Assembly: GCF_000379525.1 (NCBI RefSeq)
Contig: NZ_KB902494.1
Span: forward strand, 472 to 52,188
Direction of reading: 5' to 3'
Length of the DNA: 51,717 nucleotides
Source: Lamprocystis purpurea DSM 4197
GTDB lineage: Bacteria > Pseudomonadota > Gammaproteobacteria > Chromatiales > Chromatiaceae
Shown here: in pieces, positions 1-51,717 of the stretch
How the letters are laid out: every line of letters begins with the position of its first letter
Position numbering within the stretch: the stretch's first letter is position 1
Position numbers and translations under genes: made by a program
The notes under the pieces: generated by a model
The model's input: the letters and a program-made list of their open reading frames with translations, nothing else
The model's database searches: none
Told to the model about the DNA's origin: nothing

Positions 1-154
1 CTCCCGCCGCAGTTGCCAACAAGCCGGTGGACGCAAACCATTTCCCCGCTGTGGCTGCTCCAATACCGAGAAAATAGAAAGTAGCTACAAATGTCGCCAA
101 CATTGCCGATAGCAGAATCGCGAAGGCAATACGCTCGAATGTCTTGAATACCAT
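1..154 (-). CDS. partial small membrane protein, cassette-borne
   Basis: An open frame starts at an ATG whose complement is at 152-154 and runs off the left edge, giving 51 codons. The N-terminus is strongly hydrophobic (FAILLSAMLATFVATFYFLG) and looks like one membrane segment or an uncleaved signal. The start lies 13 bases past the outer box of the attC-like site at 168-222. That is where the first codon of an integron cassette gene normally sits, so I read it as the next cassette in the array. I do not recognise the family, and the rest of the gene is outside the window. Confidence 0.5.
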   Translation of the reverse strand, partial: MVFKTFERIAFAILLSAMLATFVATFYFLGIGAATAGKWFASTGLLATAAG

Positions 155-167
155 TGCGGATTCTCAG

Positions 168-222
168 GCCTAACGTGCAGGCTAAAAGCGGCGCGCGCTC
201 GTTTTTGAGCCGAAGGTTAGGC
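168..222 (-). repeat. attC-like integron recombination site 1
   Basis: The outer boxes GCCTAAC (168-174) and GTTAGGC (216-222) are perfect complements and match the attC core consensus RYYYAAC/GTTRRRY. Between them the strand can fold further: GGCT pairs with AGCC, an A-run with a T-run, and a GC-rich tip remains. The site is 55 bases long and separates two minus-strand genes. It lies just 3' of the gene ending at 272 and just 5' of the one starting at 154, as in an integron array read on the minus strand. Its right half is nearly identical to that of the site at 619-691. Confidence 0.7.
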
Positions 223-271
223 TTTTCTTCTTCATGGCGGATCGAATTAAGTAAACTGTCCCGGAGTTCGC

Positions 272-598
272 TCACAGTTCGTCGATAATCGCTTGGATGG
301 CTTCGATCTTTCCGGCAGCATCGAGCTTTTTCTTCTTCGCAATTTTCTTGATCTCGGACAGTGCCTCTTGCTGCCTCAAGAGCCGCGAGATAATACCATT
401 GATCATGGGTATGACATCTTGACTTTCAAAATATGTTGTGCAAATCGCTTGTCGTTCGTTGACTTCTTTAGTGATGTTAAAACTTATCACAGACCCTTCT
501 GCGAGAGATTTCTCCAATTCTTCGGCAGATACCGTTGAAACATGCTCATGAGTGTCATCATGAAACGGCTTTGTGCTGGGGCCTCTGTAAACCTTCAT
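272..598 (-). CDS. hypothetical integron-cassette protein (108 aa)
   Basis: This 108-residue protein starts at ATG 598 behind a GAGAGACAG stretch that can serve as a ribosome binding site. It is flanked by attC-like sites on both sides, and the start is about 20 bases from the outer box of the upstream site. The N-terminal half is mixed charged sequence. The C-terminal third (roughly residues 70-108) is Lys/Ile/Glu-rich and probably helical. There is no signal peptide or membrane segment. The gene is much richer in A+T than the housekeeping genes of the window, which fits a mobile cassette. I do not recognise a family and assign no function. Confidence 0.6.
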   Translation of the reverse strand: MKVYRGPSTKPFHDDTHEHVSTVSAEELEKSLAEGSVISFNITKEVNERQAICTTYFESQDVIPMINGIISRLLRQQEALSEIKKIAKKKKLDAAGKIEAIQAIIDEL

Positions 599-618
599 GA
601 CTGTCTCTCAGTTGTTGC

Positions 619-691
619 GCCTAATGCACGATGCCTGCCAGTTACTACGAACCCCGATGGCGCGCGCTCGCTCTTTGGCCGAAGGTTAGGG
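619..691 (-). repeat. attC-like integron recombination site 2
   Basis: Read on the minus strand the site begins CCCTAAC (complement of 685-691) and ends ATTAGGC (complement of 619-625), so each outer box has one deviation from consensus. The segments CCTAACCTTCGGC and CGAGCGCGCGCC are shared exactly with site 1, which identifies a related pair. The left half differs and is longer, giving 73 bases, as is usual between attC sites. The stop codon of the gene to the right (686-688) lies inside the outer box, which is typical of cassette genes. Confidence 0.62.
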
Positions 692-1126
692 GGCGCATGG
701 GTTAAACTCGGGCGTCCAAACAGCCTCAGGCCAATTCCATGCCGCCAAGACTGGCTCCAATGGGATTACAGATACATCTGGTGGATTTTCAATAGCGTCT
801 TGGAGCCACGCAACTCGGTTTTGGCGAACAAATACTGCTACGCGTTTTTGCCAGTCATGCGCAATCACATGTTGCTGCTGCAAATGAGGAATTAGAAAAT
901 TCCACCACTGCACTTGGCGATTGTTGATGCGTGGCACAAGAGCGGCCAGATCCCATGCCGTGGAAACCTCGACGACGCAAACCAACTGATCTAATGGACG
1001 AATAGCAACGAAATCTGGACAAGCAAACTCACCCCCATTATCGTCAACAATGGAGCACTGGTGCACGACAAAGGTTGCTCTGTTGGCAGTCAGGTAGTGC
1101 ATTACCGCTTCTTCATAACGATCCAT
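686..1126 (-). CDS. hypothetical integron-cassette protein, possibly nuclease-like (146 aa)
   Basis: A 146-residue protein starting at ATG 1126, about 8 bases beyond a GTTAGGGG box (complement of 1133-1140). It ends with a TAA inside the attC-like site at 619-691. This tight packing between recombination sites is the hallmark of a gene cassette. Around residues 36-58 the sequence CPDFVAI followed by VVEVSTAWD loosely recalls the PD...(D/E)xK arrangement of nuclease-fold proteins, but the usual lysine is serine here, so I do not claim activity. It is Trp-rich and has no signal peptide or membrane segment. The family is not recognised. Confidence 0.6.
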   Translation of the reverse strand: MDRYEEAVMHYLTANRATFVVHQCSIVDDNGGEFACPDFVAIRPLDQLVCVVEVSTAWDLAALVPRINNRQVQWWNFLIPHLQQQHVIAHDWQKRVAVFVRQNRVAWLQDAIENPPDVSVIPLEPVLAAWNWPEAVWTPEFNPCAP

Positions 1127-1133
1127 ATGTGAG

Positions 1134-1197
1134 CCCCTAACGTGTTCTAGGTTGGCACGGGCCAGCGACGTGCAAGCCCGCCACGGGCCACTAGGGT
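1134..1197 (-). repeat. degenerate attC-like (or attI-side) boundary
   Basis: On the minus strand the sequence just before the gene at 686-1126 ends in GTTAGGGG, a near-match to the outer box of a cassette site. Upstream of it TGGCGGGC can pair with GCCCGTGCCA, leaving two bases bulged. This resembles the bulged stems of attC sites. The opposite outer box (CCCTAGT) is a poor match. It could be a decayed attC, or the insertion point at the edge of the array. No integrase gene follows it on either strand. Confidence 0.35.
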
Positions 1198-1553
1198 TCT
1201 AGGCTGAATCCCGCCGACCGCCCAGGCACATCGCCTCACCGCAAGTGCCCCACCCGCGCCCTGCCGAGGCCGCCCAGGAGCTCGGTGTTGCACATCGGCT
1301 GCCGGTCCACGCACAGCCCATCGCCCTTCGATGTGTACTTTCTGCGTCTCGCTGCTGTCTTGCAAGGGGCGTTTTGTGATCTGGATCATAGTTTCCGCAA
1401 ATACCTGATGTAAAACGCTAGATTCCAGGCAAACCTCCGCCGGGCGCTTGCCATCCGACCCTGCATCCGGAGCGGATGCGCCCTTGGTATGTCCGTCGCG
1501 TTGAAGGGTTCCTGAAGGCTGGGCGTCCCGTGTCACTGCGAGTTCCGAGTTCC

Positions 1554-1612
1554 GGGGACAGTTTACATATCTCTCCGACTGGCACAGGGACCGAGTTGAG
1601 TAAACTGTCCCC
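1554..1612. repeat. inverted repeat GGGGACAGTTTAC / GTAAACTGTCCCC in gene-free stretch 1200-2020
   Basis: Perfect 13-bp arms at 1554-1566 and 1600-1612 flank 33 bases. A third, slightly different half (GTAAACTGTCCC) sits at 251-262, near the end of a cassette gene. Sequences of this kind are common beside small transposase genes, but none is here. The surrounding 1200-2020 stretch has open frames on both strands, none with a convincing start, domain or composition. I see no gene in it, only this repeat and half of a dispersed GGTCCGC repeat at 1791-1806. Confidence 0.5.
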
Positions 1613-2022
1613 AGAATTGGAATTCCCGACCGCCGCCGAACGCTTTTTCGGTCGTAGCCACCCGCTGCTGTTCGAGTTGGTGCTCGCCCGTGTCTCCCAG
1701 CTTCCACCCGTGCGGCACCGACGACCGCGTGTCCCCAAGCCCGCCGGCCTTGATCATCATTCCGGCCACCTCGCCGACAACGAGGCGGCTGGTCCGCACA
1801 GCGGACTCTTGTATGTTCTGTTCCCAGGGATTGACAACGAAGGTTGAGACACGGATGTTGCGTAGAGCGCACGGGAAGCGGTCGGACCCTTGTAAGTTGA
1901 GGCGCCCGCCGCCAGTCTGGGATGAAGTCACAGTACGCCCCGGACGGGAAAAGACGGCCACGGATTCCAGCATCAATGAAAACGCTGAGACAAACAAATG
2001 ACAACTGGTAACCGGCACCATC

Positions 2023-2421
2023 ATGCAGGACGATCTTTTTGATACAGCGAAAATGCGTTCTGACGGCACGGTTGTCGAAGTGCTTGCGGACGGAAGTGAA
2101 CGCGCGTTTCCGGAACAACCGATGCGCCCCATGACAGAGGCAGAGATTGAGGCCGCGGCGGCAGCCGATCCCGATGCGCGCCCCATGACCGCGGACGAAC
2201 TAAGAAAGGCCCGGCGTATTCCCCGAATCAAGACGCTGCGCCGCGCCTTGGGACTCACACAAGAAGAGTTTGCGGAACGTTACCATGTGCCGCTTGGGAT
2301 GCTGTGCGATTGGGAACAAGGCCGCACGGAGCCGGATCAACCGACACGCGCTTACTTGACCGTGATTGCCCATGATCCTGACGGGGTGTGCCGCGCCTTG
2401 CAGCACTCGCAACCCACCTGA
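2023..2421 (+). CDS. orphan HTH (XRE-type) antitoxin-like protein
   Basis: This 132-residue protein has a leading segment of about 60 residues with the alanine-rich run EAAAAADPDARP. A helix-turn-helix of the XRE/HigA type follows at roughly residues 75-115 (LRRALGLTQEEFAERYHVP, then DWEQGRTEPDQP). This layout is typical of DNA-binding antitoxins encoded just after a small BrnT-type toxin. I looked for that toxin upstream (1780-2022) and found no recognisable frame, so this appears to be an antitoxin without its toxin. Its probable role is autorepression of its own promoter and, formerly, neutralisation of the lost partner. The start ATG 2023 was chosen as the first of the conserved-looking frame. 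Confidence 0.75.
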   Translation: MQDDLFDTAKMRSDGTVVEVLADGSERAFPEQPMRPMTEAEIEAAAAADPDARPMTADELRKARRIPRIKTLRRALGLTQEEFAERYHVPLGMLCDWEQGRTEPDQPTRAYLTVIAHDPDGVCRALQHSQPT

Positions 2422-2593
2422 AACACTTAGCGGCTGCCATGCCCACCGCTCCTACGCCCGGTCGGCTGCGCCGGTCCGTCCGGTACGGGGGTGGCCGGAT
2501 TGATGATCAAGACCGCTACCGGGTTCAGTCGATCCACGCGGCAGGCCCCGGCAGTTGCTAAACTCGCTCCAACCCAACCTTCCGGATATTGCC

Positions 2594-2851
2594 ATGGCTG
2601 CAATCACCTACACCGAAGCACGTAAACACTTCGGCGAGACCATGGACCGAGTGATAGACGACCACCAGCCGGTCGTCATCACGCGGGCAAACGGCAAGAA
2701 TGCAGTCTTGATCTCTCAGGAAGACTTCGATGCCTGGCAAGAGACTGCCTATTTGCTGCGTTCCCCGGCAAATGCCGCAGACCTGCGGCAAGCACTCGCC
2801 GAGCTTGGCGAGCGGCGCGGTTTGGTCCACCATGATCTGATCGAGCAATGA
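2594..2851 (+). CDS. yefM: YefM-type antitoxin (Phd/YefM family)
   Basis: This 85-residue protein begins MAAITYTEARKHFGETMDRV, the standard opening of YefM/Phd antitoxins. It continues with DDHQPVVITRANGKNAVLIS and EDFDAWQETAYLLRSPANA, also characteristic. I chose the ATG at 2594 because the family starts there; an in-frame extension upstream has no similarity. YefM binds its own promoter and wraps around the YoeB RNase to block it. The stop codon overlaps the start of the yoeB reading frame (ATGA at 2848-2851), the usual coupled arrangement. The partner toxin is broken (next entry), so this antitoxin has no functional local target. Confidence 0.9.
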   Translation: MAAITYTEARKHFGETMDRVIDDHQPVVITRANGKNAVLISQEDFDAWQETAYLLRSPANAADLRQALAELGERRGLVHHDLIEQ

Positions 2852-3099
2852 TCTGCTTTCGTGAGCGCGCCTGGTCCGACGATCTCTATTGGTAGCAGAC
2901 CGACCGCAAGATCCTTAAACGCATCAATACCTTGATTCGAGACATCGAGCGCGATCCCGCCGCTGGAATCGGCAAACCCGAGGCACTGAAGCACGAGTTC
3001 TCCGGACTCTCGTCACGCCGCATCAATGACGAGCACCGGCTGCTTTACACGTTCATGGATGACGAATTGGTGATCGTCCAGCGCCGGTATCAGTATTAA
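2848..3099 (+). pseudogene. yoeB: yoeB toxin, inactivated by an in-frame TAG
   Basis: The frame overlapping the end of yefM encodes a full-length YoeB apart from one stop. It reads ICFRERAWSDDLYW, then TAG at 2893-2895, then QTDRKILKRINTLIRDIERD, KPEALKHEFSGLSSRRINDE, HRLLYTF and a terminal QRRYQY. YoeB homologues have glutamine at the interrupted position (YWQQTDRK), so a single CAG to TAG change explains it. Everything after the stop, including the C-terminal His/Tyr region needed for mRNA cleavage, is preserved. This suggests a recent mutation. Alternatives are nonsense suppression or a sequence error. Confidence 0.88.
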
Positions 3100-3182
3100 G
3101 GGGAATGGGAGCCAGGCTCTAATGGCACCGACCTAAGCAGATGCCCGATGTAAATCATTTTGTTATAACGCAGGCATCCGCC

Positions 3183-3464
3183 TTATCCCTGCCCATCGGC
3201 CAATTTCTCCAACAGTTGCTCGGTATTTGCATCATCGGGGGGATTGGCGGTCGCCCAGGCCAGGGCGCGCTCCAGGTCGGCGGCGGCTTTGGACTCGTGC
3301 AGCCAGCGCTCGTTGTCCGGTAGGACCGTGACGGTGCGCACCAGCCATACGCCGGGTTCCTGTTCTTCGACGAGCACTTGGCGGCCTGCGTATTTCTTGC
3401 CGAGCAAGATCTGGCCCTTCGCGCCGATCACCTTAACGGCCGATCGGGTTGAGGTTGCAACCAT
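3183..3464 (-). CDS. AbrB/MazE-like DNA-binding protein, orphan antitoxin candidate
   Basis: This 93-residue protein opens with VKVIGAKGQILLGKKYAGRQ followed by VLVEEQEPGVWLVRTVTVLP, the beta-rich swapped-hairpin pattern of AbrB/MazE DNA-binding domains. The second half (WLHESKAAADLERALAWA) is helical and could be the toxin-binding tail. No toxin gene lies directly downstream on the minus strand, since yoeB is on the other strand, so it looks like an antitoxin without a partner. Its place among four other antitoxin genes supports that reading. I cannot name the family precisely. It might equally be a stand-alone transcription regulator. Confidence 0.65.
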   Translation of the reverse strand: MVATSTRSAVKVIGAKGQILLGKKYAGRQVLVEEQEPGVWLVRTVTVLPDNERWLHESKAAADLERALAWATANPPDDANTEQLLEKLADGQG

Positions 3465-3585
3465 GGTCGCCTCGTTTCGGGTTGTTCGTCTTTAGACACG
3501 GTACCACTTGATATGGCGACCATCAAGGCGCGAGCGAGAAACGGCGCATAGTAGTCTCGGCGCGTAGCGCTGCAGCGAGGCCGAT

Positions 3586-3643
3586 GGTCCGCGGAGCGGA
3601 CCCTACGGATCGCGGTCTAACCGTGGGGTCCGCTGTGCGGACC
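3586..3643. repeat. dispersed GGTCCGC inverted repeat, copy 1
   Basis: GGTCCGCGGAGCGGACCCTAC and, after a short loop, GGGGTCCGCTGTGCGGACC form an imperfect stem of about 20 bp. The sequence that follows (GGCCGGAACGATGATC, 3654-3669) is also shared with the copy at 28792-28849. The flanking gene-free stretch 3480-3755 contains nothing else I can support. Confidence 0.6.
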
Positions 3644-3755
3644 GACGCGCCCGGCCGGAACGATGATCGAAGCCCCTGCCCCGCTTCTTCGCAGCCTCGC
3701 GGACTGTGACCGGCCCCGAGTTCTTCGGAAATCACCTTAGGCGTCACGCTGTCGC

Positions 3756-4103
3756 TCACGCCGCCTTGAGCATGAACTCAACTTTGACGGCTTCGTATGG
3801 GAACTCGACCTGTCCCGACGCGGTACGATCGATCACTCCGGCCTTGCGCAGCGCGGTGAGATCACTGTGAACGGCCTTGATATCGCGGTTCACCCGCTTC
3901 GCCGCCTCGCGGACTGTGACCGGCCCCGCACCGCACAGCGCTTTCAGTAACTCCCATCGTTTCGCGGTGAGGACCTTCCACAATAGCTCCGGCGTTGCAA
4001 AGGAAATGCGGGCCTCCTCCTTCGCCTTGCCGGTCTTCCACACATCAACGAAGTCCTGCATCGCTTCTTCGGGATCGCGGACATCAAGAATCACGGTCTT
4101 CAC
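3756..4103 (-). CDS. HTH antitoxin, TumA-like (HVO_A0114-type)
   Basis: This 115-residue protein starts at a GTG (4103) so that it reads MKTVILDVRDPEEAMQDFVD; a GTG seven codons upstream is the alternative. The middle, ARISFATPELLWKVLTAKRW followed by ELLKALCGAGPVTVREAAKR and DLTALRKAGVIDRT, is a winged-helix DNA-binding domain of the type found in antitoxins of TumE-family toxins. Just upstream, in another frame and overlapping its 5' end, is a fragment that looks like the end of such a toxin. A nearby direct repeat of GCCTCGCGGACTGTGACCGGCCCCG (first 20 bases shared at 3699 and 3904) hints at local duplication. It is probably an autoregulating antitoxin whose toxin has been lost. Confidence 0.75.
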   Translation of the reverse strand: MKTVILDVRDPEEAMQDFVDVWKTGKAKEEARISFATPELLWKVLTAKRWELLKALCGAGPVTVREAAKRVNRDIKAVHSDLTALRKAGVIDRTASGQVEFPYEAVKVEFMLKAA

Positions 4104-4212
4104 GATGGATTTTCCTTGCTTCACGCAGAAAGTCTTGAACCAGCTTGTCCGGCGACTCGAACACGTAGGTCAGTTCTTGCGTCTGCTGGAGTACTGTTGA
4201 CCGGTGTCGCAC
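4084..4212 (-). pseudogene. 3' remnant of a TumE-like (DUF6516) toxin gene
   Basis: The frame upstream of, and overlapping, the TumA-like gene has only 42 codons between an in-frame TAG (4219-4221) and its TGA (4084-4086). It contains ELTYVFESPDKLVQDFLREA. This strongly resembles the C-terminal stretch of TumE-family toxins (Y-F-x-S-P-x-K-L-x-x-D-F). The rest of a toxin of roughly 100 residues is missing and is replaced by the promoter region of the divergent gene at 4258. The overlap with the antitoxin start is the normal toxin-then-antitoxin order. The family assignment is from recalled pattern, not a search. Confidence 0.5.
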
Positions 4213-4225
4213 CAGGCGCTAAATT

Positions 4226-4242
4226 CTAGTCAGACTGACTAG
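4226..4242. promoter_or_regulatory. 17-base perfect palindrome, candidate operator
   Basis: CTAGTCAGACTGACTAG is perfectly symmetric about its central A. It lies 15 bases upstream of the Phd-like antitoxin start and between two divergent antitoxin genes. Phd/YefM antitoxins repress their own promoters by binding short palindromes of this kind, so this is a likely binding site. The position is seen; the role is inferred. Confidence 0.55.
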
Positions 4243-4257
4243 ACAACAGGTGAAGCG

Positions 4258-4551
4258 ATGAACAGCACTGGCGCAGACGGACCCTCCCGCCGGGGCAATT
4301 CGAGCTATTGGCAACTTCAGGATGCCAAGGCCCGGTTCAGAGATGTGGTTCGCCGGGCCGTGGAGCAGGAACCTCAGCATGTGACAGTCAACGGCGAGGA
4401 GCGCGCCGTGGTCGTCTCGGCCCAGGAGTACGACCGTCTCACGGGCCACCGCTCGGGGCATGAACTGGTGAAGCTGCTCGCGGAATCGCCCCTTGCGGAG
4501 GTCGAATTCGAGCATCCGCGGAACGGCGCGCCGAGCTGCACCACTGGCTGA
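4258..4551 (+). CDS. Phd/YefM-family antitoxin with a recombinant C-terminus
   Basis: This 97-residue protein has the core SSYWQLQDAKARFRDVVRRA, then HVTVNGEERAVVVSAQEYDRL and the tail LLAESPLAEVEFE, which is the usual plan of Phd-type antitoxins paired with PIN-domain toxins. A good ribosome binding site (AGGTGA) precedes ATG 4258. After about residue 86 the sequence leaves the family (HPRNGAPSCTTG). There the DNA has been joined to the middle of a PIN toxin gene in another frame, so the last dozen residues are a by-product of a deletion. The DNA-binding and toxin-wrapping parts are intact, and the protein may still act as a repressor or antitoxin. Confidence 0.85.
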   Translation: MNSTGADGPSRRGNSSYWQLQDAKARFRDVVRRAVEQEPQHVTVNGEERAVVVSAQEYDRLTGHRSGHELVKLLAESPLAEVEFEHPRNGAPSCTTG

Positions 4552-4781
4552 CCCAGCGGATGCGGCCGCTGTTCGACCGGCGGGCACTACCGGTCACGGA
4601 GGACATCCTCCGGCAATGGCGCCTGATGATCGAGGTCGGACGCAAACGCGGCCAACCCTTCAGCCACCCGGATATCCTCATCGCCGCCACGGCGGCCCAG
4701 CACGGGCTGACTGTCGTGACGCGAAACACCGGCGAATTCGCCGCGGCGGGGGTGGCGTTCTTCAATCCATGGGAAGCCTGA
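4524..4781 (+). pseudogene. VapC/FitB-like PIN toxin, N-terminal half deleted
   Basis: In the frame ending at 4781 the sequence RRAELHHWLTQRMRPLFDRR, then LPVTEDILRQWRLM, GQPFSHPDILIAATAAQHGL and VVTRNTGEFAAAGVAFFNPW is the second half of a PIN-domain RNase of the FitB/VapC type. It retains the aspartate of the PDILIAATA helix and the TRN motif. The start codon, the first catalytic aspartate (normally in LDTN near the N-terminus) and roughly 55 residues are missing. The break falls exactly where the upstream antitoxin loses its family tail. One internal deletion therefore removed the antitoxin's end and the toxin's beginning. The product cannot be an active nuclease. Confidence 0.85.
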
Positions 4782-4862
4782 TACCGCTCCGAGACCGAGC
4801 AAGGATTGACCGGCTAACGGCCATGGAAAAGCGCATCAGCCACCCCCGAAGTAGAAAGTCCG

Positions 4863-4960
4863 CCGTGGGAGCGGCCTCCGGCCGCGATGCGAGGCCGCGG
4901 TCACCGGCGACCCTGGCGCAGTTTGCGAGGTCCCATCGCGGCCGGAGGCCGCTCCCACGG
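4863..4960. repeat. long hairpin repeat, copy 1 (27-bp perfect arms, 44-nt spacer)
   Basis: Arms at 4863-4889 and 4934-4960 are exact complements over 27 bases, starting CCGTGGGAGCGGCCTCC and ending CATCGCGG...CCCACGG. A related hairpin with the same arm length and spacer lies at 41843-41940. The rest of the gene-free stretch 4782-5160 carries a second GC-rich palindrome around 4995-5055 (GGGAGCGCGGGCG / CCCGCGCTCCC) and a simple ACGACAACG-type repeat near 5100-5135. Confidence 0.75.
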
Positions 4961-5160
4961 GGTCGCCGCGCGCGGTTGTCCCACTTCGATCACCACGCAC
5001 GGGAGCGCGGGCGTCTCGCCCGCGTGCGGGCCAGTGGGCCCGCGCTCCCAGAAACATAGGCGAACTGATGATCAAGGCCCCTCGCGGGGATCGTCACCGA
5101 ATTACGATTACGACAACGACAACGACAACGACCGGGACGCCGAAGGCGCTCCCTGACGGC

Positions 5161-6285
5161 TTAGAGCGCCCAGCGCAGGATGGCGGCGACCGGCTGGCCG
5201 GGCTCCGGCATGTCGGCGGCGCGCACGGCCAGGACCTGGCCGCCGGAGCCGAGCACACGCCGCGCGACTTCGTCGGCGACGCCATAGCTGTCGGCACCCG
5301 CCGACTCGGCAAAGACGACACGGCCATCGGTCTCGTCGACGGTTCCGTGGACTGCCTGATCCATGTCGACGAGCAAGCTCCCCACCGCACCGTAGGTGGC
5401 TGCCCGCGCGGCTCGCACCAGGTCGGAGGTCGCCCGGTCCTCGTTGAGGCGGGCACGATACAGGTCCTGCCAGTCGGCGATCTGCGACTGGTGGAGCGCG
5501 TCGAACACTTCGCGGGCGGCAGTCGCGAGCTCAGCGTCGCTGAGCCGTTCGGGGTTCCCCTCGATACCCTGCGCGACCAGGTGCGGATAGGTGTTGACCG
5601 AGCGGTAGATGGCACCCAAACCCTCCACCGCGGCCAGCACCAACGGGAGGCCGCTGCCGGCCAGCAGCCCGCGCAGGGCGGCATCCACCTGGCGCGCGTA
5701 CTGGCGCAGGCGCACCTTCTTGCCCTCGCTGCCGCCGATGCGACCGCTATAGGAGCGGGTGGCGATGCTGGCTTTCCCTACCGAGGACGCGGCGTCGGTC
5801 GGCATTCCGGACACGGGAACCGCGACCGCCGGCAGATCGCCGGACACCTCGACCAACCGCACGCTGCCGTCCGCCAGAGCAAGCACATAGCCGGCATTGC
5901 AGAAGCTCGTCGAGCGCAGCAGCGGCTTGAGGTGAAAGCGGTCGGACACCTTGACCATCGGCTCGAGGGTATTCGGCACCCGATAGGTGCGCAGGTTGTC
6001 CGGAGTGGCGAAGATGACCAGACCCTTGGCCTGGTAGCGCCAGAAGTCGTCGTCGTCGACCAGATCGTCCAGCTCCTCGGCCAGCGGGCCAACCCGGCGC
6101 TTATCCGCGCCCGCGGCCTCCAGTTGGCTGATCGCCTCCTTCGCCAGATTCTTCAACTGGATGCGGTCCGCGTCGGTGTCCAGGGTCACCGGCGTGGTCG
6201 GCAGGAACAGGGAGACTCCGATGTCCCCACGCCAGGCGGCGAGATCGGCATAGTCATTCGCGGTTGGGATATCGAGATAAAGCAT
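5161..6285 (-). CDS. baeRF-type protein (bacterial archaeo-eukaryotic release-factor-like)
   Basis: The ATG at 6285 gives a 374-residue protein beginning MLYLDIPTANDYADLAAWRG and continuing SLFLPTTPVTLDTDADRIQL, KNLAKEAISQLEAAGADKRR and VSDRFHLKPLLR. That run is typical of the baeRF families, distant relatives of eukaryotic release factor eRF1 and archaeal Pelota. An N-terminal extension to 6492 is open but runs into the tRNA and is not conserved. Such proteins are proposed to act on ribosomes or peptidyl-tRNA, possibly in response to stress or competitors; no activity is shown here. It is a single gene, downstream of and in the same direction as the tRNA-Gly, but separated from it by a terminator. 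Confidence 0.75.
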   Translation of the reverse strand: MLYLDIPTANDYADLAAWRGDIGVSLFLPTTPVTLDTDADRIQLKNLAKEAISQLEAAGADKRRVGPLAEELDDLVDDDDFWRYQAKGLVIFATPDNLRTYRVPNTLEPMVKVSDRFHLKPLLRSTSFCNAGYVLALADGSVRLVEVSGDLPAVAVPVSGMPTDAASSVGKASIATRSYSGRIGGSEGKKVRLRQYARQVDAALRGLLAGSGLPLVLAAVEGLGAIYRSVNTYPHLVAQGIEGNPERLSDAELATAAREVFDALHQSQIADWQDLYRARLNEDRATSDLVRAARAATYGAVGSLLVDMDQAVHGTVDETDGRVVFAESAGADSYGVADEVARRVLGSGGQVLAVRAADMPEPGQPVAAILRWAL

Positions 6286-6407
6286 GAGACCTCCGAGCGG
6301 GTTCTGGCTGCGTTCTGCGAAATGGCTTCTCGCCTCAGACGACTGCCGGAAAAATACTATACCAAATCGCGAAGGATTTTCGTCCGCCTTCAAGGCGCGC
6401 CGGACAG

Positions 6408-6444
6408 AAAAAAAAACGGCGGCCCAGAGGCCGCCGTTTTTTTT
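6408..6444 (-). terminator. intrinsic terminator after tRNA-Gly
   Basis: ACGGCGGCC, CAGA and GGCCGCCGT form a strong stem flanked by A-run and T-run, so it can act in both directions. Read on the minus strand it follows the tRNA 3' end by four bases and would end the uvrY-uvrC-pgsA-tRNA transcript. Confidence 0.85.
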
Positions 6445-6447
6445 ATT

Positions 6448-6522
<75 letters not shown>

Positions 6523-6545
6523 TTTAGAGCCCGTTATTTTACGAG

Positions 6546-7160
6546 TTAACTTGAGCCTGTCAAGCCCGATGCGCGATTTTTTTCTTTCTCCTCGGGGCGG
6601 GGGGTGACCTGCCCGGACAGACTGGGCCAGGCGGCACGCAGGTAAAGGACCATGGACCAGAGGGTCAGCACCGCCGCGACATAAAGCAGGACCAGCCCGA
6701 GGCCGTAGGCCAGCGAACCGACGATGGAGTCATGCAGCAACAGCAGGCAGATGGAGACCATCTGGGCAATGGTCTTGAACTTGCCGACGGCCGAGACCGC
6801 GACCTTGGCGCGGGCACCGATTTCGGCCATCCACTCGCGCAGGGCCGAGACGGTGATCTCGCGGCCGATGATGACGATAGCGGGCAAGGCGAGCAGTGCC
6901 CGCGGGTCCGCCTGGACCAGCAGCACCAAGGCCACCGCGACCATCAACTTATCGGCGACCGGATCAAGAAAGGCTCCGAGCGGCGAGGTCTGACCCAGGC
7001 GCCGCGCCAGGTAGCCGTCAAGCCAGTCGGTGAGGGCCGCCGCGCCGAAAGTCATGGTCGCCGCGTAGGGCGCCCAGGGCGCATTGATATAAAACACGGC
7101 GACGAACACCGGGATCAGGACGATCCGAAGCAAGGTCAACAGGTTAGGAGTATTCCACAT
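6546..7160 (-). CDS. pgsA: CDP-diacylglycerol-glycerol-3-phosphate 3-phosphatidyltransferase
   Basis: This 204-residue integral membrane enzyme makes phosphatidylglycerol phosphate from CDP-diacylglycerol and glycerol-3-phosphate, the committed step to phosphatidylglycerol and cardiolipin. The CDP-alcohol phosphotransferase signature D-G-x2-A-R-x8-G-x3-D-x3-D is complete in DGYLARRLGQTSPL followed by GAFLDPVADK. About four to five hydrophobic segments are visible. I chose ATG 7160 (MWNTPNLLTLLRIVL) because the family starts there; a GTG at 7172 directly after the uvrC stop is the alternative. It lies between uvrC and tRNA-Gly in the conserved operon. The C-terminal tail beyond about residue 180 is charged and cytoplasmic. 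Confidence 0.96.
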   Translation of the reverse strand: MWNTPNLLTLLRIVLIPVFVAVFYINAPWAPYAATMTFGAAALTDWLDGYLARRLGQTSPLGAFLDPVADKLMVAVALVLLVQADPRALLALPAIVIIGREITVSALREWMAEIGARAKVAVSAVGKFKTIAQMVSICLLLLHDSIVGSLAYGLGLVLLYVAAVLTLWSMVLYLRAAWPSLSGQVTPRPEEKEKNRASGLTGSS

Positions 7161-7172
7161 TCGCAGTCGCAC

Positions 7173-9035
7173 TCAGGGTCCGGGAGTGTCCAGGTGAAAG
7201 GCGTCATGGATGCGCGCCGCCAGTTCGCGGCTGATGCCCGCGACCCGCGCGATGTCCTCGACCCCCGCTCGCGCCAGGCCGCGCAGACCCCCGAAGGCCC
7301 GGAGCAGTTGTTGCCGACGCTTGGGGCCAACCCCGGCGATCTCCTCCAGAACCGAGGCGGTCCGGACCTTGGCCCGCTGTTGGCGGTGGCCGGTGATCGC
7401 AAACCGGTGGGCCTCGTCGCGAATCTGCTGCACCAGGTGCATGGCCGGTGAATCTGCCGGGAGTATAACGGGCGTCCCCTGCCCCAACAACCAAAGCTGT
7501 TCGGTACCGGGACGCCGGTCCGGTCCTTTCGACACACCGACCAGCAGGATGGCACCCAGCCCCAGCTCCTCGACAGCCTGCGCCGCCGCGCCCAGTTGGC
7601 CCCGCCCGCCGTCGATGAACACCAAATCCGGCACCGGATACTCACCCTCCTTGACCCGCGTGTAGCGCCGGGTCAGTACCTGGGACATGGCTCCATAGTC
7701 GTCACCGGGAACGATGCCCGCGATGTTGAACCGCCGGTAGTCGGAGGTGCGCGGACCGGCGTCATCGAACACCACGCAGGAGGCGACGGTGCGCTCCCCC
7801 AGGGTGTGGCTGATGTCGAAACACTCCATGCGCCGCGGCAGTTCCGGCAGGTCCAGGGCCTCGCGCAGCGCGGTGAGCCGCCGGGCATAGCCGGCCTGAC
7901 TGCCGAGCCGGGACTTGAGTGCCACCTGCGCGTTGCCCCGCGCCATCTCCAGCCAGCGGGCGCGCTCCGCCCGCACCCGCGACTTGATCTGGACGCGGTG
8001 CCCGGCCTGCTCGGCCAGGGCCGATTCCAGCAGATCCAGATCGTCGGGCTCGGCCGAACAGACCAGTTCGACCGGGATCTGCTTGTCTACATAGAACTGG
8101 GTGAGGAAGCCGGCGATCAGCGTGCCCTCATCGGTCTCCTCCGGCGCCAGAGGAAAGAACGCCTTGTTGCCCAGATTGCGTCCGCCGCGGATGAAGAAGA
8201 CCTGCACACAGTGAACGCCGCCCTCCTGGGCCGCGGCGATGATATCCAGGTCGCCGCCCTCCCCGCTCACATACTGGCGCTCCTGAATCCGCTGCAGAGT
8301 CGCGATCTGGTCGCGCAGGACCGCGGCCCGCTCGAAAGCCAGATCGGCGGCTGCCTGTTCCATCGCGGTGGCCAGTTCGCCGATAACTTCCTGGGTGCGC
8401 CCGTCCAGGAACTTGATGGTATAGGCGACATCCTCCGCATAGACCGCCTCGCTCACCAATCCGACACAGGGTCCGGTGCAGCGCTTGATCTGGTATTGCA
8501 GGCAGGGCCGCGAACGGGTGCGGTAGAAGCTGTCCTCACACTGGCGGACGGGAAACAGCCGCTGCAGGAGTTGCAGGGTCTCGCGCACGGCCGAAGCGCT
8601 GGGATAGGGTCCGAAGAAACGCCCCGGCCCCTTGCGCGAGCCGCGGTAAAAGGCGAGGCGCGGAAAGGGGTCCTGGGTGCTCAGGTGAATGTAGGGGTAG
8701 CTCTTGTCATCACGCAACAGGACGTTGAAGCGCGGCTTCAGCGACTTGATGAGGTTACTCTCCAGGAGCAGGGCCTCGCCCTCGGTGCGGGTGACGGTGA
8801 CCTCGATGTCCGCGATCTGACCGACCATGACCACCAGACGCTGGTTCAGCGCCCGGCTGAAATAGCTGCCGACCCGGCGCTTGAGGTTCTTGGCCTTGCC
8901 GACATAGAGGACGGTGCCGGCCGCGTCCAGCATCCGATAGACACCGGGGCTCTGGGGAATCTGCGCCAGCCGTTCACGCAGGTCCACGGGCGCGCCGACC
9001 GGCTCCGGCACCGCATCCAAGTCAGCCGCCGCCAT
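7173..9035 (-). CDS. uvrC: excinuclease ABC subunit C
   Basis: This 620-residue protein is the dual-incision nuclease of nucleotide excision repair, acting with UvrA and UvrB. The GIY-YIG 3' nuclease is near the start (SPGVYRMLDAAGTVLYVGKA, then LKRRVGSYF). A UVR region lies near residues 200-240. The RNase H-like 5' nuclease follows (RMECFDISHTLGERTVASCV, FIDGGRGQLG), and paired helix-hairpin-helices end the protein (EEIAGVGPKRRQQLLRAFGG). ATG 9035 was chosen over the upstream GTG 9050. It overlaps the end of uvrY by 14 bases, implying translational coupling. The length matches the family. Confidence 0.97.
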   Translation of the reverse strand: MAAADLDAVPEPVGAPVDLRERLAQIPQSPGVYRMLDAAGTVLYVGKAKNLKRRVGSYFSRALNQRLVVMVGQIADIEVTVTRTEGEALLLESNLIKSLKPRFNVLLRDDKSYPYIHLSTQDPFPRLAFYRGSRKGPGRFFGPYPSASAVRETLQLLQRLFPVRQCEDSFYRTRSRPCLQYQIKRCTGPCVGLVSEAVYAEDVAYTIKFLDGRTQEVIGELATAMEQAAADLAFERAAVLRDQIATLQRIQERQYVSGEGGDLDIIAAAQEGGVHCVQVFFIRGGRNLGNKAFFPLAPEETDEGTLIAGFLTQFYVDKQIPVELVCSAEPDDLDLLESALAEQAGHRVQIKSRVRAERARWLEMARGNAQVALKSRLGSQAGYARRLTALREALDLPELPRRMECFDISHTLGERTVASCVVFDDAGPRTSDYRRFNIAGIVPGDDYGAMSQVLTRRYTRVKEGEYPVPDLVFIDGGRGQLGAAAQAVEELGLGAILLVGVSKGPDRRPGTEQLWLLGQGTPVILPADSPAMHLVQQIRDEAHRFAITGHRQQRAKVRTASVLEEIAGVGPKRRQQLLRAFGGLRGLARAGVEDIARVAGISRELAARIHDAFHLDTPGP

Positions 9036-9696
9036 GACCCGTGGCGGCACCGCCCGGCTGATCGCTGATCAGGCCATAGCGAAAGGCCAACCGGGTCAGG
9101 TCGACATCGGTATGCACACCGAGCTTATCGTAGATACGCTGGCGATAGGTGCTGACCGTCTTGGGACTCAGCGAGAGTGTGTCTGAGATGTCCTGCGTGC
9201 GGCGACCGTCCAGGATCATCAGGGTGACCTGAAACTCCCGCGAGGACAACTCGGTGAAAGGGCTGGCCGTCCCGCCCTGCCAATCCGCCAACATGCGCGC
9301 CTGCGCGACCGTGGAGTCGATGTACGGACGGCCGCCGGCCACCAACCGCACCGCCTTCACCAACTCGTCGGCCGGACAGCCCTTGGTGAGATAGCCCATG
9401 GCCCCGGCCTCGCGCAGTTGGCTCGGAAAGGGGTCATCACCGAGCACGGTCAGGGCGATCACCCGGCAGCTCGGCAGTAGCCGCAAGATCCGGCGGGTCG
9501 CCTCGATCCCGCCCATCCCGTGCGGCATCTGCAGATCCATGAGACAAATGTCCGGCATCAGTTGCTTCGCCTGCTTGAGCGCCTCCTCGCCGCTTTCGGC
9601 TTCGCCGACCACCTCGATCTGGTCCTGCTCTTTGAGGATCAGCCGCAACCCCGCACGAAACAGTGCGTGGTCATCGACGATGAGTACCTTGATCAT
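9022..9696 (-). CDS. uvrY: UvrY/GacA-family response regulator
   Basis: This 224-residue protein has a CheY-like receiver domain and a LuxR-type DNA-binding domain. The receiver shows MIKVLIVDDHALFRAGLRLI, the phospho-acceptor in DICLMDLQMPHG, and the conserved T and K (ALTVLGD, YLTKGCPADE). The HTH is LSSREFQVTLMILDGRRTQD followed by LSLSPKTVSTYRQRIYDKLG. The family is the response regulator of BarA/GacS and activates small RNAs that titrate CsrA. No sensor is encoded here, which is usual. ATG 9696 matches the family start. It is first in the uvrY-uvrC-pgsA-tRNA-Gly operon, whose order is ancient in Gammaproteobacteria. Confidence 0.95.
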   Translation of the reverse strand: MIKVLIVDDHALFRAGLRLILKEQDQIEVVGEAESGEEALKQAKQLMPDICLMDLQMPHGMGGIEATRRILRLLPSCRVIALTVLGDDPFPSQLREAGAMGYLTKGCPADELVKAVRLVAGGRPYIDSTVAQARMLADWQGGTASPFTELSSREFQVTLMILDGRRTQDISDTLSLSPKTVSTYRQRIYDKLGVHTDVDLTRLAFRYGLISDQPGGAATGHGGG

Positions 9697-9808
9697 GGTC
9701 GGGTCTCTCGGGGGACGGTTTCGGCAATGCACATCGGCCTGCGGGCGCCCTTATGGTACACAAGGGATGCTGAGGGCTAAAGCCATCAACACCGGAGATA
9801 TCGCGACC

Positions 9809-13714
<3,906 letters not shown>

Positions 13715-13808
13715 GGTGGGCTCCCAATCGATGAGCGGGACCAGAGGATGGCAGAGTCGCGATGATAACCGAAGCAGCCGGGCGCGCGATGCACCGCGGC
13801 GCGCGGCC

Positions 13809-14191
13809 AGCAGTTCCAAATTTGGGTGGCCGCCGCCAACAGCGTGCCGGCCGCGAGGCTGATGGTGGATGCGCTGCGCTTATCCACCCTACAAAACCGG
13901 CTCCGCTGTAGGGTGGATAAGGCGCGCCGCTCGGTGTCAGGGGCCAGGCACCGCGGTCGCGCGCGCCGCATCCACCAGGGATCGCGCGATGCCGCCTAAA
14001 TTGGGTGGCCGCCGCCAACAGCGTGCCGGCCGCGAGGCTGATGGTGGATGCGCTGCGCTTATCCACCCTACAAAACCGGCTCCGCTGTAGGATGGATAAG
14101 GCGCGCCGCTCGGTGTCAGGGGCCAGGCACGGCGGTCGCGCGCGCCGCATCCACCAGGGATCGCGCGATGCCGCCCAAATTTGGAATTGCT
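13809..14191. mobile_element. MITE-like element, copy A, with internal tandem duplication
   Basis: The ends AGCAGTTCCAAATTTGGG and CCCAAATTTGGAATTGCT are inverted repeats with one mismatch. The 11 bases outside each end are identical (GGCGCGCGGCC, 13798-13808 and 14192-14202), as expected of a target duplication. The body holds the motif GGTGGATGCGCTGCGCTTAT and its partner. Unlike the 204-207 base copies at 16397 and 31918, this one is 383 bases long, because a unit of 179 bases is repeated in tandem (phase points 13824 and 14003). It encodes nothing and lies just upstream of purL, in opposite orientation to copies B and C. Confidence 0.82.
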
Positions 14192-14256
14192 GGCGCGCGG
14201 CCGGGCATCGGACTGACGTACCCTGAGGTACCCTGGTGTGGCCAACAAACCCCGCT

Positions 14257-15117
14257 TCAGAAGATCAAGACGGGTTTGCGACGTGCACGCAGCGCATAGT
14301 CGGCCAGGTAATCGGTGTAGGCTTGGGCCGGCTCCAGAACCCAACCGTTGTACGGCTGCGCATCCCCTGGACGCGCATGGCGCGGCGGGGCATCTTCGCT
14401 CAGCGTGAGCCGCAGCAGCGCCGACTCCCCCACCACGCGCACATCGGGCCGCACCTGGGAGTCGAACGCCCATTCACGCAGCCTGGGACCAATCGCCTCG
14501 AGAATCCGCGCGGCGCTGACATACTCAGCCAGGGCACCCATCAGCAGCAACCGCTTGTAGTCAACCTCCGGATGGAAACCCGCGCGCCCGTAAGCGGCCG
14601 TGCCGGCCAATTCGTCCCGGCCGTCGAGATAGACGAACAGATCGTGCAGGGACTTCCAGGTTCCGGGCGGCGCCGACTCCCCGGTGCGGACCGCAGACTC
14701 CACCGCATTCCCCAACCCTTTGAGGAGTTGCCGCAGCACCCACTCCCGATAGACCCCGAAGCTCGCCTGGCCGGCATAACGGGGCTGCCCCAGGTCCACC
14801 AGAAGGCGCTGAAGATTGCCGCACCAGGAACAGATCACGCGCTGTTCCGGGGTGAGCGACCGGGTCAGGGCCGGGGTCTGGTTCGCGGTCCCGGCCGACG
14901 GGGTGAACCCACCCGCGTCACGGGGCCGCCCGGCACAGAAACCGGACCGGGGACCAACGGATTGGATCGCATCGACCTCATCCTTCAGGTCACGGAGCAT
15001 GGCGAGGCGCAGCTCCGGCGCGATGACCTGGTCACGAATCTGGTACAGCGCGAGCAAGGCGGGGGGCGGTGCGGCGCGCGCTTCGCGTGGGTGCGGCCGT
15101 TCGAGAGAGACGGTCAT
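14257..15117 (-). CDS. hypothetical protein (286 aa)
   Basis: The frame is open for 286 residues from ATG 15117, with high-GC codon use like the housekeeping genes, so I take it as real. The N-terminal part (ALLALYQIRDQVIAPELRLA) is predicted helical. A loop rich in Gly, Pro and Ser follows. The C-terminal two thirds alternate helices and strands, with a Trp/Cys pair (ICSWCGNLQRLL) and the segment WKSLHDLFVYLDGRDELAG. There is no signal peptide, membrane segment or motif I can name. It is flanked by MITE copy A downstream and by a long leader upstream, and it has no operon partner. Function unknown. Confidence 0.6.
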   Translation of the reverse strand: MTVSLERPHPREARAAPPPALLALYQIRDQVIAPELRLAMLRDLKDEVDAIQSVGPRSGFCAGRPRDAGGFTPSAGTANQTPALTRSLTPEQRVICSWCGNLQRLLVDLGQPRYAGQASFGVYREWVLRQLLKGLGNAVESAVRTGESAPPGTWKSLHDLFVYLDGRDELAGTAAYGRAGFHPEVDYKRLLLMGALAEYVSAARILEAIGPRLREWAFDSQVRPDVRVVGESALLRLTLSEDAPPRHARPGDAQPYNGWVLEPAQAYTDYLADYALRARRKPVLIF

Positions 15118-15513
15118 GGCCGCGCCCCGGGTGCTGCCGGCACCGCGACGGCGGGCGCACGAGGGGCTTCCGACCGACTTCGGGACACCACCCGGCGGGC
15201 GGGAAAAACGCGCCGATCGGAATTCATGAGGGCACCCATTCTTATGATTGTTCGCGGGCTTAGGCGTCTATCACGGGCGCTGCACACCCTGGCACCGCCC
15301 GACCCTATGAGTCTGGACGACTCCCCCCAGTCCCTCAAGGATGACTCCTTCGAACTGCGACCGGCGTCACAGGAAAGCCGCGGATCCGCGGCTGTCGCGC
15401 CCGCGCGGCCGGCAGCACGGCGAATACGGCCGAAGTCCGGGTTCGAGTCCTCACCTTGAGTTTGCCGCCCCAACCCCAAGCATTGCCCGGTCACTCACCC
15501 ACCGGACCGCCCC
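15118..15513. other. intergenic stretch without a supported feature
   Basis: About 400 bases separate the divergent genes at 15117 and 15514, so promoters for both must lie here, but I see no clear consensus boxes. A 77-codon frame from ATG 15228 exists but uses rare codons at its start and has no convincing ribosome site. A TTCGAGTCC string near 15440 recalls a tRNA T-loop without the rest of a cloverleaf. Confidence 0.4.
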
Positions 15514-15927
15514 ATGCCAGACGACTTCACCCCCCAGAACGAACTCGAACGCCGACTCATCGCCGCTCAGGAAGGCCAGATCCCGCCCGAGGAATTCATC
15601 GCGACCCTGGTGGGTTCGGAGGTCTTCATGCCCGTTTATGAGAAACACCAGATCGGCGGACTCCAGACTCAGCAAGCCGCCCAACCGCTCAAGCTCACCG
15701 GGGAGGACGGCAACGAGATCCTGGTCCTCTTCACCAGCCCGGAGCGGGCCAAGGGCTTCGTCAAGGACTATCCGGGCTACGGCGGCGGTCTGGTCGCGGA
15801 CTTCACCTGGATACTGGAAAAGCTTGGCATCGGCTATGCCATCAGCCTCAATCCAGGCCTCCCCGTCGGCATCGACTTCGAGGCCCAGGACGTGGCTCAG
15901 ATCGCGGGTAGGGGGCGGCCGAACTGA
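15514..15927 (+). CDS. SseB-like protein
   Basis: This 137-residue soluble protein has the pattern NELERRLIAAQEGQIPPEEF, then GSEVFMPVYEK, then EILVLFTSPERAKGFVKDYP and GIGYAISLNPGLPVGIDFEA. That is the N-terminal domain of the SseB (enhanced serine sensitivity) family. The name comes from an E. coli overexpression phenotype; the biochemical role is unknown. It has no link to the type III secretion protein of the same name. ATG 15514 is preceded by a C-rich leader without an obvious ribosome site. It is convergent with the coiled-coil gene at 15945, only 17 bases away. Confidence 0.8.
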   Translation: MPDDFTPQNELERRLIAAQEGQIPPEEFIATLVGSEVFMPVYEKHQIGGLQTQQAAQPLKLTGEDGNEILVLFTSPERAKGFVKDYPGYGGGLVADFTWILEKLGIGYAISLNPGLPVGIDFEAQDVAQIAGRGRPN

Positions 15928-15944
15928 GCGAAGCGAACAATCAC

Positions 15945-16307
15945 TCACAGCAATTTGACCAGCGCGGCCATCACGCCGACCTGAGCAAACATCAGCGGAA
16001 TCAGCCACATCAGTAGGCTATTGCGACTGCGCTCAATGGCGGTCGTCACTTCGCCGCGTAGTTGCTCGATTTGGGTTTTGACCTCGCCGCGCAATCGCTC
16101 GACCTGCAACGTGAGATCCGCGCGCACTTGCTCGATCTCTTTCTGAAGCCGCAGTTCGGTCTCACGCAACTGCTGGTTAGTGACGAGATCCGGCAGGTGC
16201 GGATAACGCTCCTCCAGACGTTCAAAGGCCGCGGCAATCACCCGCGCCCGCGCGCGCTCGTCCGGCGCACTGGCCAGGGCTTCATACAGTTCGACGACAG
16301 AACCCAT
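15945..16307 (-). CDS. coiled-coil protein with C-terminal membrane anchor (DUF1640-like)
   Basis: This 120-residue protein has a helical N-terminal region and then a long amphipathic coiled coil. The coil contains a repeated E-x-L-R-G-E-V-(K/T) pattern (VERLRGEVKTQIEQLRGEV). The protein ends in one membrane helix (SLLMWLIPLMFAQVGVMAAL). This architecture resembles DUF1640/CCDC90-type proteins, whose bacterial members are of unknown function. I chose the ATG at 16307 because a perfect AGGAGG lies nine bases upstream; the ATG three codons earlier is only one base from it. MITE copy B lies about 90 bases upstream of the start. Confidence 0.75.
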   Translation of the reverse strand: MGSVVELYEALASAPDERARARVIAAAFERLEERYPHLPDLVTNQQLRETELRLQKEIEQVRADLTLQVERLRGEVKTQIEQLRGEVTTAIERSRNSLLMWLIPLMFAQVGVMAALVKLL

Positions 16308-16396
16308 GGGATGCATTCCTCCTGAGGAAATAAGATGGAGGCAGTCGGCAGTCTATCCCAAATTCGGGACCTAAGCTGGCGCCACGCCGTCACGGC

Positions 16397-16603
16397 CAGC
16401 AATTCCAAATTTGGGCAGCATCGCGCAGCCCCCTTGGTGGATGCGGCGCGCTCGACCGGCGTGCCGGGTCCCTGACACCGAGCGGCGCGCCTTATCCACC
16501 CTACGGCGGGGCCGGTTCTGTAGGGTGGATAAGCGCAGCGCATCCACCATTGGCCTCGCTGCCGACACGCTGTTGGCGGCGGCCACCCAAATTTGGAACT
16601 GCT
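16397..16603. mobile_element. MITE-like element, copy B
   Basis: This 207-base element has inverted ends (AGCAATTCCAAATTTGGG and CCCAAATTTGGAACTGCT) and an internal GTAGGGTGGATAAGCGCAGC segment. Both sides carry the direct repeat GCCGTCACGGC (16386-16396 and 16604-16614), with one base of ambiguity at the left end. It is in the same orientation as copy C, opposite to copy A. It sits between the convergent-side end of metA and the upstream region of the coiled-coil gene. Confidence 0.82.
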
Positions 16604-16638
16604 GCCGTCACGGCACCGCGTCAGGGATGATCAAGACC

Positions 16639-17724
16639 TCAAGCCGGTGCGCGATTCCACCCCAACCCCAGCGGATCGGCCGGGTTCACATGATCCATGA
16701 AGGGTAAGCACCGGTCGCTGTGGGTGATCTGATAGACCAAGCCCATCCAGTTGCCGATCACGCCCTCCGCGGTATCGTGCCAGGTGTTGTCGAGACGGAA
16801 GACGATATGGTCCTCGGGCAGGCGCGGCGGTTCGCGGCCGGCGGCCAGGGCGGCGCGGACGCGCTGCGCGTGCTCATCGAGAATGGCCTGGGACTGCACG
16901 GTGAAGTAACCCTCAGGGAAGGGTGGATAGTCGCGCCGCGCGCCGGCTGCGAAGCGGTTGACCTCGCGTTTGTACTCTTTGAGCAGCGAGATGGTGTCGT
17001 ACTCGGGGTGTCCCTGGAAGAGGACCTGACGAATGCCGTCGGCGCTGACCGCCAGATGGACCCCGGCCCGCTCGCCCTCCACCAGCACCCGCAATCCGGC
17101 AGCGTCGAACTGGGCGCGGCTGATCTCATTGAAACGCGAGTGGGGAACATCAAACAAGGTGTTGACGTTGCCGACCAAGGGGTGGGCACGATTGACCACC
17201 CGATGCGGAAAGACCCCCCACCGTTTCTCGCCCAGCGGCTCCCGGCGTTGACCGTAGCGAAACTGAAGCACCGCATGGGTCGCGAGACAGGAGCACAGGG
17301 TGGAACTGACGTTATTCCAAGCCCAGTCGACGACCTCGATCAGCGGCCCCCAGAAGGGTTCGGTAGAGAGATCGGGACCGGTTACATTGGCGCCGGTGAT
17401 GATCAGCGCATCCAACCCCTCGGAGCGGATCCGCTCAAAGGTGCTGTAGTAACGCTGGATATGGGCGCGCGCCGTCTCCGCCCGCGCCAAGGCATCCAGG
17501 GTGAAGGGGTGCACGTAGAACTGGGCGATCTGATTGCTGTGTCCGATGAGCCGGAAGAACTGACGCTCGGTCGCCTCCAATGCGGCGTCGGGCATCATGT
17601 TCAGCAGGCCGATGTGCAGTTCCCGAATGTCCTGCTGAGCGGCCCGCACCGGGTCCAGGATCTGGTGACCGGCAGCCCGCAGGTGGCTGAAGGTGGGAAG
17701 TTCGTTATGGGCAACGATAGGCAT
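16639..17724 (-). CDS. metA: homoserine O-succinyltransferase (MetA family)
   Basis: This 361-residue enzyme activates homoserine with an acyl-CoA as the first step of methionine synthesis. The start MPIVAHNELPTFSHLRAAGH, the segment LHIGLLNMMPDAALEATERQ, the catalytic cysteine in STLCSCLATHAVLQF, and the His/Glu pair in VLFQGHPEYDTISLLKEYKR are all present. Family members use succinyl- or acetyl-CoA, and the sequence alone does not let me decide, so the name follows the usual annotation. The C-terminus (DHVNPADPLGLGW) is longer than in E. coli (309 residues). It lies about 90 bases downstream of the P-loop gene at 17814 and may share its transcript. I see no methionine riboswitch. Confidence 0.94.
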   Translation of the reverse strand: MPIVAHNELPTFSHLRAAGHQILDPVRAAQQDIRELHIGLLNMMPDAALEATERQFFRLIGHSNQIAQFYVHPFTLDALARAETARAHIQRYYSTFERIRSEGLDALIITGANVTGPDLSTEPFWGPLIEVVDWAWNNVSSTLCSCLATHAVLQFRYGQRREPLGEKRWGVFPHRVVNRAHPLVGNVNTLFDVPHSRFNEISRAQFDAAGLRVLVEGERAGVHLAVSADGIRQVLFQGHPEYDTISLLKEYKREVNRFAAGARRDYPPFPEGYFTVQSQAILDEHAQRVRAALAAGREPPRLPEDHIVFRLDNTWHDTAEGVIGNWMGLVYQITHSDRCLPFMDHVNPADPLGLGWNRAPA

Positions 17725-17813
17725 GGCGGCGGCTCACTGAAGGGGATCGACTCAGGTCTGGAGGCGGTGATTCCGGGACGGACCGCGTCCGTGAATGCTC
17801 AGCCCCGGCTGGA

Positions 17814-18680
17814 TCAGCCGGCGTCCGTCGGCACGCTGTCCGCGCGCGCGATGGCCCGTTCCAGGAGTTCCAGGAAATCCTCTTCGTCGCGGATCAGGGC
17901 CACTTCCTCCGAGGAGACCGTGTAACCATGGGGCCGCGCAATCGCCTCGTAACGCGGCACCCGCGAATGGAACAGGCGGGGGAACACCCAGCGGGTGAAA
18001 TCATCCGGATCGATCTCGGCCACGTACTCGAGCGCTCGCGCCGGCAGGTACTCCGCAAGCGCGGCGCTCAAGAACTCCGGCCGATAATACAGCGGCTTGG
18101 GGTCCGCCTGAGCACGTTTGATCAACTTGATCTCATCCGCCTCGGGCACCCGGATGTAGAGGATCAGGCTGTGCCTGGCGAGCAGCGAGATAACCCGCGG
18201 TTCGTCCAGCTCGCACAGGCTCCCGCCCACGTCGTTGACCAGGTTGGCGTAACCGTAGATCTCCTGCGCCTTGCGGATGAAATCCGGCACGTCGAACATG
18301 GCGGCGATCTCCGCCTCGCGGTAGAGCGCCTGACGGCGGTTGAACTCGGCGAGCGGCAAGCCGCCGAGTTCCGGGTTACCAAGCTTGCCGACGAAACTCA
18401 GGACCGGGCCCAGATCGTTCACCTTGATATTGTTACGAATGAAGATCCAGTCGCTGCGCAGCAGGTCGCGCAGGAAGGGATCGCGCATGGCATGGGCCTT
18501 GATCAGGTCAAGGATGTGCTCGTCCAGATAACGGGTGCCGATGCGGTAGTCCCCCGAATAATGGAACCAGTCACTGCGCCGCAACAGGGCGGACAAAAAG
18601 GTCTTGCCAACCCCGGACATGCCGAGCAGGGTGACACACTTATGAGGCCAGGCTCGGAATTCCTCGACGGTAAACTTCAT
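17814..18680 (-). CDS. P-loop NTPase of unknown role, beside metA
   Basis: This 288-residue soluble protein has a clear Walker A motif at residues 19-27 (LLGMSGVGKTFLS), followed by RRSDWFHYSGDYRIGTRYLD. A kinase-like Asp-containing strand comes later (NLVNDVGGSLCELDEPRVIS), then SLILYIRVPEADEIKLIKRA. The overall plan resembles small-molecule or nucleotide kinases (P-loop kinase superfamily), but I cannot name the substrate. The position just upstream of metA on the same strand suggests a linked function or a shared promoter. Start at ATG 18680. Confidence 0.75.
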   Translation of the reverse strand: MKFTVEEFRAWPHKCVTLLGMSGVGKTFLSALLRRSDWFHYSGDYRIGTRYLDEHILDLIKAHAMRDPFLRDLLRSDWIFIRNNIKVNDLGPVLSFVGKLGNPELGGLPLAEFNRRQALYREAEIAAMFDVPDFIRKAQEIYGYANLVNDVGGSLCELDEPRVISLLARHSLILYIRVPEADEIKLIKRAQADPKPLYYRPEFLSAALAEYLPARALEYVAEIDPDDFTRWVFPRLFHSRVPRYEAIARPHGYTVSSEEVALIRDEEDFLELLERAIARADSVPTDAG

Positions 18681-18803
18681 AGGGCTGCTTCGCGTGGGTG
18701 GATGGCGCCGTTGACCGCAAAGGCACGGCGGTGCTCAAGCAGCAGGATGGTAATGCAGGGCGACCTCGGCTGACCAGGGATCGGGCGACCCGCTTGTCCG
18801 CTC

Positions 18804-18831
18804 AAAAAAAGCCCCCGGATTGACCGGGGGC
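18804..18831 (-). terminator. intrinsic terminator for the cytochrome cluster
   Basis: On the minus strand GCCCCCGG, TCAAT, CCGGGGGC and seven T residues form a standard terminator, 157 bases after the stop of the decaheme gene and before the P-loop gene. Confidence 0.85.
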
Positions 18832-18878
18832 TTATGTGATTTCCGGAACACCGGATACCGCCAACCATCGGCTCGGAT

Positions 18879-18937
18879 GTAGGTGCGACTTCAGTCGCAC
18901 CGATTCGGACGCAGGTGCGACTGAAGTCGCACCTACA
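18879..18937. repeat. paired palindromic (REP-like) repeats
   Basis: GTAGGTGCGACTTCAGTCGC and, 30 bases on, GCAGGTGCGACTGAAGTCGC are two near-identical palindromes in opposite orientation within the 3' region of the decaheme gene. They could form two small hairpins or one large one. Together with the terminator they fill the gap 18681-18987. Confidence 0.6.
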
Positions 18938-18987
18938 CACCGGTATCCAAATTATCGGAAACCACCGTAAGACGCAGGGCAGGACAG

Positions 18988-21582
18988 TTAGTTCCGACTC
19001 AGACTCAAGGCACGCTCCGGCCGCGTGAAGTTGTGGCAGGCAGCGCAGTCCTTCTTCTTGTCCTGCACGTGACGGTTGTGCACCGAGGCGAAGGCGCGGC
19101 CCTCGGTTTTGTTGCTGTGGCACTGACCACAGATGGCATCCAAATTGCCGTTGAGTGTGGTCACGCGGGTGCCGATGACAGCGCTCGGAGCGGTGCGCAA
19201 ACCATAGCCCAGATCCTTCATGACCATCCGCGCCGGTCCGCCGGTGAGCGCGGCATGGCAGGAACCGCAGCCCGCGTTCTCGCCGCCCAGCGCGTTGTCC
19301 TCGGGCTCGACCCCGTGGTTGATGGTCTGGTACGTAAACACCGGAACCGTGGTCGTGCGGGGCGGCATTTCCAGCGCGCCGGGGACACCACCGCAGACCG
19401 TGCTGGTCGCCGCGTTCGGTTCATCCAAACCCAGACCCACCGCGACCGCGCGGCAGAAACTGCCGGTGCGGAAGAACTCGAAGGTGGAGTGTCCGACGAA
19501 GCTATTGGTGCTGTCGTTACGTGCCAGCTTGCCCCAGTGCTTCTTCATCGGGTAGAGCTTGGCTGTACTGCTCGCCACGTCCCCGTTGGGCATTCCCAAG
19601 GCGTAGGCACGCGCCCCGGGAGCAAGGCCGCGATAAAAGTTCGCCGCGAGCGTCGTGTCCAGGGGCACCGTCGGAATGCCGGTGAGCGACTCCTCCAGGT
19701 ACACCACTTCGGATTTGCCGTCGAACCAGGTGTAGCTGGGAATCAGCGCGGCGCTCCCCAGGCCGCCCTTATCCTCGCGGGGCAGCCAGCCGCCGCGCCC
19801 GTTACAGGCCGAATCGGACGGATGCGGGTCCTGCCAGTCACGGGCGATCTCGGTACCGACCGCCGCCTTGGCGTAGGACGGGATGTGACAGGTCTGGCAG
19901 GCAACTTTCATGGCGTGCTTGTCTTTGCTGGAGCCGCTGGTGGCACTGTAGTCGCCATGGGGGCGGCTCGAGTGACAACCGCCGGTCTCGCAGGTGAAGC
20001 GCTCGGGCACGTCGTTGGCCCGCAGGTCGAGACCGCGCCCGCGGACCCGGTGGCTTTCACCATTGGCGCCGGTCGCGTTGTGACAATCAGAACAGGTCAG
20101 GTCGGCGCCCGCCGGGCTCATATGCAGGTCCACCGTGACCGTTGGATTGATGTTCTCCTTCGACAGATCGCCGCGCTTGGCACCATCGGCCCCGGCCGCC
20201 CCGGCATGGCAGTTGAGGCAGGACTGGCGGGTAGTGGCATGGACGTTTTGCGCCGCCGCCAGGGTGGTCAGCGGCATCGGAGTCATGGGGACCGCCGCGG
20301 GGAGTGTGTCGCTGCCGGCCGGTTTGAACAGGAAATCGCCGGCCAGGCTAACGTTCGGGATACCCTGGAACCCGGTGCGTACCACGGTGTCGCCATCGGA
20401 GCGAACCAGGTTGCCCGCGGCGTCCTCGGTCAGATTGAGCAGACTGAAGCTGCTGAAGCCCTGCCCACCGGCGGTCCAGTCCGGGAAGCGTTTATAGACT
20501 TCCTGATGGCACATGAGACAGTCGATGTTCGCCAGTTGGACATTGGCCTGCGCGGACCCGACGGGCAAGTCTTCAAAGAGCGACTGCGCCATGGGGAACC
20601 GCCCATTGCCCACATGGCAACCGGCGCAGGTGAAGCGCGGGGAGTTCTCGTGGGTGCCGCAGTAGGTATTCATGCCGGTCGCCACCAAGTCGCCCGCCGC
20701 CTTGGCCGGCCGCTCGCCGGCCGCCGCGAAGTTGGTCGGAATATTGGTGACGTTGGGGAAGGCGCCGCCCTGCTGGTAGTGAACCGAGCCGTGCATATCA
20801 CGCGCCTCGCCTTCATGGCAGGCGACACACACCGCGGGTCCGGTATAGGCCGTGATGCTGCAATGCTCCGCGATCGGCGCGGTGCAGGCAACCGGTGCCG
20901 TGATGGTCGCGGTGGTGGTGGACACGGCCGAGGTCCCGCCCCCGTTGTCCGTGACTCTGAGGGAAACGGTATAGGTGCCGGCCGCCGAGTAAACATGGCT
21001 GGGATTGGCCTGGGTGCTGCTGGTGTTGTCACCAAAGGTCCAGGCGTAAGCGGCGATGGTGCCGTCCGGATCGCTGGAGCCGGCGCTGCTGAAGCTCACG
21101 GCGATGCCCGTGGTGCCGCTGTAGGGGCCATTGGCATTGGCGGTCGGAGCGATATTACTCGGCGCCTTGGGTGCACAGGTGGACGGTGCGCTGCTGACAT
21201 TGCGCTCGGCTGTCTGCCCGTCCGCCTGGATGACACGCACCCGGCACGGAACGGGGCTTGGTTGCCTGGCGGCGATGTTCCAGGCGCCGGTCGAGGTGGT
21301 GGTGACGTTACCCAAGATCTGGGCTGGGTTGTAGGCGTTGACCAGCGTCACTCGCGTCCGTGGCGTGCCCACCCCAATGACCCGCACCAAGGTATTTTGG
21401 TTACTCCATGCCGCGCTGCTGATGCTGAGAACGGCGGCGGCCGCGGTCTGCATCCAGACCGGAGCAAGCCCCGCCAGGCACAGCGCCGCAATCAGGAGAC
21501 TCAGGCTCCATGGGCGCCACCGGGATCGCTGCTGTACTGTTCGTGGTGTGCGCTGGACGCGCGACGGTTTGGGGGTCGTCAT
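18988..21582 (-). CDS. secreted decaheme cytochrome c with a PKD domain
   Basis: This 864-residue protein starts behind GAGAGGAG at ATG 21582. After an Arg-rich leader it has a signal sequence (SLSLLIAALCLAGLAPVWMQ, then TAAAA), then a beta-rich region to about residue 145. A PKD domain follows at about 147-230 (PYSGTTGIAVSFSSAGSSDP, YAWTFGDNTSSTQ). The rest carries ten heme-binding motifs: CVACH, CAGCH, CLMCH, CLNCH, CSDCH, CETGGCH, CQTCH, CGSCH, CGQCH and CAACH. One of these (CETGGCH) has four residues between the cysteines. The stretch KVACQTCHIPSYAKA resembles octaheme tetrathionate reductase-type cytochromes. It is last in a cluster with a sensor kinase, an octaheme cytochrome and a flavin reductase. 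It is probably periplasmic or on the cell surface; the substrate is unknown. Confidence 0.85.
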   Translation of the reverse strand: MTTPKPSRVQRTPRTVQQRSRWRPWSLSLLIAALCLAGLAPVWMQTAAAAVLSISSAAWSNQNTLVRVIGVGTPRTRVTLVNAYNPAQILGNVTTTSTGAWNIAARQPSPVPCRVRVIQADGQTAERNVSSAPSTCAPKAPSNIAPTANANGPYSGTTGIAVSFSSAGSSDPDGTIAAYAWTFGDNTSSTQANPSHVYSAAGTYTVSLRVTDNGGGTSAVSTTTATITAPVACTAPIAEHCSITAYTGPAVCVACHEGEARDMHGSVHYQQGGAFPNVTNIPTNFAAAGERPAKAAGDLVATGMNTYCGTHENSPRFTCAGCHVGNGRFPMAQSLFEDLPVGSAQANVQLANIDCLMCHQEVYKRFPDWTAGGQGFSSFSLLNLTEDAAGNLVRSDGDTVVRTGFQGIPNVSLAGDFLFKPAGSDTLPAAVPMTPMPLTTLAAAQNVHATTRQSCLNCHAGAAGADGAKRGDLSKENINPTVTVDLHMSPAGADLTCSDCHNATGANGESHRVRGRGLDLRANDVPERFTCETGGCHSSRPHGDYSATSGSSKDKHAMKVACQTCHIPSYAKAAVGTEIARDWQDPHPSDSACNGRGGWLPREDKGGLGSAALIPSYTWFDGKSEVVYLEESLTGIPTVPLDTTLAANFYRGLAPGARAYALGMPNGDVASSTAKLYPMKKHWGKLARNDSTNSFVGHSTFEFFRTGSFCRAVAVGLGLDEPNAATSTVCGGVPGALEMPPRTTTVPVFTYQTINHGVEPEDNALGGENAGCGSCHAALTGGPARMVMKDLGYGLRTAPSAVIGTRVTTLNGNLDAICGQCHSNKTEGRAFASVHNRHVQDKKKDCAACHNFTRPERALSLSRN

Positions 21583-21719
21583 GGGGGACTCCTCTCATTC
21601 AGGTGCGGGCTGGAACCTCCGTGGATCACCGGACAAGTCCTCCTGAAGATGAGCCCAACAAGACCAGCGGTCGGTGTCGGGCAAGGCCGGCTGTCGCACC
21701 AACGCTACCACCAGGCGCC

Positions 21720-23114
21720 TTAAGAGATCCTTAAGCCCAACGGAGCATGTGGTTTGACTCCGGCAGCCGCGGGGAAGATCAGATCCACGCGCAGCCCCGC
21801 CCCGTCCTCGCCCTCGCCCAAGGCGATCTCGATACCGTAACGGTCACAGATACGCCGCACGATGGCGAGCCCGAGCCCCGCGCCAGGCTCGGGCTGGCCG
21901 GCGGGCCGGTAGAAGCGGTCGAAGACCCGTTGCCGGTCGCCTTCCGGGATACCGGGACCGGAGTCAGTCACCCGCAACAGCAGGTGCTCGCGCTGCCGGA
22001 GGACCGCAACCCGAACCCGGCCCCCGGGCGGCGTGTATTTGATCCCGTTTTCTATCAGGTTGCCGACCAGCACCTCCAGTACCGTCGCCGGGACCGGTAC
22101 CACACAGGGATCGCCGTCCGGCAACACGGCGGTCAAGCCGATCGTCCGCGCACCTGCGGCGGTCTGTCGGTCGGTCACAGCCCGAGCCGCGGCTTTGGCA
22201 AGCGACGCGAAACCGCGCCCACTCACGCGATGAACGTCATGTTCGTCGTCCTGGAGGCGCGCCAGCGTCAAGAGTTGCGCGATCAGATGGGTTGCGCGAT
22301 CCACGCCCTGGATCAGTTGCTCGAGCGCCGCGCTGCGCTCATCCGGTGCGGTGCTGCGCTGAGCGATCTGGGCATAGGTGCGGATGATAGTAAACGGTGT
22401 ACGCAACTCGTGTGAGGCATCGGCGGCAAAGCGCCGCTCGGTGGCCAGCGTCTGATGGAGACGTTCCATCAAACCGTTCAGGGCCTCGGTCAGCGGTCGA
22501 ATCTCCGTCGGGACACTCTGCCCATCGATCGGTGCCAGGCGCTCGGCGGAACACTGTCCGATGTCGCGGGCAACCCGCTGCAACGGGCGCAGGCCATCGC
22601 TCACCGCCCACCAGATAAGGAACACCGTCAAGGGCAGCGACCACAGAATGGGCTGCAATGCGTGGATCGTCAGAAACCGGATCATCTCCTGGCGGATCGT
22701 ATAATTCTGAGCGACGAACACGACCTCTCCGGGCAGGGCGCCGGGAAGACCAAAAACCCGCCACTGAGCCCCACCAAGGGACTGATCCGAGAACCCGGTG
22801 GTCGGCGCCAGGGGCTGCGATGGCGCGGCACCAAAACTGGCGATGAGTCGATCCCCTTGCCAGCGCTGGAAACTCAACTTGAACTCATAGGGATGACCCA
22901 CGGGTGACAGTTTTTGGGGGGCAGCAGCGGCGACGGACAAAGGGCCGACCAGGGTCAGTTCATGCAGCACCCGGGCCGTCTGCGCCAACTGGGCATCCAG
23001 GAGTTCCGCGATCTCATGACCCGATCGATCAAGCGAAATCAGGGCCACCGCGACCCAGACCATGACCCAGATGCCCAGCAGCGCAAGCAGCAGCCGTCGG
23101 CGAATCGACGTCAT
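21720..23114 (-). CDS. sensor histidine kinase (QseC/EnvZ type)
   Basis: This 464-residue membrane kinase has one membrane segment at about residues 9-27 (LLALLGIWVMVWVAVALISL), a periplasmic region of about 120 residues, and a second segment near 155-172 (LWSLPLTVFLIWWAV). A HAMP-like linker follows, then the phospho-acceptor histidine in FAADASHELRTPFTIIRTYA. The ATPase boxes are N (GNLIENGIKYTPPGGRV), G1 (VTDSGPGIPEGDR) and G2 (GAGLGLAIVRRICD). The start overlaps the stop of the response-regulator gene (ATGA), so the two are coupled. Its signal is unknown. Placed between a regulator and the decaheme gene, it may sense redox state or the electron acceptor. Confidence 0.92.
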   Translation of the reverse strand: MTSIRRRLLLALLGIWVMVWVAVALISLDRSGHEIAELLDAQLAQTARVLHELTLVGPLSVAAAAPQKLSPVGHPYEFKLSFQRWQGDRLIASFGAAPSQPLAPTTGFSDQSLGGAQWRVFGLPGALPGEVVFVAQNYTIRQEMIRFLTIHALQPILWSLPLTVFLIWWAVSDGLRPLQRVARDIGQCSAERLAPIDGQSVPTEIRPLTEALNGLMERLHQTLATERRFAADASHELRTPFTIIRTYAQIAQRSTAPDERSAALEQLIQGVDRATHLIAQLLTLARLQDDEHDVHRVSGRGFASLAKAAARAVTDRQTAAGARTIGLTAVLPDGDPCVVPVPATVLEVLVGNLIENGIKYTPPGGRVRVAVLRQREHLLLRVTDSGPGIPEGDRQRVFDRFYRPAGQPEPGAGLGLAIVRRICDRYGIEIALGEGEDGAGLRVDLIFPAAAGVKPHAPLGLRIS

Positions 23115-23779
23115 GACCCTGGGATGCAGACCAGTTGGTAGCCAACCCCGCGCACCGTGAGAATTCGCTCCCGGCCGAGTTTGCGCCTCAGGTGATGGAT
23201 ATGAACTTCCAGCGAGTTGCTCTCGACTTCGCCCTGCCAGCCGCGGGCCGCGGCCTCAAGTCGGGCGCGCGTGACCACGCGGTCGGGGTTTGCGATCAGG
23301 GCTTCCAACAGCGTGTACTCCATCGGGGAAAGCGACAGCGCCTGCCCACCCAAGGTCGCCGCGCGCTGAGAGGTATCCAGGGCCAGGTCCCCGACCTGCA
23401 TCACCGGCGAGGGATGACCACGACCACGGCGAGCGAGCGCCCGCAACCGCGCGCTCAGTTCGTCGAGATCGAACGGCTTGACCAGATAGTCATCGGCCCC
23501 CGCATCCAGGCCGGAGACCTTGTCGGCGGTAGCATCGCGGGCGGTGAGGATCAGCACGGGCAGGACCGAGCCCGCGCGTCGGATCTCACGCAACAGCGAG
23601 AGCCCGTCGCGACCGGGCAGACCCAGGTCCAGGATCAGCAGGTCGAAGTGCTCCAGACTCAGAGCATGCAGGGCAGGCTCCGCGGCCCGCACCCAATCGG
23701 CCGCAATGCCGTCTTGGGCCAGCCCGGTGCGCAGCCCCGCCCCCAACAGCGGATCATCTTCGACGATCAGGACGCGCAT
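23111..23779 (-). CDS. OmpR/QseB-family response regulator
   Basis: This 222-residue protein has a receiver domain (MRVLIVEDDPLLGAGLRTGL, acceptor aspartate in LLILDLGLPGRDG, then LTARDA and YLVKPFDLDE). A winged-helix output domain follows (LSPMEYTLLEALIANPDRVV, then EVHIHHLRRKLGRERILTVR and GVGYQLV). This is the usual QseB/PmrA layout. It is encoded four bases into the kinase gene and 104 bases downstream of the EF-hand gene. The pair probably controls this cytochrome cluster, an inference from position only. I did not find a convincing direct-repeat operator. Confidence 0.93.
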   Translation of the reverse strand: MRVLIVEDDPLLGAGLRTGLAQDGIAADWVRAAEPALHALSLEHFDLLILDLGLPGRDGLSLLREIRRAGSVLPVLILTARDATADKVSGLDAGADDYLVKPFDLDELSARLRALARRGRGHPSPVMQVGDLALDTSQRAATLGGQALSLSPMEYTLLEALIANPDRVVTRARLEAAARGWQGEVESNSLEVHIHHLRRKLGRERILTVRGVGYQLVCIPGS

Positions 23780-23883
23780 TGCAGTTGGAGGGAATCACCC
23801 GCCAGATGGGCAATGCGCGGTTCGGTCAGGCGTAACCGTCCACCCCATCGCGAACCACGGAACCGGCCAGGCGACGATCCCAT

Positions 23884-24543
23884 TCAACGCGGCGGCATCC
23901 CTTGCTGCCGATGCTGAGCTTGGGCCGCGGTGAACTCCTGGGGATCGACCCGACCGTCGCTGTTGCTGTCGATGGCGCCGAAGGTCGGGGCATTGGCCAG
24001 GTTACGCATCGCGTAGCCTTGTTGTGCCCGCTCCTGGATGCGCTTGCCCTTCGCCTCATTGAACTCCTGCTCGGTGAGGCTGCCGTCCCCGTTCAGGTCG
24101 TAGTCGGCGAAAGACGGCAGGTTGCGACCCATGCCGGGACCCATCCCCATGCCAGGCCCGCCCGCCCCCATGCCGGCGCCAGAGCCAGGACCCATGCCGG
24201 CGCCCGCCCCCGGCCCCATCCCGCGTCCCTGCATACGCGTCTGCTGGGCCTGGGCGAACTCATCCGGCATGAGTTTGCCGTCGCCATTCAGATCGAACTC
24301 CGCAAAGGAGGGTGCGTTGGCTGCCCCCCGCATCGGGGCACCAGCCGCCGCCCGCGCGGCCATACGCTGCGCGTGGGTCGTCTCAAACTCCTGCTGGGTG
24401 ACGACGCCATTGCCGTCCTGATCGAACGCCGGAAACGACATGGGGCCGCGTGGCGGCTGATTTGCCGTCTGTGCGTTCAGCAGCGGGGCCGCGGCTGCCA
24501 GGGTGAGGGTCAAAGTCAAGGTGCGGGTCAAGTACTTCATCAT
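23884..24543 (-). CDS. secreted EF-hand protein with four calcium loops
   Basis: This 219-residue protein has a signal peptide (TRTLTLTLTLAAAAPLLNAQ) and four EF-hand loops: DQDGNGVVTQQE near residues 41-52, DLNGDGKLMPDE, DLNGDGSLTEQE and DSNSDGRVDPQE. The first and second pairs are separated by a flexible Met/Gly-rich linker (GMGPGAGAGMGPGSG and similar repeats). It is expected to be periplasmic and to bind calcium. EF-hand proteins of this type are often next to two-component systems, as here, and may act as calcium buffers or sensors. ATG 24543 and the next codon, also ATG, are equally possible starts. Confidence 0.88.
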   Translation of the reverse strand: MMKYLTRTLTLTLTLAAAAPLLNAQTANQPPRGPMSFPAFDQDGNGVVTQQEFETTHAQRMAARAAAGAPMRGAANAPSFAEFDLNGDGKLMPDEFAQAQQTRMQGRGMGPGAGAGMGPGSGAGMGAGGPGMGMGPGMGRNLPSFADYDLNGDGSLTEQEFNEAKGKRIQERAQQGYAMRNLANAPTFGAIDSNSDGRVDPQEFTAAQAQHRQQGMPPR

Positions 24544-24574
24544 TCGCCTTCGTCAATCTCGTGGTGCATAGTCC

Positions 24575-24614
24575 GGGTGGCCGCTCGTGTCCGCTAAGCG
24601 GACAGGGGCCACCC
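24575..24614. terminator. nested hairpin between octaheme and EF-hand genes
   Basis: Outer arms GGGTGGCC (24575-24582) and GGCCACCC (24607-24614) enclose inner arms GTCCGCT and AGCGGAC. No T-run follows on either strand. It may be an attenuator or RNA-stabilising structure dividing the cluster into two expression levels, rather than a full terminator. Confidence 0.4.
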
Positions 24615-24714
24615 AAGGGTTCAAACTCACACTATAGAACCATAACGCTGGGGCCGTCCGTCGCCGATCTGCCGACGGCAAGGCGCCGGCGCCGGCACTC
24701 AGCGGACCAGCCGA

Positions 24715-25518
24715 TCAGTCGTCATCGTCGTCCTGCTCCCCGGAGTCGTGCTTCGCCCGTGCGTGTTCGTCCGCACGATCGTCGCCTTCGCCGGCATCCC
24801 GCCCTTCCCGACGCCCGTCGGCATGCTCAGCGTCCTCGGCATCGCCGCCCCGGTGGCACTCGACGCAGTTCTCGTAGTCACGGATATCCTCCTCCAGATG
24901 TTTCTCGCGAATGCCGGAACGGGTGTGCTCATGACAACCGTAGCAGGTATAACGACTGTAGTCGTTGCCGACATGGCAGGTATTACAGGCTGCCTCGTGG
25001 TCACCCGTGAGACTGAACAGGCCCTCGTGGTCGAAGGTCGCGGGGGTCCAGGCCGCTTGGCCATGGCACTGACCGCAGTTGCCGACGACGCCTTGATGCA
25101 TGCTGTCCAGCGGGGCCTGGTGACAGCCGCTGCACTGATCGCGGCGGGCGACTTTCAGCAGCCCATGGGAGAACCGACCGATGGGGTGAAAGACCTGCAC
25201 GCCCTTGTGATCACTGTGACAAGCGACACAGTCTTGCTCGGTCAAGTCCTGATGGAACGGGGGAAACTTCCGCTCGTCGGCGATCGACAGGCCCTTGGTG
25301 GTCACCAGGCCGATCTCAGTCGGCTGGTGGCACTTGACACACTGGCTGGGCGTGCTGCCGATGAAGGGCTGATGGCAGGCAAAGCAGTCGGTCGCAAAGG
25401 CCCGGTGGGCCGGCATGACCTGACCGGGCGCGACCAGGTGCTCAGGCCAAACCACCGCAATCAGCAACAGGACCACCAGATTGGCGGCAACCAGAAAGAA
25501 GACGGCCCGCTTATTCAT
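24715..25518 (-). CDS. membrane-anchored octaheme cytochrome c
   Basis: The start at ATG 25518 overlaps the stop of the upstream gene (ATGA) and gives 267 residues. A single N-terminal membrane helix (AVFFLVAANLVVLLLIAVVW) anchors a periplasmic domain. That domain has eight CxxCH motifs: CFACH, CVKCH, CVACH, CSGCH, CGQCH, CNTCH, CYGCH and CVECH. The last 45 residues are extremely charged and end in DDDDD, an unusual acidic/basic tail without hemes. NapC/NirT- and c7-type proteins with this layout carry electrons from the membrane to periplasmic reductases. With the cytochrome b-like and flavin proteins encoded before it, it probably forms the membrane segment of an electron pathway. Confidence 0.88.
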   Translation of the reverse strand: MNKRAVFFLVAANLVVLLLIAVVWPEHLVAPGQVMPAHRAFATDCFACHQPFIGSTPSQCVKCHQPTEIGLVTTKGLSIADERKFPPFHQDLTEQDCVACHSDHKGVQVFHPIGRFSHGLLKVARRDQCSGCHQAPLDSMHQGVVGNCGQCHGQAAWTPATFDHEGLFSLTGDHEAACNTCHVGNDYSRYTCYGCHEHTRSGIREKHLEEDIRDYENCVECHRGGDAEDAEHADGRREGRDAGEGDDRADEHARAKHDSGEQDDDDD

Positions 25519-26093
25519 TGCCATTGCCAGAAAAGCAAGATGCTGAGAATGTGCGCAAGCCCCAAGACGCCGAAGGCCAGCGTGATGGGGAAATGCACCG
25601 TCCGCCATTGCTTCATGACGTCCACCGTCACCGCATCCCAAAAGACTTCCCGGTCAACCTCGGCCGCACTATCCCCGTGCCGGGTATGGAACTCCCGTTT
25701 TTCGCTCAATTGGCGGCGTGAGCGGCCGAGCAGATACTGTCCGGTCATTCCGCTGGCCAGGGTGACCAGCATGGCCAGCAGCGCCAACCAGGGCAGGATC
25801 GCGTAGACATGGACACCGGCGTGGACCAGGATCATCAACGCCCCCACCCAGGTCAATACCTCGTGCAGTTGCAGCAGCGTCTTCGGGTTACCGGAGTGGA
25901 TCAGCTTGCGCTTGCGCATGGAATAGAAAAACGACAGCAGGATCAGGATGGTTCCGGGGATGCCCAGATAACGGCCGATCCAATAGAGGCCGTAAGCGTG
26001 CAATAAGGCATCGGTGATCGCGGTCGCGACGATCAGCGACCCGAACATCAGAACGAACGGCAGGACTTCCTTACGAAGAATGGAACGATTCAT
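25515..26093 (-). CDS. cytochrome b-like integral membrane protein
   Basis: This 192-residue protein has about five hydrophobic segments (PFVLMFGSLIVATAITDALL, IPGTILILLSFFY, LTWVGALMILVHAGVHVYAI, LLAMLVTLASGMTG, ITLAFGVLGLAHILSILLFW). Histidines sit where b-heme ligands would be expected (QLHEVLTW, LVHAGVHVY, TVHFPIT, LAHILS). I chose ATG 26093 (MNRSILRKEVLPF) rather than an upstream start in a non-conserved frame. The family is not certain. It lies eight bases downstream of a flavin/[2Fe-2S] reductase gene and overlaps the octaheme gene, so all three are surely one operon. Its likely role is to pass electrons across the membrane. Confidence 0.75.
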   Translation of the reverse strand: MNRSILRKEVLPFVLMFGSLIVATAITDALLHAYGLYWIGRYLGIPGTILILLSFFYSMRKRKLIHSGNPKTLLQLHEVLTWVGALMILVHAGVHVYAILPWLALLAMLVTLASGMTGQYLLGRSRRQLSEKREFHTRHGDSAAEVDREVFWDAVTVDVMKQWRTVHFPITLAFGVLGLAHILSILLFWQWQ

Positions 26094-26101
26094 CTTGGAC
26101 T

Positions 26102-27400
26102 CTATAAAGCCAGGGTTAGATCGGTCTTCGGGGTGGAAATGCACAGCAGACAATGGCCTGGCTTGAGATCCGCATCCGGCTGCTGCCGATACTCCACCTC
26201 ACCGGCCTCGATCCGCGTCTCACAGGTGCCGCAACTGCCGGCCCGGCAACCCGAGTCGACGGAGATGCCTTGGCTTTCGGCGAGGTCCAGCAGCGAGCCG
26301 GCGCAACCGTCCCAGGCGACAGTCTTTCCGGAACCGCTGAAGCGCACGGCGACCGGGTCGGTCACCACCACCGTATTCGGCACCTGACGCTGGTTCAAAG
26401 ATGCCGGTCCGAACGATTCGTAGTGGATGTCCTCCGAAGCCACGCCCTGGACCTGAAGGGCGGGCACCAAGGACTCCATCATCGCCGGCGGGCCGCAGAC
26501 ATAAAATTCATGGCGGCCAAACCGCAGGGTCCGCCGCAGCAGCTCGAGGTTGACGAAGCCCTGATGCTGGTAATCCGTGCCCAAGCGATCGTCAGGCCGG
26601 GGCTCCGAATAGCACACCTGGAGATGAACATTCGGGTGGGCCTTGCTCAGCCCTTCCAGATGTTCCTTCATGATGTGCTCGGCGCCATGACGAACCCCAT
26701 AAAACAGCCAGACCTCGCGTGGATCGGCCCGATGGGTCAAGGTGCTCAGGATGCAGAGCAGCGGCGTAATGCCAATTCCGCCGCCGATCAGCACGATCGG
26801 AACAGCGCCGTCATCGGTCAGATAGAAATGACCGGCCGGGGCTCGCGCCCAAAGCGTGCCGCCTTCCTGGAGTTGGTCATGAAGGGAGTTCGAAACGACG
26901 CCGGGCGGCAAGTCCGATCGACCCGGGGGCGACGGGACCCGCTTGACCGAGATGCGGTAGCAATCAGCGCGCGGCCGATCCGACAATGAATAGCACCGCA
27001 CTAGGGTCTTGGGCGAACCGCCGGCAGGGTCAGGCACCTCCAGTCGGAAGGTGAGATACTGACCGGGCCGATAAGGCGTCAGAGTCCCACCGTCAGTGGG
27101 AACCAGGTAGAACGAACAAACGGCTCCGCATTCGTCCTCAACGGCGCGCCGCTCGATCCGGAACTCCCGATAGCCGGACCAGGCCGCAGGAGACACACCC
27201 GCCGCAACCAAGGCAGGTTCAGCTTCAGGAAGCTGCCTGGACAAGACCAGAGCCGGCCTGACCTCACCTCCAGCCGCCCCGCCTGACAGATTCAGTTGCT
27301 GAAGTCTGGCGCGCCGGCGCTGCCACCCGAACAGGCCGACGGCCGCGACCTGGGCCAGGATGGCCATGGTGATGAGCAGTACCAGCGTTGCGTTTGACAT
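26102..27400 (-). CDS. membrane-anchored FAD/NAD(P) and [2Fe-2S] oxidoreductase
   Basis: This 432-residue protein has one N-terminal membrane helix (ATLVLLITMAILAQVAAVGL). A ferredoxin-reductase-type flavin domain follows (YRPGQYLTFRLEV, RCYSLSDRPR), then a nicotinamide domain (IVLIGGGIGITPLLCILSTL, EFYVCGPPAMM). At the C-terminus is a plant-type [2Fe-2S] ferredoxin domain with CRAGSCGTC and a later CLLC. This order matches vanillate demethylase- or hmp-type reductases, but the anchor is unusual. It should oxidise NADH or NADPH at the cytoplasmic face and hand electrons to the cytochrome b-like protein encoded immediately after. It is the first gene of the cluster. Confidence 0.88.
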   Translation of the reverse strand: MSNATLVLLITMAILAQVAAVGLFGWQRRRARLQQLNLSGGAAGGEVRPALVLSRQLPEAEPALVAAGVSPAAWSGYREFRIERRAVEDECGAVCSFYLVPTDGGTLTPYRPGQYLTFRLEVPDPAGGSPKTLVRCYSLSDRPRADCYRISVKRVPSPPGRSDLPPGVVSNSLHDQLQEGGTLWARAPAGHFYLTDDGAVPIVLIGGGIGITPLLCILSTLTHRADPREVWLFYGVRHGAEHIMKEHLEGLSKAHPNVHLQVCYSEPRPDDRLGTDYQHQGFVNLELLRRTLRFGRHEFYVCGPPAMMESLVPALQVQGVASEDIHYESFGPASLNQRQVPNTVVVTDPVAVRFSGSGKTVAWDGCAGSLLDLAESQGISVDSGCRAGSCGTCETRIEAGEVEYRQQPDADLKPGHCLLCISTPKTDLTLAL

Positions 27401-28035
27401 GATGCCTATCCTGCGAGACCTGCGCCCCGCTTATTCCTCTCGGCAATCGGCAGCGCCCGCAACCGAAGGCAGTCGGCAGCGTGGCACTTGCCGAAGGGAA
27501 GGCGGCCAGAGGTCGGGAGTCGGCACCCCTGACCGCGATCGGATGTCAGGCTACCAGTGGGCGCCTGACCGCGGCCTGTGCGAGGTTGTCAGCGAAACGT
27601 CAGGTAGGAACTGACGTGCGTTTGTCGCCATGGATCATGCCGCGCACCAATGTCTCCTTCGACTGAAGGCTCGTGATCGCGGCCCCGAGCAAGTGCAAGG
27701 GAACCAGGCACAAAACGTGCGCCCGCGGAGTCGGCAGGTTCTGAAGGTCGGGCGCTGGTTTAGGGCAGATGCCTTCGTGCTGAACGCGGTGCGGGTGATG
27801 CGCGTTGTTGAGTAACAAGAAGAAGGCTGAAATGTAGGGGAAACGGTCTGACCGAGTCCGTACGGTAGCACACGTGGACGTGCGGTGAACACGGGACGCA
27901 TCGCTCCTCGACTCGGCCATGGGTTGGTTTATGGCCTTCGTACCTGATATCCAGACAAACCCTTGGTGTAGGGGCGGGTTTGAAACCCGCCCCTACGTCC
28001 GGTTATCACGTCCGACGACGATATAGGGAACGCGG
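27401..28035. other. gene-free stretch upstream of the cytochrome cluster
   Basis: This must contain the promoter of the reductase-cytochrome operon. I see GC-rich direct-repeat-like patches (GAAGGCAGTCGGCAGC around 27464) but no clear promoter boxes. Open frames here (for example minus strand 27600-27920) lack a ribosome site and any family resemblance. The palindrome at 27968-27996 is listed separately. Confidence 0.4.
27968..27996. repeat. REP-like palindrome, copy 1
   Basis: GTAGGGGCGGGTTTGAAACC and its completion CGCCCCTAC form a 29-base near-perfect palindrome. An almost identical copy is at 51549-51577, at the other end of the window. It sits just downstream of the Uma2-family gene and may act as a transcript end. 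Confidence 0.7.
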
Positions 28036-28587
28036 CTATCCGTCCGCGAGCAGGTCGGCCAGGTCGAGTTCGATGGCCTCGAAAGGCGGGATGCGGGCGC
28101 GGTCCTGGTCCTTCAGGGTCGCGATGACACGCCAGTCCCCGTCGTCCAGTGCATAGGCCACCAGCGTCCGCTCCTCCGGCCAGATCAACCAATAAAAGGG
28201 CACCCGGTGGCGCTTGAGCAGCAGCGGCAGGTACCGCGTGTCCTTCGTCTCGTGACCGGGGGAGACGATCTCGCAGACCCAGTCCGGCGGCAGCTCGATG
28301 ACTCCATCCGGCAACCGCGGCAACCGCTCCCGACGCCAGCCGGCCAAGTCATGGGACGGACAGTCGTGAACCTCATAGGCGACGCTGACCTCGGTCGCGA
28401 ACCACCAGCCGCCGCCGGGGCCGGCACCGCGGACGAGCGGGTGCAACTCACCGCGCAGGTTGCCCTGGGCGGCGGCATGGGCGAACCGCGCCATCGGCCG
28501 ACGCACGATCTCGCCGCCGATCAGCTCGACCCGTTCGTCGGGCGACAGAACCAAGTCATTGAGAGTTTTGAGTTTCAGCGCCTCCAC
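28036..28587 (-). CDS. Uma2-family (DUF820) putative endonuclease
   Basis: This 183-residue protein begins at a GTG (28587). It shows the Uma2 pattern: VELIGGEIVRRPMARFAHAA, then FATEVSVAYEVHDCPSHDLA, VIELPPDWVCEIVSPGHETK, LLKRHRVPFYWLIWPEERTL. The E-V-S/D-x...E-I-x-S plan is a restriction-endonuclease-like fold expanded in cyanobacteria and some purple bacteria. The active-site lysine appears to be in HETKDTRY. The biological role is unknown; mobile-element and defence roles are suggested. It is a stand-alone gene flanked by repeats on both sides. Confidence 0.85.
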   Translation of the reverse strand: MEALKLKTLNDLVLSPDERVELIGGEIVRRPMARFAHAAAQGNLRGELHPLVRGAGPGGGWWFATEVSVAYEVHDCPSHDLAGWRRERLPRLPDGVIELPPDWVCEIVSPGHETKDTRYLPLLLKRHRVPFYWLIWPEERTLVAYALDDGDWRVIATLKDQDRARIPPFEAIELDLADLLADG

Positions 28588-28618
28588 CGGTCACCTCCAG
28601 CCAAAGCCGATACTGGCC

Positions 28619-28915
28619 CATGTTGCCCCAACCGGCGCGCCGCCGCCACACCTTGTCCGCCCAAGGGCCTTGGTCATAAACCCGGCCACCGCGCGATCTG
28701 CACGGTCGACGGTCCGCGCAGCGGACCCTACAGGACTGCCTCATGTGGCCTTGGTCATAAACCCGGCCACCACGCGACCGGCACGGTCGTCGGTCCGCAC
28801 AGCGGACCCTACAGGTCACGGTGTTACCGTAGGGTCCGCTGTGCGGACCGTCCGCGGCGGGCCGGAACGATGATCAAGGCCCCTCATGTTGCCCCAACCG
28901 GCGCGCCGCCGCCAC
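28619..28915. repeat. 31-base direct repeats enclosing repeat-rich DNA
   Basis: A 31-base sequence starting CATGTTGCCCCAACCGGCGC occurs at 28619-28649 and again at 28885-28915, a spacing of 266. Between them CCTTGGTCATAAACCCGGCC is itself repeated (around 28670 and 28750) and GGTCCGC repeats are clustered. The layout suggests stepwise tandem duplication of a repeat block. The whole gene-free stretch 28588-28963 is accounted for by it. Confidence 0.7.
28792..28849. repeat. dispersed GGTCCGC inverted repeat, copy 2
   Basis: GGTCCGCACAGCGGACCCTA and GTAGGGTCCGCTGTGCGGAC are near-perfect complements of about 21 bases with a short loop. The following GGCCGGAACGATGATC is shared with copy 1 (3586-3643). 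A half copy lies about 80 bases upstream (near 28713-28735), and single arms are at 1791-1806 and 41967-41987. Confidence 0.7.
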
Positions 28916-28963
28916 CGCTGATCCCCCGCCCAAGCCCGCGCCGACGCGCGAGCACCTCAGCGC

Positions 28964-29905
28964 CTATGCGGAGCCCGGCGGCGGTGCGATCAGATGGGTC
29001 AAGGCCCGCTCGGCCTCCCGCCAACCCCGATCGATGAGTTCCTCGGTACGGTGGAACTCGAAGGCGCGCGCGGCGTCGCGCGGGATGGTGACGATGGCGT
29101 CGGGCGTATAGGCGGCGAGCTTGAAGCGGGAGACGATGCCCTGCATGGTTTCGAACGATCCCTGAATCACGTCGCCCAGACCCCATTGACCGGCTGGCTG
29201 ATGGCCGGATGGCTGGGGCTGAACCCCGAGCTTGGTCTGGACCTCGTCGATGAAGGCGATGATCCGGCGTTGATAGCCGGCGAGGACATCCGTCGGTTCA
29301 GAGGGCACGGGCACCGGGGTCATCGCGGCCCGGGTCGCCGGGACCAACTCGCGCGGGCCGGCCAGATCGACGGCAATGGTGAAGTCCGTACCGTCGCTCA
29401 AGGTGGGTGCAATGGGCATCGGATTGACCAGGCCGCCGTCCAACAGCCAACGGCCATTGATCTCGAACGGCGTAAAGACGGTGGGCACCGCGATCGACGC
29501 GCGGATCGCGTCGAACAAAGGCCCGCGATTGAGCCAGACTTCTTTCTCCGCCTCCACATCGGTCGCCACCGCGGTGAAGGTGATCGGTAATTCCTCGATG
29601 TTGCGGTCGCCGATCAGCCCTTTGAGGGTCTCGATGACGCGCTCGCCTTTGAAGAGCCCGGACGGGTGCCAGGCGATATCCAGAAGCCGCAGCACATCGG
29701 TCTGACGCAACGCCCGCGCCCAGCGCTCAAAGGCATCCAACTCGCCGGCGGCATAGATGCCGCCGACCAGCGCGCCCATGGAAGTCCCGGCCACCGATCG
29801 AATCGTGAAGCCGTTCGACTCCAGCCAGCGGATGACCCCGATATGAGCGAGCCCGCGAGCGCCGCCGCTGCCGAGAACGAGCGAGACAGTGAGCGGTGTG
29901 TTCAT
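28964..29905 (-). CDS. patatin-like phospholipase (RssA-type)
   Basis: This 313-residue hydrolase has the oxyanion-hole loop LVLGSGGARGLAHIGVIRWL, the catalytic serine in VAGTSMGALVGGIY and the catalytic aspartate in WLLDGGLVNPMPI, so the Ser-Asp dyad is intact. Patatin-like proteins release fatty acids from phospholipids. In the RssA subgroup the true substrate is unknown. There is no signal peptide, so a cytoplasmic place is likely. The C-terminal part (about 200-313) is less conserved and ends in a helical stretch. It starts six bases after the uup stop, so the two are probably co-transcribed. Confidence 0.9.
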   Translation of the reverse strand: MNTPLTVSLVLGSGGARGLAHIGVIRWLESNGFTIRSVAGTSMGALVGGIYAAGELDAFERWARALRQTDVLRLLDIAWHPSGLFKGERVIETLKGLIGDRNIEELPITFTAVATDVEAEKEVWLNRGPLFDAIRASIAVPTVFTPFEINGRWLLDGGLVNPMPIAPTLSDGTDFTIAVDLAGPRELVPATRAAMTPVPVPSEPTDVLAGYQRRIIAFIDEVQTKLGVQPQPSGHQPAGQWGLGDVIQGSFETMQGIVSRFKLAAYTPDAIVTIPRDAARAFEFHRTEELIDRGWREAERALTHLIAPPPGSA

Positions 29906-29911
29906 TGATGC

Positions 29912-31816
29912 TTAGGAACGCCGGTCTTCCAGGAGTTCCCACCGGGCATAAGCCGCCGCCAATTGGGTCTCCAGTTCGGCGAGGCGCGCCCGCACGGTGA
30001 CCACGGCCGCGGCTTCGCCGCCCTGGTAAAGCGCGGGATCGGCCAGGCGGGTTTGGAGGGTCCCCTGCTCGGCTTCCAGCGACTCGATGCGCGCCGGCAG
30101 TTCGGCCAATTCCTTCGCTTCTTTGTAGCTGAGTTTGGCTGCCGGAGCCTTGGGTGGCGGGGTGGCGGCCCGGGCGGCTTGCGTCAAGCCGGCGGTCTTG
30201 ACCGCCGCGGTGGACGGCGGCGGGTCGCGCTGACGCAGCCAGTCTTCATAGCCGCCCACGTAGTCGCGCACCAGGCCGTCGCCTTCGAAGACCAGTGAAC
30301 TGGTGACCACATTGTCCAGCAGGGCGCGGTCATGGCTCACCAGGAGGATGGTGCCGGAGAACTCGACCAACAGCGACTCCAGCAGTTCCAGCGTCTCGGT
30401 GTCCAGGTCGTTGGTGGGCTCGTCGAGCACCAGCAGATTGGCGGGGCGGGTGAAGAGCTTGGCGAGCAGCAGACGGTTACGCTCGCCGCCCGAAAGTGCC
30501 TTGACCGGCTGGCGAGCGCGCTCCGGACTGAACAGGAAGTCGCGCAGGTACGACAGGACGTGACGGCTCTGCCCGTCCACCATGACCTGGTCGCTGCCCT
30601 CGGCCACGTTATCCTGGACGGTCCACTCCGGATTGAGCTGGGCGCGCAACTGGTCGAAGTAGGCGACCTGCAAATTAGTGCCGCGGCGAATGGTTCCGGA
30701 CTGCGGCTCGAGGTCGCCGAGCAGCAGCTTGATCAGGGTACTCTTGCCGATGCCGTTGGGTCCGATGATGCCGATCTTGTCACCGCGCAGAATCAGTGTG
30801 TTGAGATCCCGCACCACCGGCGCACCGCCCCAGCCGAAGGTCACGCCGTCGGCCTCGGCCACCAGTCGGCCGGAGCGCTCACCCTCGGTGAGACGCAGGC
30901 GGGCCGCGCCTTGCTGCTCGCGCCGCTCCATGCGCTCGCGGCGCATCGACTCCAGGGCGCGCACCCGACCCTCGTTGCGGGTACGCCGCGCCTTGACACC
31001 CTGACGGATCCAGACCTCCTCGTCCGCCAGTCGGCGGTCGAAATGCGCATTGGCCAGCGCTTCCGCATGCCGACGTTCCTCTTGTCGGCGCAGATAGTTG
31101 GCATAGTCTCCGGGCCAATCGGTAAGGCACCCGCGGTCCAGTTCCAGGATACGGGTGGCGACCCGCTGCAAGAAGCGCCGGTCATGGGTAATGAACAGGA
31201 GCGCCCCCTGAAAGTCCTTGAGAAAACCCTCCAGCCAATCGATCGAGTCGATATCCAGATGGTTGGTCGGCTCATCGAGCATCAGGAGATCCGGCTCCAG
31301 CACCAGCGCCTGGGCCAGCAGCACCCGCCGCTGGAGTCCGCCTGAGAGATCGTTGAAGGCGGCCTCGGCGTTCAGCCCTAAACGCGAGATGACCCGCTCG
31401 GTGCGCTGTTCGATTTCCCAGCCGCCGCGGTCATCCAATTGTTGCTGAATCTGCGCCAGGCGCGTCAGATCATCGGCCTGGACCCCCGCCGTCATGTGGT
31501 GCGACAGGTGAAAATACTCTCGCATCAATGCGCCAAGGTCGCCAAGCCCCTCGGCCACCAGATCGAAAACGCTGGCGTCCTCATGACGGGGGATCTCCTG
31601 CGCCAATCGCGCCACCCGCAGGCCCTGCACGCACCGCACCGCACCGGAGTCCGGCTGGATTTCGCCGGCGATGATCCTGAGCAGGGTCGACTTGCCGGCC
31701 CCATTGCGTCCGATGAGACAGACCCGCTCACCCTTGTCGATGGCAAATGAACAGTCCTCCAGCAAGGGCGGGAGACCATAGGAGAGGGCGACCGATTCGA
31801 TACTCAAGAGACTCAT
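29912..31816 (-). CDS. uup: ABC-F ATPase Uup
   Basis: This 634-residue protein has two ABC ATPase domains in one chain, without membrane segments. The first has LIGRNGAGKSTLLRIIAGEI, the signature LSGGLQRRVLLAQAL and LLMLDEPTNHLD. The second has IIGPNGIGKSTLIKLLLGDL, ALSGGERNRLLLAKLF and LLVLDEPTNDLD. A C-terminal coiled coil (about 565-634) matches the DNA-binding tail of Uup. Family members act on the ribosome and affect precise excision of transposons. ATG 31816 (MSLLSIESVALSYGLPPLLE) matches E. coli length; the open frame upstream runs into MITE copy C. Confidence 0.94.
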   Translation of the reverse strand: MSLLSIESVALSYGLPPLLEDCSFAIDKGERVCLIGRNGAGKSTLLRIIAGEIQPDSGAVRCVQGLRVARLAQEIPRHEDASVFDLVAEGLGDLGALMREYFHLSHHMTAGVQADDLTRLAQIQQQLDDRGGWEIEQRTERVISRLGLNAEAAFNDLSGGLQRRVLLAQALVLEPDLLMLDEPTNHLDIDSIDWLEGFLKDFQGALLFITHDRRFLQRVATRILELDRGCLTDWPGDYANYLRRQEERRHAEALANAHFDRRLADEEVWIRQGVKARRTRNEGRVRALESMRRERMERREQQGAARLRLTEGERSGRLVAEADGVTFGWGGAPVVRDLNTLILRGDKIGIIGPNGIGKSTLIKLLLGDLEPQSGTIRRGTNLQVAYFDQLRAQLNPEWTVQDNVAEGSDQVMVDGQSRHVLSYLRDFLFSPERARQPVKALSGGERNRLLLAKLFTRPANLLVLDEPTNDLDTETLELLESLLVEFSGTILLVSHDRALLDNVVTSSLVFEGDGLVRDYVGGYEDWLRQRDPPPSTAAVKTAGLTQAARAATPPPKAPAAKLSYKEAKELAELPARIESLEAEQGTLQTRLADPALYQGGEAAAVVTVRARLAELETQLAAAYARWELLEDRRS

Positions 31817-31917
31817 GGAGATTCCGGGGATGGGCCTGGGGCCGCCGACACGACGGCACGAAAGTTCCGCAGGGTATCCTAAAAACCGCCGCCAGCCATC
31901 CGCGGCGCCCCGGCGGC

Positions 31918-32121
31918 AGCAATTCAAAATTTGGGCGGCACCGCGCGACCTCTGGTGGATGCGGCGCGCGCGACCGCCGTGCCGAGTCCCTGAGACCGAG
32001 CGGCGCGCCTTATCCACCCTACAACGGAGCCGGTTTCGTAGGGTGGATAAGCGCAGCGCATCCACCATCGGCCTCGCTGCCGACACGCTGTTGGCGGCGG
32101 CCACCCAAATTTGGAACTGCT
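31918..32121. mobile_element. MITE-like element, copy C
   Basis: This 204-base element has inverted ends (AGCAATTCAAAATTTGGG, with one base changed, and CCCAAATTTGGAACTGCT). It is flanked by the direct repeat GCCCCGGCGGC (31907-31917 and 32122-32132). It is in the same orientation as copy B. It lies in the divergent region between uup and the GGDEF-EAL gene, about 100 bases from the uup start, and could influence either promoter. Confidence 0.82.
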
Positions 32122-32317
32122 GCCCCGGCGGCCGGGCCCGGCACCCGGCGGTACCCGCGTGATCCATGACAAACCGCCATCACACCCCGGCGCGGATCGG
32201 CTAACATATTGATTGAGTCAAGCCGCGCACAGGCCGCGGCGCGGTTGGCCGCGAACCCGGCCGACGGCGTCCGACGAAGACCGCAACGCCCTCAATCCAC
32301 AGACGGATCGCGCACCG

Positions 32318-34309
32318 ATGCCCACGGATCAGTCCGACCAATCACTCCGACCCGACGCTGCACCGGCGGTCATCCTCCGCCAGCGGATCGATCTGCTCTA
32401 TGACGCCGTGCCCCTGTCCCTGTTCGGCGTTAGCGCCGGGGCCTTCCTGACCGTCTGGCTGATCTCCCGCGGCGCCCCCGATGGCGTGCAATTCGCCTGG
32501 CTCGCGACGGCCCTCGCGCTCAGCGCCTTCCGACTCCTAGGCTATTTCTACTTCCGCCGCGGCGCGGGTGATCAGGCACCGCAACGGCTGCGCCTGACCT
32601 GGGCACTGGGCGGTGTGGTCTTCAACGGGTTGGTCTGGGGTTCGACGAGCCTGCTCCTGTTCCCCGCGGGCGATCCGGAAGGCCAGGTGGTGCTCGCCTT
32701 CGTCATCGCGGGCATCACCGCGGGCGGGGTGAATGCGGTCTCGGTGTTCCTGGTGCCCTCGCTGCTGTTCACCGCGCTGGTGCTGAGCCCACTGATCGGA
32801 CGCCTGTGGCTGTCCGAGTCCGAACTGGGATCCGGGGTCGCGCTCGCCTGCTTGCTCTATGCGCTGTTGCTGGCCTTCTCGGCGGTCCGCCACAACCGCA
32901 CCCTGATCGACAGCCTGCAGATGCGTCACGCCCGTGAACAGGCCGAGGCCGACATCGTGCGTCAAGCCTATCACGATCCGCTGACGAACCTGCCGAATCG
33001 GCGGATGCTGCTGGAATACCTGCATCAGGACTTAGCCCTGGCGCGCCGCCACGGCCACCTGGGGGCGCTCGTGTTCCTCGATCTGGACCGCTTCAAGACC
33101 GTCAACGACTCGCTGGGGCATCAGATCGGGGACGGGTTGCTGCAAGCCGCGGCGGCGCGCCTGCGCGCCGAGATCAAGGACGGCGACACGGCCAGCCGAC
33201 TCGGCGGCGACGAGTTCGTGCTGCTCTTCACCGAACTGTCCAAGGATCCGGTGGAAGCCGCTTACCTGGCCCGTCAGGCAGCCGAGCAGGTCCGCCTGGC
33301 GCTGGCCGAACCCTACCGGATCGACGGCCACGATCTGCATGTCAGCGCCAGCATCGGCATCGCCCTCTATCCGAGCGACGGCGACGACCCCGACGCCCTG
33401 CTGCGGGCCGCGGACACGGCGATGTATCGGGCCAAGGAAGCCGGCCGCAACGCCGTCCGCTTCTTTCTCCCGGAGATGCAGGCGGCCGCGGTCGCACGCA
33501 TGGAACTGGAACGTGCGCTGCGCCTCGCACTGACCAACAATGCCCTGGAGCTGCATTTCCAGCCCCAGATCGATGGATCCGGGCGGGTGATCGGCGCCGA
33601 AGCCTTGGCGCGCTGGCCGGGTTCTGGACTCACCGACGTGTCGCCCGAGGAATTCGTCCCGGTCGCGGAGGAGAGCGGCCTGGTCTATGCGTTCGGGGAT
33701 TGGGTGCTGGAACAGGCCTGCGCGGCCATGGGGGCGATCCGCGCCGCCCCCGGCGGGGCGCGTATCCAGCGACTGGGGGTGAACGTGAGTCCGCGCTATT
33801 TCAGGCGTCCGAGCTTTGCCGAGGATCTGGAGTTCCTCATGCACCACCACGAGGTCGAGCCCTCGGCGATCGAACTGGAGATCACCGAGCGCACCCTGGT
33901 CGAGGACATCGAGGACACCACCGCCAAAATGGAGCGGCTGCGCGCCGTCGGCGTGCGCTTCGCGATCGACGACTTCGGCACCGGCTACTCTTCGCTTGCC
34001 TATCTCAAGCGGCTGCCGGTGGACTCACTGAAGATCGACCGGTCGTTCGTGCGCGATCTGCTCTCCGACGCGTCCGCCGCCGTCATCGTCACCGCCATCC
34101 TGGATCTCGCACGCCACCTGGGCCTCAAAGTGGTGGCGGAGGGCGTGGAGACCCCGGAGGCCCACGCCTTCCTGCTCAGGCATCGGTGCGACGAGTTCCA
34201 GGGGTTCTTGTTCCATCGCCCGATGACGCTGCCGGACTTCCTCAGCCTCATCGCCACCGCCCCGGCCAGTGGGCCACTGCGGCTTTCTCCAACATCATCA
34301 ACAGGGTGA
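32318..34309 (+). CDS. membrane GGDEF-EAL cyclic-di-GMP protein
   Basis: This 663-residue protein makes and/or degrades cyclic di-GMP. About six membrane segments fill the first 190 residues (for example PLSLFGVSAGAFLTVWLISR, LVLSPLIGRLWL). The GGDEF domain has an intact SRLGGDEFVLLF; the inhibitory RxxD site is KDGD, so it probably lacks product inhibition. The EAL domain keeps its catalytic residues: EALARW, LGVNVSPRYF, ELEITERTLV, IDDFGTGYSSLAYL, SLKIDRSF, VAEGVETP and EFQGF. Both activities look possible. ATG 32318 is preferred; an in-frame TTG 105 bases upstream extends it by a low-complexity stretch. It is a single gene. Confidence 0.93.
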   Translation: MPTDQSDQSLRPDAAPAVILRQRIDLLYDAVPLSLFGVSAGAFLTVWLISRGAPDGVQFAWLATALALSAFRLLGYFYFRRGAGDQAPQRLRLTWALGGVVFNGLVWGSTSLLLFPAGDPEGQVVLAFVIAGITAGGVNAVSVFLVPSLLFTALVLSPLIGRLWLSESELGSGVALACLLYALLLAFSAVRHNRTLIDSLQMRHAREQAEADIVRQAYHDPLTNLPNRRMLLEYLHQDLALARRHGHLGALVFLDLDRFKTVNDSLGHQIGDGLLQAAAARLRAEIKDGDTASRLGGDEFVLLFTELSKDPVEAAYLARQAAEQVRLALAEPYRIDGHDLHVSASIGIALYPSDGDDPDALLRAADTAMYRAKEAGRNAVRFFLPEMQAAAVARMELERALRLALTNNALELHFQPQIDGSGRVIGAEALARWPGSGLTDVSPEEFVPVAEESGLVYAFGDWVLEQACAAMGAIRAAPGGARIQRLGVNVSPRYFRRPSFAEDLEFLMHHHEVEPSAIELEITERTLVEDIEDTTAKMERLRAVGVRFAIDDFGTGYSSLAYLKRLPVDSLKIDRSFVRDLLSDASAAVIVTAILDLARHLGLKVVAEGVETPEAHAFLLRHRCDEFQGFLFHRPMTLPDFLSLIATAPASGPLRLSPTSSTG

Positions 34310-34489
34310 CGCAGATGGGCGAAGTACGAGCAAGCGCGCGGTTGCGCAATTTTCTGGATGATCGCCAAATCTGCCCTTGCTCAAGCTGAAGTAGGCGCCT
34401 GGTCCCCGTGACAGCCGCCGCCCTTGCTGCGAAGATTAGCGCCCTAACGTACCGCGCGCCCACCCGCAGACCACCCAGAGCCCCACGCC

Positions 34490-36040
34490 ATGAGCAGCAA
34501 AGACCATCTCTTCATCTTCGACACCACGCTGCGCGACGGCGAGCAGAGCCCCGGTGCCTCCATGACCCGCGACGAAAAGGTGCGGATCGCCAAGGCACTC
34601 GAAAAGCTCAAGGTGGACGTGATCGAGGCCGGCTTCCCGATCGCGAGTCCGGGTGATTTCGAGGGCGTCAAGGCGGTCGCCGCGGTCATCAAGGATTGTC
34701 GGGTGTGCGGTCTGGCGCGCGCACTCGACAAGGACATCGACCGCGCCGGCGAGGCCCTGGCCGGGGCGAATGCCGGGCGCATCCATACCTTCATCGCCAC
34801 CTCCCCGATCCACATGCAGAAGAAGCTCAACATGAGCCCGGATCAGGTGCTGGAGCAGGCGGTCTACGCGGTGCGCCGCGCGCTGCGCTACACCGACGAC
34901 GTGGAGTTCTCCCCGGAGGACGCCGGCCGCTCCGAGATCGATTTTCTGTGTCGGGTGCTGGAGGCCGTGATCGACGCCGGGGCGCGCACCGTCAATATCC
35001 CGGATACCGTCGGCTACAACATCCCCCATCAGTTCGGCAGCCTGATCCGCACGCTGCGCGAGCGGGTGGTCAACGCCGACAAGGCGGTCTTCTCGGTGCA
35101 TTGCCACAACGACCTGGGCCTCGCCACCGCCAACTCGCTGGCCGCCGTGCGCAACGGCGCCCGCCAGGTGGAGTGCACCATCAACGGACTGGGCGAGCGC
35201 GCCGGCAACGCCGCGCTGGAAGAGATCGTCATGGCGGTACGCACGCGCCAGGATCTGTTCGACTGTGACGTGCGGCTCGATACCACCCAGATCGTGCCCT
35301 GCTCGCGGCTGGTGTCGGGCATCACCGGCTTTCCGGTTCAGCCCAACAAAGCCGTGGTCGGGGCCAACGCCTTCGCCCATGAGGCCGGCATCCACCAGGA
35401 CGGGGTGCTGAAAAACCGCGAGACCTACGAAATCATGCGCGCCGAGGACGTGGGCTGGAATGCCAATCGCATGATCCTGGGTAAACACTCCGGGCGCAAT
35501 GCGCTGCGCAGCCGGCTCCAGGAACTGGGAGTGGTTCTGAAGTCCGAAGAGGAACTCAACGCCGCCTTCTCGCGCTTCAAGGACCTGGCCGACAAGAAAC
35601 ACGAGATCTTCGATGAGGACCTCCAGGCCCTGGTCAGCGACGCCAGCCTGGAGGCGACCAACGAACGGGTCAAGCTGGTCTCACTGCGGGTCTGCTCCGA
35701 GACCGGGGAGATCCCCAAGGCGAATCTGATTCTGATGCTCGACGGCGAGGAACAACCCGGTACCGCCATCGGCGGCGGTCCGGTGGACGCCACCTTCAAA
35801 GCCATCGAATCCATCGTCAACAGCGGCACCGTACTCAAGCTCTATTCGGTCAACGCCATCACCAGCGGCACCGATGCCCAAGGCGAGGTAACGGTGCGGC
35901 TGGAAAAGGGCGGACGCATCGTCAACGGTCAGGGGGCAGACACCGACATCGTCGTCGCCTCCGCCAAGGCGTATCTCAATGCCTGCAACAAAATTCTGCT
36001 GGCGCCGACGCGCGCCCATCCGCAGACCGGGGACGTCTGA
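34490..36040 (+). CDS. leuA: 2-isopropylmalate synthase
   Basis: This 516-residue enzyme joins acetyl-CoA and 2-oxoisovalerate in the first committed step of leucine synthesis. The HMGL-like barrel has [19 protein letters not shown], the metal-binding [20 protein letters not shown] and [14 protein letters not shown]. The helical linker has [20 protein letters not shown] and [16 protein letters not shown]. The last 110 residues are the regulatory domain that binds leucine for feedback inhibition, ending in a ACNKILLAP-type tail. The gene-free 180 bases upstream show no leader-peptide Leu cluster. A uracil-DNA glycosylase gene follows after 55 bases on the same strand. Confidence 0.96.
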
Positions 36041-36095
36041 GCCCTGACGTGAACGAGGCCATGAACGGGGCCATGAACGGGGCGGTGCGGACGCG

Positions 36096-37010
36096 ATGAT
36101 GGACGAATCACGACGCCGCGCCTACCTGCGCGCCATGGGGATCGACCTGTGGGTGCCACGCCGGGGAGCGGCGGCCGGGGGCAATGAACGCGTCACGGCA
36201 GCACCGGCACCCGCCGAGCCGCCGCCACCGGCGCCGGCGCCGGTCGTGCTGTTCGAACCACTGCCCGAACTGCAGAGCGACTCCGGATGGGAGCCTGTTT
36301 GGGAGCCGGACTGGGAGCCCGCCCCAGCATCAAACACCATGCCGGCACCAGCGGACGCCCGGTCGTCGACCGCGCCGACCAGCGGCCAGCCGCGGCCTGG
36401 TCCGACGCCGCCGCCGACCGCGGCCACCCTGCCGCCCGATCCGACCGGCATGGACTGGGACACCCTGGCCGCGACGGTCGCCGGCTGTCGCGCCTGCGCC
36501 CTGTGTGAGACTCGCACCCAGACCGTTTTCGGGGTCGGTGATCGCCAGGCGCGTCTCCTGGTGATCGGTGAGGCCCCGGGGGCGGATGAGGACCGGGCCG
36601 GCGAGCCCTTCGTCGGCCGCGCCGGACAGTTGTTGAATCGGATGTTGGCAGCCATTGGTTTCGCACGCGACCAGATCTATATCGCCAACATTCTCAAATG
36701 CCGTCCGCCGGGTAACCGCGATCCACGCCCCGACGAGGTCGAACACTGCCGGGGCTACCTGGCACGGCAGGTTGAGCTGATCCGGCCCCGCGCGATGCTG
36801 TCCGTGGGCCGCATCTCCGCGCAAACCCTGCTGGGTACCGACACCCCGGTCGGACGACTGCGTGGACGCTGGTTCGACTATGGTCCCGACGCCGTGCCCC
36901 TGCGCGTGACCTATCACCCGGCTTACCTGCTGCGGTCACCGGAGCACAAGGGCAAGGCGTGGGACGACTTGACCGCACTGGCCAAGCGGCTCGGCGACAG
37001 CGCGGACTAA
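36096..37010 (+). CDS. uracil-DNA glycosylase, family 4 ([4Fe-4S])
   Basis: This 304-residue repair enzyme removes uracil from DNA. The catalytic core is in the last 190 residues: VIGEAPGADEDRAGEPFVGR, GQLLNRMLAAIGF, IYIANILKCRPPGNRDPRPD and VTYHPAYLLRSPEHKGKAWD. Cysteines for the iron-sulfur cluster are in CRACALC, KCRPPGNR and EHC. A low-complexity Pro/Ala/Trp-rich region of about 85 residues (PPPPAPAPV, WEPVWEPDWEP) separates a short N-terminal helix from the core, a common feature of proteobacterial members. ATG 36096 and the next codon, also ATG, are both possible starts. It is probably expressed with leuA. Confidence 0.93.
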   Translation: MMDESRRRAYLRAMGIDLWVPRRGAAAGGNERVTAAPAPAEPPPPAPAPVVLFEPLPELQSDSGWEPVWEPDWEPAPASNTMPAPADARSSTAPTSGQPRPGPTPPPTAATLPPDPTGMDWDTLAATVAGCRACALCETRTQTVFGVGDRQARLLVIGEAPGADEDRAGEPFVGRAGQLLNRMLAAIGFARDQIYIANILKCRPPGNRDPRPDEVEHCRGYLARQVELIRPRAMLSVGRISAQTLLGTDTPVGRLRGRWFDYGPDAVPLRVTYHPAYLLRSPEHKGKAWDDLTALAKRLGDSAD

Positions 37011-37080
37011 AGCGATTTCCGGCAATTGCCTAGCCTCTCGCGCCCGCGGTTCGCGGTCGTTGCGCCGGGAAAAAATGTAC

Positions 37081-37109
37081 TTGACTATTTAAGCAACTAC
37101 TAATATGAT
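37081..37109 (+). promoter_or_regulatory. sigma-70 type promoter of the sulfur globule gene
   Basis: TTGACT (37081-37086) and TATGAT (37104-37109) are separated by exactly 17 bases, an almost consensus -35/-10 pair in an AT-rich island. Transcription would start near 37116, leaving a leader of about 60 bases before the gene. This is the strongest promoter I see in the window and suits a very abundant protein. Confidence 0.85.
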
Positions 37110-37178
37110 TTCGTCCGTGGGTGGTGATGTACGTGGCCCACTTGCTGCCAACAACACAATCGAACTGGAGAGATCAAG

Positions 37179-37619
37179 ATGAAGAAGCTTGCTACTGCTG
37201 CCGCGATCGCCGCCCTCTTGGGTGTTTCCGCCTCCGCCTCCGCCTGGTGGGGCCCCTGGGGCAACAACGGCTACGGCAACAATGGCTGGGGCAACAACGG
37301 CTGGGGCGACGGCATGGGCGACGCTTTCAGCGACATGTTCGGTGATGGCTACGGCGATTTCAACATGAGCATGAGCGGCGGCGGGACCGGTCGCGGCTAT
37401 GGTCGTGGTCGTGGTTATGGTCGCGGCTATGGCTACGGCGACGGCTATGGGAGCGGCTATGGCTACGGCGCGCCCTACGGCTATGGCTACCCCTACGGCG
37501 GCTATGGCGTTCCTTACGGTGGCTATGGCGTTCCCTACGCTGCCCCTTACGGCATGCCCTACCCCGCGCCGGTCGCGCCTGTTGCCCCCGCTGCGCCGGC
37601 TCAGACCGAAGCCAAGTAA
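37179..37619 (+). CDS. sulfur globule protein
   Basis: This 146-residue structural protein has a signal peptide cleaved after about residue 22 ([19 protein letters not shown], then WWGPW). The mature chain is built of Gly/Asn/Trp repeats ([17 protein letters not shown]), then Gly/Tyr/Arg repeats ([19 protein letters not shown]), then Tyr/Pro/Gly repeats ([15 protein letters not shown]). It ends in a Pro/Ala-rich tail, [14 protein letters not shown]. This composition matches the Sgp proteins that coat periplasmic sulfur droplets in purple sulfur bacteria such as Allochromatium. A GGAG ribosome site precedes ATG 37179 by eight bases, and a strong promoter and terminator bracket the gene. Confidence 0.93.
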
Positions 37620-37664
37620 CGGGCCCGGCAGGGATGAGCATCGGCACGCAGGGATGGCGTGCGC

Positions 37665-37693
37665 AAAAAAGCCAGGCAACGCCTGGCTTTTTT
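37665..37693 (+). terminator. intrinsic terminator of the sulfur globule gene
   Basis: AAAAAAGCCAGGC, AAC and GCCTGGCTTTTTT form a perfect stem with runs on both sides, so it can also stop transcripts coming from the right. Confidence 0.92.
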
Positions 37694-37793
37694 ATTGCGT
37701 TCGCGCGTATGGTTCACCTGGAACCGGCAATCAGCCCGGACAGCGCGGTGCTCATGCCAAGACGCGGAGAACTGCCCGCACCAACCAATCGCC

Positions 37794-37952
37794 TCAGTTC
37801 CCGGCGATCCGTGGAATCTGCGCGGGAGTGGAGTCCGCCACCGCCACTACGTTCGGCGCGCTGAAAAAGGGGCCGCCGGCGTCGGGATCAAGCGCGAACC
37901 AGGCGGTGGAAACCACGGAGAAAACGAGCCAGAGGATGAGTTTAGGTGACAT
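37794..37952 (-). CDS. possible small membrane-anchored protein (52 aa)
   Basis: A 52-codon frame from ATG 37952 has a GGGAG ribosome site seven to eight bases upstream. It encodes MSPKLILWLVFSVVSTAWFA, a hydrophobic N-terminus with a polar lead, followed by a short Pro/Ala-rich tail (DPDAGGPFFSAPNVV...). This would be a secreted or membrane-anchored microprotein. It is the only supported frame in the gap between the sulfur globule gene and mfd, and it is transcribed away from mfd. Codon use is like the neighbours. I do not recognise it; chance cannot be excluded at this length. Confidence 0.45.
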   Translation of the reverse strand: MSPKLILWLVFSVVSTAWFALDPDAGGPFFSAPNVVAVADSTPAQIPRIAGN

Positions 37953-38219
37953 TCTGGTACTCCCGGAAACCTAGCGTTGCGGCACCGTCGAGGTGCTCTG
38001 TGCGTGCACTACAAGAATGGGCACGCGGGCGATTGTTCACTGTGACGCAGATCCAGAATCCAACCAAAGGCATTACATTTCTTTACGAACGCGTGAACAG
38101 GAACCGCTTTCCCGCCGCTTCCAGGCCACCCTGCTGCCGCGACATTTTCTGACGAACGTCGGACGCGGTCAGTGCTGAACCACCGGTTCATGGTCACCGC
38201 AATCGACCGCCCCTGAATC

Positions 38220-38240
38220 ATCGCCCCGAGGGCGATTTTT
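38220..38240 (+). terminator. weak intrinsic terminator before mfd
   Basis: ATCGCCC, CGA and GGGCGAT followed by four to five T form a small stem, 59 bases upstream of the mfd start. It would end a plus-strand transcript from the 37.7-38.2 kb stretch, in which I see no plus-strand gene, so it may instead be an mfd leader hairpin. Confidence 0.35.
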
Positions 38241-38298
38241 CCGGGGCGCCGTGCGAAGATCCCGACCCGACGACCCTCAGCCGCAGCCCGCACCTCCG

Positions 38299-41200
38299 AT
38301 GAAGCCTCCCGCCGACACCCAGCCCGTCCTGCACTCGCCCCTGAACCCGCCGCTGCCGGCTCGCCCCGGCGAGCGCCTGCTATGGGGCAAACTCCAGGGG
38401 GTGGCGCCGGCACTGGCCATTGCCGCGGCGGCGCGCCATCATCCGGGTCTGGTGCTGGCGCTGGTCGACGATGTCCAGGCCGCGGCCCGACTGCGCGATG
38501 AGCTGGCCTTCTTCCTGGCCGGCGCGCCGGGCACGGACCCGCTCCCGCTGCTCAGCTTCCCGGACTGGGAGACCCTGCCCTATGACGTGTTTTCGCCGCT
38601 GCCGGAACTGATCTCGGAGCGGCTGCTGACCCTGCACCGCCTGCCGGACCTCAGGCGCGGCGTACTGGTGGTGCCCGTCGCCACCCTGTTGCAGCGGCTG
38701 CCGCCGCAGGACTATGTCGACGGCCAGTCACTGGTGCTCAAGATCGGCGAGCGCCTGGACCTGGACGCGACCCGCCGCCGGCTGGAGCGGGCCGGGTATT
38801 CCTGCGTCTCGCAGGTGATGGGGCACGGCGAGTTCGCGGTGCGCGGCTCGATTCTGGACTGCTTCCCCATGGGCAGCCAGGAGCCGCTGCGCATCGACCT
38901 GATGGACGATGAGGTCGACACCATCCGCACCTTCGACCCCGAGACCCAGCGCACCCGCGAGCGCCTGACCCAGGTGCGGATGTTGCCGGCACGCGAATTC
39001 CCGCTGAGCGAGGAGGCGATCTCGGGCTTCCGTCAGCGCTATCGGGCGCTGTTCGAGGGCGATCCCAAGGCGAGCCTGATCTATCGGGAGGTCTCCGAAG
39101 GCCGCACCCCGGGCGGGCTGGAGTATTACCTGCCGCTCTTCTTCGAGCAGACCGCGACCCTGTTCGACTATCTGCCGGACGGGGTCCTGACCCTGGAATC
39201 CGCTCACTGCCGGGAAGCGGCCACCGCCTTCCTGGACGGCGTCGAGGCCCGCTACGAACAGCGCCGCCATGACGTGGAGCGGCCCTTGCTGCCGCCCGCC
39301 CGGCTCTGGCTGGCCGCCGACGAGCTGGCCCACCGGCTCAACGGCCAGTCCGGCGTCCTCTACCAGCGCGGCGAACTGGAGGAGCGGCGCAAAGGCTATG
39401 CGCAAGCCCACAACTTTGCCACCCGCGCCCTGCCCCCGCTCGGCATCCAGGCGCGCGCCGAGCACCCGGCCCAGGCGCTCCAGCACTTCCTGGCCGAGTC
39501 CGGCCGCCGTTGCCTGTTCGTCGCCGAGGGTCTGGGCCGGCGCGAAATGCTCAATGACCATCTGCACGGCTTCGGCATCCGCCCCCGTCAGTGCGACGGC
39601 TGGGCGGCTTTCCTGAGCGGCCGGGAAGCGCTCAATATCACCGTCGCCCCCCTGGAGCAGGGCCTGTGGCTGCCGGACCCGAATCTGGTGATCGTCACCG
39701 AGACCCAACTCTACGGCGAGCGGGTCCGCCAGGAGCGCCGCCGCAAGGCGCGTGAGCGCGACGGCGAGTCGATCGTCCGCAACCTGACCGAGCTGACCGC
39801 GGGCGCCCCGGTGGTCCACGAGGACCATGGCGTCGGGCGCTATTTGGGCCTCCAGACACTGACCATCGGCGGCATGACCACCGAGTTCCTGACCCTGGAA
39901 TATGCCAAGGGCGACAAGCTCTATGTCCCGGTCAGTTCACTGCATCTGATCTCGCGCTACACCGGCGCCTCCCCCGAGAGCGCCCCGCTGCACCGCCTGG
40001 GCGGCGATCAGTGGGACAAGGTCAAACGCAAGGCCGCCGAGAAGGCCCACGACGTGGCCGCCGAACTGCTGGACATCTATGCCCGGCGCGCCGCCCGCGA
40101 GGGCGTCGCCTTCCCCGCGCCGGGGCAGGAATACGCCGCCTTCGCGGATGCCTTCGCCTTCGAAGAGACGCCGGACCAGTTGCGTGCCATCGAGGGCGTG
40201 CTGGCCGACATGGAAGACCCCAAGCCGATGGACCGCGTCGTCTGCGGCGATGTCGGCTTCGGCAAGACCGAGGTCGCCATGCGCGCCGCCTTCGTCGCCG
40301 CCGACGGCGGCCGTCAGGTGGCAGTGCTGGTGCCGACCACCTTGTTGGCCCAGCAGCATTTCGAGAACTTCTCCGACCGCTTCGCCGACTGGCCGATCAA
40401 GGTGGAAAGCCTGTCGCGCTTTCGCACCGCCAAAGAACAGAAAGTCATTCTGGACGGCCTGGCCAACGGCACCCTGGACATCGTGGTCGGTACCCACAAG
40501 CTGCTGCAGCCCAGTGTCAAGTTCAAGAACCTCGGGCTGGTGATCATCGACGAGGAACACCGTTTCGGCGTGCGCCACAAGGAGCAGATGAAGTCGCTAC
40601 GCGCCGAGGTCGATGTGCTGACGCTCACCGCCACGCCGATCCCGCGCACCCTGAATATGGCCATGTCGGGCCTGCGCGATCTGTCGATCATCGCCACCCC
40701 GCCGGTCGAGCGCCATCCCATCAAGACCTTCGTCAGCCCCTGGAACGACGGGCTGATCCAGGAAGCGGTGCAGCGTGAATTGAAGCGCGGCGGTCAGGTC
40801 TACTTCCTCCACAATGAAGTAGAAACCATCGAAAACCAGGCGCAAAAGCTGGAGGAATTGATCCCGGAGGCGCGGGTCCAAGTCGCCCACGGCCAGATGC
40901 GCGAACGCGACCTGGAACGGATCATGCGCGACTTCTATCATCAGCGCTTCAACCTGCTGGTGTGCACCACCATCATCGAAAGCGGCATCGACGTCCCCAG
41001 CGCCAATACCATTGTCATCAACCGCGCGGACAAACTGGGTCTGGCGCAACTGCACCAACTGCGCGGCCGGGTCGGCCGCTCCCATCACCGCGCCTATGCC
41101 TATCTGATCACCCCGCCCCCCAAGTCCATGACCGAGGACGCCAGGAAACGCCTGGAAGCAATCGAATCCATGGAAGACCTGGGCGCCGGCTTCACCCTCG

Positions 41201-41799
41201 CCACCCACGATCTGGAAATCCGCGGCGCCGGTGAACTCCTGGGTGATGAACAATCCGGCCAGATCCACGAAATCGGCTTCAGCCTCTACATGGACCTTCT
41301 GGAGCGGGCGGTGCAGGCCCTCAAAGCCGGCCGCACCCCGGAACTGGACCGCCCGCTCGACCATGGCGCCGAGATCGACCTGGGCATCCCCGCCCTACTC
41401 CCGTCCGATTACCTACCCGACGTGCACACCCGGCTGGTGCTCTACAAGCGCATCGCCAGTGCCAAGGACCAGGAGGAATTGAAAGAACTCCAGGTCGAGA
41501 TGATCGATCGCTTCGGGCTATTGCCCGAACCGGCCAAGAACCTGCTGGCGATTACCGAACTCAAGCTCATTGTCCAACCGTTTGGGATCAAAAAGATCGA
41601 GGCCGGACCGGCGGGTGGGCGAGTGCTGTTCGGGGCCGATACCAAGGTCGATCCGGCGCGGCTGATCAAGCTTATTCAGACCAAGCCTAAGGAATATAAG
41701 CTTGATGGCGGGGATAAGCTGCGGTTCTTTCGGGACCTTACCGATCCCGCTCAGCGGATTGCGCAGGTGGGGCGGGTGGTGGAGCAGTTGGTGGGGTAG
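38299..41799 (+). CDS. mfd: transcription-repair coupling factor
   Basis: This 1166-residue motor removes stalled RNA polymerase and recruits UvrA. The UvrB-like N-terminal region (FPDWETLPYDVFSPLPELIS) is followed by the RNA-polymerase-interacting domain (VVHEDHGVGRYLGLQTL, then VSSLHLISRYTG). The RecG-like translocase comes next (VCGDVGFGKTEVAMRAAFVA, IIDEEHRFGVRHKE, LTATPIPRTLNMAMSG, TTIIESGIDVPSANTIVINR, QLRGRVGRSHHRAYAYL). The C-terminal TRCF domain is last. ATG 38299 matches the E. coli length (1148); an earlier start adds 16 low-complexity residues. It complements uvrC elsewhere in the window but is not linked to it. Confidence 0.96.
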   Translation: MKPPADTQPVLHSPLNPPLPARPGERLLWGKLQGVAPALAIAAAARHHPGLVLALVDDVQAAARLRDELAFFLAGAPGTDPLPLLSFPDWETLPYDVFSPLPELISERLLTLHRLPDLRRGVLVVPVATLLQRLPPQDYVDGQSLVLKIGERLDLDATRRRLERAGYSCVSQVMGHGEFAVRGSILDCFPMGSQEPLRIDLMDDEVDTIRTFDPETQRTRERLTQVRMLPAREFPLSEEAISGFRQRYRALFEGDPKASLIYREVSEGRTPGGLEYYLPLFFEQTATLFDYLPDGVLTLESAHCREAATAFLDGVEARYEQRRHDVERPLLPPARLWLAADELAHRLNGQSGVLYQRGELEERRKGYAQAHNFATRALPPLGIQARAEHPAQALQHFLAESGRRCLFVAEGLGRREMLNDHLHGFGIRPRQCDGWAAFLSGREALNITVAPLEQGLWLPDPNLVIVTETQLYGERVRQERRRKARERDGESIVRNLTELTAGAPVVHEDHGVGRYLGLQTLTIGGMTTEFLTLEYAKGDKLYVPVSSLHLISRYTGASPESAPLHRLGGDQWDKVKRKAAEKAHDVAAELLDIYARRAAREGVAFPAPGQEYAAFADAFAFEETPDQLRAIEGVLADMEDPKPMDRVVCGDVGFGKTEVAMRAAFVAADGGRQVAVLVPTTLLAQQHFENFSDRFADWPIKVESLSRFRTAKEQKVILDGLANGTLDIVVGTHKLLQPSVKFKNLGLVIIDEEHRFGVRHKEQMKSLRAEVDVLTLTATPIPRTLNMAMSGLRDLSIIATPPVERHPIKTFVSPWNDGLIQEAVQRELKRGGQVYFLHNEVETIENQAQKLEELIPEARVQVAHGQMRERDLERIMRDFYHQRFNLLVCTTIIESGIDVPSANTIVINRADKLGLAQLHQLRGRVGRSHHRAYAYLITPPPKSMTEDARKRLEAIESMEDLGAGFTLATHDLEIRGAGELLGDEQSGQIHEIGFSLYMDLLERAVQALKAGRTPELDRPLDHGAEIDLGIPALLPSDYLPDVHTRLVLYKRIASAKDQEELKELQVEMIDRFGLLPEPAKNLLAITELKLIVQPFGIKKIEAGPAGGRVLFGADTKVDPARLIKLIQTKPKEYKLDGGDKLRFFRDLTDPAQRIAQVGRVVEQLVG

Positions 41800-41842
41800 G
41801 CGACCGGAGGCCGAGGCTTACCGCAAAAGTCGCGCAGCGACC

Positions 41843-41940
41843 CCGTGGGAGCGGCGTCCCGCCGCGATGGGGCCGGGCGCGCAGCCGCAGCGTTTGAGGT
41901 CACCACGGCACCGCATCGCGGCGGGACGCCGCTCCCACGG
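41843..41940. repeat. long hairpin repeat, copy 2 (27-bp perfect arms, 44-nt spacer)
   Basis: Arms at 41843-41869 and 41914-41940 are exact complements, starting CCGTGGGAGCGGCGTCCCGC. Compared with copy 1 (4863-4960), the two differing bases per arm are compensated on the opposite arm and the spacer has the same length. It lies just after mfd and may also end its transcript. The rest of the gene-free stretch 41800-42233 holds half a GGTCCGC repeat and no gene. Confidence 0.75.
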
Positions 41941-41966
41941 GGACCATTTGAATTACGGTGAGATCC

Positions 41967-41987
41967 GTAGGGTCCGCTGTGCGGACC
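41967..41987. repeat. dispersed GGTCCGC repeat, single arm
   Basis: GTAGGGTCCGCTGTGCGGAC(C) equals the right arm of the copy at 28792-28849. The downstream GGCCTCGCCGTTGGTGAGATGGCTATGATCAAG region (41989 onward) is related, in reverse orientation, to 1740-1790, another single-arm copy. Confidence 0.55.
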
Positions 41988-42233
41988 AGCGGCCTCGCCG
42001 TTGGTGAGATGGCTATGATCAAGCATCCACGCCTGGCCACTGAAGGTCGAGGAGAACGTCGCGCCGGGAACGCGCTCCTCATCGCCCCCTTTGGGAAGGG
42101 CCGGGGAAGAGAACTGCCATGGCCGTTAGCAGGTCGAGTCCAACGCAAAGCCGAAATCCCTCGTCGGGCTCGGCCTCGGCATGACTGAGCGGACTACACT
42201 CACCAGAACCCTCCAGCGGCGACTGCGCCTCCC

Positions 42234-43291
42234 ATGAAGATCCGCTCCATCCATACCCAAGACGCCGGTCCGCTCGCCAGCCAAGTCTTCGATTTCAAAG
42301 ATTCCTGGAGCGATGAGGTCGCACCGCGGGTGTTGTTCAGCGGTCCCAACGGCACCGGTAAGTCGTGGTTGCTGCGTGCCACCGCCACCCTGTGGGGAGC
42401 CTTCGGCCATTGGCTTCACACGCGCAGCCCGCTGCCGGCCCGTCCCAGCGACCACGACCGGTTTCGGCAGTGGGGTAGTTTTGCGCTGATGCTGGAGCAA
42501 ACACCCTTCGGAGCGTCCCCGCTTCTCCTGGTCCACGGCACCATCGATTTTATCGACACCCTGGACCGGCTCTATCCGGATCACGCCTTGGTCGGCGAAC
42601 GCGTGCCGCGTTCCACCAACGGACGCTCAGCGGGTCGCGAACTGATCTGGCGCCCGCAAGGTCTGCGGCTGGACGACTGGGCCGAGGCACGTCACCGGAT
42701 GCTCGTCTCCCCCGAGGGCGGCGGATCGTCGAACGTCATTTTCTTGGACGCCGAAGAGCGGCGCTGGGTGAAACCGCGACGCGGGTTGGGCGAGATCAAG
42801 CCGGAAGACCTTGGGCAGCGCTGGCTCGCCGGTTACCACGCCTCCGAGCAATGGGAGGGCCGTTGGAAGCGTCGCTGCTGGCATTGAAGGCCGCGGCACC
42901 GGAACGCTTTTTCGGCCTGGTACACGAAATGAATGGCTTTCTTTCGGGCAAGGAGATCCTGACCGAAATCAGAGTGGGTGAAAACCGCATTCGGGTCGCA
43001 CTGCGTGACCACGCGGGCAGCGTCCATGGTCTGGATGAACTGAGCGCGGGCGAACATCAGGTATTGATCCAGATCTACATGGTCGGCCGCTGGCTCGAAC
43101 CCGGCGGCATCGTCCTGATCGACGAACCTGACCTGCACCTGCACCCGTCGCTCATCCCCGGCTTCCTCTCCCGGCTGGAGCAGATGGTTGCTGCGCGCGA
43201 CGGGCAGCTATTGATCACCTCCCACGTTCCGGATATCTGGAACCGTTATGAAGCGATTGGGCAACGCATCCTGCTGGGAGCCACCCGATGA
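42234..43291 (+). pseudogene. ABC-type AAA ATPase, first gene of a PARIS-like pair, frameshifted as given
   Basis: The first frame (42234-42887) starts MKIRSIHTQ and has Walker A (VLFSGPNGTGKSWLLRATAT). The second (from about 42851) carries the ABC signature DELSAGEHQVLIQI, Walker B GGIVLIDEPDLHLHP and the switch LLITSHVPDIW. Together they make one SMC/RecF-like ATPase of about 352 residues. The break lies at GAGGGCCGTTGG (42856-42867): one extra C would read WEG-PLEASLLALK without interruption, so a single-base loss in a G/C run is likely. It could be a real mutation, a sequence error or recoding. An ATG at 42851 could also restart translation. The stop overlaps the DUF4435 gene (ATGA). Confidence 0.75.
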
Positions 43292-44088
43292 GCTGCGCGG
43301 CGCTGCGGGACAGCATTCGCCAAGAAGTCATTGGCGCACAACAGAAGCGCATATTTCTGGTCGAAGGCACCGATGACGTGAGCGCCTGGCAGATCTTGCT
43401 GAATCGCTTCGTGCCGGACTGGGAAACCCGTTGGGGCATTGCGCAGGCAGGCAACAAAGCGAAGCTCCTGTGTCTCTTGGAGATCGAACCCGATTGGCTC
43501 GGCCTGGTGGACCGGGACGAATGGGATCAAGCGGCTATTGAAACGAACACGCGCAACCGACCCAACCTGCGGGTGCTGCGGCGCTTCTGCCTTGAGAACT
43601 ATCTGATCGACCCGGACGAGTTGTGGCCAGCCATTACAGCAGTCCAACAAGCGACGCTCGCAGGCGGCCAAGCAACCCTTGCAACCGCGCTCCAGACTCA
43701 ACTGGATCGCTATCTCCGCCACGGCGCACTCTGGATCGTGGTCTCACCGCTCTGGACCGGACTGCGCGCCTTGGGATTCAAAGAAGCACTGGCGTCCGAA
43801 GATAGCCTGCAAACCGCACAGGATGATGTCGAGATTCGCCGCATTCTGCACGTCAGTCCGACAGCACCTTTCCGACATTTTTCTGATGAGCCCAGAACTA
43901 TCATTCCAGGCATGTCCTGCATAAACACCTACGTGGAGCCTGACGGTCTGTCCGACGAGAACCTGTTGATCGACAGCCAGACGCTACGTCGGGACCGAGC
44001 GTCTTCTGCGGCGGTGGACCTGGTGGTCAATTCCGGACGCACCATGGCCTTCATGTGTCAGGCTCACGAGGAGGGTTGCCCCTTCTGA
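43288..44088 (+). CDS. DUF4435 (TOPRIM-like) protein, effector of a PARIS-like pair
   Basis: This 266-residue protein has the TOPRIM-type motifs KRIFLVEGTDDVSAWQILL (glutamate) and WLGLVDRDEWDQ (DxD), and LRRFCLENYLIDPDELWPAI, which are characteristic of DUF4435. In PARIS, an ATPase (AriA) holds a DUF4435 nuclease (AriB) that is released when a phage anti-restriction protein is sensed; AriB then cleaves host tRNA. The gene order, the coupling by ATGA and the two domain types agree with that model. Both partners are shorter than typical AriA/AriB, so an OLD-like relative is possible. The C-terminal 100 residues are not diagnostic. Confidence 0.8.
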   Translation: MSCAALRDSIRQEVIGAQQKRIFLVEGTDDVSAWQILLNRFVPDWETRWGIAQAGNKAKLLCLLEIEPDWLGLVDRDEWDQAAIETNTRNRPNLRVLRRFCLENYLIDPDELWPAITAVQQATLAGGQATLATALQTQLDRYLRHGALWIVVSPLWTGLRALGFKEALASEDSLQTAQDDVEIRRILHVSPTAPFRHFSDEPRTIIPGMSCINTYVEPDGLSDENLLIDSQTLRRDRASSAAVDLVVNSGRTMAFMCQAHEEGCPF

Positions 44089-44126
44089 GCCCGCGCTTCG
44101 CCGTCGTGAGTGAGTCTTGCCTTTCG

Positions 44127-44774
44127 TTAGGCATTTTGATCAACGCCGAAATGCTGCTGTGCGGATTCGACCAGTTCGACGAATATGGGATACACGACAT
44201 GAATCCGCTCAAGCGCTTCCTTGAGTGGATCCAGGGCATCTTCGATAGCGTCATTGACGTAGGTTTCGGCGAGGAGATCCGCATTGATCTGCCAGGGCAA
44301 GAACCATGTGCCTTCTCTTGGTTCAAACTGAAAACCCCCTTGTTCGATCTCCGGGCATTCTTGATTCTTTTCGCTCGCAAAGGTTCTCCATGCTTTAATT
44401 TTGACGTTTAGGAGACTGCGGTCAACAGAAAATCGAAAACCGATTCTTTGCCGACGCGCTGCCAATAATGCCGTAAGCCATTCTTCTCCGTCATCATCAC
44501 CAATTGCGCCTAAATCGAATGACGCAATCCAATGCTCCGCCTCTTCATCGCCTGTCCTCCATTGTTCTGGCCCAAAATAGGTACCCCACCTACTATTCCA
44601 AAAATCAAAACTGCCGACCCACTCCAAGCCTTCCAAGTCGTCCATCCATGACTGAATCGTTTGGTCAATAGCGCCAAATACCTTCTCGCTCAGATCACCT
44701 TGAAGCAGCCTATTGGCTTCTTCGATCATGGCGATATTTTTAATGATCAGGGCTGCCGCTTCTTCGTTATCCAT
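44127..44774 (-). CDS. hypothetical protein (215 aa), last gene of the nuclease operon
   Basis: This 215-residue acidic protein has a helical start (MDNEEAAALIIKNIAMIEEA, NRLLQGDL), an aromatic middle (WVGSFDFWNSRWGTYFGPEQ), and a helical end (VYPIFVELVESAQQHFG). There is no signal peptide or membrane segment. It follows the nuclease gene by 15 bases on the same strand, so it belongs to that operon. Its codon use is far richer in A/T than its neighbours, a sign of recent acquisition. In such operons the last gene is often an accessory or immunity factor. I do not recognise its family. Confidence 0.7.
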   Translation of the reverse strand: MDNEEAAALIIKNIAMIEEANRLLQGDLSEKVFGAIDQTIQSWMDDLEGLEWVGSFDFWNSRWGTYFGPEQWRTGDEEAEHWIASFDLGAIGDDDGEEWLTALLAARRQRIGFRFSVDRSLLNVKIKAWRTFASEKNQECPEIEQGGFQFEPREGTWFLPWQINADLLAETYVNDAIEDALDPLKEALERIHVVYPIFVELVESAQQHFGVDQNA

Positions 44775-44789
44775 TTTCTCACCGTGCTC

Positions 44790-47090
44790 TCAACGAAATG
44801 AATGAATGTGCTCGGCCAACTGCCGTAACACATGTCGCGCGAAGCAGTCAGGTAGTGTTCTGACCTGCTGTTCGAGTACCTCTTTTACATCGCTCCAAGA
44901 GATCGGGATCAGCGGTAAATTCGCCCCTGCTTCTATGAATCGCAATGGCAATCGCCCGTGACGAGTCAGGTAGATTACGCCCCAAGGCCGGTCGCGGGCC
45001 TTGGCCCTGCCGATCGCTAGATAACGGTCGAGTTGGTCGGTCGTTTCCATCGCGCCGATCTTAACCTCGATGAAGAGCAACAGGGCATCACCGTCGACTT
45101 CGATATCTACCCGGCTGCCGTTTTCTCCCCACGGGCACAGCTCGATCCGGGTCCAATAAGGAAGTACAGTGTTCGCCGATACAGGAAACTCGCTGGATTT
45201 CCTTGCGATGCAGTCGAGCAGGCCAGCGAGAATCCCGGCCCCCTGGCCGTGTGTGCCCCGACAGTCGAGCAGCCAGGCGAGTACCTTACTGTTGCGTAGT
45301 TCGTCCCAGCCAAGACCGCTGGCTTCCCACACATTAATGCCGGAACCCAGCCGACGGTGTTCGGCGCGAGCCTGCAAAGCAGGCCCAAAATTCCGGAAGA
45401 AGCGCGTCATATCGGCTACCCGCACCGCCCCCTCAATCACCGGAGCTGGTCGCTGGGGCTCAACGCCAGTCTGCAACGGTTTCCATGCGGTAAAAAATCG
45501 CTGGAGTAGGGGCGCCAATGGGCCTGGCACGGGTTGATCGCTCGGCAACGCGTTACGTAGCTCCGTCCAGGCGGTAAAGAACGCAGCAAGTCGATCCGCA
45601 AGCTCAGGAGCAACTTCGGCAACCGGGTGCACCGGGACTATTAGGTGCAGGCCCTGCCATGCCGTAAAGAAATCGGACAGTCCCGCCAAGGGGGACGCAA
45701 AGGGTATCGAAATCGTCATCGAGCAAAGCCCTCCGAAAAGCGTTGGGGATTGGTATGGACCAAGTTTTCTCGATGCGCCCAAAGTCTCTGCATCGTCGTC
45801 CAGCGCATACTTCTCCAACCGGCCGTTATTGACCAACAGGGTCCACACCGTCCGCTCGGAGACACTGAAATGCTCAGCGGCGTCTTCGCGCGCTTGCTCC
45901 GAATAGTCGCCGTCCAGAAAGGCTTCCAGTGCCTCGAACGGGCAGAGAAGCTCGGCGGCAAATGCACGCTGGAGTTTTTGTCGGTAGGTGTGCGATCTGG
46001 TGGCCGGAATCATAGGCTCATCCAGGCCGCTCGCAATCCGGTCGCCAAGCAGGCGCGCCAGCTCGAATCGGCGACCCGTGGGATAGTGGGACCGGAGCGC
46101 GACACGCGCCGATCCGTGTGATTCGTCATCAAGCGCAAAGGCGAGTGGACTGGATTGTGTCGCTTGTTGCAGTATCAGCGGTGAAACCGCACAAAGCTCG
46201 GCAAGACGCTGGTCCGGCAGCGGTTCGTACGCCAGTCCGTGCTGTTCACGCAGTGCGCGGGCAGCATGATAGCCCTGTCGCCAAGCTGGCTGGGTCGCGC
46301 GCCCACTGAGGTCCAAGCCCGTGATGCGGGGGATGTCGGCGGGGCGCGTGGAACTGCCGAAATCAGTTGCCCAGGATTTGATCTCGGCAGCAGTAGGAAG
46401 GCTACGACCTGGCCGATGGTCAGCCGAGAGTTCGATGATGGCGTCGTGCCCGAGAGCGCCGGCATCCGCAAGCAATTGCTGAACCTGGCCCGCATCACCC
46501 TCATCCGGATCGTACCCAAGGACAGCCTCCAATTCCCGTTGCGAAGCACTGTCCGGATCGGCCCGTTCAGCAAGGACCTCCGTCCATCTCTGGTCGAAGT
46601 TCGTCGGCGCGACCCGATCGGCGCGCAGCTTGCCTTGAATCTGCGCCATGAACCGATCAAGTGCCGACTCGAAGTGGGTCGTGGGCAACACCACCGTCCA
46701 GTCGGCCGTGAAGCGAAAGGCGCTGAACCCTTGCGGTCGGGTTGGCTTCGCGATCAGCAGGGTCCGCTGCCGGTCGGAAGCGATCGTGATATTCGGCCAC
46801 AGATATCCGGCACCGACCGTGCCCAGGCAATGCGCGAAGTGCCATTCCGATGTGGGGACATCCGGCCGCGGCTCGCGTGTAAGACGCCACCAGTTCCAGG
46901 CCATCCACTCGGCTAGATGGTAGCCGGACACCAGCGGGCCGCGCCGGGTGCAGTCGATAAAACCGTCCTGGCCCTCCGTCAGCAGGAGTTGCCCGAAGCA
47001 GACTTGCAGCATACCGAAGCAGGACCTCTCCTCGGGAAGCCCCTCTTCAAGACGCTCCCAATTGAAGCCGATCGTGAGTTCGGTGCTCAT
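44790..47090 (-). CDS. fused protein: degenerate ImmA/IrrE-like region and PD-(D/E)XK nuclease
   Basis: This 766-residue protein starts at ATG 47090, overlapping the upstream stop by ATGA. At about residues 335-400 RRFELARLLGDRIASG and RAFAAELLCPFEALEAFLDG resemble the ImmA/IrrE peptidase region, but no HExxH is present. After about residue 455 a second module has three copies of an L-x2-FFTAW-x2-L motif. A nuclease fold follows with SGLGWDELRNSKVLAWLLD, SRVDIEVDG and LLFIEVKIGAMETTDQLDRY (D...E-x-K). An ATG near 45719 with GGAGGG upstream could start the nuclease half alone. I infer a defence or conflict role, as nothing else in the neighbourhood explains a nuclease here. Confidence 0.75.
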   Translation of the reverse strand: MSTELTIGFNWERLEEGLPEERSCFGMLQVCFGQLLLTEGQDGFIDCTRRGPLVSGYHLAEWMAWNWWRLTREPRPDVPTSEWHFAHCLGTVGAGYLWPNITIASDRQRTLLIAKPTRPQGFSAFRFTADWTVVLPTTHFESALDRFMAQIQGKLRADRVAPTNFDQRWTEVLAERADPDSASQRELEAVLGYDPDEGDAGQVQQLLADAGALGHDAIIELSADHRPGRSLPTAAEIKSWATDFGSSTRPADIPRITGLDLSGRATQPAWRQGYHAARALREQHGLAYEPLPDQRLAELCAVSPLILQQATQSSPLAFALDDESHGSARVALRSHYPTGRRFELARLLGDRIASGLDEPMIPATRSHTYRQKLQRAFAAELLCPFEALEAFLDGDYSEQAREDAAEHFSVSERTVWTLLVNNGRLEKYALDDDAETLGASRKLGPYQSPTLFGGLCSMTISIPFASPLAGLSDFFTAWQGLHLIVPVHPVAEVAPELADRLAAFFTAWTELRNALPSDQPVPGPLAPLLQRFFTAWKPLQTGVEPQRPAPVIEGAVRVADMTRFFRNFGPALQARAEHRRLGSGINVWEASGLGWDELRNSKVLAWLLDCRGTHGQGAGILAGLLDCIARKSSEFPVSANTVLPYWTRIELCPWGENGSRVDIEVDGDALLLFIEVKIGAMETTDQLDRYLAIGRAKARDRPWGVIYLTRHGRLPLRFIEAGANLPLIPISWSDVKEVLEQQVRTLPDCFARHVLRQLAEHIHSFR

Positions 47091-47509
47091 CGTTCGCTCC
47101 ATGCCTTCAATACGCAGTCACGCTGGTATTTTTCGCCCTCTTTGTCGAGTCTGTAGCCATGATAGCCATCGCGATCCCACTTCGCTTCATAGGCTTCGCC
47201 GTGATCATCGACGCCCCAAACATATTTTGGCAACCCATCGACGCAGAAAGTGCTGACCATTCCCTTACGCACACCGGCAGCAAACAGCTTGCGTGCTTCC
47301 GCCACAGGAATAGACCGCAGATCGTCGCACAAGGACTTGTGAGGGCGAGGATTGGTCGGAGGCTGGAAGCCATAGTCGGCTGGGCGTCGTTTGTGTGTTG
47401 CACTGCCAATATACCTGGCCTTCACGAGCAAACGCTCCTGCTGTTCCTCGCCGAAGGCGCCGGATTCGGCGATGCGGCGCTTGGGATTGGTTGATTGACG
47501 TACTGGCAT
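47087..47509 (-). CDS. hypothetical 140-aa protein, first gene of the nuclease operon
   Basis: The ATG at 47509 gives MPVRQSTNPKRRIAESGAFG followed by EEQQERLLVKARYIGSATHK, a CDDLRSIPVAEARKLFAAGV segment and the conserved-looking end VDGLPKYVWGVDDHGEAYEA, YHGYRLDKEGEK. Proteins of this plan (basic N-terminus, central Y-I/V-G-S-x-x-H-K, C-terminal K/R-Y-V-W...Y-x-G-Y-x-L) occur beside the ImmA/IrrE-type gene in other genomes as I recall, but their function is unknown. The frame continues in phase upstream into a truncated vapC, so a fused 222-residue product from GTG 47755 is also possible. The stop overlaps the next gene by four bases. Confidence 0.65.
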   Translation of the reverse strand: MPVRQSTNPKRRIAESGAFGEEQQERLLVKARYIGSATHKRRPADYGFQPPTNPRPHKSLCDDLRSIPVAEARKLFAAGVRKGMVSTFCVDGLPKYVWGVDDHGEAYEAKWDRDGYHGYRLDKEGEKYQRDCVLKAWSER

Positions 47510-47755
47510 GATTGAAGTAGCACCTTTGCCACGGATGGGGTACGCTCGCATGGCGAGTAGGCGCTTGGCCCACTCGACCCCGCTATCGCCGAGCCGCGAT
47601 TGGATGACCAGCAAGAGTTCGGTGCGGTTGGGTGCACACAGGCCTATCCTGGCTGCGGCAGCCAGTACGGCCAAGAGATCGGCAGCCTCCGGCTCGCCGA
47701 GCAGGATAGCGGTTAGGGCACTGGTGTCGACTGCCAGATCAATCGCAATAGCCAC
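47510..47755 (-). pseudogene. 5' fragment of a vapC PIN toxin, in frame with the next gene
   Basis: From GTG 47755, overlapping the vapB stop, the sequence IDLAVDTSALTAILLGEPEA, then APNRTELLLVIQSRLGDSGV is the first half of a VapC PIN RNase. It retains the first aspartate and the glutamate of the active site. At about residue 75 (RGKGATSI) the family similarity ends and the frame runs on into the 140-residue protein. The two later catalytic acids are absent, so it cannot be a normal toxin. Insertion of the operon at 44.1-47.5 kb into vapC, or a deletion between them, would explain the junction. Confidence 0.72.
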
Positions 47756-47999
47756 CGGCGTTGTAGCCCAGAATCTGGTCGTCGGTGCGCTGATCGAGTA
47801 CCGGCAAGGTCCAGACCTCGGCCTTGAGCCAATCGAGACTTTCCTCTACCGAGAGGCTGCGCGGCTGGTCGGCCGCCCCCTCCAGCCCGGACTGGAGGGC
47901 GACAATGGCCTCCTGTGCCAGGAAGCGGTGATGGTCGGCGGCCTGCCTGAGCCTGCCGTACCAATCATCCGGGACGTTTTGCAAGACCAGGGTGCGCAT
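47739..47999 (-). CDS. VapB-type antitoxin
   Basis: The ATG at 47999 gives an 86-residue protein reading MRTLVLQNVPDDWYGRLRQA, then DHHRFLAQEAIVALQSGLEG and SVEESLDWLKAEVWTLP. The first 40 residues are a ribbon-helix-helix DNA-binding domain of the FitA/VapB type; the rest is the toxin-wrapping tail. Its stop overlaps the vapC frame by 17 bases. A longer frame upstream is not conserved. The partner is truncated (previous entry), so this is another antitoxin left without a working local toxin, and it still probably drives the downstream operon's promoter. Confidence 0.82.
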   Translation of the reverse strand: MRTLVLQNVPDDWYGRLRQAADHHRFLAQEAIVALQSGLEGAADQPRSLSVEESLDWLKAEVWTLPVLDQRTDDQILGYNAGGYCD

Positions 48000-48241
48000 A
48001 TCATGATCTTCCCAAGTCGATACTGGCGCGAGGCTAGCCCACCACAGCAGAAAGAGAAACGGACCTGTTCGGACCCGGATTTCTTGGTCAGGAAACCGGG
48101 TACTCCCCGTCCGCTCCGGCATCGTCGATGAGCGCGGCCTGGACGTCAAGTTCTCGTGCATTGGCGACATCAAGGAAATCATCACCAACGCCCGCATGAG
48201 ATTTAACAGACTGTCCCTTTGGAATTCGCCGGAGCCGCGCC

Positions 48242-51200
48242 ATGCCCGCTGACACTTTCGCCTGGCTGCACCTGACCGACCTGCACTTCGGACTCAAGGG
48301 CCAGGGTTGGCTGTGGCCGACCCTGCGCCAGCCCTTCCTGGATGACCTGGCCCTGCTGCACGCCCACTGCGGCCCCTGGGATGCGGTGCTCTTCACCGGC
48401 GACCTGGTCCAGTCCGGCCAGTCGGCCCAGTTCCAGGGGTTGCAAGACCAGGTGCTGGGGCCGCTCTGGGAGCAACTGACCCGTCTCGGCTCAGGTGACG
48501 CGGTGCTGGTCGCAGTGCCGGGCAACCACGATCTGTTCCGGCCCAATGCCGCCGAAGACAATCCGGCCATCGACGCCCTGCTGGACCCGGACCAGTTCAC
48601 GCGCATCGCCGCCAAGTTCTGGGACCAGCCGAACGGCAGCTATCGGCGAGTCATCAACCACGCCTTCGCCGCCTGGCGTGACTGGTGGGCCGGTGCCCCA
48701 CACCGCCCCGCGGATCTCGCCACCGGCGAGATCCCCGGCGACCTGGCCGTCACGATCACCAAGGGCGAGCGGCGCATCGGGCTCATGGGTCTGAACACCG
48801 CCTTCCTGCAACTCGGTGCCGGCGACTATCTGGGCAAGCTGGTCTGGGACCCGCGCCAGGTCCACGCACTCTGTCCGGACGGCATCGACCGCTGGCACGC
48901 GGACCACGACCTCTGCCTGCTGCTCACCCACCAGGGTCCGGACTGGCTGACCCCGCAGGCCCAAGCCCTAGGCGACAGCGAGATCGCCCCCGCCGGGCGC
49001 TTTGCGCTGCACCTGTTCGGGCACATGCACCCGGCGCGGTTGGAGACGATCCGCCGCGGCGCCAACCCGGAGGCGGTGCGGCTGTGTCAGGGCTGCTCGG
49101 TCTTCGGCATGGAGCACTTCGGCGAACCGCCCCAGTTGCAACGCGCCCACGGCTACTGCGCCGGCCAGGTCCTTTTCACCGAGGGTGGGCCGGAACTGCG
49201 GCTGTGGCCGCGTGTCGCGACCAACAGGACCGGCCCGTGGCGCCTGATCCCAGACCACGACCACTTCCATTTGAAACCGGATCAGGGCACCCACCCTGAA
49301 CCGCTGACCCAGCGCCGCCGGCCCGATCCGGCAGCGATTACCCCCGCCGCCCCCGCCGACACGCCAACGCCCCCTCCGCCCCGGCCCGCCCCGCACTCGA
49401 CCCTGCCGCGGCGTCAGCCCTTCTTCGGCCGCGTGGATGAACTCGCCCGCATCGCCGCCGCGCTGGAGCCCACGGATCGCTCCTGGGGCTTGGGTCTCGC
49501 CGGCCCCGGCGGCATCGGCAAGACCGCGCTGGCACTGGAGGCCGCCCACCGCGCCCCGGCCGAGCGCTTCCCGCTCAAGCTCTGGGTCACCGCCAAGGGC
49601 CGTGAACTGGACCCGGACGGCGTGCGCAGGCTTCCGGACCAGCCGGTGCATGACTTCGACAGCCTGCTCGCCGAATTGGGCCGCGCCCTGGCGCGCGAGG
49701 ACATCCCCCGCAGCGATCCCGCCGAGCGCGCGACCCTGGTGCGCCACGCCCTGGCCGGACAGCGGGTGCTGCTGGTCATCGACAACCTGGAGACCCTGAA
49801 CACCGCCGAGCGGCAGCGCGTCTTCGACCTATTGCGCAACCTCCCCGACGACTGCCGCGCCTTGGTCACCAGCCGCCGTGCGAGCGGCGCAAGCCCCGGC
49901 AACTGGCTCGCACTCGACCGATTGGACCGCGCCGCTGCCGACGCACTGCTGGCCGAACTGGCCCGGCGCTGGCCGCCGGTCGGGCGGCTCAATGCTGCGG
50001 ACCGCGCCCGGCTCTATGCCGAGACCGAGGGCAACCCGCTGCTGCTCACCTGGACCGCCGGCCAACTCGGGCTGGACCGGGGCCGCTGCCATAGCGTCGA
50101 TGACGCCATCGACCGGCTGCAACAGGCCCAGCGGCACAACGACCCGCTGGCGTTCATCTTCGGCGACCTGGTGGACGGCTTCACCGCGGACGAGACCGCG
50201 GTGCTCGCCGCGCTGGTCCACTTCAGCGAGCCCGCGCCGCTGCGCTGGCTGCTGCCCCTGACGACGCTGAGCGCGACCGCCGCCCGCACCGCGCTGGATG
50301 ATCTCCGCGACCGCTCACTGCTGCTCACCGACGACGACCACGGCACCTGGCTGCTGCCGGCCCTGGCCGCCCGCTATCTGCGTCGGGTGCGCCCGGAGGT
50401 GGTCGCCACGACCGGCGAGCGACTGGCCGGGCGCGCCTATGCGCTGGCCCATGAGAACGGCTTTCAGCAACACGACCGCTTCCAGATCCTGGAGGCCGCC
50501 TGGCCCGAGCTGGCCGCCGCGCTGCCGGTGCTGATCGGCGGGGCCAACCCTCGGTTGCAAAGGCTCTGCAGAGCGCTGAGCGGGTTTTTCAACTTCTCCG
50601 GCCGCTGGGACGACTGGCTGAAGCTGAGCCTTGCCGCGGAGTCCCGGGCCTTGGCGGCCGACGACCACGGCAATGCCGGGTGGCGGGCCTATAACGCCGG
50701 CACCTGCCATCTATTGCGCGGCAACGCCGAGGGCGTGGTCGACTGCGCCGGACACGCCGCAGCCCACTGGCAACAGGCCAACGCCGGTGCCCGCGAACGG
50801 GCGGCCGCGATCCGGCTGCGCGGTGAGGGCCATCGGCTTGCAAAGGACAATCCAGCCGCCATTGCTGCCCTACGCGAGGCGCTGGAACTGGATCGTGGCC
50901 GGTCGCCACACAGTCTCGCCGTCACCGCTGGACTGAACTCACTCGCCTTCGCGCTACGGGCCGCCGGGCGATACGACGAAGCCGAGAGGCATTACTGCGA
51001 GGCCCTAGCCATCGCCCGCGACCCGCCCCATCCCGCGAGTGTTGCGGTCTGCACCAGCAGCCTCGCCTTACTGGCCCTGGACCGCGAGGACTGGCCCGCA
51101 GCCGAGCGACTGGCCCGTGAGGCCCTGACCCTGGCCGAGCCGCTCGGACGTAAGGAATTGATCGCGCGGGACTGCCAGCGACTGGCACAGGCCCGCCAGG

Positions 51201-51313
51201 GCCGCGGTGCCGAGGGCCGTTGCCACGCCGAGCGCGCCGTCGCACTCTACACCGGACTGCGCTCCCCGGACCTGGCCGAGGCCCAGGCCACCCTGGCCGC
51301 GTGCCGGTCCTAG
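48242..51313 (+). CDS. STAND-like protein: calcineurin-type phosphoesterase, NB-ARC NTPase, TPR
   Basis: This 1023-residue protein starts behind CCGGAG at ATG 48242. Residues 8-310 are a calcineurin-like metallophosphoesterase with all metal-binding motifs (HLTDLHFG, FTGDLV, VPGNHDLF, LLLTHQG, FGHMHPA). After a Pro-rich linker (about 365-390) comes an NB-ARC/AP-ATPase: Walker A GLAGPGGIGKTALALEAA near residue 420, Walker B RVLLVIDNLETL, sensor ALVTSRR, and EGNPLLLTW. A winged-helix region follows. From about residue 780 helical repeats of the TPR type (AIAALREALEL, GRYDEAERHYCEALAIA, AAERLAREALTLAEP) form the likely sensor. STAND proteins of this plan are often anti-phage. Nuclease or nucleotidase activity is inferred. 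Confidence 0.88.
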   Translation: MPADTFAWLHLTDLHFGLKGQGWLWPTLRQPFLDDLALLHAHCGPWDAVLFTGDLVQSGQSAQFQGLQDQVLGPLWEQLTRLGSGDAVLVAVPGNHDLFRPNAAEDNPAIDALLDPDQFTRIAAKFWDQPNGSYRRVINHAFAAWRDWWAGAPHRPADLATGEIPGDLAVTITKGERRIGLMGLNTAFLQLGAGDYLGKLVWDPRQVHALCPDGIDRWHADHDLCLLLTHQGPDWLTPQAQALGDSEIAPAGRFALHLFGHMHPARLETIRRGANPEAVRLCQGCSVFGMEHFGEPPQLQRAHGYCAGQVLFTEGGPELRLWPRVATNRTGPWRLIPDHDHFHLKPDQGTHPEPLTQRRRPDPAAITPAAPADTPTPPPPRPAPHSTLPRRQPFFGRVDELARIAAALEPTDRSWGLGLAGPGGIGKTALALEAAHRAPAERFPLKLWVTAKGRELDPDGVRRLPDQPVHDFDSLLAELGRALAREDIPRSDPAERATLVRHALAGQRVLLVIDNLETLNTAERQRVFDLLRNLPDDCRALVTSRRASGASPGNWLALDRLDRAAADALLAELARRWPPVGRLNAADRARLYAETEGNPLLLTWTAGQLGLDRGRCHSVDDAIDRLQQAQRHNDPLAFIFGDLVDGFTADETAVLAALVHFSEPAPLRWLLPLTTLSATAARTALDDLRDRSLLLTDDDHGTWLLPALAARYLRRVRPEVVATTGERLAGRAYALAHENGFQQHDRFQILEAAWPELAAALPVLIGGANPRLQRLCRALSGFFNFSGRWDDWLKLSLAAESRALAADDHGNAGWRAYNAGTCHLLRGNAEGVVDCAGHAAAHWQQANAGARERAAAIRLRGEGHRLAKDNPAAIAALREALELDRGRSPHSLAVTAGLNSLAFALRAAGRYDEAERHYCEALAIARDPPHPASVAVCTSSLALLALDREDWPAAERLAREALTLAEPLGRKELIARDCQRLAQARQGRGAEGRCHAERAVALYTGLRSPDLAEAQATLAACRS

Positions 51314-51548
51314 CCCCGGCGGGCGCGGACTGCTGACCTGGACCAGCGGGCTGTTGCCCTGGTCCTATGACCAGCAGCAGTAGAGCAACGGACCTGCTCG
51401 GGCCAGGTCTTCGTAGTCGGGACAGCGGATGTCGATGAGCGTTGCGGCCGCGGCTCAGCCGCAAGGAGACTGGAGGTCGAGGCTTCAGCCGGTCGACACC
51501 CGACTCAGGTGGCTTGCCGACGACACCAAGTTGCCGCGATGCCTTCGT

Positions 51549-51577
51549 GTAGGGGCGGGTTTGAAACCCGCCCCTAG
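51549..51577. repeat. REP-like palindrome, copy 2
   Basis: GTAGGGGCGGGTTTGAAACC and CGCCCCTAG match the palindrome at 27968-27996 in 28 of 29 bases. It lies 235 bases after the STAND gene. The stretch 51314-51548 shows nothing else I can support. Confidence 0.7.
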
Positions 51578-51631
51578 CAGCCTGTCGGACTTTAGGCGAT
51601 TTCCGAATAAGACGCTATCAAGAATCAAGCT

Positions 51632-51716
51632 CCGTAGGAGCCCGCTTGCGGGCGACGTGACCTGCCGGAATCGCGTCATTGTGCCCCACCCGTCGCCCGC
51701 AAGCGGGCTCCTACGG
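51632..51716. repeat. long hairpin repeat at the right edge
   Basis: Arms at 51632-51657 (starting CCGTAGGAGCCCGCTTGCGG) and 51691-51716 are exact complements over 26 bases with a 33-base spacer. The plan is like the hairpins at 4863 and 41843, but the arm sequence is distinct. The element may extend past the window edge. Confidence 0.7.
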
Positions 51717-51717
51717 G

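Follow-up and report, generated by a model that had tools for sequence, protein, structure and literature searches.

The window, a 51,717-nucleotide stretch of the Lamprocystis purpurea DSM 4197 genome, carries seven genes of interest, all on the minus strand (Table 1). These genes appear to form two sets with separate inheritance, FNR-CYB-OHC (module 1, hereafter the triad) and RR-HK-decaheme (module 2). The gene order and motifs claimed in a first-pass annotation were confirmed on the window sequence, as were the two ATGA overlaps, which couple CYB to OHC and RR to HK. FNR and CYB are spaced by 8 bases, and the intergenic gaps measure 171 (OHC/EF-hand), 104 (EF-hand/RR) and 137 bases (HK/decaheme). 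The hairpin downstream of the decaheme gene is strong, yet the stretch contains four terminator-like sites against a mean of 5.9 after shuffling. No match to a sigma-70-type promoter was found. Because the gaps between the modules contain a dispersed palindrome and no T-run terminator, and the OHC/EF-hand gap folds in an ordinary manner (z -1.3), a transcription boundary between the modules was rejected.

Table 1. Genes and hairpin of the locus, with predicted roles.
Feature	Position	Strand	Description	Assignment
FNR	26102..27400	-	432 aa, N-terminally anchored FAD/NAD(P)/[2Fe-2S] reductase; PF00175 and PF00111	Module 1, putative input
CYB	25515..26093	-	192 aa, five-helix membrane protein	Module 1, putative core
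OHC	24715..25518	-	Anchored octaheme c-type cytochrome, acidic C-terminal tail	Module 1, putative output
EF-hand protein	23884..24543	-	EF-hand Pfam models	Occasional module 1 companion
RR	23111..23779	-	OmpR-type response regulator	Module 2
HK	21720..23114	-	QseC-like sensor kinase; HisKA, HATPase_c, 2CSK_N	Module 2
Decaheme	18988..21582	-	Exported; PKD domain and divergent OTR-type heme region	Module 2
Terminator-like hairpin	18833-18809	-	10 base pairs, then T-run; 3' of decaheme gene	

The FNR-CYB-OHC triad

CYB has no match to any Pfam or NCBIfam family at E<=0.01, including PF01794 (MsrQ-like/ferric reductase) in the Pfam search, and its assignment to a known family of either collection was rejected on these grounds. 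A structure model of moderate quality (pLDDT 73.8) displays five long helices, two of which, at residues 70-94 and 158-188, carry the pairs H77-X13-H91 and H167-X13-H181, respectively. Both His-X13-His pairs are kept in all 59 aligned CYB relatives as well as in all 11 distant long forms of the protein, and we propose that the four histidines are the ligands of two b hemes. The best Foldseek match of the model, csNOX5 (5o0t), is not significant (E=0.35, TM 0.27), and one of the distant long forms (L213) has a sub-threshold match to DUF4405.

FNR contains an N-terminal hydrophobic helix, the motifs RxYS, GGGIGITP and CGPxxM, and a Cx4Cx2C...C cluster. The Fe-S cysteines are present in 65 of 65 FNR relatives and RxYS in 64 of them; the glycine motif in its strict form occurs in only 36. 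OHC carries eight CXXCH motifs and an N-terminal anchor helix; its structure model is poor (pLDDT 52). Removal of identical CYB DNA left 99 distinct loci with enough flanking sequence (earlier locus counts double some places, with L031-L070 and L071-L150 overlapping), and OHC lies downstream of CYB in every one of these. The ATGA coupling of the two genes recurs in 72 of the 79 named loci scored, and the distances of FNR, CYB and OHC correlate at 0.80-0.87 across 63 loci. An FNR match is found upstream of CYB in 83 of the 99 loci and is missing next to it in 16, and FNR is reduced to a fragment in at least three further loci (L035, L036 and L060). No common substitute gene was seen in the 17 FNR-less loci inspected, and a uniform replacement of FNR was accordingly rejected; thus, another input is possible.

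EF-hand genes of two families occur near the triad, one family in 9 of 85 loci and the other in 5. Cation-diffusion-like genes, a label given on visual inspection and with the help of the SHP paper rather than by family search, occur in 14 of the 85. Judging from record titles, triad carriers span purple sulfur bacteria, Beggiatoa-type filaments and magnetotactic lineages.

The decaheme cytochrome and the adjacent two-component system

The decaheme protein has a signal-like N terminus, a PKD domain, nine CXXCH motifs and one CX4CH. It matches TIGR04315 at 1.6e-49 with 169.2 bits, under the curated cut-off of 375, and Shewanella octaheme tetrathionate reductase (OTR; 1sp3) at 1.1e-22. Counted from the alignment to OTR, its residues N305, C308, D466 and K469 are equivalent to N61, C64, D150 and K153, which we take to be the active-site residues of OTR, with a Lys-ligated heme. 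N305, C308 and K469 are kept in all 22 aligned decahemes and D466 in 21, the alignment excluding an interrupted decaheme (L031) and two contig-edge pieces (L193 and L194) and including two rows shortened at the N terminus (L182 and L184). The decaheme is a divergent OTR relative, set apart by its ten heme motifs, the PKD domain and the CX4CH site. The regulators also score below the curated cut-offs: HK reaches 254.8 against QseC (cut-off 475), and RR 223.1 against QseB (345) and 244.5 against PmrA (330).

One system or two

In the first-pass annotation, the seven genes were viewed as a single system. We assessed this view in a family sample of 194 genomes, taking a CYB genome (CYB hit >200 bits, n=41; 56 in a wider tally including partial and distant hits) as a proxy for the triad; in two of these genomes (L043 and L044), no FNR was seen next to CYB. 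Decaheme genomes were defined at >400 bits (n=27), leaving weaker OTR-like hits uncounted; some OTR-like match occurs in 146 of the 194 genomes. The decaheme is absent from 28 of the 41 CYB genomes and CYB from 14 of the 27 decaheme genomes. The two genes are found together in 13 genomes, which is above expectation (Fisher p=6e-4, with genomes that are not independent) but falls short of the co-conservation expected of one system, and the single seven-gene system was rejected on these distributions. Since the parts recur across many genomes, the arrangement within each module is not due to chance. The triad is widespread, and the two modules are adjacent in two genera, that of L. purpurea (the window, L031 and L032) and that of Thiocystis minor (L046). 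In a third genus (L039), the modules lie 11.5 kb apart. The adjacency in two genera is left unaccounted for by a strict two-module view.

RR and HK lie directly upstream of the decaheme gene in all 12 closer decaheme loci (L181-L192), six of which come from genomes lacking CYB. The two-component system, previously assigned to the electron route, therefore mainly goes with the decaheme, and the decaheme genomes without CYB imply that this protein often must have a donor other than the triad, contrary to the dedicated route that had been proposed. A single respiratory route linking NAD(P)H to a decaheme terminal reductase, dedicated and regulated, would fit the adjacency and the co-occurrence above, as well as two further observations: a neighbouring decaheme is missing for 8 of 23 close RR relatives, and one single-contig genome (G132) has the regulator pair next to the triad but lacks a strong decaheme ortholog. 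Set against the many genomes that carry one module without the other and the six in which RR-HK-decaheme stands alone, we regard such a route as unlikely. Given the split, the triad and the decaheme are best treated as separate experimental targets.

The SHP operon is the commoner company of the triad

The commoner company of the triad is not the decaheme but the published SHP/diheme/b561 operon, beside which it lies in many relatives and which there has SK1/PepSY-type regulators close by. SHP is present in 39 of the 41 CYB genomes versus 80 of the 153 others, a co-occurrence count that ignores relatedness, and lies within 7 kb in 10 of those 39. Genes for SHP, diheme c and b561 were not found at the window locus but on another contig of the same genome (C144), and other triad loci do have SHP, diheme c and cytochrome b genes. 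The SHP region of A. vinosum, in the portion of the description available, comprises SHP, diheme c, cytochrome b, regulators, Czc genes, a peroxidase and two unnamed open reading frames, a set that does not include the triad (PMC2909971). According to the accessible part of another report, SHP-type genes of A. vinosum are strongly induced on pyrite (PMC11267869).

Comparison with known systems

No description of the FNR-CYB-OHC triad was found in the literature searched, which agrees, for this part of the locus, with the earlier remark that the combination was not recognised as a named system. The closest parallels are partial. Bacterial NOX proteins, as defined in the text available (PMC5676040), carry two His-X12/14-His heme motifs in helices 3 and 5, and in NOX, bacterial SpNOX included, an NAD(P)H and FAD domain feeds the two heme sites. 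CYB shares with them the two motifs in separate helices, and the triad as a whole shares the NAD(P)H- and FAD-dependent input. However, NOX proteins comprise six helices fused to a C-terminal FAD/NADPH domain, whereas CYB has five predicted helices and a reductase encoded by a separate gene, which in addition has a [2Fe-2S] cluster, and the multiheme c partner of the triad is obligate. MsrQ-like NAD(P)H-linked systems, as presented in the sections consulted, resemble the triad in combining a cytoplasmic NAD-binding part, a di-heme membrane protein and an extracytoplasmic redox protein, but their partner is an FMN-binding protein and their membrane protein belongs to PF01794 (PMC8238504). As for the decaheme, MmcA of Methanosarcina is likewise an OTR family relative, described in the portion available as acting as an electron conduit; unlike the decaheme, it is archaeal, has seven hemes and partners with Rnf (PMC11024163).

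A putative NAD(P)H-to-periplasm wire

Gene content, motifs, conservation and the separate distributions of the modules are direct observations, whereas cofactors, electron direction, partners and substrates are here predicted from sequence. We consider it probable that the locus comprises two modules side by side, the first being a transmembrane NAD(P)H:multiheme cytochrome c reductase. FNR, tethered in the cytoplasm by its N-terminal helix, would accept hydride from NAD(P)H and release single electrons via FAD and [2Fe-2S]. CYB would conduct these across two stacked b hemes, held by H77 and H91 (helix 3) and H167 and H181 (helix 5), most likely passing them to periplasmic hemes, and OHC, anchored beside it, would distribute them to heme proteins of the periplasm; in many relatives, these are probably the SHP/diheme proteins. 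Of the conduit proposed in the first-pass annotation, the FNR-CYB-OHC part is thus retained as a sequence-based reading and the onward dedicated step to the decaheme is not. Because outward flow would be downhill in both redox and membrane potential, the triad could serve as a valve for reductant or supply detoxification in the periplasm. Module 2 would be a decaheme reductase of the OTR kind with a Lys-ligated active heme, governed by a QseBC-like pair of its own; at this locus, it may take electrons from module 1 without depending on it.

Other readings of the triad concern the direction, the source and the end point of electron flow. Electrons from periplasmic sulfur compounds or minerals might move inward by way of OHC and CYB, reducing NAD(P)+, as could suit the named carriers, most of which are sulfur oxidisers by the names in record titles, and the induction of SHP-type genes on pyrite. 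Vertical inward movement would, however, oppose the membrane potential with no sign of a coupling module, and the presumed A. vinosum genome has no match to CYB or OHC, making this direction very unlikely. Alternatively, quinol might feed CYB as in b561, with FNR as an optional helper, a possibility consistent with the FNR-less loci and with the sub-threshold DUF4405 match of the long form. Yet most loci have FNR as the immediate upstream gene, and FNR distances correlate with those of CYB and OHC; we find a quinol input quite unlikely. Decidedly doubtful, too, is a metal or oxygen reductase of the NOX or ferric-reductase type in which OHC would be the final site rather than an intermediate. 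The NOX-like histidine pattern and the cation-diffusion-like genes, labelled as described above, point in that direction, but the partner with 8-12 hemes in all 99 distinct loci would exceed the need, and CYB matches no Pfam family, ferric reductase included.

Returning to the outward wire, the quinone pool is usually regarded as the electron source of periplasmic multiheme cytochromes. If correct, the proposed role of the triad adds a direct NAD(P)H input to periplasmic redox chemistry and suggests a second donor for the SHP operon. More tentatively, and with slightly less than even confidence in the claim as a whole, the triad may be one branch within a large, unnamed proteobacterial superfamily of modular NAD(P)H-to-periplasm wires, built on an invariant four-His di-heme core and a multiheme c partner with interchangeable inputs and outputs. 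Candidate inputs are the FAD/[2Fe-2S] reductase or a 4Fe-4S pyridine-nucleotide flavoprotein, and candidate outputs are SHP/diheme proteins, a peroxidase or the decaheme reductase. Such a superfamily would represent a quinone-independent means of pushing cytoplasmic reductant onto periplasmic hemes. The multiheme c partners of CYB-type cores were seen to carry from 6 to 16 heme motifs.

Organization of the locus

The seven genes appear to form two modules separated by an EF-hand gene: a triad of an FAD/[2Fe-2S] reductase (FNR), a five-helix cytochrome b-like protein (CYB) and an octaheme cytochrome c (OHC), and a response regulator and kinase (RR, HK) with a decaheme cytochrome. Gene calls bear out the order given in the first-pass annotation, and both ATGA overlaps that it listed, CYB/OHC and RR/HK, are present. 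FNR combines PF00175 and PF00111 domains with a hydrophobic N-terminal helix and finds flavohemoproteins as its top PDB matches, CYB has no match in Pfam or NCBIfam at E≤0.01, and OHC has an N-terminal anchor and eight CXXCH motifs. Downstream of OHC, the EF-hand protein is followed by a PmrA/QseB-like regulator and then a QseC-like kinase, both scoring under the curated cut-offs of these named families; the decaheme protein carries nine CXXCH motifs, one CX4CH motif and a PKD domain, and a terminator-like hairpin lies 3' of its gene.

Features of the locus in the window
Feature	Positions	Strand	Basis
Seven-gene set	18988-27400	minus	gene calls
FNR	26102-27400	minus	gene calls
CYB	25515-26093	minus	gene calls
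OHC	24715-25518	minus	gene calls
Acidic C-terminal tail of OHC	24715-24850		
GTCCGC-NNN-GCGGAC, copy in OHC/EF-hand gap	24589-24603		
GTCCGC-NNN-GCGGAC, other copies	1792, 3587, 3628, 28712, 28793, 28834, 41972		
EF-hand	23884-24543	minus	gene calls
RR	23111-23779	minus	gene calls
HK	21720-23114	minus	gene calls
Decaheme	18988-21582	minus	gene calls
Inverted repeat (gtgcgact...agtcgcac, twice), between decaheme stop and hairpin	18880-18935		

The palindrome GTCCGC-NNN-GCGGAC, with eight sites in the window, occurs 196 times genome-wide versus nine occurrences of a reversed control; its copies are often paired at a spacing of about 41 bases. It is a REP-like dispersed repeat.

A conserved triad

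A CYB match above 200 bits is present in 41 of the 194 genomes of the family sample, many sampled genomes being drafts in which absences close to contig ends are uncertain; a named genome collection yielded 484 CYB-related stretches, the best 80 of which were retained. Of the 99 distinct loci whose flanks are long enough, all have OHC after CYB (83 with 8 heme motifs, 14 with 10 and 2 with 12), and an upstream FNR match is found in 83, although FNR is only a fragment in at least three of these (L035, L036 and L060) and aligns only partially in a few further loci (e.g., L221 and L228). Of 79 named loci scored for the CYB/OHC ATGA overlap, 72 retain it, and across 63 loci the protein distances of FNR, of CYB and of OHC track one another with correlations of 0.80 to 0.87. 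By neighbour counts, overlap retention and distance correlation, the three genes are thus co-inherited in most carriers. No common substitute for FNR was seen in the 17 FNR-less loci (16 distinct) with the window-type, short CYB. In the phylum sample, CYB (E≤1e-8) occurs in 24 of 397 other genomes, one being a long form. The acidic OHC tail recurs in 77 named relatives, where 4 to 23 (mostly at least 10) of the final 40 residues are acidic. In G107, of the same genus, only short remnants of b561, FNR (37 aa) and CYB (39 aa) are left, in this order (L248:9231-9806), beside a two-heme ORF resembling a peroxidase, and represent decay of the triad.

Six histidines are invariant in 59 aligned CYB proteins (H32, H77, H91, H95, H167 and H181). 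Two His-X13-His pairs, H77/H91 and H167/H181, lie in helices 3 and 5 of the predicted five-helix model; the criterion of a bacterial NOX screen is two His-X12/14-His motifs located in helices three and five (PMC5676040). A fold search with the CYB model ranked the csNOX5 membrane domain top, below significance. All 65 FNR relatives compared retain the Fe-S cysteines, 64 have RxYS, 61 have CGPxxM and 36 satisfy the strict glycine motif. The OHC structure model was of too low quality for use. CYB would hold two stacked b hemes, which FNR would supply with electrons and OHC would drain; cofactors, direction, donor specificity and acceptors are all predicted from sequence. We class the putative conduit with the split NOX- or MsrQ-like transmembrane reductases, a known kind.

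The distant long forms of CYB (E 1.2e-9 to 8.1e-16) share H77, H91, H167 and H181 without exception (11 of 11), do not conserve H32 or H95, and carry one extra invariant histidine of their own. In their loci, of only ~3.3 kb each, all 14 (L208-L220 and L244) contain an ORF bearing 6 to 16 CXXCH motifs, and a 4Fe-4S-motif ORF lies on the other side of CYB in seven, on the opposite strand in six of them. That of L213 is a 4Fe-4S and pyridine-nucleotide-disulphide oxidoreductase, and, with these neighbours, suggests that the three-part design may recur with a different flavoprotein.

Probably two modules rather than one route

The first-pass annotation had read the whole set as an NAD(P)H-to-periplasm conduit ending in the decaheme protein and possessing its own two-component system. 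The observations are sound, but the reading is half right: a conserved conduit is probable, whereas the decaheme module appears largely independent: in the same 194 genomes, strong decaheme orthologs occur in 27 and CYB in 41, with both in 13. Nor do the regulators seem to belong to the conduit, since RR and HK lie directly upstream of the decaheme gene in all 12 closer loci (L181-L192; pieces only in L184), six of which come from genomes lacking a CYB match (G114, G181, G165, G122, G137 and G004). No further gene family is common to as many of these 12 loci; L193 and L194 lie at contig edges, where RR/HK presence is not readable. By coordinate comparison with CYB and decaheme matches, the 23 RR genes at ≥67% identity adjoin a decaheme gene in 15 cases and the triad in five, eight having no adjacent decaheme gene. 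On balance, we favour with moderate confidence an NAD(P)H-to-periplasm conduit that is conserved and apparently unnamed, beside a largely independent decaheme module, resembling octaheme tetrathionate reductase (OTR), with its own regulators.

The distant decaheme orthologs L195-L200 have no RR/HK pair upstream. By eye, L196 has a b561-like gene immediately before the decaheme gene and L197 rnf-like genes nearby, a hint of other electron donors. In the phylum sample, not one of 248 other genomes has a decaheme match at E≤1e-60. A near-identical relative (L031; G168, contig C338) has an interrupted decaheme gene, as two pieces and a stop; the break could be genuine or arise from misassembly.

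The triad of many relatives has genes for b561 (PF01292), SHP (DUF1924) and diheme c (PF09626) as neighbours, and regulators of PepSY and SK1 type are close by; this set corresponds to the published SHP operon (PMC2909971). SHP occurs in 39 of the 41 CYB genomes versus 80 of the 153 others, in a test that counts related genomes as independent, and lies ≤7 kb from CYB in 10 of the 41. In Thiocystis minor, one stretch (L082/L046) combines SHP-type genes and the triad with the EF-hand gene, the regulator pair and the decaheme gene. The window's genome carries SHP, b561 and one diheme c on a different contig, and decaheme and SHP lie within ~10 kb in 4 of 27 decaheme genomes (G114, G137, G147 and G031). 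The window arrangement may be a fragment rearranged from a larger cluster of this kind. A. vinosum strongly induces its SHP-type genes on pyrite (PMC11267869). G124, taken to be A. vinosum, has neither a CYB nor an OHC match.

Nature of the decaheme protein

The decaheme protein matches the OTR subfamily model at 1.6e-49, yet below its cut-off, and Shewanella OTR (PDB 1sp3) at 1.1e-22. Its N305, C308, D466 and K469 align with the active-site residues N61, C64, D150 and K153 of OTR; among 22 aligned decaheme proteins, the Asn, Cys and Lys are invariant and the Asp is present in 21. Retention of these residues makes a Lys-ligated active heme likely. MmcA, an archaeal relative of the OTR family, acts as an electron conduit (PMC11024163), and by analogy such a role is also possible for the decaheme protein.
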